A stretch of 51,867 bases of DNA from a bacterium (lineage in GTDB: Bacteria > Bacteroidota > Rhodothermia > Rhodothermales > UBA10348): positions 1-51,867 of the forward strand of contig JABMOI010000100.1 of assembly GCA_013204185.1 (NCBI GenBank). Reading direction: 5' to 3'. The notes beneath the pieces were generated by a model that was not told the origin of the DNA, ran no database searches, and worked only from the letters and a program-made list of their open reading frames with translations. Made by a program: the position numbers and the translations under genes. This document shows positions 1 through 51,867 of this stretch, piece after piece. Each line of letters begins with the position of its first letter. Within the stretch, counting starts at the first letter, position 1.

Positions 1-16
1 CCCCCCCCCCCCCCCC
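1..16. repeat. Homopolymer run of 16 C
   Basis: The window opens with 16 consecutive C residues, 26 bases beyond the stop codon of the first gene. Nothing comparable occurs elsewhere in the window. It may be a real G/C tract or an assembly or contig-end artefact; the sequence alone cannot decide. Confidence 0.6.
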
Positions 17-42
17 TCTCCCGATTCAACAAAAACCGAGGT

Positions 43-2283
43 CTACTTGAGTAGAACCATGGTTTTAACAATCACCTGATTGGCAGATTCCAATCGGTAA
101 ATGTAGGTGCCTGAGGCCAATTGACTTGCGTCAAACTGAACCTGGTGGCGAGCTGCTGGCATGAAGCCGTTAACCAACGTCGCAACTTGACGACCGAGTA
201 GGTCATAAATGTGCAAGCGCACCATTCCAGACTGACGGATGTCGTAGCTGATGGTAGTCGTTGGGTTGAACGGATTCGGGAAGTTCTGATATAGAACTAC
301 GCTTTCCGGTAGCTGTGAATCTTCGGCATCTACACCACTGATCATGTCATTTTCACCACCACGACGAACGGCCATAACCGAAGGAGGGGTAGTTGTGTTG
401 TCAATCAGGATATAAGAGTCGTATTGATCCGTTCTGCGAGGACCTTTTGCGTCGGTATACGTACCGTCTGCCTGCAACGTAGCTCCAAAGACCAAACGTA
501 CCACAGGGTTAGCCTGACTGACATTTAGTGAGTGGTCTCCGCCAAATCCAGACTCGTTGTCGTATCCGTCCAGACCAAACTTGATCGCTCCTTTACGAGC
601 TGCACCCGAGGCTTTTACGATGGTCATGGTGAACACAGAGTCGCCAGCTACTAGGTCGCCTTTGGTCCCGTCGTCAACAAGGCGAAGCGCCTCCATTGAA
701 CCCAGGTTCTGAGGTCCCCAATCGGCCCAAGCACCGTTGTTTGCAAACGGACCGTTTGCAAAGACTTTGCTGAAGGTTGTTACAGGATCCCCGGTTTGAG
801 TATCGCCTGGAACGTAAGAGGAATCAGCCAAGAAGTAGAAAGCGGGACGTGCGTCAACTTCAACTCGAATCGAAGTTTCGGACGAGAAGATATCGTTTAG
901 CGTCACGTTGTCGAAGAACATTTCCGGCAAAGCGATATCTAGAAATCCGTTTGAATCCGAATCTGTTTCCTTTCCGGTGACCATAAAGGTTCGGTTAGAC
1001 ACGCTTTCCCAACCATCTGTCGTGTTGCCTTGACCATCGTTGGTTAGCGTGACAAACTTAAACTCGACGGTGCCTGGAGATGCGAATCCAGAGACTTTAA
1101 TCAGCTTGGTGTACGTGTGCGGATTCAAGAAGTCAGAGCGAAGCGTATCTGCTTTGTTATTCCATCCATTGAACGTTCCACCTGCAGCCGTCACGAAGTC
1201 AGTGCCAGGGTTAAAGGTGCCGTTTAGAATTCTAACAGCCATGTTAACCTTTACTTCGACTTCGATATTGACCGGAGTAATGTCCGTGCCACCTCTACGA
1301 ACCACCGTGAAAGATGGAGGCGTAGTGGAGTTATCGATTTTGATGTACGGATCGTACTGTGGATATCCTGATGGACCTTTGTCGTCGTCGTAGGTGCCAC
1401 TAGCATTTAGCGTACCACCGTATGCCAAGCGAACAACTGGATTAGATGCGTCTACATTCACGTTGTGATCGCCGCCAAAACCAGACTCATTGTCGTATCC
1501 GTCCAAACCAAACTTCATGGCGCCTTTTTTAGGATCGCCTGCGTTTTTAGTTAGCGTGAACGTGTATACGGAGTCCCCTGCTGTGACGTCTCCTTTGGTA
1601 CCATCGTCAACCAACTGCAATTCGGCTAGAGAGCCAAGGTTGGCTGGGCCCCAGTCTTTCCATCCTGCGCCTGTGGCAAATGGACCGTTTGCAAACACTT
1701 TTGAGAAGCTGGTTACAGGATCGCCGGTCTGAGTGTCCCCAGGAAGACGAAGCGAATCAGCCAAGAAGTAGAATGCTGGACGAGCGTCCACTTCAACTCG
1801 AACCGTAGTGGCCTGAGTGAAGATGTCGGCGAAGGTCACGTTGTTAAAGAACGCAACAGCAACAGTGTAGTCGAGATAGCCGTTGCTATCTGAGTCTGTT
1901 TCGCTTCCGGTTAACGTGAAGGTACGGTTTGAAACGCCTTCCCAGTTATCCGTAAAGCCACCACTTCCGTCCGCTTTTTTATGAACAAACTTGTACTCAG
2001 CGGCGGTCGCTGTCGGAAATTCGTCGACTTTAACGATTTTGGTATACACGTTTGGGTCGATGAAGTCGGCCCGAAGCGTATCTGCAGTGTTATTCCATCC
2101 GTTCATCGGTGAACCTGCAATCGTAACCACGTCAGTGGCCGGATTGAAGCTTCCGTTCAAGATGGATATTCCCATGTTTACCTTGAATTCGATCTCCACT
2201 TTTGCGTTCTGGGCCTGAGCCTGTGAACTAACAAAAGTGAACATGAATACCAGGGCTAACAGAGATTTGGTAGCAATTTTCAT
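43..2283 (-). CDS. Secreted two-repeat protein with T9SS C-terminal sorting domain, possible glucan-binding
   Basis: The 746-residue product has a signal peptide (residues 1-25, ending AQAQ). Two homologous ~300-residue modules follow, at about 29-332 and 339-643. Both share VNM.....NG.FNP, NGWNN.ADTLR, WE.VSNRTF, DSDSNG, DARPAFYFLADS and LDGYDNESGFGGDH. The start of each module (NGWNN followed by a YKFV-like strand) resembles carbohydrate-binding beta-sandwich domains; that link is inference. Residues ~660-746 are a type A T9SS sorting domain (FPNPFNPTTTI, YDLLGRQV, SGTYIYRL), so export through T9SS and surface attachment or release is expected. The start codon is fixed by AGGAGGT at 2289-2295, five bases upstream. 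It is last in the lacI/TonB-receptor operon, 139 bases after the PorV-like gene. Substrate is unknown. Confidence 0.85.
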   Translation of the reverse strand: MKIATKSLLALVFMFTFVSSQAQAQNAKVEIEFKVNMGISILNGSFNPATDVVTIAGSPMNGWNNTADTLRADFIDPNVYTKIVKVDEFPTATAAEYKFVHKKADGSGGFTDNWEGVSNRTFTLTGSETDSDSNGYLDYTVAVAFFNNVTFADIFTQATTVRVEVDARPAFYFLADSLRLPGDTQTGDPVTSFSKVFANGPFATGAGWKDWGPANLGSLAELQLVDDGTKGDVTAGDSVYTFTLTKNAGDPKKGAMKFGLDGYDNESGFGGDHNVNVDASNPVVRLAYGGTLNASGTYDDDKGPSGYPQYDPYIKIDNSTTPPSFTVVRRGGTDITPVNIEVEVKVNMAVRILNGTFNPGTDFVTAAGGTFNGWNNKADTLRSDFLNPHTYTKLIKVSGFASPGTVEFKFVTLTNDGQGNTTDGWESVSNRTFMVTGKETDSDSNGFLDIALPEMFFDNVTLNDIFSSETSIRVEVDARPAFYFLADSSYVPGDTQTGDPVTTFSKVFANGPFANNGAWADWGPQNLGSMEALRLVDDGTKGDLVAGDSVFTMTIVKASGAARKGAIKFGLDGYDNESGFGGDHSLNVSQANPVVRLVFGATLQADGTYTDAKGPRRTDQYDSYILIDNTTTPPSVMAVRRGGENDMISGVDAEDSQLPESVVLYQNFPNPFNPTTTISYDIRQSGMVRLHIYDLLGRQVATLVNGFMPAARHQVQFDASQLASGTYIYRLESANQVIVKTMVLLK

Positions 2284-2288
2284 TGCGC

Positions 2289-2295
2289 ACCTCCT
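2289..2295 (-). promoter_or_regulatory. Strong Shine-Dalgarno AGGAGGT before the two-repeat secreted protein
   Basis: AGGAGGT on the minus strand with a 5-base spacer to the ATG at 2283. Most other starts in the window lack an SD, so this one stands out and fixes the start. Confidence 0.7.
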
Positions 2296-2356
2296 AGTAT
2301 GTTGAGTGATTGAGAGAAAGTCTTTTTTGCGCCTGCGAAACTGTCCAACCTATAGC

Positions 2357-2377
2357 CGTCTGTTAAAAAAACAGGCG
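2357..2377 (-). other. Small stem-loop in the leader of the two-repeat gene
   Basis: CGTCTGTT pairs with AACAGGCG (one G-U pair) around a five-base homopolymer loop (T5 on the minus strand). It lies between the PorV-like gene and the last gene of the operon, 74 bases upstream of that start. No T-tract follows it in the direction of transcription, so a terminator is unlikely. An mRNA-processing or stability element is possible. Confidence 0.3.
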
Positions 2378-2422
2378 CGCAAGCGAAATAGATTGCAGTA
2401 TTGTGGAGAGGGTGGGACATAC

Positions 2423-3451
2423 TTAAAAAGTCACTCCTAAAGTCCACATTTGGGGGGTTCCAAGATCACCGTAATCCTGGAATACATAGTCAAAATGGGC
2501 GGATACATTTGTTGAAAGTCGGTAAGCAATCCCAAAACCACCAGTCAGGCCACCATCATCTATCACGTCAGAGAAAGCCTGACGGTACCCGCCGCGAATG
2601 AAGAAGAAATTCCGGAACGCATATTCTCCCCCGAACGACACACTCTCAGAGTTGTCATTCGGATGCACTGCGTCCACGGTGAGGGTGACGCGTTGGGTTT
2701 CGGTTGCCCATGGGTCTATGGCAATTCCAACTCTGAACGTTAACGGCAAAGGCCATTCGCTCACTTCAAGAGCTGCACCCAGTCTTGGATTGTTGCCTTC
2801 AATGTTTGGGTCGATGTCAATGGCTCGGCGCAAGTCCTTGCCAGACAATGTCATATCGGATCCGAAGTTCGACATGGACATCCCAATGTGCAGATTGCGG
2901 AATCCAGCATCGTAGAGCACACCAAGATCCATACCGATACCGGTTGCTTTTTCGCTCCAAATCTTCTGCTGGACGTACTTCATAGTCGCGCCGGCCGAAA
3001 AACGGTTGGTCACGTTACGAGCCAACGTAATCCCAATGGACATATCCTTGGGATTGAATAGCTCGCCCGTTCCTTCCGGATTGGAAATAGTAGTCACTTC
3101 CATTTCGCCGTAATCCAAAACCAGCACGCTGATTCCAATGTGAGCCACGGGTGTTTCGAACCCAGCAGAAACGGAGTGAAACTGCGATTCTACAAACCAG
3201 TTGGCCCGCACAAAATCGACTCCACCACTTCCGAATCGGGAGAGAGAAGCCGGATTCCAGTGGACCGTATTGGGTCCTCCTTTTAAGGCCACCTGGGCGC
3301 CGCCCATGGCCGCAGCCCTAGCGTCACTGGCAATCGAAAGAAAGGGTGCAGCCGTCGTTGCGACTTTATTCTGCGCCATGGCGTTTCCGGCTGGAATTAG
3401 ACTAGCCAGTAGGACACCCATCGCTGCATATGTTGATACGTTGTTCTTCAT
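2423..3451 (-). CDS. PorV/PorQ-family outer membrane protein
   Basis: 342 residues from the ATG at 3451, which lies just past the stop of the upstream gene. A longer in-frame start would overlap that gene and lacks a signal peptide. Residues 1-27 form a signal peptide ending AMAQ. The mature N-terminus (PFLSIASDARAAAMGGAQVA, then NTVHWNPASL) is the hallmark of the PorV/PorQ (UPF0164-like) beta-barrel family, and the end is rich in alternating aromatic strands. Known PorV proteins shuttle or hold T9SS cargo at the outer membrane. Its position between two T9SS cargo genes suggests a dedicated partner for these cargos rather than the housekeeping PorV; that is inference. Spacing to the upstream gene is 4 bases, so the two are probably cotranscribed and coupled. 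Confidence 0.85.
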   Translation of the reverse strand: MKNNVSTYAAMGVLLASLIPAGNAMAQNKVATTAAPFLSIASDARAAAMGGAQVALKGGPNTVHWNPASLSRFGSGGVDFVRANWFVESQFHSVSAGFETPVAHIGISVLVLDYGEMEVTTISNPEGTGELFNPKDMSIGITLARNVTNRFSAGATMKYVQQKIWSEKATGIGMDLGVLYDAGFRNLHIGMSMSNFGSDMTLSGKDLRRAIDIDPNIEGNNPRLGAALEVSEWPLPLTFRVGIAIDPWATETQRVTLTVDAVHPNDNSESVSFGGEYAFRNFFFIRGGYRQAFSDVIDDGGLTGGFGIAYRLSTNVSAHFDYVFQDYGDLGTPQMWTLGVTF

Positions 3452-3455
3452 AGTC

Positions 3456-6400
3456 TTACTTGATGAGAGCCAATTTTCCAGTTTTTTCGCCGACGCCAGG
3501 AGCTTCGATATGGTAGAAATACACACCATATGAGACATCTAGGTTCGTTCTGGACCTCAAATCCCAGCTTACGGTCCCGTCGTCAATAAAGCCGTCGTGA
3601 TGTAACTCACGAACCAGCTCCCCGCGGGAAGAATAGATGCGAATTCGAGCATCTGCTGGGACGTGGATGAAATCTACTCGTCGCTCACCGCGCCCACTTT
3701 GGATGGTTGGTGCGAGAGGTTTTTCCCAAGAAGCGGCTGCCACATACGGGTTTGGAACCACTTTTATGCGGTCCATCTGGGTTTTGGCATCTTCCGTATC
3801 CGCTCCTGAAGCCGAGGACGAAAATGAATACACATCTCGGAAAGAGAACGGCTTGCGAGTGGCAATCGTGTAAATGTCACTTCCGCCGGGAAACGTTCCG
3901 CCACCCGTTTCGGCTCGAACCGCAAACGTCGCTGTTCTGACGTTATTTATGGTTTCGAAGATGAAAATGAAGTCGGTTGTGGTATCAAATTTTCCGTTAG
4001 GAGCTGCCTCGAAGAACACAAAATCGGCCTCCCGATCTTCCGTCACATTGTAAACCGTGAAATTGGTAGCTGTGGCCACGGCGTTCGGTCCACTCGTTCC
4101 CAGCCTGAACCCACCAACCGATTGGCCAACTGTCTGGTCTGAGAATCGAATCTCGTAATCGTAAGGCACAATAGAGCCTGTAAGGCGCCAGCTCGTCACG
4201 TTCGTTCGGTCCACGAAGATCGAAACCTTGCCTTCTGGATTATTCCAAGACGTCCGATCGCGGTCCAATGCCGTAACATCGTTGTTGAACACGAGTCGGA
4301 GGCCATCGAAAATGACGGACTCTACGTCCGTAATAGCCTCTGGCTCTACAACCGTAAACCCGTCCTGTTTAACAGAGAACGTACTGGATCTCGAACCTTC
4401 GTTGCCGAATACAATTTCGTATTGCGAGTCGTTTTGAAGCCTACGCGGATCCAACACTTCGACAAAGACTTCTCCTGTTCCAGGTCCCGCTGTGTGCACT
4501 ATTTCCTCGGAGACATTGCCCTCATAAAAGCCTGCAACCGGCGCATTGGGAACGACCTCAACGACGTTTTTGTCCGTTTTCACCGTTCCATCTTCAGTTA
4601 CCGTGGCCGTCCGGCTGTTTTCAGCAGGGAAAAACACGTCACTGCCAAAATCGTAAGACGATACGGCATAGTAGTACGTACGGCCGTTTTCGACATCACG
4701 ATCCACAAAGGAGTGCTTCAATCCGGTGTCGTCTCCGAGCGTGAAAGGCACGCCCCTAACCCGTTCCATCACGGACTGCTGACCAAACCAAAGGCCAGAC
4801 CTTCCGTTTTTAAGGTCGTATTGAGCAATAGGTGCAAGGATTGCCGGATTACCAAATACGTCTGTAACGGGGCGCGGATCGCGGAAAAACGGATCCGTGC
4901 TTTTGTAGATCTTGTATCCTTCAAAGTCCATTCCCAGCACAGGGTCAATGGACTGCTCAGATTTAGCATCCCAGAACAGCGTCACTTTCTTGTCGCCCGG
5001 AACGGCTTGAAGGAGTGGCTTGTCTGGAGGACGAGCGAAATTGTAGTTCCGGTCGTAAATCTCTTGGACCGTTACCACGTTGTTCGTGATGGTAGCCAGT
5101 TTCTGCGCGAAGTCCTCCCCGTTTCCAAAAACAAGCGCCATGGAGAATCGGTGCGTTTGTCCCGGCTCCAATCGGAAGTATCCAGAACCGTAAATGAAGT
5201 CTCCGTCTACACCGCCTTGGCTCTGCTGCGAAACCAATTCTGCGTTCGTTGTAAAGAACCCGGGTGAAAGCGCTTCCCACAACCGCTGGTCGTCGTTCAT
5301 CCGGACGCCTCCCGGAGGTGTGAAGTAGAAGAAGCTGGATAGCCCAACCTGGTCTGTTTCGCTCACGTCCGTGCCTTCAAACCGAGGCTCGCCAACCGAT
5401 GGAACGCCATCTCCTTCACCAACGTCGCCGGTGCCAGCTCTTCCGTCTGCTCCTACGTCGTCATTGAATACGTCCCAGTCGCCATCGTTATCAATTCCGT
5501 CTCGGTTGTCTTCATCGATCATCCGATTCAGCATGCCGTGCGTTAGCGAGTCTGCCCGCGTGGCCGTTCTGTTTCGAACGTCGGCGGCAAACTGTACAAA
5601 GTTTTTGTACCTAACGGCCGGTAACTCCTGAATCTGACCTTGGAAGTTTTGTTTTCTTCTTAAGAAGTGGAGTTGCTCATCTTCATCAATCAAGCCGTCG
5701 AGGTCGTCGTCAATCAGGTTTTTCTCAACAACGAGCTGCTCTCCTATCTGGCTTCGAATAATCTTAGTGTTCTCCTCGAGCGTCGTCCCAGCCCCAATTA
5801 CGTGCGTAACTCCTTGGGAGACAACGGTAATTGAAGATCCATCTGATGGCACATAGGTAATACTGCGTTCGAAGGTCGTGCCGTCAGTCAGAATGATTGG
5901 GTCACCAGCCTTCAAGACGCGGGGTTGAAAATCCAACTGGGTAAATACGTTTCCGACACCTTCAGACCCGTCTTTGACGTACGGAAGTCCATCAATATCT
6001 CTTCCTGGCTCCTCAAATGGGTCCCCATCGCCATCGTTATCGATTCCATCCAGTGCGTTGCCGGGGCTCTCCATAAAGGCGTACCCAACGATACCCACAT
6101 TCTGACCTTCATTTCCTTGAAAAGGGGCGGCGTCGTACGAGTATACAATTCGATTCAGCTGGTCAAAGAATGCCAAGTCGTCCTGCGAGTCCCCATCGCC
6201 TCCGACAAGGGTTCCAGCCGTCATACCGACTGCAACACGAGGGTAGGTCGTCGTTCCGGTGTTTGTGATCTCGTAGATCATAAACAGCGCGTCTTGGGCC
6301 AAAAACTGAGTCCACTGTAAGGCGCGGACCTTGACGGCCAATCCCAGCCCATCTCTACTCAGGTTTGTGGAATCGGGATGGAAGAATGGATAGCGCCGCT

Positions 6401-7070
6401 GTAGTTCTTTGTCCGGATGGTCGTCCGCCCAGTAATAAGACTCCAAATCGGCATTGAAGATGTCCCGACCAAAAAAGCCATTCCACGGCGCGCCACCGGT
6501 TTCAGGATTGACCCAAGTAGGCTGATCGGGCCAACGGTTTGGCCACGTTGCTGGGTCGGTGCTTATCGCAGGGCTTTCGTTGTCGTTTTCATTTGAAGCG
6601 AACCCACCCATTGGCTCTAAACCCCAGAAAACACCCTGGTTCGACGGGTCGGTATTGGATCCAGCTCGAGGGTGGCGAGGCGTAACAGCTTTGACTACCA
6701 TCGTGTCTGGCCTCCCATCTCCCGTCAAATCAATCGGGACTTCGGCCACAATCACAGGGACCACATCGCCGATGTAAAAATCGCGCGAGCCTTTCGGCCA
6801 GTTCCCACGTGTTTCTCCAACACCTGCCCAAAGGCCTGTGTTGAAAAACGTGATCCCGATCTGATTCCCGTCGTGGATATTCTTTTTCTCGTTATCCCGA
6901 CTACCCCAGTATTGAGAGTTGAACAAGAAGTCCGGAAGCAATGCTCGGCTTTGCGCCGTAACAACTGAGGTAGGCATGAGAAACAAGCCTAACAAAGCTA
7001 GGATTGTGACATTGCGCGCCATGGTCGAAAATGAGTTTCCCATGGCCGATAGTGAGTTTCTTTGTGTCAT
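3456..7070 (-). CDS. Large secreted T9SS cargo with calcium-binding-type Asp repeats and FN3-like domain
   Basis: 1204 residues if translation starts at the ATG at 7070, which has GAGAG upstream. The alternative ATG at 7091 adds 7 residues, and ATG 7022 sits directly at the signal peptide (MARNVTILALLG...TAQ). Visible features are D-N-D-G-D-G-D-type acidic loops near residues 350, 463 and 530, like those of thrombospondin type 3 repeats; an FN3-like stretch around residue 700 (VTLFWDAKS, GYKIYKS, YYYAVSSYD); and a terminal T9SS-type sorting domain (VVPNPYVAAASWE, RIRIYSSRGELVREL, YGVYFYHIEAPG). Similar long proteins follow TonB receptors in Rhodothermota. It has no SusD features, although it takes the position where susD would follow susC. 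A role in substrate capture is inferred from the neighbours only. Confidence 0.8.
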   Translation of the reverse strand: MTQRNSLSAMGNSFSTMARNVTILALLGLFLMPTSVVTAQSRALLPDFLFNSQYWGSRDNEKKNIHDGNQIGITFFNTGLWAGVGETRGNWPKGSRDFYIGDVVPVIVAEVPIDLTGDGRPDTMVVKAVTPRHPRAGSNTDPSNQGVFWGLEPMGGFASNENDNESPAISTDPATWPNRWPDQPTWVNPETGGAPWNGFFGRDIFNADLESYYWADDHPDKELQRRYPFFHPDSTNLSRDGLGLAVKVRALQWTQFLAQDALFMIYEITNTGTTTYPRVAVGMTAGTLVGGDGDSQDDLAFFDQLNRIVYSYDAAPFQGNEGQNVGIVGYAFMESPGNALDGIDNDGDGDPFEEPGRDIDGLPYVKDGSEGVGNVFTQLDFQPRVLKAGDPIILTDGTTFERSITYVPSDGSSITVVSQGVTHVIGAGTTLEENTKIIRSQIGEQLVVEKNLIDDDLDGLIDEDEQLHFLRRKQNFQGQIQELPAVRYKNFVQFAADVRNRTATRADSLTHGMLNRMIDEDNRDGIDNDGDWDVFNDDVGADGRAGTGDVGEGDGVPSVGEPRFEGTDVSETDQVGLSSFFYFTPPGGVRMNDDQRLWEALSPGFFTTNAELVSQQSQGGVDGDFIYGSGYFRLEPGQTHRFSMALVFGNGEDFAQKLATITNNVVTVQEIYDRNYNFARPPDKPLLQAVPGDKKVTLFWDAKSEQSIDPVLGMDFEGYKIYKSTDPFFRDPRPVTDVFGNPAILAPIAQYDLKNGRSGLWFGQQSVMERVRGVPFTLGDDTGLKHSFVDRDVENGRTYYYAVSSYDFGSDVFFPAENSRTATVTEDGTVKTDKNVVEVVPNAPVAGFYEGNVSEEIVHTAGPGTGEVFVEVLDPRRLQNDSQYEIVFGNEGSRSSTFSVKQDGFTVVEPEAITDVESVIFDGLRLVFNNDVTALDRDRTSWNNPEGKVSIFVDRTNVTSWRLTGSIVPYDYEIRFSDQTVGQSVGGFRLGTSGPNAVATATNFTVYNVTEDREADFVFFEAAPNGKFDTTTDFIFIFETINNVRTATFAVRAETGGGTFPGGSDIYTIATRKPFSFRDVYSFSSSASGADTEDAKTQMDRIKVVPNPYVAAASWEKPLAPTIQSGRGERRVDFIHVPADARIRIYSSRGELVRELHHDGFIDDGTVSWDLRSRTNLDVSYGVYFYHIEAPGVGEKTGKLALIK

Positions 7071-7098
7071 ATTTGTGTTCTCTCGTTCCATCGTGAGC

Positions 7099-9834
7099 CT
7101 AAAAGCGGTAGGATAAACCTAGAGTGACTCGACGCGGCTCAGAGTAGAAATCTGGACGGGTATACCATCGATCGAGGAAAGCCGTATTCCCTTGGAACGA
7201 AGCGGCATCAACATTTTTCTGAAGCGAATACGAAGCCCGACCCGTGTCGCCAAAGACTCCGTATTCATTTTCACGGTCTAGCAAATTGTCAATTTTGGTA
7301 AACACTTGAAGCTCAGCAGATCCCATTGTGAAGCTTTTGTAAGCGCTTACGTCGAGTGTCCACGTTACCGGTTTGGGCTGGCTGTTCAGCTGGATGGTGG
7401 TCGGAAGAATGACCCCCGTTTGCTGGGTTGTTTGAACAGGCGTGTAAGGCAAACCGGATCCTACAGATGAAATAATACCGGCTCCCCAATTGCGGTCCGA
7501 GTCAGAGTAGGTCATGCTCACATTAACCGTATGCTGCTGATCCCAATCCAAAGGAATGATTTGTTGTTCTCTTTCCTGCTTAGCTTGAGCGGCGTTGAAT
7601 ACGGCAGCCGGATCGCTCGCATTGCCCTTAGCTACCTGGAAGGTATAGTCCACATTCACTCCCAATTGACTACCTAAGCGTTGGTCAAAGCGCAGGATTA
7701 TTCCTCGTACGAAGCCAAAGTCGGAGTTCACAAACTTGCCGTATCGAGCCGACGTACCGCGAATAAGAATCGGATCGGTAGCGGTTCCAGCCAGATCGTT
7801 AATGTCACGAAAGTAGGCCGTGACTTCAATGCTAGTCGATGACGAAAGAGACTGCTTGAGTCCAATTTCGCCGTTGATCGTTTTCTGTGGCCTGAGATCC
7901 GCATTTCCGATCAATCCAATCAATCCAGACCCACTCGTTCCAAGTCTGAAATACGGATTCCGGTATAACAGTTCAAAGTTGGGGATTTGGAAGAACCAGC
8001 CGTATGAAAAGTGAACGACTCCGCTTTCTGAGATCGGAAAGGAAACGCCCAAGCGGGGGCTTATTTGTGATTTAGCGGAGGCTTTAGAGAAGACTTGGTC
8101 ATCCGTCAATTCCTGACGTCTTTCCTCAAATACGATGTTTGGGTCCGTCTCATCTTTCAAGACGTTTCCGTCGGAATTGAAATAGTCGTACCTCAGCCCA
8201 ATGTTTACAATCAGTCCTTCAAACTCAATTTTGTCTTGGATGTAGGCTGATGCCTCGGTTGGCTTGTGGTTGTAGTCGCCGTTTGTGACAAGCTCTGATA
8301 CAAAATCATTTCCGACGGGGAAGACGGCCGTAAACTGGTCTAGAAAATCTAGATCGTGCTTGCGAAACTCGAGTCCCGCTTTGACCATGTTTCGCTGACC
8401 AATCTGACTCGTAATATCAAATTTGGCCAACATCGTGTTTGTGGTCCGATTGAACCGGCCGTTGTCCGTTCCTCCCACTCTAAAGTTGGATGTCTGGCCC
8501 CCTTCCGTAAAATTCACGTAGGTATTGTCCAGATAGCGAGGATCCAACGGGTCGTCAAAGAGCGAAGAACTGAAATCCGTGATGGATTGGGTAACTCCAA
8601 ATTCGTAGAACGTGGAAGAAGACAGCGTATGAGTCAGTTTTAAAAACGAGGTAAACGCATCCTTTGTATCGCCGCGTCTCCAGCTTGGCATGAAGGTCAT
8701 GTCTTGGGTTCCAATTCCTCCTTGGAACGTTTCACGCGAAGCGATCCCGGTTAGGGCAAGTTTGAGATTCCCTTGACGCCACGTCAACTTCGCTTGGCCC
8801 GTCGTTTTCTCGTAGGGGTTCATTGAAACGAAACTGGAATCGCCAGAGCCACCTTCATTGAGCACAGTGAGCCTTCCCGTTCCATCCACGCCTACATCTT
8901 CCGGCTCAAAAACATTTCTTCCGTAGAGGTGACCTTCATTGCTGAAATACCTCATGGACGTGTTAAAAAACAGTTTGTCCCGCTTAATTGGGCCCGAAAA
9001 ATCGGCTTCAAAGTTCTTTACGGCCGAGACGTTCATGTCGTCGATATTCCAAAAAACCTTGCTATTTCCAGAAGAGTAGTCTCCGAAAAAGGTTTTAATT
9101 CCACCTGAGAACTTGTTCTGACCGTCTCTCGTGATAATGTTCACGATGCCCGACATGGCCTGACCATATTCAGCATTGAAGGCGCCCGTCACAACCTGTA
9201 CTTCATCAACCATATTGTTTTCAACGGATACGCCAAGGCTCCCGTCAAACACGTCGGTAACTGGCATTCCGTCGACCCAGTAGCCCACTTCGCCCCTTCT
9301 ACCACCACGAAAGTGTCCGTCCACAACGCCAGCTTGCAAGGCAATTACTTGGCCAAAGTTTTCTACCGGAAGCGCCCTTATTTGATCGCCAGAAATGATG
9401 GCGGTCGTCGCCGTTAAGTCCTTCTGCACCATGGGCTTTTCGGCCACAATAACGATTTCTTCGCCCTCGAAAACCTCTTCTCGTAGTTCAAAGTCTACTT
9501 CGGCTGTAAGGCCGGCATTGACTTGCACATTCTCCATGCGTTGAGTCGAGAACCCGATAAACGAAACGACCACGGTATAGGTGCCGGGCGGAACTCCAAT
9601 AATGGAGTATTCACCATCCACATTCGTGGATGTGCCCTGAGTCGTGCCTTCAATAAAGACGTTCACGCCTGGAAGACCGGTGCGGGACTCGGCTTCGGTC
9701 ACTGTGCCTGAGATCTTTCCTGTGGTTTGTCCGAAGGACGGAGAAAGACCGATCACTGCTAGGAACAGGATCATCGCCCAAAAAGGGCCGGTCAATCGAT
9801 GTGTATGTTTGTTTACTGATTTCATAAGGGACAT
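7099..9834 (-). CDS. TonB-dependent outer membrane receptor with carboxypeptidase-regulatory N-domain
   Basis: 911 residues from the ATG at 9834 (ATG 9825 also possible); either start falls directly after the lacI stop at 9836, so the two are tightly coupled. After a signal peptide ending PSFGQ comes a CarboxypepD_reg-like domain (GKISGTVTEAESRTGLPGVN, GEYSI.GVPPGTYTV). A plug domain follows (IISGDQIRALPVENFGQVIA, GYWVDGMPVTD, EYGQAMSGIVNIITRDG), then a ~650-residue beta-barrel ending in LGLSYRF. The family imports large or scarce substrates with energy from TonB-ExbBD. It is SusC-like in layout, but no SusD follows. LacI control and the nearby glycogen phosphorylase make an oligosaccharide substrate plausible, though unproven. 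Near its 3' end the gene contains a copy of the LacI operator core at 7338-7351. Confidence 0.9.
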   Translation of the reverse strand: MSLMKSVNKHTHRLTGPFWAMILFLAVIGLSPSFGQTTGKISGTVTEAESRTGLPGVNVFIEGTTQGTSTNVDGEYSIIGVPPGTYTVVVSFIGFSTQRMENVQVNAGLTAEVDFELREEVFEGEEIVIVAEKPMVQKDLTATTAIISGDQIRALPVENFGQVIALQAGVVDGHFRGGRRGEVGYWVDGMPVTDVFDGSLGVSVENNMVDEVQVVTGAFNAEYGQAMSGIVNIITRDGQNKFSGGIKTFFGDYSSGNSKVFWNIDDMNVSAVKNFEADFSGPIKRDKLFFNTSMRYFSNEGHLYGRNVFEPEDVGVDGTGRLTVLNEGGSGDSSFVSMNPYEKTTGQAKLTWRQGNLKLALTGIASRETFQGGIGTQDMTFMPSWRRGDTKDAFTSFLKLTHTLSSSTFYEFGVTQSITDFSSSLFDDPLDPRYLDNTYVNFTEGGQTSNFRVGGTDNGRFNRTTNTMLAKFDITSQIGQRNMVKAGLEFRKHDLDFLDQFTAVFPVGNDFVSELVTNGDYNHKPTEASAYIQDKIEFEGLIVNIGLRYDYFNSDGNVLKDETDPNIVFEERRQELTDDQVFSKASAKSQISPRLGVSFPISESGVVHFSYGWFFQIPNFELLYRNPYFRLGTSGSGLIGLIGNADLRPQKTINGEIGLKQSLSSSTSIEVTAYFRDINDLAGTATDPILIRGTSARYGKFVNSDFGFVRGIILRFDQRLGSQLGVNVDYTFQVAKGNASDPAAVFNAAQAKQEREQQIIPLDWDQQHTVNVSMTYSDSDRNWGAGIISSVGSGLPYTPVQTTQQTGVILPTTIQLNSQPKPVTWTLDVSAYKSFTMGSAELQVFTKIDNLLDRENEYGVFGDTGRASYSLQKNVDAASFQGNTAFLDRWYTRPDFYSEPRRVTLGLSYRF
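7338..7351. promoter_or_regulatory. Intragenic operator-like palindrome (GTAAGCGCTTAC core)
   Basis: The 12-bp palindrome at 7339-7350 is identical to the core of the lacI operator at 10870-10885. It lies in the TonB-receptor gene, over codons for Val-Ser-Ala-Tyr, about 3.5 kb from the main operator. It could be an auxiliary operator for looping or a coincidence of codons. Confidence 0.4.
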
Positions 9835-9835
9835 G

Positions 9836-10855
9836 TCACAGTACGAGTTCGAAAGTTCGTGTAGTCTGACGTTCAATCAGACTGGGCGCGTAAATCGTGT
9901 GGGCGACCGGTGTATTTCGGCTTTCAATGCGGGCCATTAACAAATCAAAAGCGCCCGCTCCGATTTCATGCATTGGTTGCCGAATAGTCGACAAACCGAC
10001 ATAACGGGCAATCGATAGATCATCGAATCCGATGAGCTGAATTTCGGCGGGTACATCCACACCAGCTTCCCGTAGCGCCTTAAGAGCTCCGAGAGCTTGA
10101 ATGTCGGAGGTAGCAAAAACGGCATCTGGACGCTGGTCATGAGCAAGCAACTCCTTCATTCCGTCGTAGCCGGATTGCTCATTAAAACCGTCAAAGACCT
10201 GCTGTTTTGAGTAGAGAATATTTTCTACCGTCAGCTCAATACGCTCTTCTGACAATCGTTTTCTGAAACCTGCGAGACGATCACGAGCAGGTACGGAATT
10301 GGGATTAGCGGCGAGTACAGCCGGCCTAGTTGCACCTGACGCTATAATGAAATCCGCCGCCATGGCTCCCCCCACCAGATTATTTGTCGATATAGAGTCA
10401 AATCGGTTGTGGAATGAATCCACCAGTACAACTGGTTGTCCACTTTTTTGGAGGCGCTGAACCGTTTCCTCAGACATAGGTGCGGAAAACAACATAACTC
10501 CAGCCGACCTGCCTCGATGCAATGCTTTGAATAAGAGGCCTTCTACATCTTCAAGATCTGGCGCAGAAAAAACCAACAGATCGTATGGGGACTTACCCAT
10601 TCTATCCTGCAATCCCTTGAGTACTTCAGCGAAGAAGTAATTTGAAATCATGGGGATGATTGCAGAAATCGTTTCCGTCTGCCTGCGCGCAAGACTCCTA
10701 GCCGAAGCATGGGGCTGATAGCCCAGCTCTTCTGCGGCTGAAAGAATCGAAGTCCGCGTAGCCTCGGATACACGCGGGTTGTCGTTAAAGACCCGCGAGA
10801 CCGTCGCTATCGAAAAACCGGCCTTTTCGGCAATATCGTAAATCGTTATGCTCAA
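9836..10855 (-). CDS. LacI-family transcriptional repressor
   Basis: 339 residues with a TTG start, which encodes the canonical N-terminus directly. Residues 4-24 form the helix-turn-helix (TIYDIAEKAGFSIATVSRVF), residues 47-58 the hinge helix (PHASARSLARR), and residues ~62-339 the periplasmic-binding-protein-like sensor domain (AIIPMISNYFFAEVLKGLQD; GFDDLSIARYVGLSTIRQPM). Family members bind palindromes centred on a CG step and release them on binding a sugar or nucleoside. A matching palindrome lies 15 bases upstream of its own start, so autoregulation and control of the downstream TonB-receptor operon are likely. The ligand cannot be read from the sequence; a maltodextrin or glucan breakdown product is suggested by a copy of the motif in glgP. 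Confidence 0.9.
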   Translation of the reverse strand: MSITIYDIAEKAGFSIATVSRVFNDNPRVSEATRTSILSAAEELGYQPHASARSLARRQTETISAIIPMISNYFFAEVLKGLQDRMGKSPYDLLVFSAPDLEDVEGLLFKALHRGRSAGVMLFSAPMSEETVQRLQKSGQPVVLVDSFHNRFDSISTNNLVGGAMAADFIIASGATRPAVLAANPNSVPARDRLAGFRKRLSEERIELTVENILYSKQQVFDGFNEQSGYDGMKELLAHDQRPDAVFATSDIQALGALKALREAGVDVPAEIQLIGFDDLSIARYVGLSTIRQPMHEIGAGAFDLLMARIESRNTPVAHTIYAPSLIERQTTRTFELVL

Positions 10856-10869
10856 GTGGGGGAGGGCTG

Positions 10870-10885
10870 ATGTAAGCGCTTACAT
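10870..10885. promoter_or_regulatory. LacI-family operator, 16-bp perfect palindrome
   Basis: ATGTAAGCGCTTACAT reads identically on both strands and has the central CG step typical of LacI/CcpA-type operators. It sits between the putative lacI promoter at 10897-10925 and the lacI start codon, at roughly +5 to +20, where bound repressor would block transcription. The divergent glycosyltransferase gene begins 117 bases away and might also be affected. Confidence 0.75.
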
Positions 10886-10896
10886 GGTGGGCATAG

Positions 10897-10925
10897 AGTG
10901 TACTGTCTAAAGGCCAAAACGTCAA
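10897..10925 (-). promoter_or_regulatory. Putative sigma70-like promoter of the lacI operon
   Basis: On the minus strand TTGACG (10920-10925) and TACACT (10897-10902) are separated by exactly 17 bases, close to the general sigma70 pattern. The predicted transcription start is near 10890, directly before the operator. Bacteroidota often use a different -33/-7 motif, so this is a prediction by resemblance and position. Confidence 0.45.
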
Positions 10926-11001
10926 GACAGAAGCCAGATATTCTTTTCGTCCATATCATTTGTTTCAGGGAAACAAGCAAAGACAAGTTCGTTTCAAGCG
11001 G

Positions 11002-12192
11002 ATGAACTCGACGGATATTGCCTTTTTGATGGCGGGAGACCTGCACCGAAACATCCGTGCACTCAAGCAATTACGCTCCCTCTCAGAGCAAGGATATACG
11101 GTGAAAACGTATCACCTCGGCGGTTCCTTTGCCAAAACGGACCTCCCCAATGGGGTTTCAGAAGTGGTGGTTACGGTGCCAGCAGGTCGAGGACCCTTGT
11201 ATTTCAAGGCCATTGATCGGGCGTTCGGCCATGCCATTCTGGACCATCCTGCAAGAATGTATCACGCTTCCGATTTGTACACGTTGAATGCCTGTGCAGC
11301 CGCAGCTCGCAGAAGTGGAACCCAATATTCCTATGATTCCAGGGAGTTGTATGCTCACGTAGCAGCTACGCGGAGGCGCCCTTGGGTGAGATGGTGGTGG
11401 TCCCGCTTGGAACGAAAACTCATTTCAGGCGCCGCATGTGTCTTTACGGTGAGCGACAGCATTGCCGATCGCTTGCAGGTTACTTACAAGATTGAACGAC
11501 CAATCGTGGTGCACAATGTACCTGAGGTAAACCCGCTTCCAGAGGCCTCCGCACTCGCCCAGGATATCAACTACGTTCCTCCGCAAACCATGGACGTGTT
11601 GCTAGACGACCGCGGTTTGGCATCCAATGTCCCCATTTTGGTCCATTTGGGACAGATGAAAAAAGATCGGGGTTGCGAGAATCTGATTAAGGCGATGAAG
11701 TCGGTTCAAAAAGCGCACCTCGTGTTTCTCGGGTTTGGACCGTTGGAATTGAAGCTAAAAGAGTTGGCCGGGACGCTTCACCTACATGATCGTGTGCACT
11801 TTATCGCCCCCGTTTCTCCGAGAGCGGTTCACGTAGCATTAAAAGGAGCAACCATTGGTGTGACGATGCTAGAAGACACCTGCCTCAACCATCGCTTTGC
11901 CCTCCCCAACAAGCTTTTTGACTATCTCAAAGCGGGTCTACCCGTCCTGAGCTCCAACTTGACCGAAGTTAAGCGCGTTGTGAATCTGCATGAATGCGGC
12001 ATGGTGGTCAATCCGGCGAGTCCTGAGGACATAGCCAACGGGATCAACACAATGCTAGATTCACCTCTTTTATCTACGTGGGCCGAAAACGCACATAGCG
12101 CTTCTGAAACATTTTCGTGGGATAAAGCTACTCAACGCTTCATGCTAGCTATCAATCGCGCATTAATACCATCGAATCATCCTGATGACTAG
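11002..12192 (+). CDS. GT4-type glycosyltransferase (GT-B fold)
   Basis: 396 residues from the ATG at 11002; an in-frame ATG at 10960 would add 14 basic residues with no family similarity. The C-terminal half shows the donor-binding GT-B domain: ILVHLGQMKKDRGCENLIKA, LVFLGFGPLE and NKLFDYLKAGLPVLSSN, followed by GMVVNPASPEDIANGI. This NK.FDYL.AG.PV block is typical of GT4 enzymes that transfer sugars from nucleotide-sugars to glycans or lipids. No signal peptide or membrane segment is seen, so it is probably cytoplasmic or peripheral. Its stop overlaps the start of the next gene by 8 bases, indicating an operon with the thioredoxin-like protein. It is divergent from lacI, across the operator. 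Acceptor unknown. Confidence 0.85.
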   Translation: MNSTDIAFLMAGDLHRNIRALKQLRSLSEQGYTVKTYHLGGSFAKTDLPNGVSEVVVTVPAGRGPLYFKAIDRAFGHAILDHPARMYHASDLYTLNACAAAARRSGTQYSYDSRELYAHVAATRRRPWVRWWWSRLERKLISGAACVFTVSDSIADRLQVTYKIERPIVVHNVPEVNPLPEASALAQDINYVPPQTMDVLLDDRGLASNVPILVHLGQMKKDRGCENLIKAMKSVQKAHLVFLGFGPLELKLKELAGTLHLHDRVHFIAPVSPRAVHVALKGATIGVTMLEDTCLNHRFALPNKLFDYLKAGLPVLSSNLTEVKRVVNLHECGMVVNPASPEDIANGINTMLDSPLLSTWAENAHSASETFSWDKATQRFMLAINRALIPSNHPDD

Positions 12193-12766
12193 ATCTAGAT
12201 CTCCTTTCTTTTCAGTATCGAATATCACGTTGCCAATTTCCTCGGTGTCGCGTTATTTGGCCATTCTGATTCTTTTCGGTGCATTCGGTACGAATCTAGT
12301 TCAAGCTCAGGCTCCGACCGTTGAGCTATCTAAGGAATTAGCGCCGCAACTCGAATGGCCAGCCTTTAATGACGCGTTTGAAGCAGCAAAAGAAAGCAAG
12401 AAAATCGTTTTGATCGATGTGTGGTCTTCAACCTGTTCATGGTGCAGAAAGCAACAAACAGAAGTGTACACGCAGCCGGATCTTCAGAAATTTTTATTAG
12501 ATAACTTTGAACTAGGCCGGTTGAACTTAGACGTTACGGACGATACCCTTTCATTTCGCGGGTACACGCTCAGTTCGCAGATGTTGGCAGGTGGTCTTGG
12601 GGCAACTGGAACTCCTACAACAGTTTTCATGGAAACCGATGGCGGATATATTACTCGCCTACAGGGTTTTCATGCCTACGAAGATTTTTTCGACGTGCTT
12701 CGATTTATTGGGACTGAGTCGTTTAGAGAAATGGACTTCGAAGAATTCATGGCCGAAAAGAAGTAG
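12185..12766 (+). CDS. Exported thioredoxin-fold protein (CSWC motif)
   Basis: 193 residues. A hydrophobic segment at about 24-40 ends in VQAQ and looks like a late signal peptide. The thioredoxin-like domain follows: KKIVLIDVWSSTCSWCRKQ with the redox pair C84 and C87, and a cis-Pro loop GTPTTVFME. It resembles the thioredoxin_7/DUF255-like families that reduce or isomerise disulfides in the periplasm. The ATG overlaps the end of the glycosyltransferase gene, so the two are probably translated together, though a functional link is unclear. An ATG-less start further in would shorten the long polar N-region, so the true start is uncertain. Confidence 0.75.
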   Translation: MTRSRSPFFSVSNITLPISSVSRYLAILILFGAFGTNLVQAQAPTVELSKELAPQLEWPAFNDAFEAAKESKKIVLIDVWSSTCSWCRKQQTEVYTQPDLQKFLLDNFELGRLNLDVTDDTLSFRGYTLSSQMLAGGLGATGTPTTVFMETDGGYITRLQGFHAYEDFFDVLRFIGTESFREMDFEEFMAEKK

Positions 12767-12832
12767 CAGAAGCGGGCCTCTTTAGAAACGGACCGACGTC
12801 ACTGCTCAGATTTAACGATCAGCCTGATTGGA

Positions 12833-13315
12833 TTAATGATCAGTATGCGGACGGTCGTGCGCGAAAGCGGTTTTGACTCGGTATGAGGACTCTCGCTGAG
12901 TTGCGGAGCCGTTCGTCGGTGAATCTTTTGAGCCAAAAAGGTCCTCTTTGAAGTCTGGCGAACCCTTCACATCGGTCGAATTGATATCACCGTTTGACGA
13001 GCCAGGGTTTAACTTGTCCAAATTCTGAACAACGTCAGTAAAACCACACCTTGCCTGAAGCTCATATTTCCAAAGCGCGGCGCTTTGGATGATCATTTCA
13101 ATTTCTTCCCCGTCCGACAGGCCAAGCACAACTAAATCTGACGACCAACGCACTTCCTGGATCGAATTAAGCGCAATGACCCGTTTGTAGAACCAACCTT
13201 TTAATACAATTCGATCGGGGAGCAAGCGTGCCGTTCCAAATAAGACCCTACGATCTTCGAGGTCAAACTTGGATTTTAATATGACAACTTGTTCGATCTT
13301 ACTACTTCTACCCAT
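12833..13315 (-). CDS. Hypothetical protein with disordered C-terminus
   Basis: 160 residues, not recognised. Residues 1-92 look folded: alternating beta-strand segments (VVILKSKFD, RVLFGTARLLPDRIVLKGW, VIALNSIQEVRW, LVVLGLSDGEEIEMII) that recall a PH-like or GRAM-like barrel, followed by a helix. Residues ~93-160 are polar, rich in Ser, Asp, Asn and Lys, and probably disordered. No signal peptide or membrane segment is present. The start lies 5 bases past the stop of the nitrilase-family gene, so both are in one operon. No function is assigned. Confidence 0.6.
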   Translation of the reverse strand: MGRSSKIEQVVILKSKFDLEDRRVLFGTARLLPDRIVLKGWFYKRVIALNSIQEVRWSSDLVVLGLSDGEEIEMIIQSAALWKYELQARCGFTDVVQNLDKLNPGSSNGDINSTDVKGSPDFKEDLFGSKDSPTNGSATQRESSYRVKTAFAHDRPHTDH

Positions 13316-13320
13316 TTACG

Positions 13321-14166
13321 CTAAGCGTCTCTAGCTTCTAAAAGGGGTTCTGTCAATTCTGTGTATTCGGATGGTCTTCGATGGCGCAGGAATAAGGTCC
13401 GCGCTGGCGAGGTCTCTACCTCATCAAAGTCCAAATCCGCATATAAAATGGCGTCTACGGCCGGTGGTGCCTGGGCAATGAGTTGTCCCCGTGGATCGGT
13501 TACGACAGACTCTCCTGCAAAAGTGAGCACCTCTTCTTTTCCGACTCGGTTCGACAAAGCCATAAAAAATCCATGTTGAAAAGACCCAGCCTGAAGCTCA
13601 GCTTCAAACACACCTGCGGGCCATTCTCCAGCAGCTCCAGCTTGCGGAATGACCACTAACTGCGCTTTATTTAAAGCCATTGACCGAAGATACTCAGGGT
13701 AATGCCTGTCGTAGCAGATGCACACTCCAATTCGTCCAAACTTAGTGTCGTAAACGGGGGCGCCAGAGTCTCCGGGGTCGTAATAGTCTTGCTCAAAAAA
13801 CGACTCATATTGGGTTATATGCATCATCCGCGTTGTGCCCAGCAACGACCCATCCGCGTCAATGACTGGAGACGAGTCATAGGCCTTCGATCCGTCTCGC
13901 TCAAACAAATTCAGTACAATGACTACACCATGTTTAGCAGCCAAGTCGCTAAAAATATTTGTAGTGGGGCCGGGAATCGGTTCGGAATGCTCCATTCGAT
14001 TTCCCTTAAGCCGTTTCTGAGGGAAAAAACGAGTAAACGCTAACTCAGGGAAAACAATGATTTGCGCACCGTTCTGAATCGCCTCTTTTGCGTTAGCCAA
14101 TCCTTTTTTCAGGTTCGCAGCTTGGTCAGGCGAAGCGGATTGTTGTATGAGTGCGATTTTGGGCAT
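13321..14166 (-). CDS. Carbon-nitrogen hydrolase (nitrilase superfamily) with atypical catalytic triad
   Basis: 281 residues from the ATG at 14166 (MPKIALIQQ), which matches the family N-terminus; an upstream in-frame start adds 10 residues. The overall pattern is closest to N-carbamoylputrescine amidase or beta-ureidopropionase. Catalytic Glu is E41 (FPELAF) and the nucleophile is C151 (VCICYDRHYPE). The position of the usual catalytic Lys, normally YRKMHIP, reads TRMMHIT here, so Lys is replaced by M114. Activity is therefore doubtful, or uses a variant mechanism. It may form part of a subfamily with the same change. It is followed by an unknown 160-residue protein, 5 bases downstream. Confidence 0.8.
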   Translation of the reverse strand: MPKIALIQQSASPDQAANLKKGLANAKEAIQNGAQIIVFPELAFTRFFPQKRLKGNRMEHSEPIPGPTTNIFSDLAAKHGVVIVLNLFERDGSKAYDSSPVIDADGSLLGTTRMMHITQYESFFEQDYYDPGDSGAPVYDTKFGRIGVCICYDRHYPEYLRSMALNKAQLVVIPQAGAAGEWPAGVFEAELQAGSFQHGFFMALSNRVGKEEVLTFAGESVVTDPRGQLIAQAPPAVDAILYADLDFDEVETSPARTLFLRHRRPSEYTELTEPLLEARDA

Positions 14167-14226
14167 TTTCCAGAGATACGAAGGGGAGAACGTCAATCAT
14201 ATAATGACCATTCTGTTCCCTAAAAG

Positions 14227-14275
14227 CCCTAATTAGCCGCCCAGCCTTAATTAGCCGCCCAGCCCTAATTGGCCG
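14227..14275. repeat. Tandem 18-bp repeat over the stop codon of the lipoprotein gene
   Basis: Unit CC(C/T)TAATTAGCCGCCCAG is present at 14227-14244 and 14245-14262 with one mismatch. A third partial, diverged unit at 14263-14275 contains the stop codon at 14265-14267. Each copy carries a stop codon in the gene's orientation, so duplication did not extend the protein. Confidence 0.7.
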
Positions 14276-14939
14276 TCGACGAAGTACTGCCCGGCCCAAA
14301 CGAGCCTGCTGCTAGCGTGACGGCAAATAAAATGGCCAAGAGAATCCCGCCGACCTTCAATGCGCCTCGAAATCCCGTGTTGTTTTTGTTTTTCTGGGTA
14401 GTCTGCGCTTCAGAAACAAGTTGAGTGTAAGTGGAATCCGTCAACTGGTGTTTGAACGGCGCTTCCACACCACTTGCCATCTGCTCGGTAAGCTGCTCTA
14501 GCCAGTAGAGACCTATCAAATTGTCTACCGACCTTGGTGAACCATCAATTCTCTGAAACGTCCCTTTGACCTGTACAAACACGGTTTCATTGCTCGATTG
14601 AGCATTCACCGACACCTTCATCAGCAAATTTGCCAGGTCCCTCACCGGAGCAAGACTATCTGCCAATGCCATTTGCAGGCTGGCTAGATTTACGTAGTCC
14701 GTTTGAATCAGGCCGAGCCTATCGTTGGCTAAGGTGATTGAAAAATTCCCAGCCACCAGCGTCGAAATCGCATGATCGACAATCGACTCTCGGTCTGCCA
14801 TCGACGTGAAGGCAACCGATTCAACCATGGTGCGATTCGGCGAAACGTTGGAAGCATAACGTGCCTGCGTGCAGCCTGCAAAGAGGAGGCTGAACGAAAG
14901 AAGAGAAGCAATCCAGGCCGTTTTACGTCGACTTAGCAC
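14265..14939 (-). CDS. Hypothetical lipoprotein with C-terminal membrane segment
   Basis: 224 residues. The signal peptide ends in a lipobox LFAGC, giving C22 as the lipidated residue. The middle region (about 35-150) alternates strands and helices and mentions no known motif; it has a polar surface with ERIVDHAIS-like helical segments. A hydrophobic segment near residues 190-212 (VGGILLAILFAVTLAAGSF) could be a second membrane anchor, unusual for a lipoprotein. The gene lies between prmC and the nitrilase gene on the same strand with gaps of about 80-100 bases. Function is unknown. Confidence 0.65.
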   Translation of the reverse strand: MLSRRKTAWIASLLSFSLLFAGCTQARYASNVSPNRTMVESVAFTSMADRESIVDHAISTLVAGNFSITLANDRLGLIQTDYVNLASLQMALADSLAPVRDLANLLMKVSVNAQSSNETVFVQVKGTFQRIDGSPRSVDNLIGLYWLEQLTEQMASGVEAPFKHQLTDSTYTQLVSEAQTTQKNKNNTGFRGALKVGGILLAILFAVTLAAGSFGPGSTSSTAN

Positions 14940-15017
14940 GAGTGTTGATTTTTGGTGAGTCTACTCTAATGTGATCGGCCCACACAGTTACTGCTTAAGG
15001 CACTGCTTAAACATGCA

Positions 15018-15899
15018 TCAGGACGCATCAACGCGCACGGTTACAAAACGGTCCAGACCGGCCAAGTCTCGGTGCACAATCAATTCTGCATAGGGCCGGT
15101 TCTCGAACAACTCGCTTGCTTTTCCGGCATAAGCTGAGTGCATTTCCATAGCCATCCAGCCTCCATTTTGTAACACCTTCGATCCTATTTCAGCCAATCG
15201 ACGATAAAACAAAAGCACATCACCTCCGGGGAAAAGGGCCAAATGAGGTTCGTGATCCACGACTTCCCTCTGCATATCGGATTTTTCACCTTCAGGAATG
15301 TACGGAGGATTCGAAACGATTAAATCATAAACCCCTAGGGGAGGCGCTTCCAATAGCATATCTGATTGCAAAAACGAGACCGAGGCGCCTAGCGAGGTTG
15401 CATTTTTCTTAGCAACGGCCAGCGCATTGGGTGAAATGTCGGTCGCGGTTACCATGCTACCTGGCAGCTCAAGGGCCAGTGTGGCAGCAATACAACCTGA
15501 GCCAGTCCCCAAATCTAAAATCCGCGGGGTGGAAAGCGTCTGCGCGCGTTCAATGACCCACTCAACCAACAACTCCGTTTCAGGCCTTGGAATGAGCACG
15601 TCCGGGGTCACGAAAAAATCTCGTCCATAGAATGCAGCGATTTCTAGAATGTACTGAGTCGGCTCCCCTCGGAGGCGTCGAGTCAGAAACGCATTGAACT
15701 CCTCTTTCCAACGGGGTTGAAGTGGCGCTATGTCCCCCATGATGCGCTGAAAGCGGGAAAGTCCCGTCGCAGCCTCCATCATCCAATCCAATTCCTGCGA
15801 CGAAATCTCAAAGGAACTCTGCTCGGAAGTAGCGATTGCCCTCCGGAGTTCCGATTGTATTTCGATGAGGGGAGACGTGTTCAATTGGAATGCGGCCAA
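15018..15899 (-). CDS. prmC: Peptide chain release factor N5-glutamine methyltransferase
   Basis: 293 residues, usual length for PrmC/HemK. It methylates the Gln of the GGQ motif in release factors RF1 and RF2, using S-adenosylmethionine. Visible: an N-terminal helical domain, the PRPETE motif (105-110), the SAM-binding DLGTGSG (129-135) and the catalytic NPPY (197-200), in the correct order. Cytoplasmic. It is divergent from glgP; the 280-base spacer holds both promoters. No oddities. Confidence 0.93.
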   Translation of the reverse strand: MAAFQLNTSPLIEIQSELRRAIATSEQSSFEISSQELDWMMEAATGLSRFQRIMGDIAPLQPRWKEEFNAFLTRRLRGEPTQYILEIAAFYGRDFFVTPDVLIPRPETELLVEWVIERAQTLSTPRILDLGTGSGCIAATLALELPGSMVTATDISPNALAVAKKNATSLGASVSFLQSDMLLEAPPLGVYDLIVSNPPYIPEGEKSDMQREVVDHEPHLALFPGGDVLLFYRRLAEIGSKVLQNGGWMAMEMHSAYAGKASELFENRPYAELIVHRDLAGLDRFVTVRVDAS

Positions 15900-16182
15900 A
15901 GCCGTGGGACAATTGGGAAAAAGGTGTTACCGAATAATACGCGGTCTGATGCTTGGTTTTCCACCACGTCACATGAAACAGGATGAAAGATTATGAAAGT
16001 AGATGAAAGAATTAGATTAGCCCACTTTGCCAGCAAAATGGGTTCTTGGATTCGTATATTGGCTATTCTGATCACAATTATTCTGTCCTTTTTGTCTCAT
16101 CGGTTTCAGGTGCTTTCGTCTTCTAATTGAATTGACGGCCCTTCGCGATAGGACACTTTTTCACCTTTGTTTTCCCTCCCCC
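15900..16182. other. Divergent intergenic region prmC/glgP
   Basis: 283 bases between two divergent starts. It contains three close copies of ATGAAAG around 15980-16010. A TATATTGG sequence near 16056-16063 is similar to, but not the same as, the Bacteroidota -7 box. No terminator or RNA gene was seen. Confidence 0.4.
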
Positions 16183-18225
16183 ATGGCACTTTTATCGACG
16201 CGCGAACAACTCCAAATACTTAGTCGAAATCTTTGGTGGAGTTGGCATCCGGAAGCTCTTTCACTTTTTAAGCGCTTAAATCGGGACGCATTTAAGGCTT
16301 CTGGAAACAACCCCCTTGTTGCGCTCAACCTAGCTAAGTACGACGTATTAAACGATTCGCAGGTGCAGGCAGAAGTGGATGCTGTTTACAGGCAGTTTAC
16401 TGAGTACATGGAGGCCCCGGGCGGCCAAGAAGCCGCTCCGAAAACGGCCTACTTTTGCATGGAGTACGGGCTGCACGAAAGCCTCCCCCTCTATTCAGGC
16501 GGCTTGGGAATTTTGGCAGGTGACCACACAAAGGCGGCATCCGATGTCGGATTACCACTCACAGCGGTTGGCCTTTTCCTACGAGACGGATACTTTCGCC
16601 AATATTTTGATGACGAGGGCGTTCAGCACGACGACTACCCTGCTATCGATTCAACTCAACATCCTGTTGAGCTTGCAACCGATGCAAACGGCAACCAAAT
16701 AGATGTTGTTGTTCACGTCGGGCATCGCGAAGTCCACCTGAGAGCATGGAAGCTCTGTGTTGGCAAAACCAATCTCTATTTGTTGGACACAGATTTTAGC
16801 GCCAATCCGTTTGATCTTCGCTTCTTAACCCGCCGTTTGTACCAAGGCGATCGCAGTACGCGAATCCAGCAGGAAATCATTTTAGGAATTGGCGGTATTC
16901 GACTTCTCCGGGCTCTAGGCGAAACCTTCGACGTCTATCATATGAATGAAGGTCACTGCGCCTTCATAACGCTCGAAATGATGCGCGAACATATGGCGAG
17001 CGGGCAATCAAAGGAAAACGCTGAGCAAGAAGTGCGTATAAAGTGCGTTTTCACGACTCACACCCCGGTAATAGCAGGACACGATCGGTTCGAAGCAGGT
17101 TTGTTTTCCTATTCGATGCAGCAAATTCGCGAATCCCTCGGGTTTTCCGAATACGACATGCTTTCCTATGGCCGCGTAAATCCACACGATGCGCAAGAGG
17201 AATTTACCATGACCGTATTGGGGCTTAAACTGTCTAGGAAGGCCAACGGCGTTTCTAAGCTGCATGGAGTGGTAGCACGGCATCAATGGAATCATTTGTA
17301 TCCGGAGTGCGCTCCTGAAGACGTCCCGATTACGCATATAACCAATGGCGTTCATCTACCAACTTGGGCATCGCCAGCCTCTCGGTCCTTCCTCGACGTG
17401 AATCTAGGGTCGTGGGAAAGGGACCGAGAAAAACAGGTTACTTGGGACCGATTGGACCAGGTGTCGGACAAAGCAATCTGGGAATACCGCATTCGACTCC
17501 GCGCGGGATTGATCTCCTTTGTGAATGATCACATTCGCACCCAGACCATGTCACAAACCGCCAATTTGGATCGCGAAGCACTAACTATTGGGTTTGCTCG
17601 TCGGTTTGCCACGTACAAAAGAGCCCCTCTTCTTTTTTCAGACCTTGACCGCATAACCGAGCTATTTAAGAATACGGACCGCCCAATTCAGGTTATTTAT
17701 GCAGGAAAGGCGCACCCTCAGGACGACGGCGGGAAGGAGTTTATCCAGCAAATTTTTGAGCTTTCACATCGACCTGAGTTTAATGGCCGCCTGATTTTCC
17801 TAGAAAACTACAATATGGAAATCGGTCGAAAGCTGATTTCAGGTTGCGATGTGTGGCTAAACAACCCCAGAAGGCCCATGGAAGCCAGCGGAACGAGTGG
17901 GCAGAAGGTGGCAATTCACGGCGGGCTCAACTTGTCCATTCCCGACGGCTGGTGGCCTGAGGGATACGACGGCACGAACGGTTGGTCCATTGGTGACAAC
18001 GCCAGTCACGAGTATGAAGACCCCTCAGTTCAAGACCCGAGGGATGCTCTTTTGTTGTACGAAATGCTTGAAAATCAGGTTGTACCACTGTTTTACAAGC
18101 GAAACGGGTCTAATAGGCCGGACGAATGGATTCAAATGGTCCGATCTGCAATGAAGGGATTAACGTATTCCTTTAGTGCTCACCGCATGATCAAAGACTA
18201 TATCAAACAGATCTACACTGTTTAG
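16183..18225 (+). CDS. glgP: Alpha-glucan (glycogen/maltodextrin) phosphorylase, GT35 family
   Basis: 680 residues from the ATG at 16183 (MALLSTREQL), which gives the family N-terminus NLWWSWHPEAL; an in-frame TTG at 16132 is less likely. It is the short bacterial type of glucan phosphorylase, which releases glucose 1-phosphate from alpha-1,4-glucans using pyridoxal phosphate. Key motifs: GGLGILAGDH (106-115), a FTTHTPV segment, RFATYKRA, and the cofactor region EASGTSGQK with Lys575 as the predicted PLP attachment. The common form is GTSGMK; Gln here is a mild variant. An operator-like palindrome identical in its centre to the lacI operator lies at codons 29-33. It suggests control by the nearby LacI protein. 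Confidence 0.92.
   Translation: MALLSTREQLQILSRNLWWSWHPEALSLFKRLNRDAFKASGNNPLVALNLAKYDVLNDSQVQAEVDAVYRQFTEYMEAPGGQEAAPKTAYFCMEYGLHESLPLYSGGLGILAGDHTKAASDVGLPLTAVGLFLRDGYFRQYFDDEGVQHDDYPAIDSTQHPVELATDANGNQIDVVVHVGHREVHLRAWKLCVGKTNLYLLDTDFSANPFDLRFLTRRLYQGDRSTRIQQEIILGIGGIRLLRALGETFDVYHMNEGHCAFITLEMMREHMASGQSKENAEQEVRIKCVFTTHTPVIAGHDRFEAGLFSYSMQQIRESLGFSEYDMLSYGRVNPHDAQEEFTMTVLGLKLSRKANGVSKLHGVVARHQWNHLYPECAPEDVPITHITNGVHLPTWASPASRSFLDVNLGSWERDREKQVTWDRLDQVSDKAIWEYRIRLRAGLISFVNDHIRTQTMSQTANLDREALTIGFARRFATYKRAPLLFSDLDRITELFKNTDRPIQVIYAGKAHPQDDGGKEFIQQIFELSHRPEFNGRLIFLENYNMEIGRKLISGCDVWLNNPRRPMEASGTSGQKVAIHGGLNLSIPDGWWPEGYDGTNGWSIGDNASHEYEDPSVQDPRDALLLYEMLENQVVPLFYKRNGSNRPDEWIQMVRSAMKGLTYSFSAHRMIKDYIKQIYTV
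16267..16280. promoter_or_regulatory. Operator-like palindrome inside glgP
   Basis: TTTAAGCGCTTAAA is a perfect 14-bp palindrome whose central TAAGCGCTTA is shared with the lacI operator. It lies 84 bases after the glgP ATG, where a bound repressor could act as a transcription roadblock. Coding sequence constraint (Phe-Lys-Arg-Leu-Asn) may explain part of it. Confidence 0.35.
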
Positions 18226-18270
18226 GAGTCCGAGAATCTGAAGCGTCCTTTTTCGGCCTGCAATGACCGT

Positions 18271-18300
18271 TGCGGCTAGGCCCTCATGCGGCTAGGCCCT
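18271..18300. repeat. Direct repeat over the stop codon of the phenylalanine hydroxylase gene
   Basis: TGCGGCTAGGCCCT occurs at 18271-18284 and 18287-18300, two bases apart. The hydroxylase stop codon is at 18284-18286, so the last codons (Gly-Leu-Ala-Ala) are duplicated beyond the stop. Confidence 0.7.
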
Positions 18301-19108
18301 GGCGCTTGGTCCAGAAACTGAATTCGTCTACTAATTGGTCGAACGAGTCGAGAGCAAAGAGTGTTGGCTGCAAATGCCAGACCTCGTACTCCTGTTCGAT
18401 CACTTTTTCGAGTGAGAACTCAATGACTTCGACATCCTCGGAGAGGGCATGCACGACCTCGTTTTTGGATGACATGATTCCTGCACCAAAAACACGCATG
18501 CCTTCGGGTTGACGGATCAGTCCAAACTCGATGGTGAACCAATGCAGACGCTCCAAATGGGTCCGTTGGACTCCTTTCGCATGGAGGGCAGACTGGCCAA
18601 ACATGTTATAAAAGTCCGCTACAGCTGGTTCCGTTAGCATGGGCATGTGCCCAAAAATGTCGTGGAAACAGTCGGGAGCAGGTGTATAGTCAAGTTCGTG
18701 TGCTTCGCGAACGTAGTCGGTTGAAGGAAAAGTTCGGGCCGCGATCAACTCAAAAAACTCCTTTTCGTGCAACAGCCCAGGAATCCGAGCAATCTGCCAT
18801 CCTGTCGCTGCTTCAAGCGCCGCGCTCAAATCTGATAGGGCTGGAATTCCTCTGTCGTTTAAACCAAGAATGTTGACTCCATCCAGATACGCCTGACCCG
18901 CACGACCCGGTAGCAACTCCATTTGCCGGTTGAACAAATAGCTCCAGTTCTGATTCTGCTCCGTAGTGTACTCAGGTTTAACGATCTCTGGTCCAAGGGG
19001 AGGCGTTCCATCCAAATACTGAGGAACACAACGCGGATCATTACCATCTAGAGCCGCTTTTTCGTAAGCTGAAAGAGGCTGTTCAAACGGAGGTTGGGAG
19101 TCTTTCAT
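18284..19108 (-). CDS. phhA: Phenylalanine 4-monooxygenase
   Basis: 274 residues from the ATG at 19108; an ATG at 19180 would add 24 residues without family similarity. Bacterial phenylalanine hydroxylases are ~260-300 residues and turn phenylalanine into tyrosine with O2 and a tetrahydropterin, using non-haem iron. Iron ligands are visible as H149 and H154 (FHDIFGHMP) and E194 (WFTIEFGL). The conserved segment IPGLLHEKEFFELIA.R.FP and the LDY.PAPD region are intact. It lacks the N-terminal ACT domain of animal enzymes. It stands alone, convergent with glgP. Pterin recycling genes are not in the window. Confidence 0.92.
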   Translation of the reverse strand: MKDSQPPFEQPLSAYEKAALDGNDPRCVPQYLDGTPPLGPEIVKPEYTTEQNQNWSYLFNRQMELLPGRAGQAYLDGVNILGLNDRGIPALSDLSAALEAATGWQIARIPGLLHEKEFFELIAARTFPSTDYVREAHELDYTPAPDCFHDIFGHMPMLTEPAVADFYNMFGQSALHAKGVQRTHLERLHWFTIEFGLIRQPEGMRVFGAGIMSSKNEVVHALSEDVEVIEFSLEKVIEQEYEVWHLQPTLFALDSFDQLVDEFSFWTKRQGLAA

Positions 19109-19245
19109 AGTGCGGTTGTGGGTGGACTTAAGCTGCTTGAGGCCCTCTGCCTTTTGCGCTAGGCCGAAACCCGGATCCATTGATTAGAGTCCTTCAACTT
19201 AACACTGTTATTCGATTGATTCAAGGCTAAGAAGCCTGCACCATC

Positions 19246-19473
19246 CTATCCCTTTGATTCTTCATCCATTTGAAACCTGACCCAGGCCATGGCTACGAAG
19301 AAAACAACAGTAGCCAGCACTCCCAAAAAGAGTGGAGCTCGCGACCATGCTATTACGCCGCCCGTCAGCGCCTGAATCAAGATCGCCGCGAACGCAAATA
19401 GAAAGCCAAACAAAAGGGAAAACAGCCCCAGACCGAACCACGATCTAAACAGCTTTGAATCGATGCCTTCCAT
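19246..19473 (-). CDS. Small two-helix membrane protein
   Basis: 75 residues from the ATG at 19473. Two hydrophobic segments at about residues 13-36 and 46-63, a charged C-terminal tail (VRFQMDEESKG). It starts 5 bases after the NhaC stop, so the two are coupled, which suggests an accessory or unrelated membrane partner of the antiporter. The family is not recognised. A longer open frame exists upstream but overlaps NhaC in another frame and has no membrane or coding character. Confidence 0.7.
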   Translation of the reverse strand: MEGIDSKLFRSWFGLGLFSLLFGFLFAFAAILIQALTGGVIAWSRAPLFLGVLATVVFFVAMAWVRFQMDEESKG

Positions 19474-19478
19474 GCAGT

Positions 19479-20909
19479 TTACATAACCAGTCCAGCAATC
19501 AAAAATGCAACCACGGTCAAGCCACCCAACGACAGCGCGTACGGTAATTGGGTGTTGATATGATCTACGTGGTCGCTGGCTGCAGACATACTGGCAATAG
19601 GGGACGTATCGGAAAGCGGCGAGGCATGATCTCCGAAAACGCCTCCGGACAAGACAGCGCCAAGCATAAGTGGCATAGAAAGACCCAGTCCTTCCGCCAG
19701 CGGGAGAGCGATTGGAATTAAGATGGCAAATCCGGTCCAAGAGGAACCCAATGTGAAGGACACGAACGCCCCAACCAAGAAGATAATGGCCGGTAGCCAC
19801 CACGTTGGCCACCCCGTCCCAACCACACCAATAATGTAAGGCCCCATTTCAAGAGCACGCGAAACCTGCCCCAAGGCAAAGGCCAGCGCCACGAGTAACA
19901 CCATCCCGACCAAACCACCAGACCCTTTCAAGACCAATGCCATCGAGTCTCTTGGATTCATGAGTTGCTTGCCCTCTTTTCCCGAACCCGGTAATGCGTA
20001 CATAATCATGGCCATGCTTATGGCAGCAACTACGGCCCAAAGCACCGAAGTAGATCCACTGCCCTGCATAATTGCTCCGTTACCGGTTACATAGAGCCCA
20101 AAGAAAATGGTGGAAACCATCACGAATATTGGGACGAGCAAGTGGCTCGCACGATGCGCTGAGCCTTCAACAGCTTCCAACTCTACGATTTCCTCGGCAA
20201 CGAGAGGCACAGCCCCCGGTCGTAGTAATTGTCCAGTTGTTAGGGCCCTGATCTCTGCCCGCTTCATGCTTGAAAAACTCCAACCCGTAATGGCCAGCAC
20301 GAGGGCAAAAAGAATGGCGAAAATGGAGTAGAAATTGAAAATGACGGCGGTTGCCAACAGGCTAACGGCTCCGTCGGTAATTCCTTGTGCCGCAAGCAGT
20401 CCCAGAACCATCGCGCCCCACCCATTGAGCGGAATACTCATACAAACGGGTGCGCTCGTCGAATCGCAGTAAAAGGCGAGTTTTTCACGCGGAATCTTCA
20501 GTTTGTCGAAGAGGGGGCGGTTAATGGCTCCCACAATGAGGCACGTGATGGAGGATTCGACAAAAATAATCATCCCAATGCCCCAGGCCAGCAATTCAGC
20601 CCCGCGCCTTGTTTGCCCCCATCCGCGACTAGATGCCCAATTTATGAAACCCTGAACCCCTCCTGAAGCCTGAACGAGAGCAATCAGTCCACCCACTAGT
20701 AAGCTAAACAAGAGAATTCGGGTGTTGCTCGGGTCGGCAAATACGGTAACCATCTGATCAATCAATTCCCGCATTCCAAGAATTGGGTTACCACCAACCA
20801 AGATGGTCGTGCCAAGCCATAACCCCGCAAGCAGTGATAAATAGACCTCTTTGGTCCACAGGGCCAATCCGATGGCTAAAATGGGGGGAAGCAGAACGAT
20901 CCATTCCAT
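19479..20909 (-). CDS. nhaC: Na+/H+ antiporter, NhaC family
   Basis: 476 residues from the ATG at 20909 (MEWIVLLPPI); a start at 20948 adds a polar stretch not expected in the family. About 11-12 hydrophobic segments. Conserved features of the NhaC/Na+-H+ antiporter type are visible: LWLGTTILVGGNP, a helix pair with SSITCLIVGAINRPLFDK, CDSTSAPVCMSIPLNGWGA, FTLGSSWTGFAI and GGVFGDHASPLSDTS. The acidic GDHASPLSDT loop is typical of the ion site. It exchanges sodium for protons at the inner membrane, consistent with a marine or saline habitat. Cotranscribed with a 75-residue membrane protein. Related NhaC-like proteins can be organic-acid antiporters, so the exact substrate is not proven. Confidence 0.85.
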   Translation of the reverse strand: MEWIVLLPPILAIGLALWTKEVYLSLLAGLWLGTTILVGGNPILGMRELIDQMVTVFADPSNTRILLFSLLVGGLIALVQASGGVQGFINWASSRGWGQTRRGAELLAWGIGMIIFVESSITCLIVGAINRPLFDKLKIPREKLAFYCDSTSAPVCMSIPLNGWGAMVLGLLAAQGITDGAVSLLATAVIFNFYSIFAILFALVLAITGWSFSSMKRAEIRALTTGQLLRPGAVPLVAEEIVELEAVEGSAHRASHLLVPIFVMVSTIFFGLYVTGNGAIMQGSGSTSVLWAVVAAISMAMIMYALPGSGKEGKQLMNPRDSMALVLKGSGGLVGMVLLVALAFALGQVSRALEMGPYIIGVVGTGWPTWWLPAIIFLVGAFVSFTLGSSWTGFAILIPIALPLAEGLGLSMPLMLGAVLSGGVFGDHASPLSDTSPIASMSAASDHVDHINTQLPYALSLGGLTVVAFLIAGLVM

Positions 20910-21088
20910 GAAGGTATCGGGATAAGGTTTAGAGTATCTATGGAACACTGACTGAATCTAAGATCAAACGAACGTACAAAAAAAACGCACCCATAAACAC
21001 ATGTACTCGTATTGGAGTTGTACTATCCTATAAATGTGCTCTTACTAAACAGACTCAAACGAACGCCAACGTCTCAGAATTCGACGCC

Positions 21089-22234
21089 ATGAGTGAAGAC
21101 AAAAAACAATTCAAACAGACCTACGACAATGCTTCACGTTTTACACGCTCGGTATTTGATAATATAAAGGGAGGCGAGCTTCCAACAGAGCTAAGGCGCG
21201 ATATATCTGAGTCTTACCAATTTTACTTGGACGATGCCGATCGAAACAACCTAAGTGAAATGAATAAGGTCAAGCGAACCTTGTTTTCCGTTTGGTACAT
21301 CGCGCGCAATCTTTTTTTCAAACTGACACCGGTCAGACGGATTATTGTCCTCATCGGTACAGTGGTCGCGTTTGGCGGTATGCCAGACCAGACCGATGAA
21401 GTCCTCTTCGGATTTATTCTACTCTTTTTTGTGCTTGGCCTCGAACTCAAAGACAAATTGAATGCCCACGGAGAATTGGAATCTGGCCGGTCTGTCCAAT
21501 TGGCTATCATGCCAGACAGCTCGCCCAAGTTAGAAGGGTGGCAAATCTGGATGTATTCCAATCCGGCCTTGGAAGTAGGTGGCGACCTCATCGATCACAT
21601 GTCAATTTCAGAGAATTCATTGTCCCTGACGCTGGGAGACATTGCCGGAAAAGGTCTTCCTGCGGCGCTAATGGCCGTCAAAATTCAAGCAACACTTCGC
21701 GCCATCGCGCCGGACTATCTTGAACTCTCAGATCGAGCCAAACGGCTCAACACCATTTTGATGCGCGATGGGCTGCGCAGCAGTTTCGCCTCCATGATCC
21801 ATCTCAGGCTCGAGTCCGAGAGCCCTGAAGTCGGGTTGGTCAATGCCGGACATCATCCGCCCATTCTGGTCCATGAGGATGGCATTCGCGAATTAAAAAA
21901 AGGAGGCCCTGCCATTGGGCTGACCCAAACCGCACAGTATCCCCTGGAACTCTTTACAATGGAAGAAGGCGACCTACTAGTGCTTTACTCTGATGGGATC
22001 ACTGAAGCCAGGCACGATACAGGAACGTTTTATTCAGAGGATAGACTTCGCGAATTGCTTCAACATACCCACGGTATGGATGCCGTTTCGTTGGGTCATA
22101 GAATATTGAACTCTGTCGAGGATTTTGTTCGGAATGCTAGGCAAAGTGATGACGTTTCAATTATTGTTATTCGCCGATTACCTGCTTCCGAACGATCTTT
22201 TAGCGACACTACCCCCATGCGGGAAAGTTCGTAG
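21089..22234 (+). CDS. Membrane-anchored PP2C-type (SpoIIE/RsbU-like) serine phosphatase
   Basis: 381 residues. Residues 1-80 are polar; two hydrophobic segments follow at about 83-97 and 105-118. The PPM phosphatase domain occupies ~135-370: [11 protein letters not shown] (metal-binding Asp), [12 protein letters not shown] (183-194), the [14 protein letters not shown] segment and [11 protein letters not shown] near the end. Such enzymes dephosphorylate anti-sigma-factor antagonists of the SpoIIAA/RsbV type and so control general stress responses. No RsbV or RsbW gene is nearby, so partners lie elsewhere. It is the first gene of a plus-strand group with ridA, 47 bases downstream. Confidence 0.85.
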
Positions 22235-22281
22235 TCCCCATGCCAAGGAAGGCCCAAACCGTCACTCCAATCAGTTCAAGC

Positions 22282-22671
22282 ATGAGCACAGAACGCACTC
22301 TTTACAGCACTCAAAGCCCTTGGGAGCCCAAGGTTGGCTATTCTCGAGCCGTCCGGGTCGGATCATTTATTGCTGTTTCAGGGACAACAGCCACCGACGC
22401 AAACGGCGAACTGATTGCCATAGGAGACCCTTATGGACAAACAATTCAAGTACTGAAAAACATTCAGTCTGCTTTGGAGCGAGCCGGGGGAAGTTTAGAT
22501 GCAGTAATTCGTACCCGAATCTATGTGACAGATATAAAAATGTGGGAAGAAGTTGGCCGAGCCCACGGCGAGTTTTTTGGGGAAATACGCCCTGCTTCGG
22601 CTATGGTCGAGGTTTCAGCACTGATCAATCCCGACATGCTTGTTGAAATAGAAGCCGATGCAGTAGTCTAG
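22282..22671 (+). CDS. RidA/YjgF/YER057c-family enamine/imine deaminase
   Basis: 129 residues from the ATG at 22282 ([11 protein letters not shown]), the usual length. RidA hydrolyses reactive 2-aminoacrylate-type enamines to keto acids and ammonia, protecting PLP enzymes. The active-site Arg is in IRTRIYVTD and the Glu in VEIEADAVV, both conserved; the [11 protein letters not shown] loop and a [17 protein letters not shown] segment match. It is cytoplasmic and usually trimeric. Located shortly after the phosphatase gene. Exact RidA subgroup is not resolved. Confidence 0.88.
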
Positions 22672-22740
22672 AAATGGCTTCTTAATACGAATTCACAGAG
22701 AACGGAGGCTCAAAATCCGTCGTTCAGTTGTTCGATATTT

Positions 22741-22768
22741 GATCGACTCTTATCTTTCCGAGTCGATC
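22741..22768. other. 9-bp inverted repeat upstream of the M23 peptidase gene
   Basis: GATCGACTC at 22741-22749 and GAGTCGATC at 22760-22768 pair perfectly around a 10-base loop. It is followed by CCCCCG, not a T-tract, so it is not a standard terminator. It may end ridA transcription or be a protein site before the peptidase gene. Confidence 0.35.
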
Positions 22769-22811
22769 CCCCGTTTCGACTTGTCCTCACCGCTTGATTT
22801 TATCTTGATCT

Positions 22812-23789
22812 ATGGCAGCTAATAAATTCTATCACTTTGACGAGGAAACCTACTCCTTTGTTGAAGTCCCGGTCTCGCGAAAGCGACACTGGGCTCGGTT
22901 AGGATGGATGGCGCTGTTCGCTGTTATTTTAGCATCTGGTGTAACTTGGGGCCTCGATGGCATCGTGAAAACGCCTGAGGAATTGGCCCTCTTGGATGAA
23001 AACCAGGCTTTGCAGCGCCAACTTCGTTCCGTCAATAGTCGAATTGACAACGTAACTGAAGAGCTTGAAAAGCTCCAGAGCATGGACCAGGATTTTTACC
23101 GCACGTTGCTCAACGCCGGTGAAACTTCTGACGATGTGTTACAAGTAGGAGTCGGGGGTAGTGATCCATATCCGGAATTTAACCGTTTCTCGACGTCTAC
23201 CTCGACCATTCTTACCCGAACTGCCACCAAAATTGATCAGTTGGAGCGTCAAATCCTCCTCCAGAACGAAAGTTACCGAGAACTGGCATCTTTGGCCGAA
23301 GCGCACGAGATCCAATTGGCAGAAATGCCAGCTATTCTTCCGGTAAATGGTCGTATTACTTCTGGCTATGGATCCCGATTCCACCCGGTACTAAAAATTA
23401 CTCGCCCGCACCCTGGCCTAGATTTTCACGCTCCCGTTGGCACGCCTGTGTACGCCACTGGAGATGGTGTGATTGAAGAGGCAACCTCGGGCGCAGGTCT
23501 TGGACGGTACGTCAAAATCGAGCATGCTACGGCTGGATACGTAACCGTATATGCTCATTTGTCTCGTATTGCACCAGGTCTCAAAAAAGGGAAATCGATC
23601 AAGCGAGGAGACGTAATTGGATACAGCGGAAATAGCGGCCTTTCCGAAGCGCCTCATTTGCACTACGAAGTGAGGGACCTTTCTGGGCGCTCGTTGAATC
23701 CGCTTTTCTTTTTGGCTCCTTCGATGACGCCAGCAGCGTATGAACAATTGCTGAAAGACGCAGAAAGCACGACGCTGTTGTTTGATTAG
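22812..23789 (+). CDS. Membrane-anchored M23 (LytM-type) peptidoglycan endopeptidase
   Basis: 325 residues. An N-terminal membrane anchor at 27-49, then a coiled-coil region (about 56-92 and 137-172), then the LytM domain (about 175-310). Zinc ligands H200 and D204 (HPGLD) and the catalytic H282-L-H284 are all present, so it is an active-type enzyme rather than a degenerate regulator. The family cuts peptide cross-links of peptidoglycan in the periplasm, in growth or cell separation; the layout, membrane segment-coiled coil-LytM, matches other Bacteroidota proteins. Transcribed alone, with a DUF2795 gene 152 bases downstream. Confidence 0.9.
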   Translation: MAANKFYHFDEETYSFVEVPVSRKRHWARLGWMALFAVILASGVTWGLDGIVKTPEELALLDENQALQRQLRSVNSRIDNVTEELEKLQSMDQDFYRTLLNAGETSDDVLQVGVGGSDPYPEFNRFSTSTSTILTRTATKIDQLERQILLQNESYRELASLAEAHEIQLAEMPAILPVNGRITSGYGSRFHPVLKITRPHPGLDFHAPVGTPVYATGDGVIEEATSGAGLGRYVKIEHATAGYVTVYAHLSRIAPGLKKGKSIKRGDVIGYSGNSGLSEAPHLHYEVRDLSGRSLNPLFFLAPSMTPAAYEQLLKDAESTTLLFD

Positions 23790-23941
23790 GGCATTTCGAA
23801 TTGTTACTTCTTGGATTAATTCTCTGAACTTTGAAACGATTCTTCCGATCGGGATACGAATCGTTAATTTCCTTCTTGCTATTCTCAGGCAGACTACCTA
23901 TCGTCCTGCCAACGGTCCTTCTGAACTGTTTTCTTTAATCA

Positions 23942-24160
23942 ATGTACTGGACTCTAGAACTCGCAACTTATCTCGAAGACGCTCCCTGGCCTGCAACACG
24001 GCTAGAGCTAATTGATTATGCTGATCGTACGGGAGCTCCGCCCGAAGTGGTCTCCAACCTAGAGGCTATGGAAGACGATGGCGAGCCGTACGAAAGTATC
24101 GAAGAAGTATGGCCGGATTTCCCAACTCAAGACGACGACTTCTATTTCGAGGAGGACTAG
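23942..24160 (+). CDS. DUF2795 domain small acidic protein
   Basis: 72 residues. Pattern LATYLEDAPWPATRLELIDYADRTGAPPEVVSNLEAM and the acidic tail DDDFYFEED match the DUF2795 family of small proteins, often of unknown function. About a quarter of the residues are Asp or Glu, with no membrane segment. The last codons encode an SD-like GAGGAGG, and the stop TAG overlaps the GTG start of the Omp85-like gene by 1 base, so translation is probably coupled. This gives a stable link between an acidic cytoplasmic protein and an outer-membrane biogenesis gene. Confidence 0.75.
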   Translation: MYWTLELATYLEDAPWPATRLELIDYADRTGAPPEVVSNLEAMEDDGEPYESIEEVWPDFPTQDDDFYFEED

Positions 24161-26610
24161 TGTCTCGTTGGGCTGCAGGATTCCGCGTTTTATCGCTACT
24201 CAGCTTATCTATTTTTTGGTCCCCTTCTACCGCTCAATCTCAAGATGTCTCACATCTTGACAGTCTTCTTGTGGCCAACGTTTCCTTCGTTGGCGATTCT
24301 TTTTTCCCTAGCGACCAACTACAGCTCTACGTCCAAACGCGTGGAAACCGCCGCTTAGCCGGCATTCCGAAAGTGTATTGGTGGAGGTGGCTGTATTCGT
24401 TTGGGAAAAATACCCTCGGCGGTGGAGCGATTGGCAAAGTGTTTATGGCCACGGGCGAACCACCCGCGCTCCTTGATTCCTCAATCTTAGCAGCAGACGT
24501 AGAACAACTTCGTCTATTCTTTGAACGAGAGGGGTTTAGATCTGCCACCGTTTCTTCCGAAGTGATCCCATCCCGCAGTTCTAAAAGCGCGGAAGTGATT
24601 TTTTACGTGGATTCCGGAAATCCAACCCATATTCGGACCTTCCGGTATAGCGGTCTTGACGGGTTAGAAGACGCTGAAAAAGCTGATTTAGCCTCAAAAT
24701 CGCTCCTTAGCACAGGACCAGAAACGCCCGAAGATCCATTGGTCTGGAAGCCAAGCCAGCTTCGCTACTCGGCTCCACTGCTGCTCGAAGAACGGCGCAG
24801 GCTCCTAACCTATCTCAAGAATCAAGGATTTGCACTCGTTGGCCGTGATTCCATTCACGCAGTAGTCTATCCCGTGAGCTCTGATTCGTTTGACGTAACC
24901 ATTGACGTAAAATTAGGACCACGATTTACGTTTGGAGATCTGTCTTTTAGTGTTTCAGGGCCTGTCTCTGAGTCTTCGTTTCGAACCGACAGTACGTATA
25001 TAGAAGCTTCCGACCCTTCCTCTGTAGGTGGCTATGTGCGTGCCGAGATTACGAATGAGCCGTATCTCGATTTCGACCTACTAACGCGCACCTTGCAATT
25101 TCAGCCAGGCGATCGCTACAACCAAAGCCGCCTTTTGGCTACTAAACGTCGATTGGATGCAACAGGCACCTTTTCGTTTACAGATTTGGGCACTCCAACA
25201 ACTGAATTGAGTCCGGATGCCGAGCCTCGCATTTCGCACCAAATAAGTTTGAGGACCCGCGTACGGCATCAGGTACGGTTTGAGACCTTCATGCAACAGC
25301 GCAATGGTGCGTTGGCCGATACAGATAATGAATTGGGCGCAGGTCTTGGGGTAACCTATTCGAATCACAACCTATTCGGCGGCGGGGAATCCTTTCGGTT
25401 ACGTTCTACAGGAAGTTTAGCCGCCGACCTTGGAGGATCAGGCGGCTTCACATCGGCCCAGTGGGAGTCTAGCGCCAGCTTAGCGTATCCCTATCTAACC
25501 TTTCCGCTAGGGCGGTTCGACCGGCTGGCTAACTTGTATGAAGCCAGAAGTCAGCTTTCGCTGTCCCTGCTTGCCGCGCGTCGTGACGCACTTCGCCTCA
25601 CGCTGCGAGGTCGAGGGGCCATGAGATACCGTTTTGAGCTACGTCATTCGGAATCGCTGACATCCATTTTGGACATGGTCGAAATCACGGTATCCAATCC
25701 CGATACACTTTCCGGATTCAAGGAAATCTTTTTGGATGATGTCTTGAACGCAATTGACGACCCCGTTCAACGCGCCCAAATCATTGAAGACTACACCAGG
25801 CCTCAATTCAACAACGCTCTCCGGTACACACTCCGCTCGGCTACCTCAGATCCGTTTCGTCGGGAAAGCGGTCACTACCGCGAGGTGACCGCCGAGGTCG
25901 GTGGGAATTTAGGCCGAGTGTTAGATGGCTTGGTCTTTACTCCGGGTACCATTGAGGGCTCGTTGCCGGGGCTAGGAGTGTTTGGAGGAAGCGGGGTTGG
26001 TGGGCGCATGATTTACAGACCCTACCTTCGTTTGTCGGCTGATATACGACGTTACCATCCATGGGGAAGCCGCGGCGTGGTCGCGTTGAAAATGGTGACT
26101 GGGTTCGCTCACCCAACCGGGGATTCAGATGTGGTGCCATTCGACCGCCGTTTCTATTCGGGTGGTGCGTCCTCGGTTCGAGCTTGGCGCCTTCGAGAAC
26201 TGGGACCTGGATCTGCTCGGTTTACATCGGATTCAGACTCTCTTGTGTCCTCGACTGACGGATCCAACATTTTGGGCGGTGACATCAAATTAGAACTGTC
26301 TGCTGAACTCAGAGCTACCGTCATTCGAAGTCTCTTTTCAGCGAACTGGATCGTTGCCTTTTTTGCTGACGCTGGAAACGTGTGGCTCGGACCTCGAAAC
26401 CCCGGAAACCCGGATGGACGATTTAGATTTGATCAATTCGTAAGCGATCTGGGGGTAGGAGCAGGCGTTGGACTCAGATTAGGTTGGGATTTTTTGATCG
26501 TTCGGCTCGATGCAGCGTATAAGGTTCACGATCCCCAGCGGAAAGGTGAGTTCATGCCGGATGGTTTGAGAGACCCCGTACTACAGTTTGGTATCGGACA
26601 TACATTTTAG
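24160..26610 (+). CDS. Omp85/BamA-TamA family outer membrane protein
   Basis: 816 residues from the GTG at 24160, preceded by GAGGAGG; an in-frame ATG at 24109 would lie inside the DUF2795 gene. After a signal peptide (ending TAQSQ), POTRA-like repeats are visible from about residue 30 to 340 (LVANVSFVGDSFF; RTFRYSGLDGLE; FTFGDLSFSV). The rest is a 16-strand-type barrel with FYSGGASSVRAWRLRELGPG, equivalent to the conserved L6 motif VRG[FY] of Omp85 proteins with Ala instead of Gly, and a terminal Phe. Family members insert or translocate proteins across the outer membrane (BamA, TamA) or lipids in chloroplast-like cases. It is not clearly the housekeeping BamA, being TamA-like in layout; role not resolved. 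Confidence 0.8.
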   Translation: MSRWAAGFRVLSLLSLSIFWSPSTAQSQDVSHLDSLLVANVSFVGDSFFPSDQLQLYVQTRGNRRLAGIPKVYWWRWLYSFGKNTLGGGAIGKVFMATGEPPALLDSSILAADVEQLRLFFEREGFRSATVSSEVIPSRSSKSAEVIFYVDSGNPTHIRTFRYSGLDGLEDAEKADLASKSLLSTGPETPEDPLVWKPSQLRYSAPLLLEERRRLLTYLKNQGFALVGRDSIHAVVYPVSSDSFDVTIDVKLGPRFTFGDLSFSVSGPVSESSFRTDSTYIEASDPSSVGGYVRAEITNEPYLDFDLLTRTLQFQPGDRYNQSRLLATKRRLDATGTFSFTDLGTPTTELSPDAEPRISHQISLRTRVRHQVRFETFMQQRNGALADTDNELGAGLGVTYSNHNLFGGGESFRLRSTGSLAADLGGSGGFTSAQWESSASLAYPYLTFPLGRFDRLANLYEARSQLSLSLLAARRDALRLTLRGRGAMRYRFELRHSESLTSILDMVEITVSNPDTLSGFKEIFLDDVLNAIDDPVQRAQIIEDYTRPQFNNALRYTLRSATSDPFRRESGHYREVTAEVGGNLGRVLDGLVFTPGTIEGSLPGLGVFGGSGVGGRMIYRPYLRLSADIRRYHPWGSRGVVALKMVTGFAHPTGDSDVVPFDRRFYSGGASSVRAWRLRELGPGSARFTSDSDSLVSSTDGSNILGGDIKLELSAELRATVIRSLFSANWIVAFFADAGNVWLGPRNPGNPDGRFRFDQFVSDLGVGAGVGLRLGWDFLIVRLDAAYKVHDPQRKGEFMPDGLRDPVLQFGIGHTF

Positions 26611-26685
26611 AGATTCGCCCAGAACCAACACGGACACCCACACGGACGAGTCGTATTTGAATTTGAATTACACAGGAAGCAAGCG

Positions 26686-28083
26686 TTGAAAAAAGGATCG
26701 ATTATCACTATTGAATTGGAAAAATTCGCAGACCGAGGCAAATCGTTAGCCCGAATGGACGGGTATGTCGTTTTTGTGGCCGGTGCGGTCCCTGGCGATA
26801 CGGTCAAAGCTCGGGTGTTCAAGAAACGGAAGAAGTTTGCAGAAGCGGCTCTACTCGAGGTCGTTACGCATAGCCCGCTCCGAACAGAAGCCAAATGCGC
26901 CTATTTCTTAACCTGCGGCGGCTGCAAATGGCAACATGTGAACTACGATAGTCAACTTGAAGCCAAAACTCAGTCCGTAAAAGACGCGTTTGAGCATCAT
27001 GGTGGGTTTGAGTCGGTACAGGTCGAAGGCACCATCGGTGCAGAAGAGACCTACTATTATCGCAATAAAATGGAGTTTAGCTTTAGCGCGGGTCGCTGGC
27101 TTACTCCTGATGAAATTGCTTCCGGAGAAGAGTTTGATACCTCATTTGCGCTGGGTCTGCATGTCCCAGGGAATTACGCGAAGGTACTAGACCTTAACGA
27201 ATGCCACTTGCAGTCCGAACTAAGCATGAACATAGTGAATGCCGTTCGAGAACTAGCCCTTGAAAACGAGTGGAAACCCTGGGATACGAGACGGCATGTT
27301 GGGTACCTACGTCACCTAGTTATCCGAGAGGCAGCCAAAATGCCGGAGCTCATGATAAACTTGGTGACCAACTACGTGGACGAAGAGCGCATGGCCCAGT
27401 TTGCGACCTTTTTGAAGGACCGTTTTCCAGAAGTCACCACCTTCGTGAACACCATCAACTCTGGTGTGGCACAAACGGCGTTTGGTGAAGAATCTCATGT
27501 GATCTTTGGAAGCGGTGTGATCCACGACAAAATTGGCGATTGCACGTTTGAAATTGCATCCAACGCCTTTTTCCAGACGAATACGAAGCAGGCACAGACG
27601 CTGTACGAGGTCGCGGCCAAGTTTGCAGACCTCAAGCCAGAAGACCTGGTCTACGATCTCTACTGTGGCGCCGGCACCATTTCGTGCTTCATCGCTCCAC
27701 ACGTAAAGCATGTAGTCGGCGTTGAATTGATTAAAGAAGCGGTTCAGAACGCACGCAAAAACGCCAAGGCGAATGGCATTGAGAACGTGTCGTTCATCAC
27801 CGGAGACATGATGAAGCTCTTCAATGCAGCCTTCATCAAGAAACATGGCCGCCCAGACGTCTTGATTGTGGATCCACCACGCGCTGGACTTCATCCCAAG
27901 GTAGTGGAGCAGATCAAAGAATTGGCTCCTGACCGATTTGTGTATGTATCCTGTAATCCCATGACGCAGGCGCGTGACCTGGCCCTCATGGCCGATATCT
28001 ACGATGTAGACATTGTGCAACCCGTTGATCTCTTCCCGCACACCCACCACATTGAATCCGTTGCTCGGTTGAAGAAAAAGTGA
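26686..28083 (+). CDS. rlmD: 23S rRNA (uracil-5-)-methyltransferase, RlmD/TrmA family
   Basis: 465 residues with a TTG start, preceded by AGGAAG at 9 bases. The start places the TRAM RNA-binding domain (residues 1-62, IELEKFADRGKSLARMDGYV) at the N-terminus. The iron-sulfur cysteines C71, C77 and C80 (CAYFLTCGGC) plus a further Cys in the NECHLQS segment are present. The methyltransferase domain has DLYCGAGTISCF, and the catalytic YVSCNPMT motif with the Cys nucleophile. The enzyme methylates U1939-type uridines of 23S rRNA using SAM; assignment to RlmD rather than RlmC or TrmA rests on overall length and cluster. Its stop overlaps the GTG of the next gene (GTGA). Confidence 0.85.
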   Translation: MKKGSIITIELEKFADRGKSLARMDGYVVFVAGAVPGDTVKARVFKKRKKFAEAALLEVVTHSPLRTEAKCAYFLTCGGCKWQHVNYDSQLEAKTQSVKDAFEHHGGFESVQVEGTIGAEETYYYRNKMEFSFSAGRWLTPDEIASGEEFDTSFALGLHVPGNYAKVLDLNECHLQSELSMNIVNAVRELALENEWKPWDTRRHVGYLRHLVIREAAKMPELMINLVTNYVDEERMAQFATFLKDRFPEVTTFVNTINSGVAQTAFGEESHVIFGSGVIHDKIGDCTFEIASNAFFQTNTKQAQTLYEVAAKFADLKPEDLVYDLYCGAGTISCFIAPHVKHVVGVELIKEAVQNARKNAKANGIENVSFITGDMMKLFNAAFIKKHGRPDVLIVDPPRAGLHPKVVEQIKELAPDRFVYVSCNPMTQARDLALMADIYDVDIVQPVDLFPHTHHIESVARLKKK

Positions 28084-29090
28084 GTGATGTAGACGCCCTG
28101 ATGCCTTCGTTTTCTGGTTCTTCGGTTTTTGTGACCGGAGGAACAGGCTTTGTGGGTAGTCATCTTGTGGAAGCCCTGCTCAAGGCGGGTGCAACGGACG
28201 TTCGATGTTTGGTCCGAAAGGATGAAAAATGGCTCAATGGCCTCCCCGTTACACTCATCGAAGGAACGCTGCAAGACAAAGATGCCCTGCAGAAGGGACT
28301 AGCTGACGTGAACTATGTGTTCCACGTGGCAGCGCTCACCCGTTCAACCAAATGGGATGATTTTTATCAGGCGAATGTCCAAGGCACGGAAGTGCTATTG
28401 GAGTTGGCTTCGCATCAGCCCTCCATTAAGCGCGCTGTCTTGGTAAGCAGCTTGGCAGCCATTGGGATTTCATCCGACAAAATTGCGGACGAAACTACGC
28501 CTTTTGCCCCTGTCAGTATGTACGGCCAGAGCAAAGCCGAGATGGAGCGAGTCGTTTCTCGGTTTAGCCTGCCGTGGACCATTGTGCGCCCACCTGCGGT
28601 CTATGGACCTCGCGAAACCGATATTTTCACCTTTTTCAAGACCATTTCTAGCGGTGTGTGCCCGATTGTTGGCTCGTCCACGATCCCAGCACTCAGCCTG
28701 GTACACGTATCTGATCTAGTTGTAGGAATTGCACAAGCGGCGGTTCATCCTTTATCGCTAGGCAAAACCTTTTTCCTGGGGGGCCCGGATCAGTACTCAT
28801 GGGGGGAAATCCGCGACGCGGCTGCCAAAGCGCTCGCGCGGCGAGTCCTTACCATCCCGATCCCGAAATCTGTTGTGCCTTTGGTAGGCGCCGTTGCAGA
28901 AGTAGTGGGCAAGGTGTTGGGATTTTATCCGCCATTAAATAGAGAAAAAGCACGCGAAATTGTTTCGGCTACCATCATGTGCGACAGCTCTTTAGCTATT
29001 TCTACATTCGATTACAAACCCCAGATGGACCTTGCGAGGGGTATCACTGAAACCATTCATTGGTATAAGAACGCAAAATGGCTGAAGTAA
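28080..29090 (+). CDS. Extended-SDR NAD-dependent epimerase/dehydratase
   Basis: 336 residues from GTG 28080, which overlaps the rlmD stop by 4 bases; an ATG at 28101 is an alternative. A Rossmann fold with GGTGFVGSHL (cofactor binding), SSLAAIG and the catalytic YGQSK. C-terminal variable half resembles sugar-nucleotide or 3-beta-hydroxysteroid-type dehydrogenases (LGKTFFLGGPDQYSWGEI). Specific reaction is not readable. Coupling to rlmD suggests cotranscription, not shared function. Confidence 0.8.
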   Translation: MSDVDALMPSFSGSSVFVTGGTGFVGSHLVEALLKAGATDVRCLVRKDEKWLNGLPVTLIEGTLQDKDALQKGLADVNYVFHVAALTRSTKWDDFYQANVQGTEVLLELASHQPSIKRAVLVSSLAAIGISSDKIADETTPFAPVSMYGQSKAEMERVVSRFSLPWTIVRPPAVYGPRETDIFTFFKTISSGVCPIVGSSTIPALSLVHVSDLVVGIAQAAVHPLSLGKTFFLGGPDQYSWGEIRDAAAKALARRVLTIPIPKSVVPLVGAVAEVVGKVLGFYPPLNREKAREIVSATIMCDSSLAISTFDYKPQMDLARGITETIHWYKNAKWLK

Positions 29091-29254
29091 GTGCAGCCTG
29101 AGTGTATCTTGAGGCGGGTGCTGCGCTACCTGCCTGCTTTGAATCTTTGCCGAATCTCACATATTCGATCATTTTTTTCGAATCAAGCTGATTTCCGCAT
29201 CGTTGACCGCCCGAATATCGCCCCAGAACATTCATTTAAATACGCCTTCTAGTT

Positions 29255-32200
29255 GTGAGCAATCTCGGTTTTAACACAGGCTACATTGAAGAACTTTATC
29301 GCCAATACTTGGAGAATCCAGCAAGTGTAGGCGAAAGCTGGCGAGACTTTTTTCAAGATTTCCGTCCGGACCAAGGATTTGTTGCCGTTTCAGAGGCCAG
29401 ATCTGTTCAGACCGAGGCTCAGCCCAAAGCCACTTCTGCAGACCCTCACGCTCCAACGGCCTCAACCGAGACTCCTTGGTTTGACGAACACCCTATTCGG
29501 GGCGCAGGTGCTAAGATTGTTGAGAATATGCAGGCCAGCCTTGCAGTTCCAACCGCGACCTCAGTTCGCACGGTAGCCGTAAAATTGATGGCTGAGAACC
29601 GGACGTTGATCAACGAACATCAGCGCCTTGTTGGAGGAAATAAAGTTTCTTTCACGCACATCATAGCTTGGGCCATCGTCAAATCCTTGAAGGAATTCCC
29701 GTCTATGAATACTACGTACCGGTATTCGGAAGATGGACACATTCACGTTGTGCCGCATGCAGTCAACCTAGGCTTAGCCATAGATATTGAGCGCCGGGGA
29801 AAACGGACGTTGTTAGTTCCCAATATCAAGGCCGCCGATAAACTCAATTTTGCTCAGCTCCTTGCAACGTATAACGACATCGTTAGGCGCGCTCGGGACA
29901 ACAAGCTCGAAATCTCAGACTTTCAGCAGACCACTGCGACGCTGACCAATCCTGGGATGATTGGTACAAACTTAAGCGTCCCCCGTTTGATGGATGGCCA
30001 AGGCGTTATTGTGGGCGTTGGGTCCATTGGATATCCAGTAGAGTATTATGCCTTCCCGCCTGAAATGATTAGTAAGACCGGGATTTCCCAGGTCATGGCC
30101 ATTACCTCGACGTACGATCATCGGGTCATTCAAGGAGCGGAAAGCGGTGGTTTTTTGGCTCGCATTGAACAGCTTCTGCGCGGCGAGCACGGCTTTTTTG
30201 AAGAGATTTTTGCGGATCTAAGCATTCCGTATCAGCCGTGGGTTTTATCGACCGATACCACACCTCGCGTTGGTGCGACTGGAAGGCCATCAGAAATCGA
30301 TGCGATCCAGAAAGAGGCCAGTGTTCTACAGTTAATTCGGGCATTTCGAGTACGAGGTCACCTTCAGGCTGATATAAACCCGTTAGGCTACAGCTGGGAG
30401 CACCACCCTGAGCTCGACCCATCGACTTATGGCCTCACCATTTGGGACTTGGACCGTGAGTTCATCACGGGTGGTTTAGGTGGAAAGAATTTGCTACCCC
30501 TGCGCGAGATATTGGATATCCTGCGCCGGACGTACACCCGCCAAATTGGTGTCGAGTTCATGCATATTTCCTCACCAGAGGAAAAAAACTGGATCACTGC
30601 CCGCATTGAGCCATACGGGGAGGAATTCAAGATCACGGACGATGAAAAACGGAGAATGCTCGAAAAGCTCAATGCAGCTGAAGCATTTGAAACGTTCTTG
30701 CACACGAAGTACATCGGGCATAAGCGGTTTTCACTAGAGGGTTCAGAAACCATCATCCCTGTTCTTGATCGCATCCTTTCTGACGCAGCCGAGAAAGGAG
30801 TGAATGAAGTGGTTATGGGAATGGCCCACCGTGGCCGTTTGAACCTACTTGCCAACATCATGAACAAGCCGTACGAACTCATTTTTTCTGAGTTTGAAGG
30901 CAATATTGACCCGAGCACGACTCAAGGCTCGGGCGATGTGAAATACCACCTCGGATCTACAAGCACACATGAAGCTCCAGATGGTAGCAAAGTCGGAATA
31001 TCACTGGCGTCCAACCCGAGCCATCTTGAAGCGGTCAATCCGGTCGTGGAAGGCATGGTTCGCGCAAAGCAAGAAGCTAGGCGCAATAGACCTGACAACC
31101 CAGATAACGATTATTTGGACTCTGTAATCCCCATCCTGATTCATGGGGATGCGGCATTTGCGGGTCAAGGAGTCGTCGCTGAAACGCTCCACCTGAGCCA
31201 GCTTCCAGGGTACCGAACCGGTGGGACAATCCACATTGTGATTAACAATCAGATCGGTTTTACAACAGGCCCCGCCGATGCGCGCAGTTCAACCTACGCC
31301 ACGGACAGCGCTCGGATGATTCAAGCTCCTATCTTCCACGTGAACGGGGACGATCCGGAAGCCTGCATGCGCGTGGCGCGCTTGGCATTAGATTACCGCC
31401 AGGCATTCAACAAGGACGTTGTAATCGACATGTTGAGCTATCGGGTGCGTGGGCATAACGAAGGCGATGAGCCTACCTACACGCAGCCGCTGCTCTATCA
31501 GAAAATTGAAGCCAAGCGCTCTCCTAGGAAAATCTACACTGAGCTGTTGCTTCGCCGGGGAGAAATGACTCCAGAAACCGCGGAAGCAATGCTGGATGAC
31601 TATAGGACTCGACTTCAAGAAGCATTCGAGAGAACGAAAGAACTTTCGGTTGCCGAAAAGCCGACATCCGCAGAGCTACTCAAACCTCGCACACCTGCGA
31701 CATTGCCTGTCGTTAAAACTGCGGCAAGTGAAGAGCATTTAGCAGCGGTCGTAAAAGCACTAAACAACCTTCCGGAAACATTCGCGATTCATAAGAAGCT
31801 TGAACGCCAGTTCTCTCGTCGCGACAAATTGTATTTCGATGAAAAGAGAATAGACTGGGGTTTTGCAGAAGCTCTCGCACTGGGCACGATTCTCCTCGAG
31901 AACACAAAAGTGCGAGTGAGCGGCCAAGATTCCCGCAGGGGCACGTTTAGCCATCGCCATGCCGTTCTTTACGATCAGGAAACTGGAAGTGAGTATATCC
32001 CGCTCAATCACATTCAAGATGGGCAAGAGCACCTCTACATTTTTGATTCCCTGTTGAGTGAGTATGCCGTTTGTGGGTTCGAATACGGATATTCCGTGGC
32101 CCAACCGGACGCGCTGGTAATCTGGGAAGCTCAATTCGGTGACTTTGCGAACGGAGCCCAGATCATTTTTGATCAGTTCCTTTCGGCCGCCGAAGAGAAA

Positions 32201-32884
32201 TGGGGGCAGAAAAGTAGCCTCGTCTTGTTGCTGCCCCATGGCTTTGAGGGTCAAGGACCAGAACACTCTTCAGCCAGGCTTGAACGCTTCCTTCAGTTGT
32301 GCGCCGAGAACAACATGATAGTGTGTTCTTTTTCGACCCCTGCAAACTTGTTTCACGGACTTCGACGACAGGCCTCCCCTGAAGTTAGGAAGCCGCTTGT
32401 TGTGATGGCTCCCAAAAGCCTTCTTCGTCATCCGTCGGTGCTATCGACTCCTGATGAATTGTACTCAGGTTCATTCCAAGAGGTCATTCCATCGGCCGAG
32501 ACCAAGAATGCACGCAGGTTGGTATTCTGTAGCGGCAAGCTGTATTACGATCTGATGCAGGAGCTTGAAACCCAGGACAAAGCAGATGAGATTGCGGTAA
32601 CCCGACTCGAGCAGTTCTATCCCTTCCCAACGGCGCAGGTACAGGCTGAATTGGATCGATTCAGTGATATTTCTGACGTGGTTTGGGCTCAGGAAGAACC
32701 AGCCAACATGGGCGCATGGAAATTTGCGCGCGACTATTTTGACGAGGCTATCGAAGCGTCTAAATCGAGCGCTGCTAAAGTGCGCTATGTAGGCAGAAAG
32801 GCATCGGCCAGCACGTCAACCGGAAGTGCGTATGTGCATCAGGCACAACAAGCAGCAATTCTCTCGGCGCTACTAGAAAAGTAG
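29255..32884 (+). CDS. kgd: Fused E2-E1 2-oxoglutarate dehydrogenase/decarboxylase (KGD type)
   Basis: 1209 residues with GTG start. It has the layout of mycobacterial KGD: the E1 N-terminal motif (FNTGYIEELYRQYLENP), a low-complexity linker (45-80), an E2 succinyltransferase catalytic domain (~95-320) with TYDHRVIQGAESG (His289), then the thiamine-dependent E1 (~340-1209) with MAHRGRLN, GDAAFAGQGVVAET (near residue 631) and LLPHGFEGQGPEHSSARLER. There is no lipoyl domain in this chain, so it must use lipoyl domains of another protein, as in Actinobacteria. It acts in the citric-acid cycle, turning 2-oxoglutarate to succinyl-CoA. Monocistronic, with a bidirectional terminator downstream. Confidence 0.9.
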   Translation: MSNLGFNTGYIEELYRQYLENPASVGESWRDFFQDFRPDQGFVAVSEARSVQTEAQPKATSADPHAPTASTETPWFDEHPIRGAGAKIVENMQASLAVPTATSVRTVAVKLMAENRTLINEHQRLVGGNKVSFTHIIAWAIVKSLKEFPSMNTTYRYSEDGHIHVVPHAVNLGLAIDIERRGKRTLLVPNIKAADKLNFAQLLATYNDIVRRARDNKLEISDFQQTTATLTNPGMIGTNLSVPRLMDGQGVIVGVGSIGYPVEYYAFPPEMISKTGISQVMAITSTYDHRVIQGAESGGFLARIEQLLRGEHGFFEEIFADLSIPYQPWVLSTDTTPRVGATGRPSEIDAIQKEASVLQLIRAFRVRGHLQADINPLGYSWEHHPELDPSTYGLTIWDLDREFITGGLGGKNLLPLREILDILRRTYTRQIGVEFMHISSPEEKNWITARIEPYGEEFKITDDEKRRMLEKLNAAEAFETFLHTKYIGHKRFSLEGSETIIPVLDRILSDAAEKGVNEVVMGMAHRGRLNLLANIMNKPYELIFSEFEGNIDPSTTQGSGDVKYHLGSTSTHEAPDGSKVGISLASNPSHLEAVNPVVEGMVRAKQEARRNRPDNPDNDYLDSVIPILIHGDAAFAGQGVVAETLHLSQLPGYRTGGTIHIVINNQIGFTTGPADARSSTYATDSARMIQAPIFHVNGDDPEACMRVARLALDYRQAFNKDVVIDMLSYRVRGHNEGDEPTYTQPLLYQKIEAKRSPRKIYTELLLRRGEMTPETAEAMLDDYRTRLQEAFERTKELSVAEKPTSAELLKPRTPATLPVVKTAASEEHLAAVVKALNNLPETFAIHKKLERQFSRRDKLYFDEKRIDWGFAEALALGTILLENTKVRVSGQDSRRGTFSHRHAVLYDQETGSEYIPLNHIQDGQEHLYIFDSLLSEYAVCGFEYGYSVAQPDALVIWEAQFGDFANGAQIIFDQFLSAAEEKWGQKSSLVLLLPHGFEGQGPEHSSARLERFLQLCAENNMIVCSFSTPANLFHGLRRQASPEVRKPLVVMAPKSLLRHPSVLSTPDELYSGSFQEVIPSAETKNARRLVFCSGKLYYDLMQELETQDKADEIAVTRLEQFYPFPTAQVQAELDRFSDISDVVWAQEEPANMGAWKFARDYFDEAIEASKSSAAKVRYVGRKASASTSTGSAYVHQAQQAAILSALLEK

Positions 32885-32928
32885 ACTTCAAGGGGAGTCG
32901 ACCTGCAAATCTGACTTAGGTAAACAGA

Positions 32929-32963
32929 AAACGGGTGTGTCTCTGAATAGAGCACACCCGTTT
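32929..32963. terminator. Stem-loop between kgd and rpsU, probably bidirectional terminator
   Basis: AAACGGGTGTG (32929-32939) pairs perfectly with CACACCCGTTT (32953-32963), 11 bp with a 13-base loop. It lies between convergent genes kgd and rpsU. The stem ends in A/T on both sides, but there is no long T-tract. Confidence 0.6.
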
Positions 32964-33056
32964 CAACCTCTCTGATGAATCTCTTCGACTAGGCGCCCGT
33001 TTCAAACGGAGAAGCCAGTGGGATTGTCGAATCGACGGAGATTAAAGGTCGTTTGT

Positions 33057-33070
33057 CTAGGCCGGCCTAG
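33057..33070. other. 14-bp palindrome CTAGGCCGGCCTAG at the rpsU stop
   Basis: A perfect palindrome that overlaps the rpsU stop codon (33067-33069). A short stem in the mRNA end is possible, as is chance; it contains restriction-site-like half-sites. Confidence 0.3.
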
Positions 33071-33258
33071 TAACGAGGACGGCGACGAGAGTTACGAGCA
33101 GCCTTTTCACGCGCAAGACGGCGTTCTTCTGAAGGCTTTGTAAATGCCATGTTACCGCGGAAAATGCGCAATACACGGCTACGGTTAACGGCACGCTTAA
33201 ATCTGCGCAGCGCGCGGTCAATGGACTCGTTATCTCTTACTTTAATACCTACTGGCAC
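33067..33258 (-). CDS. rpsU: 30S ribosomal protein bS21
   Basis: 63 residues with the typical sequence (VGIKVRDNESIDRALRRFKR, then FTKPSEERRLAREKAARNSRRR). bS21 binds near the 3' end of 16S rRNA in the small subunit and affects initiation. The GTG start is led by AAGGAG (33268-33273) with a 9-base spacer, a proper SD. Most neighbouring genes have none. In some Bacteroidota, SD-led translation of rpsU is known to respond to bS21 level; the arrangement here is compatible with that. Confidence 0.93.
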   Translation of the reverse strand: MPVGIKVRDNESIDRALRRFKRAVNRSRVLRIFRGNMAFTKPSEERRLAREKAARNSRRRPRY

Positions 33259-33267
33259 GTTCGATCA

Positions 33268-33273
33268 CTCCTT
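33268..33273 (-). promoter_or_regulatory. Shine-Dalgarno AAGGAG of rpsU
   Basis: AAGGAG on the minus strand, 9 bases before the GTG of rpsU. Decides the start and contrasts with SD-less neighbours such as rdgB, dtd, moaC, floA, thyA and korA. Confidence 0.65.
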
Positions 33274-33350
33274 GAGCGTTAAATAAATTTTCTAAACAGC
33301 CTTGCAATATACACCATAGTCATATTACAACGCAACCTTTTTCCAATCCG

Positions 33351-33944
33351 ATGCACCCACCCAAACTCCTTGTTTCGACCCGAAATCAGCATAAGCTTGA
33401 TGAAATTCATGCGATTATGTCTGGCACGGCCGTTGAGTTACTCTCTTTGGCTTCCTTTCCGTCGGCTCCCGAAGTCGTTGAAGATGCCGACACACTCGAA
33501 GGAAATGCATCCAAAAAATCTGACCAGTTGTTCGCTTTCACGGGTCTTGATACCGTTGCCGACGACACTGGACTTGAAGTAATGGCATTGAATGGCGCGC
33601 CCGGGGTCTACTCCGCTCGGTTTGCTGGCGAAAACAGTACCGATCAACAAAATCGAGATCTATTGTTAACCAAATTGCACGGAATTCAGGATAGACAAGC
33701 TCAATTCAGAACCATCATTGCATTTACAACCGGTTCGGGCACCTTCCTATTTGAGGGTTCGTGTAAGGGACGAATTGCCCTTGCCGAAACGGGAACGTAC
33801 GGATTTGGGTACGACTCAATCTTCATTCCAGACGGGTTTAACCAATCGTTCGCAGAAATGGACGCCAGCCAAAAGAATCAGGTTTCTCATCGATCGCGCG
33901 CGTTGAAGCGTTTCTCATCATACCTCTCCAGCATCATTTCATAA
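33351..33944 (+). CDS. rdgB: XTP/dITP diphosphatase (Ham1/RdgB family)
   Basis: 197 residues. The enzyme removes non-canonical purine nucleotides (ITP, XTP, dITP) by hydrolysis to the monophosphate and pyrophosphate. Family signatures: N-terminal VSTRNQHKLDEI, DDTGLEVMALNGAPGVYSAR, GRIALAETGTYGFGYDSIF and the Asp/Lys-Ser-His-Arg end (KNQVSHRSRALKRF). No SD sequence. Followed by dtd after 5 bases, forming a nucleotide/tRNA quality-control pair. Length and residues normal. Confidence 0.93.
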   Translation: MHPPKLLVSTRNQHKLDEIHAIMSGTAVELLSLASFPSAPEVVEDADTLEGNASKKSDQLFAFTGLDTVADDTGLEVMALNGAPGVYSARFAGENSTDQQNRDLLLTKLHGIQDRQAQFRTIIAFTTGSGTFLFEGSCKGRIALAETGTYGFGYDSIFIPDGFNQSFAEMDASQKNQVSHRSRALKRFSSYLSSIIS

Positions 33945-33949
33945 GAACT

Positions 33950-34402
33950 ATGATCGCTCTAGTACAACGTGTCAAACACGCATCGGTGGTTGTCGAAGGC
34001 CAAGAAACTGGATCTGTATCCGAAGGACTGCTCATTTTGCTCGGTGTCCATCATTCCGACACCGAAAAAGAGGCGACTTGGTTAGCAGCCAAATGCGCCA
34101 ACCTTCGCATTTTCCCCGACCACGAGGACAAAATGAATCGGTCGGTCGTGGACCATCAAGGAGGTATCCTCGTTGTGTCACAGTTCACGTTATACGGCGA
34201 TGCCAGAAAAGGAAATCGGCCTTCGTTTATAGAGTCCGCCAGGCCCGAAATAGCTGAGCCGCTCTACGAATTGTTTTGTCACTCATTGAGTTCTAATTTA
34301 GGCAAGGAGGTTCAAAAGGGCGTATTCGGCGCCATGATGGACGTAACGCTGTGCAATTGGGGCCCCGTTACGCTTCATATTGAGCGCACAGTTAACGATT
34401 AA
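33950..34402 (+). CDS. dtd: D-aminoacyl-tRNA deacylase
   Basis: 150 residues, standard for DTD. It hydrolyses D-amino acids from mischarged tRNA (D-Tyr, D-Asp and others), with the active site made from backbone groups. Key motifs SQFTLYGDARKGNRPSF and a C-terminal CNWGPVTLHIE are seen; the usual NxGPVT is NWGPVT here. Starts 5 bases after rdgB, so cotranscribed. Cytoplasmic homodimer. Confidence 0.93.
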   Translation: MIALVQRVKHASVVVEGQETGSVSEGLLILLGVHHSDTEKEATWLAAKCANLRIFPDHEDKMNRSVVDHQGGILVVSQFTLYGDARKGNRPSFIESARPEIAEPLYELFCHSLSSNLGKEVQKGVFGAMMDVTLCNWGPVTLHIERTVND

Positions 34403-34534
34403 AGACGGAACGTTTTATATCGGAATGATTTGCGCACATTTACTTCCACTATCCGAGCTTTCCGTGTATTTTCTTGATCCACACAGGCTCCCCAACATCC
34501 CCCATCCTCAGCAAACTCTTTCTTAAAACGTTCT

Positions 34535-36196
34535 ATGGCCAAGTATTTTTCATTCCTCCTTGCTGTTTTGTTTTTGGGAACCGGATGCGGCTCTTCGACA
34601 ACTTCAGAAAGTTCTTTTGTGCTCGTTGACGCTATTATTTACACCTCCGACGACTCCTTCCCCGTTGCAGAAGCGATGGCGGTCGTTGAGGGTAAAGTGG
34701 CTATGGTGGGGCACGAGGATGACGTTCTAAAAGCCTATCCAGACCTTCGACTGGTGTCTGCCGGTGGCAAAGCTGTTGTCCCTGGATTTACCGATTCCCA
34801 CGCCCATTTCATGGGTTTGGGTCAAGAGAAATTGAGGGTGGATCTTCGAGGAACCCAAAATTTGGACGAGGTCATTGGCCGTCTGAAAACCTTTGCTGAA
34901 GGGCTGCCGGACAGTACGTGGATTATCGGGCGGGGATGGAATCAAGTATTATGGCCAGGCCGTCAATTTCCTACTCGTCAGGACTTGGATGCCGCTTTTC
35001 CAAATCAACCTGTTTGGTTGAGCCGAGTAGATGGTCACGCAGGTTGGGCCAACACGGCCGCAATGGAGTTGGCAGGTATGGACGCCATTCGCACGGCATC
35101 GGACCCGGAGGGCGGAGCCATTCTTCGTGATGCAGATGGCGAGCCCACAGGTGTGTTCATCGATACGGCGCAACGATACGTGAGCCAAGTTACTCCTGGT
35201 CTGACCGAAGCGGACCTTGACCGTGCGTTGGAATTGGCTTTACAAGAGTCTGCTGAAATGGGACTCACAGGTATCCATGACGCCGGCATTGGAACAGCAA
35301 CCATTGAGCGCTACAAGCGATTTATCGACGAGGACCGCTTTACCGTGCGCATGTACGCCATGGTCGGGGGGTTGGGTGACGCGTTCGATACCTACTGCAA
35401 CAATCCCCTGATCGATTATGGTGACAGATTGACTGTGCGTTCTGTCAAATTGGTCTTGGATGGAGCGCTAGGCAGCCGTGGCGCGGCGCTCATTGACGAC
35501 TACTCAGATCACCCCGGCAATAAAGGACTGATTCGCACGTCAGTTGAAGACTTTAACCAAACGGTTCAAAAGGCCCTCAATTGTGGCTATCAGGTAAATA
35601 CGCATGCCATCGGAGACCGGGCAAACCGAGTACTCCTCGACGGTTATGAGATGGCTGGAGCCACTGCTGAGGGCCGGCACAGAGACGAGCACACTCAAGT
35701 CATTGAGTTGGGAGAAATCGAGCGGTTTAAAAAACTGGGTATCATTGCATCGATGCAGCCAACACATGCTACCAGTGATTTGAATATGGCGGAAGACCGC
35801 CTCGGAAGCCACCGTATTAAGGGAGCGTATGCATGGCGAACTCTCAAAGACGCGGGCATCCCTCTGGCCTTTGGCTCCGACTTCCCAGTAGAAAAATCCA
35901 ACCCTCTGGAAGGCTTTTTTGCTTCCGTAACCCGCCAAACCAAAGATTTGCTTCCAGAAGGCGGGTGGTATCCTGAAGAACGCCTTACGCGCGAAGAGAC
36001 ACTCAAAGCCTTTTCGCTTGATGGAGCCTATGCCGCTTTTGAGGAAGCCACCTTGGGATCACTGAGCCCTGGCAAACATGCTGATTTTGTGGTGCTCTCC
36101 GACGACATCATGACCATACCGACCCCCCAAATTTTGTCGACAAAAGTGGTGGCCACTTTCTTTGGTGGCAAAGCTATTTTTGGCACGCTAGACTAA
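34535..36196 (+). CDS. Exported YtcJ-like amidohydrolase (lipoprotein)
   Basis: 553 residues. The N-terminus has a lipobox-like LFLGTGC with C18 as lipidated Cys, so it is probably a surface or periplasmic lipoprotein. The amidohydrolase-3 fold is marked by the metal-binding DSHAHF (H89, H91), NTHAIGDRAN, EHTQVI, SMQPTHATSD and AFGSDFPVE. YtcJ-like enzymes hydrolyse imides, amides or N-formimino groups, but substrates are poorly known. Located between dtd and moaA without clear linkage; 132-base gap upstream. Confidence 0.85.
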   Translation: MAKYFSFLLAVLFLGTGCGSSTTSESSFVLVDAIIYTSDDSFPVAEAMAVVEGKVAMVGHEDDVLKAYPDLRLVSAGGKAVVPGFTDSHAHFMGLGQEKLRVDLRGTQNLDEVIGRLKTFAEGLPDSTWIIGRGWNQVLWPGRQFPTRQDLDAAFPNQPVWLSRVDGHAGWANTAAMELAGMDAIRTASDPEGGAILRDADGEPTGVFIDTAQRYVSQVTPGLTEADLDRALELALQESAEMGLTGIHDAGIGTATIERYKRFIDEDRFTVRMYAMVGGLGDAFDTYCNNPLIDYGDRLTVRSVKLVLDGALGSRGAALIDDYSDHPGNKGLIRTSVEDFNQTVQKALNCGYQVNTHAIGDRANRVLLDGYEMAGATAEGRHRDEHTQVIELGEIERFKKLGIIASMQPTHATSDLNMAEDRLGSHRIKGAYAWRTLKDAGIPLAFGSDFPVEKSNPLEGFFASVTRQTKDLLPEGGWYPEERLTREETLKAFSLDGAYAAFEEATLGSLSPGKHADFVVLSDDIMTIPTPQILSTKVVATFFGGKAIFGTLD

Positions 36197-36240
36197 GGCT
36201 CAGGACGTAAGGCAAAAACAGGAAGCAGTGTAAAACAGGC

Positions 36241-37290
36241 TTGATCGACAAAACCGATATACCGATTCTCCAAGACGAAATTCTCCACGAGGATATTGAA
36301 GACCAATCTGTTCTGACAGACACGTTGGGTCGAAGGCATACCTATTTGCGCATTTCTTTGACCGAACGGTGTAATCTGCGGTGTACGTATTGCATGCCCG
36401 CATTGGGCGTAGAACTCAAGCCCAAAGATCACATTCTGACGTACGAGGAAATCCTGCGACTCGCCTCGCTGTTTGCCTCGTTCGGTGTCACTAAGATTCG
36501 ATTGACCGGTGGCGAACCCCTCATTCGAAAGGAAATTGAGCAATTGGTTGCCCAATTGTCTGATATTCCTGGCATTTCTTCTCTTGCCATCACGACCAAT
36601 GGACTCCTCCTGTCCAGAAAGCTGGAGGCGCTCAAAGCTGGAGGTGTTTCCCTCTTTAACATTTCTCTAGACACCCTCAAACCCGATAAATTTCTTCAAG
36701 TTACCAGGCGGCCTGGATTAGACGATGTGCTCAAAGCCATTCACGACACCATCAATGCGGGCTATGATCCCGTAAAAGTGAATGCGGTCGTTATGCGAGG
36801 GTTCAATGACGACGAGCTGGTCGATTTCGTTGCCATGACTGAACATCAGCCCATTGAAGTCCGGTTTATTGAGTATATGCCGTTTGGCGGAAACGCGTGG
36901 AATGACACCTCCTTCCTGCCTTATCAGGACATGTTGAGCATTATTCGCGCCACGTATTCAACACTGGAGCGCCAGGATGATGGCCCAACCGAAACGTCAA
37001 AAACATGGAAGGTACCTGGGTTCAGAGGAAGCGTCGGATTCATTAGTTCGATGAGCGACAACTTCTGTTCTGGCTGTAATCGAATCAGAATAACGGCCGA
37101 TGGAAAGCTGAAAGTGTGCCTGTTTGGATCGAGCGAGATCGACCTACGGGATATGATGCGCGAAGGCGCAACCAATTTGGACCTCAAAAAGGCAATTTTT
37201 AACGCCATTCAGCGCAAGAAAGCAGCCCACGCCGGGATGTACGAAATAGCTAAGTCTGATAATCGACCCATGATTTTGATTGGCGGGTAA
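36241..37290 (+). CDS. moaA: GTP 3',8-cyclase (molybdenum cofactor biosynthesis)
   Basis: 349 residues with a TTG start, following AGGAAG. About 25 extra residues precede the typical N-terminus (LTDTLGRRHTYLRISLTERC), so a later start is possible, though no ATG is found before the first cluster. The radical-SAM [4Fe-4S] Cys are C44, C48 and C51 (ERCNLRCTYCMP); a second C-terminal cluster shows CSGCNR and KVCLFG. The chain ends in Gly-Gly, needed for activity. It converts GTP to 3',8-cyclo-dihydro-GTP with MoaC as next enzyme. moaC follows after ~107 bases. Other Moco genes are not seen. Confidence 0.92.
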   Translation: MIDKTDIPILQDEILHEDIEDQSVLTDTLGRRHTYLRISLTERCNLRCTYCMPALGVELKPKDHILTYEEILRLASLFASFGVTKIRLTGGEPLIRKEIEQLVAQLSDIPGISSLAITTNGLLLSRKLEALKAGGVSLFNISLDTLKPDKFLQVTRRPGLDDVLKAIHDTINAGYDPVKVNAVVMRGFNDDELVDFVAMTEHQPIEVRFIEYMPFGGNAWNDTSFLPYQDMLSIIRATYSTLERQDDGPTETSKTWKVPGFRGSVGFISSMSDNFCSGCNRIRITADGKLKVCLFGSSEIDLRDMMREGATNLDLKKAIFNAIQRKKAAHAGMYEIAKSDNRPMILIGG

Positions 37291-37397
37291 TTCCTAGTCG
37301 AAACAGGCACTAAAGTAGCGAACCGGCTGAGGTGAAGATCGTAGCACTCTTTGGATCCGTTAATGCGACCTACTCACTAAGTCCTCCATTCTTAAAT

Positions 37398-37883
37398 ATG
37401 CCCTCCTTTACTCACGTTAACGCCGATGGCGGTGTCCACATGGTAGATGTGTCTGGAAAGTCCCAGACTGTCCGCACAGCCGTTGCCGTTGGTAAAGTGC
37501 GCCTCCAAATGGAGGCGTTCCACCAAGTCAAGGATAACACTTTGCGGAAGGGAGATGTGCTCAGTGTCGCTCAGATCGCAGGAATTATGGGTGCGAAAGA
37601 GACATCACGCCTCATTCCGCTATGCCACGCCGTTCAGATTCAGAGCATTGATGTCGAATTGACACTGCTTGAAGACGAATATGCAATTGAAATTCGGGCG
37701 TTTGCAAAAAGTATTGGGCCAACAGGCGTTGAAATGGAGGCCTTGACAGCGGTCTCTATTGCTTCTCTGACCGTGTACGATATGTGCAAGGCCATCACAA
37801 AAGACATTACGATTGATCAAATCCACCTTCTCGCCAAAACAGGCGGTGCCAGTGGTGATTATCGAAAACTGGATACTGAATAG
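37398..37883 (+). CDS. moaC: Cyclic pyranopterin monophosphate synthase
   Basis: 161 residues from the ATG at 37398 (MPSFTHVN), the family length; an upstream GTG at 37332 would add 22 residues. MoaC acts after MoaA, making cPMP. Motifs MVDVSGK..T.RTAVA, LCHAVQI, VGPTG-like [26 protein letters not shown] and ISG-like end [10 protein letters not shown] are intact. It is between moaA and floA in one direction; floA starts 3 bases after its stop. Confidence 0.94.
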
Positions 37884-37885
37884 TT

Positions 37886-38872
37886 ATGGAAACGTTAATG
37901 ACTGCAACGGGCGTTATGGTGATTGGTATCATCGTATTGGCCCTTATCGTGTTTATGTACTTCATCCCGCTGGGCCTTTGGGTCACGGCGTACTTTTCTG
38001 GAGTGCGCGTTAAGCTGATACGGGATCTCATGGGAATGAGGCTTCGGAAAGTACCTCCGGTGCTCATTATTCGACCGCTTATTACAGCACACAAAGCCGG
38101 CATCGAGGTGGACGCGCAACAACTTGAAGCCCATTACCTGGCTGGTGGTCAGGTGCAAAAAGTTGTCAATGCCTTGATTTCAGCTGATAAAGCGAATATT
38201 GACTTGACGTTTGAGCGGGCTACCGCCATTGACCTAGCTGGTCGGGACGTCTTCGAAGCCGTCCAAACATCGGTTAACCCAAAAGTGATTGAAACGCCGG
38301 CTATCTCGGCTGTGGCAAAAGATGGGATCCAGGTCCGCGCCATTGCTCGCGTAACCGTGCGGGCCAACATAGAGCGCCTCGTCGGGGGAGCTGGTGAAGA
38401 AACCATCATTGCTCGTGTTGGCGAAGGGATTGTATCCACGATTGGTTCATCGGCTACCCACAAAGCGGTTCTTGAAAATCCAGATTCGATTTCCAAAATG
38501 GTATTGGCCAAAGGGCTAGATTCGGGAACGGCGTTTGAGATCCTCTCGATTGATATTGCGGATGTTGACGTGGGCGAAAACATCGGCGCAAAACTTCAAA
38601 CAGACCAAGCCGGAGCCGATCTTAAAATTGCTCAAGCAAAAGCGGAAGAGCGCCGGGCTGCGGCCGTGGCCCATGAGCAGGAAATGATTGCGTTAGTTCA
38701 AGAACAGCGTGCCAAAGTGGTTGCAGCAGAGGCGGAAATTCCGTTGGCCATGGCCGAAGCGTTTCGGAAGGGGCACCTAGGAATTATGGACTACTACAAC
38801 ATGAAGAACGTTGAGGCCGATACGCACATGAGACGTTCTATTGGTGGCTCAGGCGAAACTAGAAAAGATTAG
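37886..38872 (+). CDS. floA: Flotillin-like protein FloA
   Basis: 328 residues, usual for FloA/YqfA. An N-terminal hairpin membrane segment (about residues 8-35) anchors it in the inner membrane; then the SPFH-like domain ([35 protein letters not shown]) and a Glu-Ala-rich coiled coil ([19 protein letters not shown]). FloA organises membrane microdomains and affects fluidity, and in Bacillus has roles in secretion and sporulation; the role here is unknown. It lies in a group moaA-moaC-floA. A PspA cluster, also tied to membrane state, is 4 kb away on the other strand. Confidence 0.92.
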
Positions 38873-38873
38873 A

Positions 38874-39422
38874 TTGACACCTGTGACCTCTGTGACATCT
38901 TCTCTCACACAGCCCGCCATCTTTGCGACGCTGGGACTACTGTCCGTTACTCAAGAACTGTCTGGCTTGGCCCTTTCCGAAATGGAAATGGCCAAGCCAG
39001 AATTGGTCGCTGAGGAAACGATTTGCCTTTTGGCAGTGGCTACCGGACGTGCCATTGAATCCTTAGATTCAGGCTATCCTGATTTGGGCTTGTCCGTTAT
39101 GATGACGCCCTTTTTGTACCGGGACTACTTGATTGGAACGGCCATGGTTGAAAGCGGAGACCTGAGTCGTGGAGAAGAAGGTGTCCAAGTGGGCGAACGT
39201 CTTGAAAAAAAGATGGCGTTCTATACCGCGCATCTGCCTGCCGAGCAATTCCCAATGGCCTCGAGCCTTCGCAACGTAATGCTGATGTGGATGGGCCGTA
39301 TTAGCCCCCCAGGTATGCCTTCAGGGCCCGAAGATAGATTGGACGGCATAGGAGCCATCGAAAAGGTAGCCTGCCACCTCAAGCTTGTGGTGGCTCACGT
39401 CAGACAGTCGCTGCAGCCATAG
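38874..39422 (+). CDS. Hypothetical protein downstream of floA
   Basis: 182 residues from a TTG at 38874 directly after the floA stop; a GTG at 38883 and a GTG at 38841 inside floA are alternatives. It has no ATG start near the conserved region. Mixed helical sequence, with LGLSVMMTPFLYRDYLIG and a Met/Pro-rich segment (MWMGRISPPGMPSGP). No membrane segment or known motif is obvious. Adjacent to floA without gap, therefore probably cotranscribed and a candidate partner. No function is assigned. Confidence 0.55.
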   Translation: MTPVTSVTSSLTQPAIFATLGLLSVTQELSGLALSEMEMAKPELVAEETICLLAVATGRAIESLDSGYPDLGLSVMMTPFLYRDYLIGTAMVESGDLSRGEEGVQVGERLEKKMAFYTAHLPAEQFPMASSLRNVMLMWMGRISPPGMPSGPEDRLDGIGAIEKVACHLKLVVAHVRQSLQP

Positions 39423-39441
39423 CACGCGAGTCCCCTGATTC

Positions 39442-40740
39442 TTAGCCTATCGCGGCGATAGAGTCTGGTTGCCGCGTAATTCTCACCAAGTCAATGCGGT
39501 AGGCAGTCGCCCGCAAGATCACAAAGGAAAACCCGTCCAATTCAAACTCTGCTCGGGGTTCTGGGATCGCACCTAGTTTTTCCAACAAATAGCCGGCAAT
39601 GGTCTCGTAGTCGCCCTCGGGCAAATCGATTCCCATTTTTTCTAATAATTCGTCTATATGGACCCTACCGCTCGCGATCACGGCAGTCTGGTTGATCATC
39701 CTGAGCGTGTTGTCGTCGGTGTCGAATTCGTCTTGAATGTCTCCGAAAATCTCTTCCAACAGGTCTTCGCTCGTCACCAAGCCCGCCGTTCCGCCATATT
39801 CATCGATTACGATGGCAATAGATGTTTTCCGTGCCAGAAACTCCTTCAGTAATTCCTTCGAGAGCTTCGTTTCAGGCACAAAAGTAGCCGAACGCATCAT
39901 TTCTGCAAGATCCTGGGGCTCATTGAACAGATCATAGGCAAACGCAATCCCTACAATGTTGTCAATGTTTTCCTTGTAGATCGGAATCTTCGAGTGGCCC
40001 GATTCTACAAAAAGTTGTTGGACTTCGGTGAGCTCGGCCCCAACTTCCAACGCCACAATATCCGTTCGAGGACACATTGATTCTTTGACTCGAATGGTGC
40101 TCATCGCAAACACATTCGAGAGCAACGTGCTTTCCTCTTCATCCAGATCTAATTCCCCAGTCCGCTTGCTTTCTTCGATCATCAACTCAAAATCTCGGCG
40201 CATGAACTGAGAAAAAGAATTCGAATCCGCCTTTAGAGCCTTCATTAAAAAGTTAGCGGACCATCTCGCTACCCAAATCATGGGGAGTAAGATGTAATAG
40301 AAAATGCGTAAGGGCACGGCGAGAGCGAAAACCGCTCTATTGGCAATTTCTCGGAGTACTGACTTTGGAATAATCTCTCCAATAATCAGAACAACAAATG
40401 AGGCCACAACCGTCTGAGTGATAAAGGCCAAAATGCCGGCAGCACCCTCCTGAAGGCCCAAGATGTTGAAATAAAACGACTGGAACGGACCCTCCAAATA
40501 CAATGCGATGAGAGTGGAGTAGATGACCAGAGCAAAGTTATTGCCAACCAATGTCGTGGTTAGCAGCGTAGCTGGGTCTTCTAAAAACTGTGAAACGATC
40601 CGCCCAACAACTCCGCCACGTCGTGCAAAAACCTCAACACGCAGTCTGTTGGCCGCGACGAAGGCAATTTCGGATCCAGAAAAGAATGCGCTTAAAACAA
40701 GCGTCAACAGGATTAGAAAAACTTCCATGGTCAGTTGCAC
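39442..40740 (-). CDS. CNNM/CorC (HlyC-type) domain membrane protein
   Basis: 432 residues; ATG at 40740, with a second Met 4 residues in. An N-terminal CNNM (DUF21) domain with four hydrophobic segments (FLILLTLVLSAFFSGSEIAF to about residue 155), then two CBS domains (RVKESMCPRTDIVALE; GHSKIPIYKENIDNIVGI; IVIDEYGGTAGLVTSEDLLEEI), then the CorC_HlyC C-terminal domain (VHIDELLEKMGIDLPEGDYETIAGYLLEKLG). Members export Mg2+ or Na+/Mg2+ or respond to magnesium; older names include hemolysin. Exact ion is unknown. Downstream of the enoyl-CoA hydratase gene on the same strand, 28 bases away. Confidence 0.88.
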   Translation of the reverse strand: MQLTMEVFLILLTLVLSAFFSGSEIAFVAANRLRVEVFARRGGVVGRIVSQFLEDPATLLTTTLVGNNFALVIYSTLIALYLEGPFQSFYFNILGLQEGAAGILAFITQTVVASFVVLIIGEIIPKSVLREIANRAVFALAVPLRIFYYILLPMIWVARWSANFLMKALKADSNSFSQFMRRDFELMIEESKRTGELDLDEEESTLLSNVFAMSTIRVKESMCPRTDIVALEVGAELTEVQQLFVESGHSKIPIYKENIDNIVGIAFAYDLFNEPQDLAEMMRSATFVPETKLSKELLKEFLARKTSIAIVIDEYGGTAGLVTSEDLLEEIFGDIQDEFDTDDNTLRMINQTAVIASGRVHIDELLEKMGIDLPEGDYETIAGYLLEKLGAIPEPRAEFELDGFSFVILRATAYRIDLVRITRQPDSIAAIG

Positions 40741-40768
40741 CTAACGAGGGATGAAACGATTCGCTTCA

Positions 40769-41551
40769 TTATCGACCTTTAAAGTCAGGTTTTCGTTTGT
40801 TCAGAAACGCATCGACGCCTTCCTGAAAGTCCTCTGTAGCACATGCTTGTCCAAACAATGCCGCTTCATGTCGAAGCCCCTCGGTCTGAGGTAAATCTGC
40901 AGCGCGTAGAGCTTCCAAGCACAAAGAAACAGCTATAGGAGCTTTTGAAAGAATGGTCATCAACAGCTTTTTTGCTCCTTCCATCAATTCATCAGGCTCA
41001 AACACGTGATTTACTAAGCCGATCGCATACGCTCGGTCAGCATTAATCATGGCGCCCGTCAAAACAAGTTCTGTGGCAAGCCCCTTTCCAACAAGACGCG
41101 GCAAACGCTGAGTCCCACCGTACCCTGGCAAAATGCCAAGATTTACCTCGGGCTGTCCAAATATGGCGTTGGTTGAAGCAACTCGCATGTGGCACGCTAG
41201 AGCCAACTCGCTTCCGCCTCCCAAAGCAAACCCGTTCACCACGGCAATCACCGGTTTACCTAAGCCTTCGATTTGATTAAAAACCGACTGGCCATACTCG
41301 GCAAACTTCTTTCCTTCGATCGGGCCAAGGCCCTTGAATCTTGAAATGTCTGCTCCGGCTACAAAGCTCTTTGGTCCTGCACCCGTAAGCAATACTCCCT
41401 TGACTCGTTCCTCAGAAGCCGCTCCCTCAAACCAGTGGCCCAGCTCCCGTATGACGTCGGCATTTAAGGCATTCAGCTTATCGGGACGATTTATCGTGAC
41501 TACGGCAACGCCGTGATCATCAATATCAACTAACAGTGTGGAGTAAGACAT
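40769..41551 (-). CDS. Enoyl-CoA hydratase (crotonase family)
   Basis: 260 residues, typical length. Oxyanion hole motifs SFVAGADI and GFALGGGSELAL; both catalytic acids are present (Glu in GGGSELAL and Glu in QPEVNLGILPGYGGTQRLPR). It hydrates 2-enoyl-CoA to 3-hydroxyacyl-CoA in beta-oxidation or related pathways. Clear fold, subfamily is not resolved. In a minus-strand group between the PspA cluster and the CNNM/CorC gene, with 61- and 28-base gaps. Confidence 0.9.
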   Translation of the reverse strand: MSYSTLLVDIDDHGVAVVTINRPDKLNALNADVIRELGHWFEGAASEERVKGVLLTGAGPKSFVAGADISRFKGLGPIEGKKFAEYGQSVFNQIEGLGKPVIAVVNGFALGGGSELALACHMRVASTNAIFGQPEVNLGILPGYGGTQRLPRLVGKGLATELVLTGAMINADRAYAIGLVNHVFEPDELMEGAKKLLMTILSKAPIAVSLCLEALRAADLPQTEGLRHEAALFGQACATEDFQEGVDAFLNKRKPDFKGR

Positions 41552-41612
41552 GGAGCTACAAAAACCGAATAAAGTGGAAAGCGAGCGATAGAGGTAAAAT
41601 ACGCGAAAATAT

Positions 41613-42485
41613 CTATTCGCGTGTGCGCGTTCCAGAAGTCATTGAGGCCTCACTAACTGGCTCTTCAAACGTGTCCAATTCGTTCAGCAGATCGGCAGGG
41701 TTTCCAAATACCTCTTCCAATTCCTGGACTGATGCTTGAGTCTCCTCAACCTCAGACAGCAACGTGTCGAGCTGGAACGAGATTTCTTCTGGATTGCGGA
41801 GGGTCAGTGATTGTTCGTGGATGTACTTGACGACGTCCTCAATGGTCTCGAGCTGGGCTTCAATGATTTCCAGATTTTCCGCACCTTTTTTTGAACGCTC
41901 AAGCCGTTGTTCCAAAATATTCAAACGCCGCGCCTTAATGGCTCGAACGCGCGGGCTGTCGTCTTCCATATCTACGCGAAGCGCATCAATTGACCGAACG
42001 ACTTCATTTTCGGTCCCTGCTTGGGCTGAATATTCGTACCGTTCTTTTTGATACAGAAGTTTTAGGTAGGACTCCAACAAGCCGTCAATTTTCTTGAGGT
42101 GCGAATCCAACATACCCTGAGACGCATAACTCAACTTCTGATAGTTGATCCGGATGTCCTTTTCCGTTTTGCGCAGTTTCGCATATCTGCGACGATGAGG
42201 AGCAGCAAGGCTTTGAAATAATTCTTTTTGGGACGGCGGTTTCGAATGCTCAGCAGCGCGGCGCGACCGAATTGCTTTCCGAAATCGTTCATTGCGCGGC
42301 AATGAACCCAAAAATGCCAATTCGACCCCTGCAGTAAAAATCAAGGCTGCGTCAAAAGGCCATGTAGCACCCGTCATACTCACGCTGAAGGCAAGCAACA
42401 TGGATACGATCAAAAAAGTGAGATTCCACGGATGTAGAAACGCCTCTTTGGTGTAGTTAATATCCAGGTCTCGTGTTTTCAACAA
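41613..42485 (-). CDS. Membrane-anchored coiled-coil protein of the PspA cluster
   Basis: 290 residues; family not recognised. Near the N-terminus, after HPWNLTF, a hydrophobic pair (about residues 22-37 and 44-60) forms a short double membrane anchor followed by a basic patch (RNERFRKAIRSRRAAEH). From about 80 to the end it is mostly helical and charged, with coiled-coil-like spacing (LRKTEKDIRI; LLESYLKLLYQKERYEY; RRLNILEQRLERSKKGAENLE; LDTLLSEVEETQASVQELEEVF). Lies 63 bases after the PspA-tail gene on the same strand, thus third of pspA, PspA-tail, this. Topology suggests the coils face the cytoplasm, where PspA acts. Membrane receptor or sensor for the PspA layer is the inference. Confidence 0.65.
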   Translation of the reverse strand: MLKTRDLDINYTKEAFLHPWNLTFLIVSMLLAFSVSMTGATWPFDAALIFTAGVELAFLGSLPRNERFRKAIRSRRAAEHSKPPSQKELFQSLAAPHRRRYAKLRKTEKDIRINYQKLSYASQGMLDSHLKKIDGLLESYLKLLYQKERYEYSAQAGTENEVVRSIDALRVDMEDDSPRVRAIKARRLNILEQRLERSKKGAENLEIIEAQLETIEDVVKYIHEQSLTLRNPEEISFQLDTLLSEVEETQASVQELEEVFGNPADLLNELDTFEEPVSEASMTSGTRTRE

Positions 42486-42548
42486 AGTTCGGGAATGAAG
42501 AATGGAAGTCTGATTACTTAAACAACTAGTGTTTAACGAGAAACCGCT

Positions 42549-43070
42549 TTATGGTTTCATCCTTCCGATAGTCTTTTCAGGCAAATCGGAAGATGTGGTT
42601 GGTTTGGGCTTCTCTGAAAGAGGAGTTCGACTTGAAGATCCGGAAGGACTTGATTGCGAAGATGCATTCTGAACGGGTGCGCTTTGAACGGGTGCCTTCG
42701 CGGCATTTTCCGTCGAGGAACTCCCTTCCAGTTTCATCTGACGAATCAATTCCTTAGCGCGCGCTTTTTTGATCGCTTCCATATCTGCTTCGAGCGCAGC
42801 CGCATCCTGAGCCTCTGAAACGGGATCCATGTCAACTGAATCGAGAGCGACTTCCATTCGGGCTTCGTTTTGCAACGTGCCCATCTGAAGACGATCCAGC
42901 ATCTCGCGATGTTCGTCGTACAGTTCGTTCATTCCCGTGGCCATGTCGGTAACCGCTCGGGAATTTTTTGACTGTTGTACGAACTGCTTATTGGCCTTTT
43001 TCAGATCACGAATCTTTCGAAGGTGATCCTTTTCGGCTTCTTTGAATCGTTCAAATTCTTCAGGAGTCAT
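42549..43070 (-). CDS. PspA C-terminal-region paralogue (PspA-tail protein)
   Basis: 173 residues. Residues ~50-118 align with residues ~165-219 of the adjacent PspA: EML.RLQ..T..NEARME.ALDSVD and the later (A)KEL(I/V)(R/K)Q.KLE. Both also end with KTIG(K/R) after a Ser/Pro-rich linker (here residues 120-160). The PspA membrane-binding N-terminal helices are missing; instead a charged helix (EFERFKEAEKDHLRKIRDLKKANKQF) leads the protein. No signal peptide or membrane segment. It looks like a partial gene duplication kept as an own gene, 9 bases after pspA and probably cotranscribed. Could cap or modulate PspA polymers; this is inference. Confidence 0.75.
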   Translation of the reverse strand: MTPEEFERFKEAEKDHLRKIRDLKKANKQFVQQSKNSRAVTDMATGMNELYDEHREMLDRLQMGTLQNEARMEVALDSVDMDPVSEAQDAAALEADMEAIKKARAKELIRQMKLEGSSSTENAAKAPVQSAPVQNASSQSSPSGSSSRTPLSEKPKPTTSSDLPEKTIGRMKP

Positions 43071-43079
43071 GATCGATTC

Positions 43080-43847
43080 CTAATTCTGAGTGCGCTGTTT
43101 ACCGATGGTTTTACCGGCTGATTCATCTTCTTGGTCGGCAACATCTAGTTGTGGCTCCTCTGAAGAACCAGACGTATCGCCCACTCCCATTTCGAGTTTG
43201 AACTGCTTGACTAGCTCAGATGCACGTATTTTCTGCGCATCTTCCTCGATTTGCAAGCCTTCGGTATCGACTGAGTCGAGTGCCATTTCCATGCGCGCTT
43301 CGTTGCGAGCTGTCTGCTCTTGCAGACGGGTCAGCATCTCGTCGTGAGTCTGGTCAATTCCAGCTACTTCGAAGGATTCGAGTGTATCTGCAACTTTAGC
43401 CTGCCATTTTGCACGTTCGTGAGCACGAAGCGCATCTTTAGCTTCCGCAATTTTGCGCTCTTTTTCACGCATAAAGGCTTTTTTAACCTGAAGAGCCTTG
43501 TCGTATGCGGCAGACGCATATTTCAATTGCTCTTTGGTTGAGGCAAGATTCTCCCGCGTGGATTCCAGTCGCATTGCGTACCGTTCCGCGATATCGTCGC
43601 GGCCGGCTTGAATCCCAGCTTTGATTTTGGAGGTCAAATCTGCCAGTTCGTTTTCGTATTTACGAACCTCTTTTTGCAGCATCATCACGTTGGCTTTCAC
43701 CGTCGCGATGTTTTCATTCATTTTCGGAACCTGATCGTTCAGCTCCCTAATATTCTGTTCTAAAATCAGTTTTGGATCTTCTAAAGCCGAGATAGCTCCG
43801 CCAAAAACTGATTTAACAAATCGTGTGAATCGTGCCCAGATCGACAT
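43080..43847 (-). CDS. pspA: PspA/IM30 (Vipp1)-family membrane-stress protein
   Basis: 255 residues from the ATG at 43847 (MSIWARFTRF); an upstream start at 43916 is not supported. The N-terminal amphipathic helix, ALEDPKLILEQNIRELNDQVPK segment and the long helical hairpin (about 30-150) are typical of PspA/IM30, which assembles into ESCRT-III-like rods or rings on the inner membrane. The C-terminal helical part (165-219) is duplicated in the next gene and the tail ends with GKTIGK. No pspF, pspB or pspC is nearby. A Bacteroidota-type promoter (TATATTTG) is seen 44 bases upstream. First gene of a three-gene cluster. Confidence 0.9.
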   Translation of the reverse strand: MSIWARFTRFVKSVFGGAISALEDPKLILEQNIRELNDQVPKMNENIATVKANVMMLQKEVRKYENELADLTSKIKAGIQAGRDDIAERYAMRLESTRENLASTKEQLKYASAAYDKALQVKKAFMREKERKIAEAKDALRAHERAKWQAKVADTLESFEVAGIDQTHDEMLTRLQEQTARNEARMEMALDSVDTEGLQIEEDAQKIRASELVKQFKLEMGVGDTSGSSEEPQLDVADQEDESAGKTIGKQRTQN

Positions 43848-43890
43848 GTCTTTTTTAGTATAGTGTTTACAGGACTCGTTATCCGTTTGG

Positions 43891-43925
43891 CAAATATAGT
43901 GATGAAGACGAATCAATCATCCAAA
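43891..43925 (-). promoter_or_regulatory. Putative Bacteroidota-type promoter of pspA
   Basis: On the minus strand TATATTTG (43891-43898) matches the TAnnTTTG -7 box exactly, and TTTG (43922-43925) lies 23 bases upstream as -33 element. The -7 box ends 44 bases before the pspA ATG. Spacing is at the wide end of the known range. Confidence 0.45.
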
Positions 43926-44014
43926 TACAGACAAATAGGACACAAATCAAACTATTAACATAACAAGAAGCGAGTTTTTGCCTCTAATGTCTGCCTTCCT
44001 ACGTAAAGTTTGCC

Positions 44015-45358
44015 TTATGGATTCAACCACTTACCATCAGAATACCGATCTTTTATTCGACTCGTCCCAATTTCACGCTCCGAACCGATTTCAAACGCGG
44101 TGGATAGTAGGCTTGCGGCTTGCTCAAATCGATCCGAAGTCGAGGCAACAAGTTGCGCAATGACGTCTCCAACCTGCACCTCGCTTCCTGCCGATACGCT
44201 AAGAATTATGCCTGCCCGAGGATCTACAACATCCTCTTTTTTGACGCGTCCGGCCCCCAATGAAACGGCGGCTCGCCCAACGATGCGGGCATCAATGTGC
44301 GATATGGTACCTGATTGCTGAGCATGGATATCCTGCATGGCTTGTCCCTTGGTGCGGACCGCAGGGTCTTGAATACTCTCCAATTGACCACCCTGCCGCG
44401 CCACGAGCTCTTCAAACTTGGCCCATGCTCGTCCTGAGGAAATAGATGCCTCTGCCATTCGAAGCCCCTCTTCAAGCGAGCTGGCTTTGCCGCCAGCCAC
44501 AATCATTTCGGCCGAAAGGGCTAGTGTCACCTCCATAACATCTTCGGGTCCTTTTCCGTGCAAACAATCTATTGACTCAGCGATTTCAGGCCAATTGCCA
44601 ATCGCAAACCCGAGCGGTTGGTTCATGTCCGTTAAGAGCGCGACGGTACGTTTTCCGAATTGTTCTCCCAAATCGGTGAGCGTCTGTGCGAGCTTGCGCG
44701 CCTGAGTCTCGCTCTGCATAAAGGCACCAGACCCGAATTTTACATCCAACACCAGCGCATCAATTCCTTCGGCTAACTTTTTAGATAAAATGGATGCCGC
44801 AATGAATGGGATGAATTCAACGGTAGCCGTAACATCGCGCAGGGCGTAGAGCTTTTTGTCTGCGGGGGCAATGTCGTCCGTTTGCCCAATCATGACCACT
44901 CCAATTTCGGCGAGCTGCTGCCGATAGGACGCAATGGACATCTGGGTAGAAAACCCTGGGATGGACTCTAGTTTGTCGAGTGTGCCGCCCGTGTGACCAA
45001 GCCCACGCCCAGAAATCATGGGCACTGGAACACCGCAGCTAGCCACGATAGGGGCCAAAATGATTGACATTTTGTCCCCCACTCCGCCTGTTGAGTGCTT
45101 GTCTACTTTCCTGCCTGGAATGTCGGAAAGGTCTAGGACACTGCCCGAATGGAGCATGCAGTGTGTCAATCCGACCATTTCTTCGCCATTCATTCCGTTG
45201 AGATACGAAGCCATGAGGAATGCCGCTGCCTGATAGTCGGGGATGTCGCCCGAGGTGACTCCATCTACAAAACCAGCAATCTCAGTGCGAGTCAGATTAC
45301 CACCGTCTCGCTTTTTGAGGATCAGGTCAATTGGATTGAGGGAGGGCCGTGCGGTCAT
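44015..45358 (-). CDS. Pyrimidine-nucleoside/thymidine phosphorylase
   Basis: 447 residues. Family signature KHSTGGVGDKMS and GLGHTGGTLDKLESIPGF, with the phosphate-binding and glycine-rich loops intact; C-terminal domain with HIDARIVGRAAVSLGAGR. It splits thymidine and uridine (Pdp type) or thymidine (DeoA type) with phosphate, to base plus (deoxy)ribose 1-phosphate. Which of the two cannot be settled here; the sequence style, with SGRGLGHT and length, suits Pdp. It is alone, 204 bases from rpmE, whose terminator lies between. Confidence 0.9.
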   Translation of the reverse strand: MTARPSLNPIDLILKKRDGGNLTRTEIAGFVDGVTSGDIPDYQAAAFLMASYLNGMNGEEMVGLTHCMLHSGSVLDLSDIPGRKVDKHSTGGVGDKMSIILAPIVASCGVPVPMISGRGLGHTGGTLDKLESIPGFSTQMSIASYRQQLAEIGVVMIGQTDDIAPADKKLYALRDVTATVEFIPFIAASILSKKLAEGIDALVLDVKFGSGAFMQSETQARKLAQTLTDLGEQFGKRTVALLTDMNQPLGFAIGNWPEIAESIDCLHGKGPEDVMEVTLALSAEMIVAGGKASSLEEGLRMAEASISSGRAWAKFEELVARQGGQLESIQDPAVRTKGQAMQDIHAQQSGTISHIDARIVGRAAVSLGAGRVKKEDVVDPRAGIILSVSAGSEVQVGDVIAQLVASTSDRFEQAASLLSTAFEIGSEREIGTSRIKDRYSDGKWLNP

Positions 45359-45439
45359 GGATTCTAACAGGACAATTTTTGCTCAAAGTAAGAAATAATG
45401 GTGTGGATGACGTTTCTACGAGTCGTAACCATAAAAAAA

Positions 45440-45473
45440 GGGTGGGCCGCACATGAATATGTGCGGCCCACCC
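45440..45473 (-). terminator. Intrinsic terminator of rpmE
   Basis: GGGTGGGCCGCACAT (45440-45454) pairs perfectly with ATGTGCGGCCCACCC (45459-45473), a 15-bp stem with a GAAT loop. In the minus direction it is followed by seven T (A7 at 45433-45439). Strong rho-independent terminator, downstream of rpmE. Confidence 0.85.
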
Positions 45474-45562
45474 TAAAAGCCTTTAGCTGTCAGACCTAGC
45501 CCGGAATACACATGTATGAGCGTTCCGTGATTCTGTTCTGTTCGGCTAATTCGAGCAGCGTA

Positions 45563-45802
45563 CTACTCAGCAGCAGCTTCTTCTTCTGTCGCTGCAGCTT
45601 TCGAGCCGTACCGACGCTTAAATTTCTCTACACGACCAGCTGTATCAACAAACTGACGTTTTCCCGTGTAAAACGGATGATTCGTCGAGTCTACCTCTGA
45701 TGAGTAGGCATCGCCTGACATCGTCGAGCGGGTCACGAAAGTAGTTCCGTCAGCCAAGCTCACGGTCAACGGATGGTAATTTGGATGGATATCCTTTTTC
45801 AT
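45563..45802 (-). CDS. rpmE2: 50S ribosomal protein bL31, type B
   Basis: 79 residues. MKKDIHPNYHPLTVSLADGT, TRSTMSGDAYSSEVDSTNHPFYTGKRQFVDTAGRVEKFKRRYG. The zinc-binding CxxC pairs of type A L31 are absent, so this is the zinc-independent type B (RpmE2/YkgM-like) form. The Ala/Glu-rich tail is a common extension. Strong terminator follows. A possible promoter, TTG-N20-TATATTTC, is present upstream at about 45865. Confidence 0.92.
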   Translation of the reverse strand: MKKDIHPNYHPLTVSLADGTTFVTRSTMSGDAYSSEVDSTNHPFYTGKRQFVDTAGRVEKFKRRYGSKAAATEEEAAAE

Positions 45803-45932
45803 AATCTTACGCCGCTGTGGTGCGGGGTGGAGTGTCAGTCAATCTTCAACATACGGGGAGCCTAGAAATATACGACAAGAATCAATTCATATCAACGTTT
45901 GCAAAGGATTCACATTACGCGACTCCCCCTGT

Positions 45933-47114
45933 TTACGAGACTTCCCATGTTTCGCCTTCAGATAGGAGTTTTTCTAACGAGCCCTTTCCTGAGCGTTCAA
46001 TCACTGACTGCACCTGCTTGTGCAGCAAGTCGTCGTAGCTCGGACGGTCTTCGCGGTAAAAAACACCAAATGGCTGAGGCAAGTCGGGGCGCCAGTACAC
46101 GCGAGCCATAATTCCTGCTAGGTCCCGCGACGTTTCGTCGTAAACCAAGCAGTCGTCAATCCCGAAATTCCCGTTCTCTAAGTCGATGGACTCCAAACTG
46201 AACCCATTGAGGCGTAGTCCTTTCGTTCCACCAGCATAAGTCAGCGGCTTCTTGTGTTCGAAGAAAATGGCACGATCGGATTTAGTTTCTTTCTCTGTGA
46301 ACTGGAAGAAAGCACCGTCATTGAAGATGTTACAGTTTTGGTACACTTCAACAAACCCCGTTCCCCGATAGTCGTGGGCCCGTTTCAGGATTTCTTTCAT
46401 GTGCTTCGGGTCCCTGTCCATCGTACGTGCAGCAAACGAAGCTTCAGCGCCCAAAACCAAAGCGATTGGATTGAACGGATGGTCCAAACTTCCAAACGGC
46501 GTTGATTTCGTCACTTTTCCAATCTCAGACGTCGGGCTGTACTGACCTTTGGTCAAGCCGTAAATCTGATTATTGAACATAATAATCTGCACATTCACAT
46601 TACGGCGCATGATGTGAATGATGTGGTTACCGCCAATGGAAAGGCTATCCCCATCGCCTGTAATCATCCAGACATCCAAATCTGGACGTGCAGATTTTAG
46701 ACCTGTAACGATAGTTGGAGCGCGGCCGTGAATGGAGTGCATTCCATAGGTGTTCATGTAGTACGGAAACCGGCTAGAACAGCCAATCCCGGAAACAAAC
46801 ACCACTTTTTCTCGCGGTACACCGAGTTCTGGCATCAACCGCTGCACGGTTGCGAGAATGGCATAGTCTCCACATCCCGGACACCAACGGACATCCTGGT
46901 CTGAGGAAAAATCGGCCCGGGTGGCCTTGCTTGCGCCATCCCCACCTGCGGGCCCCTGAGGTCCCTCTGGTTTCGCCGTTGGCGGTCCCTTAGGCTTCAT
47001 ACCCGGAGGTAATTTAGATGCACTAGGAGGTTTCGCCCCTTTGGGCTTCATTCCAGGGGGAAGCGTAGGCTTGCGACCATTATTGGGTTTTGAATCTGGG
47101 TTTTTATCGGACAT
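45933..47114 (-). CDS. korB: 2-oxoacid:ferredoxin oxidoreductase beta subunit
   Basis: 393 residues. The thiamine diphosphate domain has WCPGCGDYAIL, GIGCSSRFPYY (iron-sulfur Cys), HGRAPTI, the GDGDSLSIGGNH motif and NNQIYGLTKGQYSPTS. With KorA it oxidises 2-oxoglutarate (or another 2-oxoacid) to the acyl-CoA and reduced ferredoxin. The unusual part is residues 1-66: a Pro/Lys/Gly-rich, probably disordered extension with LPPGMKPKG at 18-26 and 35-43. Normal KorB starts near residue 68. Starts 32 bases after korA, so both make one transcription unit. Substrate is inferred from the similarity to two-subunit KorAB. Confidence 0.9.
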   Translation of the reverse strand: MSDKNPDSKPNNGRKPTLPPGMKPKGAKPPSASKLPPGMKPKGPPTAKPEGPQGPAGGDGASKATRADFSSDQDVRWCPGCGDYAILATVQRLMPELGVPREKVVFVSGIGCSSRFPYYMNTYGMHSIHGRAPTIVTGLKSARPDLDVWMITGDGDSLSIGGNHIIHIMRRNVNVQIIMFNNQIYGLTKGQYSPTSEIGKVTKSTPFGSLDHPFNPIALVLGAEASFAARTMDRDPKHMKEILKRAHDYRGTGFVEVYQNCNIFNDGAFFQFTEKETKSDRAIFFEHKKPLTYAGGTKGLRLNGFSLESIDLENGNFGIDDCLVYDETSRDLAGIMARVYWRPDLPQPFGVFYREDRPSYDDLLHKQVQSVIERSGKGSLEKLLSEGETWEVS

Positions 47115-47146
47115 AGTAAAATCCTACTTATTCAGGTTCGGCAGTA

Positions 47147-49000
47147 TTAACCGACCATTTCAGAAATTTTTGCGGCGATCTCAGATGGTCCAAATGGGCG
47201 ACCTTGAATCTTATTCAAGGCTTCAAATGGAAGTAAATACTCGCTACGAAGTACTTTCACCAACTGACCATTATTCATTTCTGGGACTAGGTATTGAGAA
47301 AACTGACTCAATACGGCTCCTAGATCAGAAGGCAGCGGGTTCACAAATCGAAGATGAATGCTCGCGACTTTTTTGCCGGCCTCATTTGCTCGAGTAACGC
47401 CGGCTTCAATAGCACCTTTGGTCGATCCCCATCCAACTACGAGTAAGTCGGCGGTTGGGTCACCAAAGATTTTAATCGGAGCAATTTCAGCCTGTATGCG
47501 CTGAATTTTTTCAGCACGGATTTTGATCATGAGCTCATGGTTCTGGGCGTCGTACGACACGTTGCCCGATCCATTATGCTTTTCTAGACCACCAACGCGG
47601 TGTTCCAGCCCAGCCGTTCCCGGCTTCGCCCAAGGGCGAGCCATCGTTGTTTCGTCGCGCAGGTAGGGCCAAAACACCGGTTCATCATCCACTACATGAT
47701 TTGGCTTATCGGCAAACTTAACATTAAATGGCTTGAGGTCTTCCGGATTTGGAATGAGCCAAGGCTCCGACCCATTCGCCAAATACCCATCAGAGAGCAA
47801 CACAACGGGCGTCATGTATTTAACTGCAATGCGACAGACTTCGTAAGCCACTTCAAAACAATCGCCGGGGGTGCTAGCAGCAATAACCGGCATCGGGGCG
47901 TCTCCGTTTCTGCCATAAAGCGCTTGCAACAAGTCCGACTGTTCGGTCTTGGTAGGAAGACCGGTCGATGGCCCCCCTCGCTGAACGTTGATGATGACCA
48001 AGGGAAGTTCAATGATATGAGCAAGCCCCATGGCTTCGCCTTTCAGCGCGATACCAGGTCCAGAAGTCCCTGTAATGGCCAATGAACCTCCAAACGCAGC
48101 CCCAATCGCGGTACCAATGGCGGCAATCTCATCTTCTGCCTGAATCGTTACAATCCCATGGTTTTTGTACCGACTCAGCGTGTGCAGGATGTCTGAAGCA
48201 GGAGTAATGGGGTACGATCCGTACACCACTTGAAGGCCACTTTTATTGGCCGCAGCTACAATGCCCATGGCCAATGCCTGAACGCCCATAATGGCGCGGT
48301 AGCGACCTGGCTTTAATTTGGCAGGTGTTACTTCATAGCGAGTTACAAACTGCTCGGTGGTTTCGCCAAAGTGATATCCTTTTTTGAGCAACTCAAGGTT
48401 GGCATCTCGGATATCTGGCTTTTTGGCAAACTTAGCCGCCACCCATTTCTGGGCCGGCTCCACCGGCCGAGAGTACAGCCACAAGGCAAGCCCCAAGGCG
48501 AACATGTTTTTAGACCGGTCAATCTCCTTTTGATTGAGACCTGTGTCTTTCAACGTTTCGCGAGTGAGGCGGGTCAATTCCACTTGAATCACGCGGTATT
48601 TGTCCAGCGATCCATCCTCAAGCGGATTGGAATTCATGTTCGCCAGATCAAAATTGCGCTTTTCAAACGCATTGCTGTTCACCAAAATAGTGCCACCAAT
48701 ACGGACGCGCTCCACGTTCACCTTCAAAGCCGCGGGATTCATGGCAACGAGTAAGTCTACTTCGTCGCCCGGAGTCCGAATATCAATAGAGCCAAAGTGA
48801 AGCTGAAAACCGCTTACGCCGTAGGTCGTACCGACGGGTGCGCGAATTTCGGCAGGGAAGTCAGGTAACGTCGCCAGGTCGTTCATGGCGTACGCAGTCG
48901 CAAGAGTGAACTGCGTTCCGGTGAGCTGCATACCGTCTCCAGAGTCCCCGGCAAAGAGCACGGTGGCTTCGGGCAGCGTCTCGACAGGTTTAAGGGCCAT
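47147..49000 (-). CDS. korA: 2-oxoacid:ferredoxin oxidoreductase, fused gamma-alpha subunit
   Basis: 617 residues; the gamma domain (1-~200, VLFAGDSGDGMQLTG) joined to the alpha domain (GSYPITPASDIL, EDEIAAIGTAIGAAFGG, TSGPGIALKGEAMGL, GGPSTGLPTKTEQSDL), the layout of two-subunit KorAB and related enzymes. Works with KorB, in ferredoxin-linked oxidation or reverse carboxylation of 2-oxoacids. No SD. Its coexistence with the NAD-linked KGD protein at 29255-32884 means two enzymes for the same 2-oxoglutarate step may be present. Confidence 0.9.
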   Translation of the reverse strand: MALKPVETLPEATVLFAGDSGDGMQLTGTQFTLATAYAMNDLATLPDFPAEIRAPVGTTYGVSGFQLHFGSIDIRTPGDEVDLLVAMNPAALKVNVERVRIGGTILVNSNAFEKRNFDLANMNSNPLEDGSLDKYRVIQVELTRLTRETLKDTGLNQKEIDRSKNMFALGLALWLYSRPVEPAQKWVAAKFAKKPDIRDANLELLKKGYHFGETTEQFVTRYEVTPAKLKPGRYRAIMGVQALAMGIVAAANKSGLQVVYGSYPITPASDILHTLSRYKNHGIVTIQAEDEIAAIGTAIGAAFGGSLAITGTSGPGIALKGEAMGLAHIIELPLVIINVQRGGPSTGLPTKTEQSDLLQALYGRNGDAPMPVIAASTPGDCFEVAYEVCRIAVKYMTPVVLLSDGYLANGSEPWLIPNPEDLKPFNVKFADKPNHVVDDEPVFWPYLRDETTMARPWAKPGTAGLEHRVGGLEKHNGSGNVSYDAQNHELMIKIRAEKIQRIQAEIAPIKIFGDPTADLLVVGWGSTKGAIEAGVTRANEAGKKVASIHLRFVNPLPSDLGAVLSQFSQYLVPEMNNGQLVKVLRSEYLLPFEALNKIQGRPFGPSEIAAKISEMVG

Positions 49001-49145
49001 CTATGTCGTACTGTTAAAGGTAGAAGAGGCTGTGTCGAACAGGTCACTTCAAATGTAGCCCATTTTTCTTTCTCTTGCGAAGTAAAGAGTTGAATTCTTT
49101 CTCGTGGCGTGTATTTTGAGGCAGACCGATGAACAGAACAATTGT

Positions 49146-49529
49146 ATGATTCCTTACCAAGCCATCACTCGAGATATCAAAGTCACCGTTCGGCCTGTCT
49201 ATTTAGATGGACAATCCGACGTGCTTAACAAACGATTCGTTTTTGGATATTTCGTTCGAATCCAAAACCACAGCGTGGAAGACATTCAATTGCTTCGCCG
49301 GCACTGGTTTATTACCGATTCCAATGGCCAAATTCAGGAAGTCGAGGGAGAGGGTGTGATTGGCAAGCAGCCCATTATTAGCCCGGGCGAATCACACGAA
49401 TACAACAGCTACTGCGTCCTCGAAACCTTTGTAGGGTATATGGAAGGGACCTATACCATGGAACGGACCCATGGAGAGCGGTTCAAAGTCGAGATTCCAC
49501 GCTTCGATTTGAAAGCGGGCGTCAACTAG
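49146..49529 (+). CDS. apaG: ApaG-domain protein
   Basis: 127 residues from the ATG at 49146; an upstream in-frame start at 49104 adds 14 residues. ApaG folds as a single beta-sandwich domain (FGYFVRIQNHS, LLRRHWFITDSNG, VEGEGVIGKQPIISPGE, YNSYCVLET, GTYTMERTHGERFKVEIPRFDL). Role is unclear (linked to Co2+/Mg2+ efflux in genetics and to F-box proteins in eukaryotes). The 3' end overlaps the convergent 88-residue gene by 4 bases. Confidence 0.92.
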   Translation: MIPYQAITRDIKVTVRPVYLDGQSDVLNKRFVFGYFVRIQNHSVEDIQLLRRHWFITDSNGQIQEVEGEGVIGKQPIISPGESHEYNSYCVLETFVGYMEGTYTMERTHGERFKVEIPRFDLKAGVN

Positions 49530-49792
49530 ATCATTTCTACGATAATCACGCACCCTTCGGTTTTCAACTCGATTTGCTGCGCTTCTGTAAGCAGCTCGTA
49601 GGACAAGATGGCCGGCGGAAGAATCTCCTTTGGCGTATTCATGTGAAATAGCGTATCCGCTACCACGTGCCAATCTTCTGCCGTTAAATGCACCGCCGCG
49701 CGTCCGTCCGCTTCAACCATGGGCGCAAAACCTAGGACTCGGTTAAGGTGGTTCACTCCTTGTTTCTGGTGAAGATTTGGATCGATGTTCAT
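49526..49792 (-). CDS. Hypothetical 88-residue protein
   Basis: 88 residues, not recognised. Moderately acidic, with VLGFAPMVEADGRAAVHLTAEDWHVVADTLFHM in the middle and a short hydrophobic end (EGCVIIVEMI). No membrane segment or signal peptide. It is convergent with apaG, overlapping it by 4 bases at the ends. The upstream region before the thyA start is 83 bases. Confidence 0.5.
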   Translation of the reverse strand: MNIDPNLHQKQGVNHLNRVLGFAPMVEADGRAAVHLTAEDWHVVADTLFHMNTPKEILPPAILSYELLTEAQQIELKTEGCVIIVEMI

Positions 49793-49875
49793 AAGGCTAT
49801 TTCGTAGATTGCAAATTCAAACGCGAAGTCCATTTATAGCCTTTCGCATTAAAAGATCCACTCTTCACTCGATCC

Positions 49876-50670
49876 ATGAAACAGTACCTCGATCTCCTTC
49901 GACACGTAAAAGAAAACGGTCTAAAAAAAGAAGATCGAACAGGGACGGGCACGTTATCCGCTTTCGGTTACCAAATGCGGTTTGATCTGCAAGAGGGATT
50001 TCCGTTGGTCACCAGCAAAAAGGTGTATTTTAGAGGCTTAGCCGTTGAAATGTTATGGTTTCTGCAGGGTGGAACGAACACCAAGTTCTTGGTGGATAAC
50101 AAGGTTCACATCTGGGATGCGTGGGCCGACGACGGGGGAAATCTAGGACCCATTTATGGAAAACAGTGGGTACGATGGGCTGGAAAAAATGGTACTGAAA
50201 TCAATCAGATCGAGCGGGTCATTGAAGGGATCAAGCATAACCCTGATTCCCGCAGGCACATTGTTAACGCGTGGAATGTATCTGATTTGGATGATATGGC
50301 GCTTCCGCCGTGTCACATGTTTTACCAATTCTGGGTTGGAAACGGACGGCTGAGCTGCAATCTATATGTTCGGTCGAACGATTTATTCCTCGGAGCGCCG
50401 TTCAACATTGCGGAATATGCCCTCCCTACTCACATGGTGGCACAGCAGTGCGGTCTGGAGGTCGGGGATTTGGTTTATACCATTGGCGATGCGCATGTGT
50501 ATTTGAACCATCTGGACCAAATAGATGAGCAACTTTCGCGCTCTACTTTTCCGCTCCCAACGCTCCGAATAAAGCGGAAGCCAGATTCAATTTTTGACTA
50601 CGAGTACGAAGATTTCGAGTTGGTTAATTATCAATTTCATCCCAGCATAAAAGCACCGGTGGCTGTCTAA
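49876..50670 (+). CDS. thyA: Thymidylate synthase (ThyA)
   Basis: 264 residues, the same length as the E. coli enzyme. Folate-dependent methylation of dUMP to dTMP. Visible: [19 protein letters not shown], active-site Cys in [12 protein letters not shown], the [17 protein letters not shown] motif and [12 protein letters not shown], with the C-terminal carboxylate end PVAV. Followed by folA with stop and start overlapping (TAATG), the common thyA-folA pair. Confidence 0.96.
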
Positions 50671-51173
50671 TGAAGCGACCAGAGCTCGTCATAATTTCCG
50701 CCGTTGGCGCGAAGACCCGAGTTATTGGCCATGGCATGGATTTGCCCTGGCATATTCCCGACGATCTGAAACGGTTCAAAGCCCTGACGTCCGGATATCC
50801 GGTCTTGATGGGTAAAACCACCTTCGACTCGCTCGTTCACCAATTGGGAAAACCACTCCCTGGGCGGCGTAACATCGTTTTATCTCACCAGGATGTCACA
50901 TATCCTGAATGGGATTTGGTTGAAGTATACCCTTCCATTGAATCGGCCATGGAACCCCTCAGAAACGAAGAGCGCATTTTCATCACGGGAGGAGCCACCA
51001 TTTATGCGGCGTTTCTTGATCGCGCTGATCGCCTTGAATTGACGTTGGTAGACGGCGATTACGAGGGAGACGTGTTCTTTCCGGCTTACGAGCATCTGGT
51101 TGGAACGGTCTATAAAGAGACCGCACGTGATAAGCGTGATGGCTTTGCCTTTGTAACCTACGAGCGTATCTAA
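50670..51173 (+). CDS. folA: Dihydrofolate reductase
   Basis: 167 residues. Reduces dihydrofolate, regenerating the cofactor used by the upstream ThyA. Motifs: [16 protein letters not shown] (with the conserved Asp), MGKTTFDSL and the NADPH-binding [15 protein letters not shown] overlaps the thyA stop, so translation is coupled. No oddities. Confidence 0.94.
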
Positions 51174-51263
51174 TATCCTCTTCCGGTCGTCGTTTTATTT
51201 CGCCGTTAGTCGAGACCGAGACGCATTTTGTCTCATTCTGTTCGGGCTGAAGTGTTTTGTGCC

Positions 51264-51287
51264 GTTGTTTCCCAGCAGAGAAACAAC
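51264..51287. other. 8-bp inverted repeat between folA and the fasciclin gene
   Basis: GTTGTTTC (51264-51271) pairs with GAAACAAC (51280-51287) around an 8-base loop. There is no T-tract behind it, so it is a weak candidate for the folA terminator or a leader element of the next gene. Confidence 0.3.
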
Positions 51288-51330
51288 ACCCCGCGCATCG
51301 AGCGCACGAAACAAACCAATCCGAATCAGA

Positions 51331-51843
51331 ATGAAAAAGCTTTTTAATTTCTTTCTTCCTGTATTTCTGGCAGTGGCCGTAGTGGGCTGCGACGGAAATG
51401 ACAACTCCAGCGACAACGATGCACCCTCGTTAAACATCGTTGAAACGGCTGTATCTGCTGGTACTTTTCAGACACTCGTGGCGGCCGTTAGCGCTGCCGA
51501 TCTAGTCAGTGTTCTAGAAGGTCCAGGACCTTTCACCGTATTTGCACCGACCGATGCCGCCTTCGCCACGCTCCCAGCTGGCACGGTAGAATCCCTCTTG
51601 CTCCCTGAAAACAAGGATACGCTCATTTCGATTTTGACCTACCACGTAGTATCCGGCAAGGTACTAGCGGAGCAGGTTGTCGGACTGACCACTGCAGCGA
51701 CCGTGCAGGGAAGCACCGTGAACATATCAGTAGTTGACGGAGCCGTGTACATCAATGATGCGACAGTCGTCCAAACGGACATCGAGGCTTCAAATGGCGT
51801 TATCCACGTCATCAACAAGGTGTTGCTTCCGCAAGCCAACTAA
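51331..51843 (+). CDS. Fasciclin (FAS1) domain lipoprotein
   Basis: 170 residues from the ATG at 51331 ([10 protein letters not shown]); an upstream in-frame start at 51259 lacks signal features. Signal peptide with lipobox VVGC, so Cys20 is likely lipidated, followed by a Asp/Asn/Ser-rich linker. One FAS1 domain: H1 motif [17 protein letters not shown], a YHVVSGKV stretch and the H2 motif [13 protein letters not shown]. Such proteins act in adhesion or as surface lipoproteins. Single gene; ends 24 bases before the window end. Confidence 0.9.
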
Positions 51844-51867
51844 GCCGACTTTGGTATAGAAAAGAGG

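Follow-up and report, generated by a model that had tools for sequence, protein, structure and literature searches.

The pspA gene of a bacterium of the Rhodothermales is followed by a gene for a partial paralogue of PspA (g2) and a gene for a coiled-coil protein with a predicted membrane hairpin (g3), and we find that this trio is conserved throughout its little-studied class (Rhodothermia and relatives). PspA and g2 end in the same short tail motif, and a CDC48/Vps4-clade AAA+ ATPase occurs in exactly the genomes that carry g3 and is linked to it on the chromosome in some of them. We propose, with our confidence balanced midway between acceptance and doubt, that these genes form a class-wide membrane-maintenance module, a minimal ESCRT-III/Vps4-like system in which g3 would be the anchor, g2 the polymer regulator and the AAA+ ATPase the means of turnover. 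An earlier note on the same stretch of DNA (the window, 51,867 nucleotides) had singled out the cluster; its observation is confirmed and its interpretation partly supported, and the AAA+ ATPase, a wider block of synteny and PspC genes elsewhere in the genome are additions to it.

A headless PspA paralogue and an anchored coiled-coil protein beside pspA

The three-gene PspA cluster described in the earlier note is present as such: pspA (43080..43847, 255 residues, ATG start at 43847), g2 (42549..43070, 173 residues) and g3 (41613..42485, 289-290 residues) are open reading frames that all run in the same direction on the minus strand, with 9 bases between pspA and g2 and 63 between g2 and g3. 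Judged by its sequence, the 43080-43847 product is a regular member of the PspA/IM30 family in the ESCRT-III superfamily, matching PF04012 over residues 2-207 (E 7e-18; 65.4 bits against a gathering score of 33.9), and its profile aligns with solved Vipp1/PspA chains over residues 1-204; the helix assignments used here follow from the alignment to Vipp1. Mean column identity of PspA within the order is 70%, and the N-terminal helix alpha0 carries conserved positive residues, with W4, R6, F7 and R9 invariant among 68 sequences (for the role of R6 and R9 in this helix, see PMC12358876).

The second gene duplicates only the C-terminal part of PspA, as the note had claimed. Profile comparison with hhalign matches g2 to PspA residues 142-254 with a probability of 99.2% (E 8e-20), and after removal of the tails the match to residues 142-224 persists (98.6%, E 5e-16), while the reversed PspA profile used as a control gives no match to g2. 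The duplicated segment of PspA, residues 142-221 (43185..43424), comprises the end of alpha3 with alpha4 and alpha5, and its counterpart in g2, the alpha4-alpha5 region homologous to PspA 142-224, lies at 42708..42995. Entering the alignment at about the level of PspA residue 142, g2 has alpha4, alpha5 and the tail, but nothing that corresponds to alpha0 or to the alpha1-alpha2/3 hairpin, the parts that build the polymer wall, so that on sequence grounds it is a partial, headless paralogue rather than a full PspA/IM30 member. Its first 46 residues have no match in PspA, and the best-conserved part of the protein is its first 25 residues, a g2-specific N-terminal helix (MTPEE(Y/F)xRxKEAEKxHLR, 42996..43070) likewise unmatched by the PspA profile. 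In an AlphaFold2 model, g2 forms one long helix from residue 3 to 81 and another from 83 to 121, beyond which the tail is disordered; compared with the PDB the model returned zero matches, as expected for two long helices. Pfam gives no significant match for g2, Snf7 included, searches of g2 and g3 against Pfam, NCBIfam and PADLOC return only weak coiled-coil matches, and a PDB sequence search with the two proteins found nothing. Purifying selection acts on both g2 and g3, less tightly on g2 (dN/dS about 0.08-0.26, with dS near saturation), and g2 evolves fastest of the trio, with a mean column identity of 27-34% and a variable length. The possibility that g2 is a pseudogene or resembles PspA by chance was rejected in view of the hhalign homology and the purifying selection.

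The tails that PspA and g2 share end in nearly the same motif, KTIGK near the C-terminus of PspA (43098..43112) and KTIGR at that of g2 (42561..42575). Counted in the last 25 residues, K[TS][ILV]G occurs in 53 of 68 PspA proteins of the Rhodothermales, 5-10 residues from the end, and in 58 of 62 g2 proteins, against a mean of 0.2 after shuffling in either case; in other orders it is found in 19/19 PspA and 17/18 g2. If R is also allowed at the first position ([KR][TS][ILV]G), the g2 tails of some relatives (13 of 62) contain the motif twice. The linker preceding the motif is variable. Docking or recognition sites typically look like this, with a fixed short motif closing a variable, disordered tail, and we suggest that the present motif is one. 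A search for K[TS][ILV]G in g3 found none, nor was there any in four inspected PspA proteins from other classes. To our knowledge, [KR][TS][ILV]G is unrelated in sequence to the MIM motifs.

Translation of g3 more likely begins at the second TTG (42482), and its product was assigned as a membrane-hairpin coiled-coil protein from hydropathy and AlphaFold2. Its two hydrophobic stretches of 19 residues, TM1 (21-39) and TM2 (43-61) at 42300..42422, recur in 70 of 75 homologues, which bears out the description of g3 as a double-spanning coiled-coil protein, and Glu54 within TM2 is invariant (75/75). Because a positive stretch follows TM2, this charge distribution places both termini, by prediction, in the cytoplasm. 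The AlphaFold2 model has a mean pLDDT of 79, rising to about 90 in the helical cytoplasmic domain. Across the 75 members Pfam finds no family match and specifically no Snf7 or PspA match, and hhalign relates g3 to PspA with a probability of only 0.5-1.2%. For the g3 model, the best-scoring Foldseek rows include CdvB2 (E 0.36), next to other helical or BAR-like folds with similar scores; in Foldseek and VIA-align together, many helical or BAR-like rows appear, none is significant and Snf7/ESCRT-III is not singled out. Two genomes outside the order have a disrupted g3, which in one of them is divided over two frames (locus L213 of genome G118, 5541-6439) and in the other contains a stop (locus L209 of G155, 5512-6204), either through sequencing error or through real loss.

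Conservation of the trio and of the surrounding block

Conserved adjacency to pspA, which the earlier note had named as a check, holds class-wide. In the Rhodothermales, pspA lies upstream of g3 in 67/67 named loci with enough sequence, and g2 stands between them in 62 of these (61 recognized by profile, and locus L152 by reading a masked frame); in other orders the corresponding counts are 19/19 and 18/19, so that the order of pspA and g3 is the same in all 86 loci where it is visible. When 296 genomes of the phylum were sampled, g3 was present in 74/74 of the class and, besides two borderline coiled-coil matches, outside it only in genome G316; among the relatives, every genome except one incomplete one has it. 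The tally obtained with the g2 query was left out of the assessment of presence because that query also matches PspA. Median spacing is 23.5 nt between pspA and g2 and 35 nt between g2 and g3, with start and stop overlapping at 23 of 101 g2-g3 junctions. Two lineages have lost g2, which is thus not essential to the module: it is truly absent from one lineage of the Rhodothermales (L127, L132, L133, L134 and L168), where pspA is joined directly to g3 at a distance of 75-100 nt and provides a natural g2-minus comparison, and from one genome of another order.

The trio is itself part of a larger block, recognized from Pfam and the neighbourhood, all on the minus strand in the window: a thymidine/pyrimidine-nucleoside phosphorylase gene upstream (44015..45358) and, downstream, genes for an enoyl-CoA hydratase (ech, 40769..41551) and a CNNM/CorC-HlyC membrane protein (39442..40740). 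We propose no role for the phosphorylase or the hydratase. These genes are also syntenic in most loci, and since the whole block, including two metabolic genes, keeps its order, gene order alone is weak evidence for a functional tie, and part of the adjacency within the trio may be inherited gene order. A reading of the locus as a defence system was dropped, as the locus is a core block and is vertically inherited.

Two further features of the region were recorded. About 2.7 kb from the trio and convergent with it lies a flotillin-like gene, floA (37886-38872, plus strand; PF12127, E 3.5e-160), which also appears in the flanking sequence retrieved for 48 g3 loci; SPFH proteins are PspA partners in other systems. 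The non-coding stretch upstream of pspA (43848-43990) is strikingly conserved in five species of the genus (GTGTCCT...TGTATTT.GATGATTGAT...CATCATTATATT, GGATAACGACTCCCGTTAA), in contrast to the near-saturated synonymous sites of the genes, and probably contains the promoter and a regulator site.

An AAA+ ATPase with the distribution of g3

At a threshold of E <= 1e-40 in the same 296-genome sample, a CDC48/Vps4-clade AAA+ ATPase is encoded in the 74 genomes of the class and in G316 and in 0 of 221 others, the same set of genomes as for g3. As g3 and the ATPase each occur in 1 of 222 genomes outside the class, and in the same one, the chance of the coincidence under independence is about 1 in 222; the pattern shared within the class amounts to a single inherited event, and the co-distribution therefore rests on one class and one outlier. 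The protein, in which Walker A, Walker B and SRH are all intact, belongs to the classical clade; its nearest solved structures are VAT/CDC48, and it is less similar to CdvC, the Vps4 of archaea. In its N-terminal region of about 340 residues, Pfam detects no match and no MIT-type domain; the idea that this half is an inactive AAA domain was rejected as unsupported (1.5% in an hhalign comparison of the two halves).

The ATPase gene is linked to the trio or to g3 in two settings. In the sister order, the gene of 570 residues downstream of CNNM encodes it, giving the arrangement pspA-g2-g3-ech-cnnm-AAA in 17 loci. In G316, which belongs to another class, the g3 homologue is followed directly by the ATPase gene and then by a coiled-coil gene, a 95% identical copy of which stands beside pspA on another contig of that genome, suggesting that both contigs represent the same type of operon. 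This coiled-coil protein of about 236 residues (locus L215, 8702-9412, behind the ATPase; locus L229, 2745-3143, beside PspA) has no clear homologue in the class or in 26 other genomes, and the pspA gene of G316 is followed by a lipoprotein gene and then by one for a solute-binding/LysM protein. In the Rhodothermales examined, the ATPase gene is unlinked to pspA: the window's own genome carries its orthologue at 5051-6949 of contig C32, beside an aldolase gene. The ATPase gene follows a gene resembling class I fructose-bisphosphate aldolase in two Rhodothermales genomes examined, the aldolase-like gene of the window's own genome (G000, locus L235) being at 3748-4827 of C32.

Proposed mechanism and relation to known systems

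In the module that we propose, PspA would polymerise on the stressed inner membrane, as its family does, and g3, a predicted double-spanning protein of that membrane whose two ends and long coiled coil would lie in the cytoplasm, would serve as the anchor and probably sense stress, recruiting or nucleating PspA. The g2 protein, a free alpha4-alpha5-tail unit, could place its alpha5 in the hairpin-tip sites of PspA and, having no hairpin with which to propagate the polymer, would cap, limit or dissolve it. The CDC48/Vps4-clade ATPase would turn the polymer over, and in the least certain of these steps it might do so by gripping the disordered tails that carry [KR][TS][ILV]G. The earlier note had suggested that g2 joins or caps polymers and that g3 recruits them, which we consider plausible. 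In Vipp1, the alpha5 helix of one subunit reaches across the hairpin tip of the subunit three places further on, and no polymers form once alpha5 is removed (PMC8281802). A protein that has alpha4-alpha5 and lacks the hairpin would be expected to be capable of occupying such sites without extending the polymer. An artificial fragment of the E. coli protein, PspA(145-222), self-associates, binds full-length PspA and counteracts it, and it also binds the AAA+ protein PspF and alters its regulation (PMC6003685). The extent of this fragment is nearly that of g2, which accordingly seems to provide in nature, from a gene of its own, a PspA tail fragment studied so far only as an artificial construct.

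In its fullest form, the proposal describes a complete bacterial ESCRT-III/Vps4-like machine fixed class-wide, with a PspA polymer, g3 as hairpin adaptor, g2 for growth control and a dedicated AAA+ disassembly motor that would recognise [KR][TS][ILV]G, a motif carried once by PspA and once or twice by g2; this version has a real chance of being correct, and we put it forward as a tentative possibility. PspA and its g3 anchor might instead constitute the unit, with g2 regulating signalling rather than polymer shape, much as a free C-terminal fragment of PspA inhibits or releases an AAA+ regulator, and with the ATPase a general housekeeping remodelling enzyme co-inherited by descent only. We regard this as rather unlikely, although the separation of the ATPase gene from pspA in the Rhodothermales examined agrees with it, as do the change in PspF regulation caused by a free C-terminal fragment in E. 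coli (PMC6003685) and the two lineages that dispense with g2 and keep pspA and g3. Such an account leaves aside that the ATPase gene shares the block in the sister order and adjoins g3 in G316, and that the enzyme is absent from the 221 other genomes of the phylum sample.

It is improbable, in our estimate, that the trio is held together only by a conserved chromosome stretch, g2 and g3 having roles unrelated to PspA. The thymidine phosphorylase, enoyl-CoA hydratase and CNNM genes are indeed held in place as well, but the trio stays intact in lineages whose upstream or downstream neighbours are changed or missing, g2 is itself a PspA paralogue with the tail motif in common, and the g3 homologue of G316 sits in a different arrangement that appears to include PspA too. 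The rapid evolution of g2, its variable length and its two losses could also mark a decaying duplicate on its way to being lost; its presence in most of the class under clear purifying selection, its unique conserved N-terminal helix and a tail motif that is even duplicated in some lineages make this highly improbable. The module we favour would be informative because its locus supplies a candidate membrane anchor in g3, a candidate motor in the AAA+ ATPase and a candidate recognition motif. Its parts are small enough to reconstitute and the class includes cultured organisms, so that ATP-driven turnover of a bacterial ESCRT-III becomes testable.

The class includes Salinibacter ruber, from which the protein CBH24266.1 presumably comes. 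In its main text, Ravi et al. (2024; PMC11237479) report that Bacteroidetes PspA and Snf7 genes (CBH24266.1) co-occur with a third coiled-coil gene; like the trio, that neighbourhood thus combines PspA with two further genes, one ESCRT-III-like and one for a coiled coil, and it is probably the same locus. The earlier note had suggested an undescribed PspA partner set, and this holds only in part: a trio-like neighbourhood appears in one sentence of that article, whose main text on CBH24266.1 gives no anatomy, distribution, mechanism, AAA+ link or tail motif. The Snf7 label used there was not reproduced for g2 or g3 by any match here. Among the texts found in our literature search, none gives an account of g2 as a headless PspA, of the tail motif, of class-wide fixation or of co-distribution with an AAA+ ATPase; supplementary files of prior work may contain a description. 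The same main text states that the regulation of assembly is unknown for PspA homologues without an associated AAA+ ATPase, and it describes some operons in which PspA, Snf7 homologues with transmembrane segments and AAA+ ATPases occur together (PMC11237479). Two of these, as presented there (OGG56892.1 and AEY64321.1), combine PspA with a helical protein anchored in the membrane, an AAA+ ATPase and a protein that binds solutes or peptidoglycan, and the G316 loci are similar; the present system differs in being class-wide, in including g2 and in having the ATPase encoded elsewhere in the Rhodothermales.

Comparison with better-known systems gives a mixed picture. With archaeal and eukaryotic ESCRT-III and Vps4 the module shares a polymer of the superfamily, a shortened paralogue, a classical-clade AAA+ ATPase and a short C-terminal motif; unlike them, it is bacterial and its ATPase has no MIT domain in Pfam. 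In B. subtilis YdjFGHI, PspA is likewise encoded with membrane proteins, and YdjI and its partners recruit it to the membrane (PMC8581546), whereas Pfam finds neither an SPFH nor a TPM or zinc-ribbon domain in g3. The E. coli pspF-pspABC system resembles the present one in its PspA effector and in the PspC-domain genes of the genome; here, by contrast, PspB does not exceed the cut-off, PspC is unlinked, and g2 and g3 are the partners. The locus does not have pspB and pspC alongside pspA, as a classical psp operon does. The earlier note had stated that classical pspF, pspB and pspC are missing, and for pspB this agrees with scores below the cut-off in 16/16 genomes; for pspC it is true of the cluster and not of the genome, PspC-domain genes being present in 16/16 genomes tested. 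In the window's genome (G000), two adjacent PspC-domain genes, unlinked to pspA, lie at 2993-3428 of contig C241.
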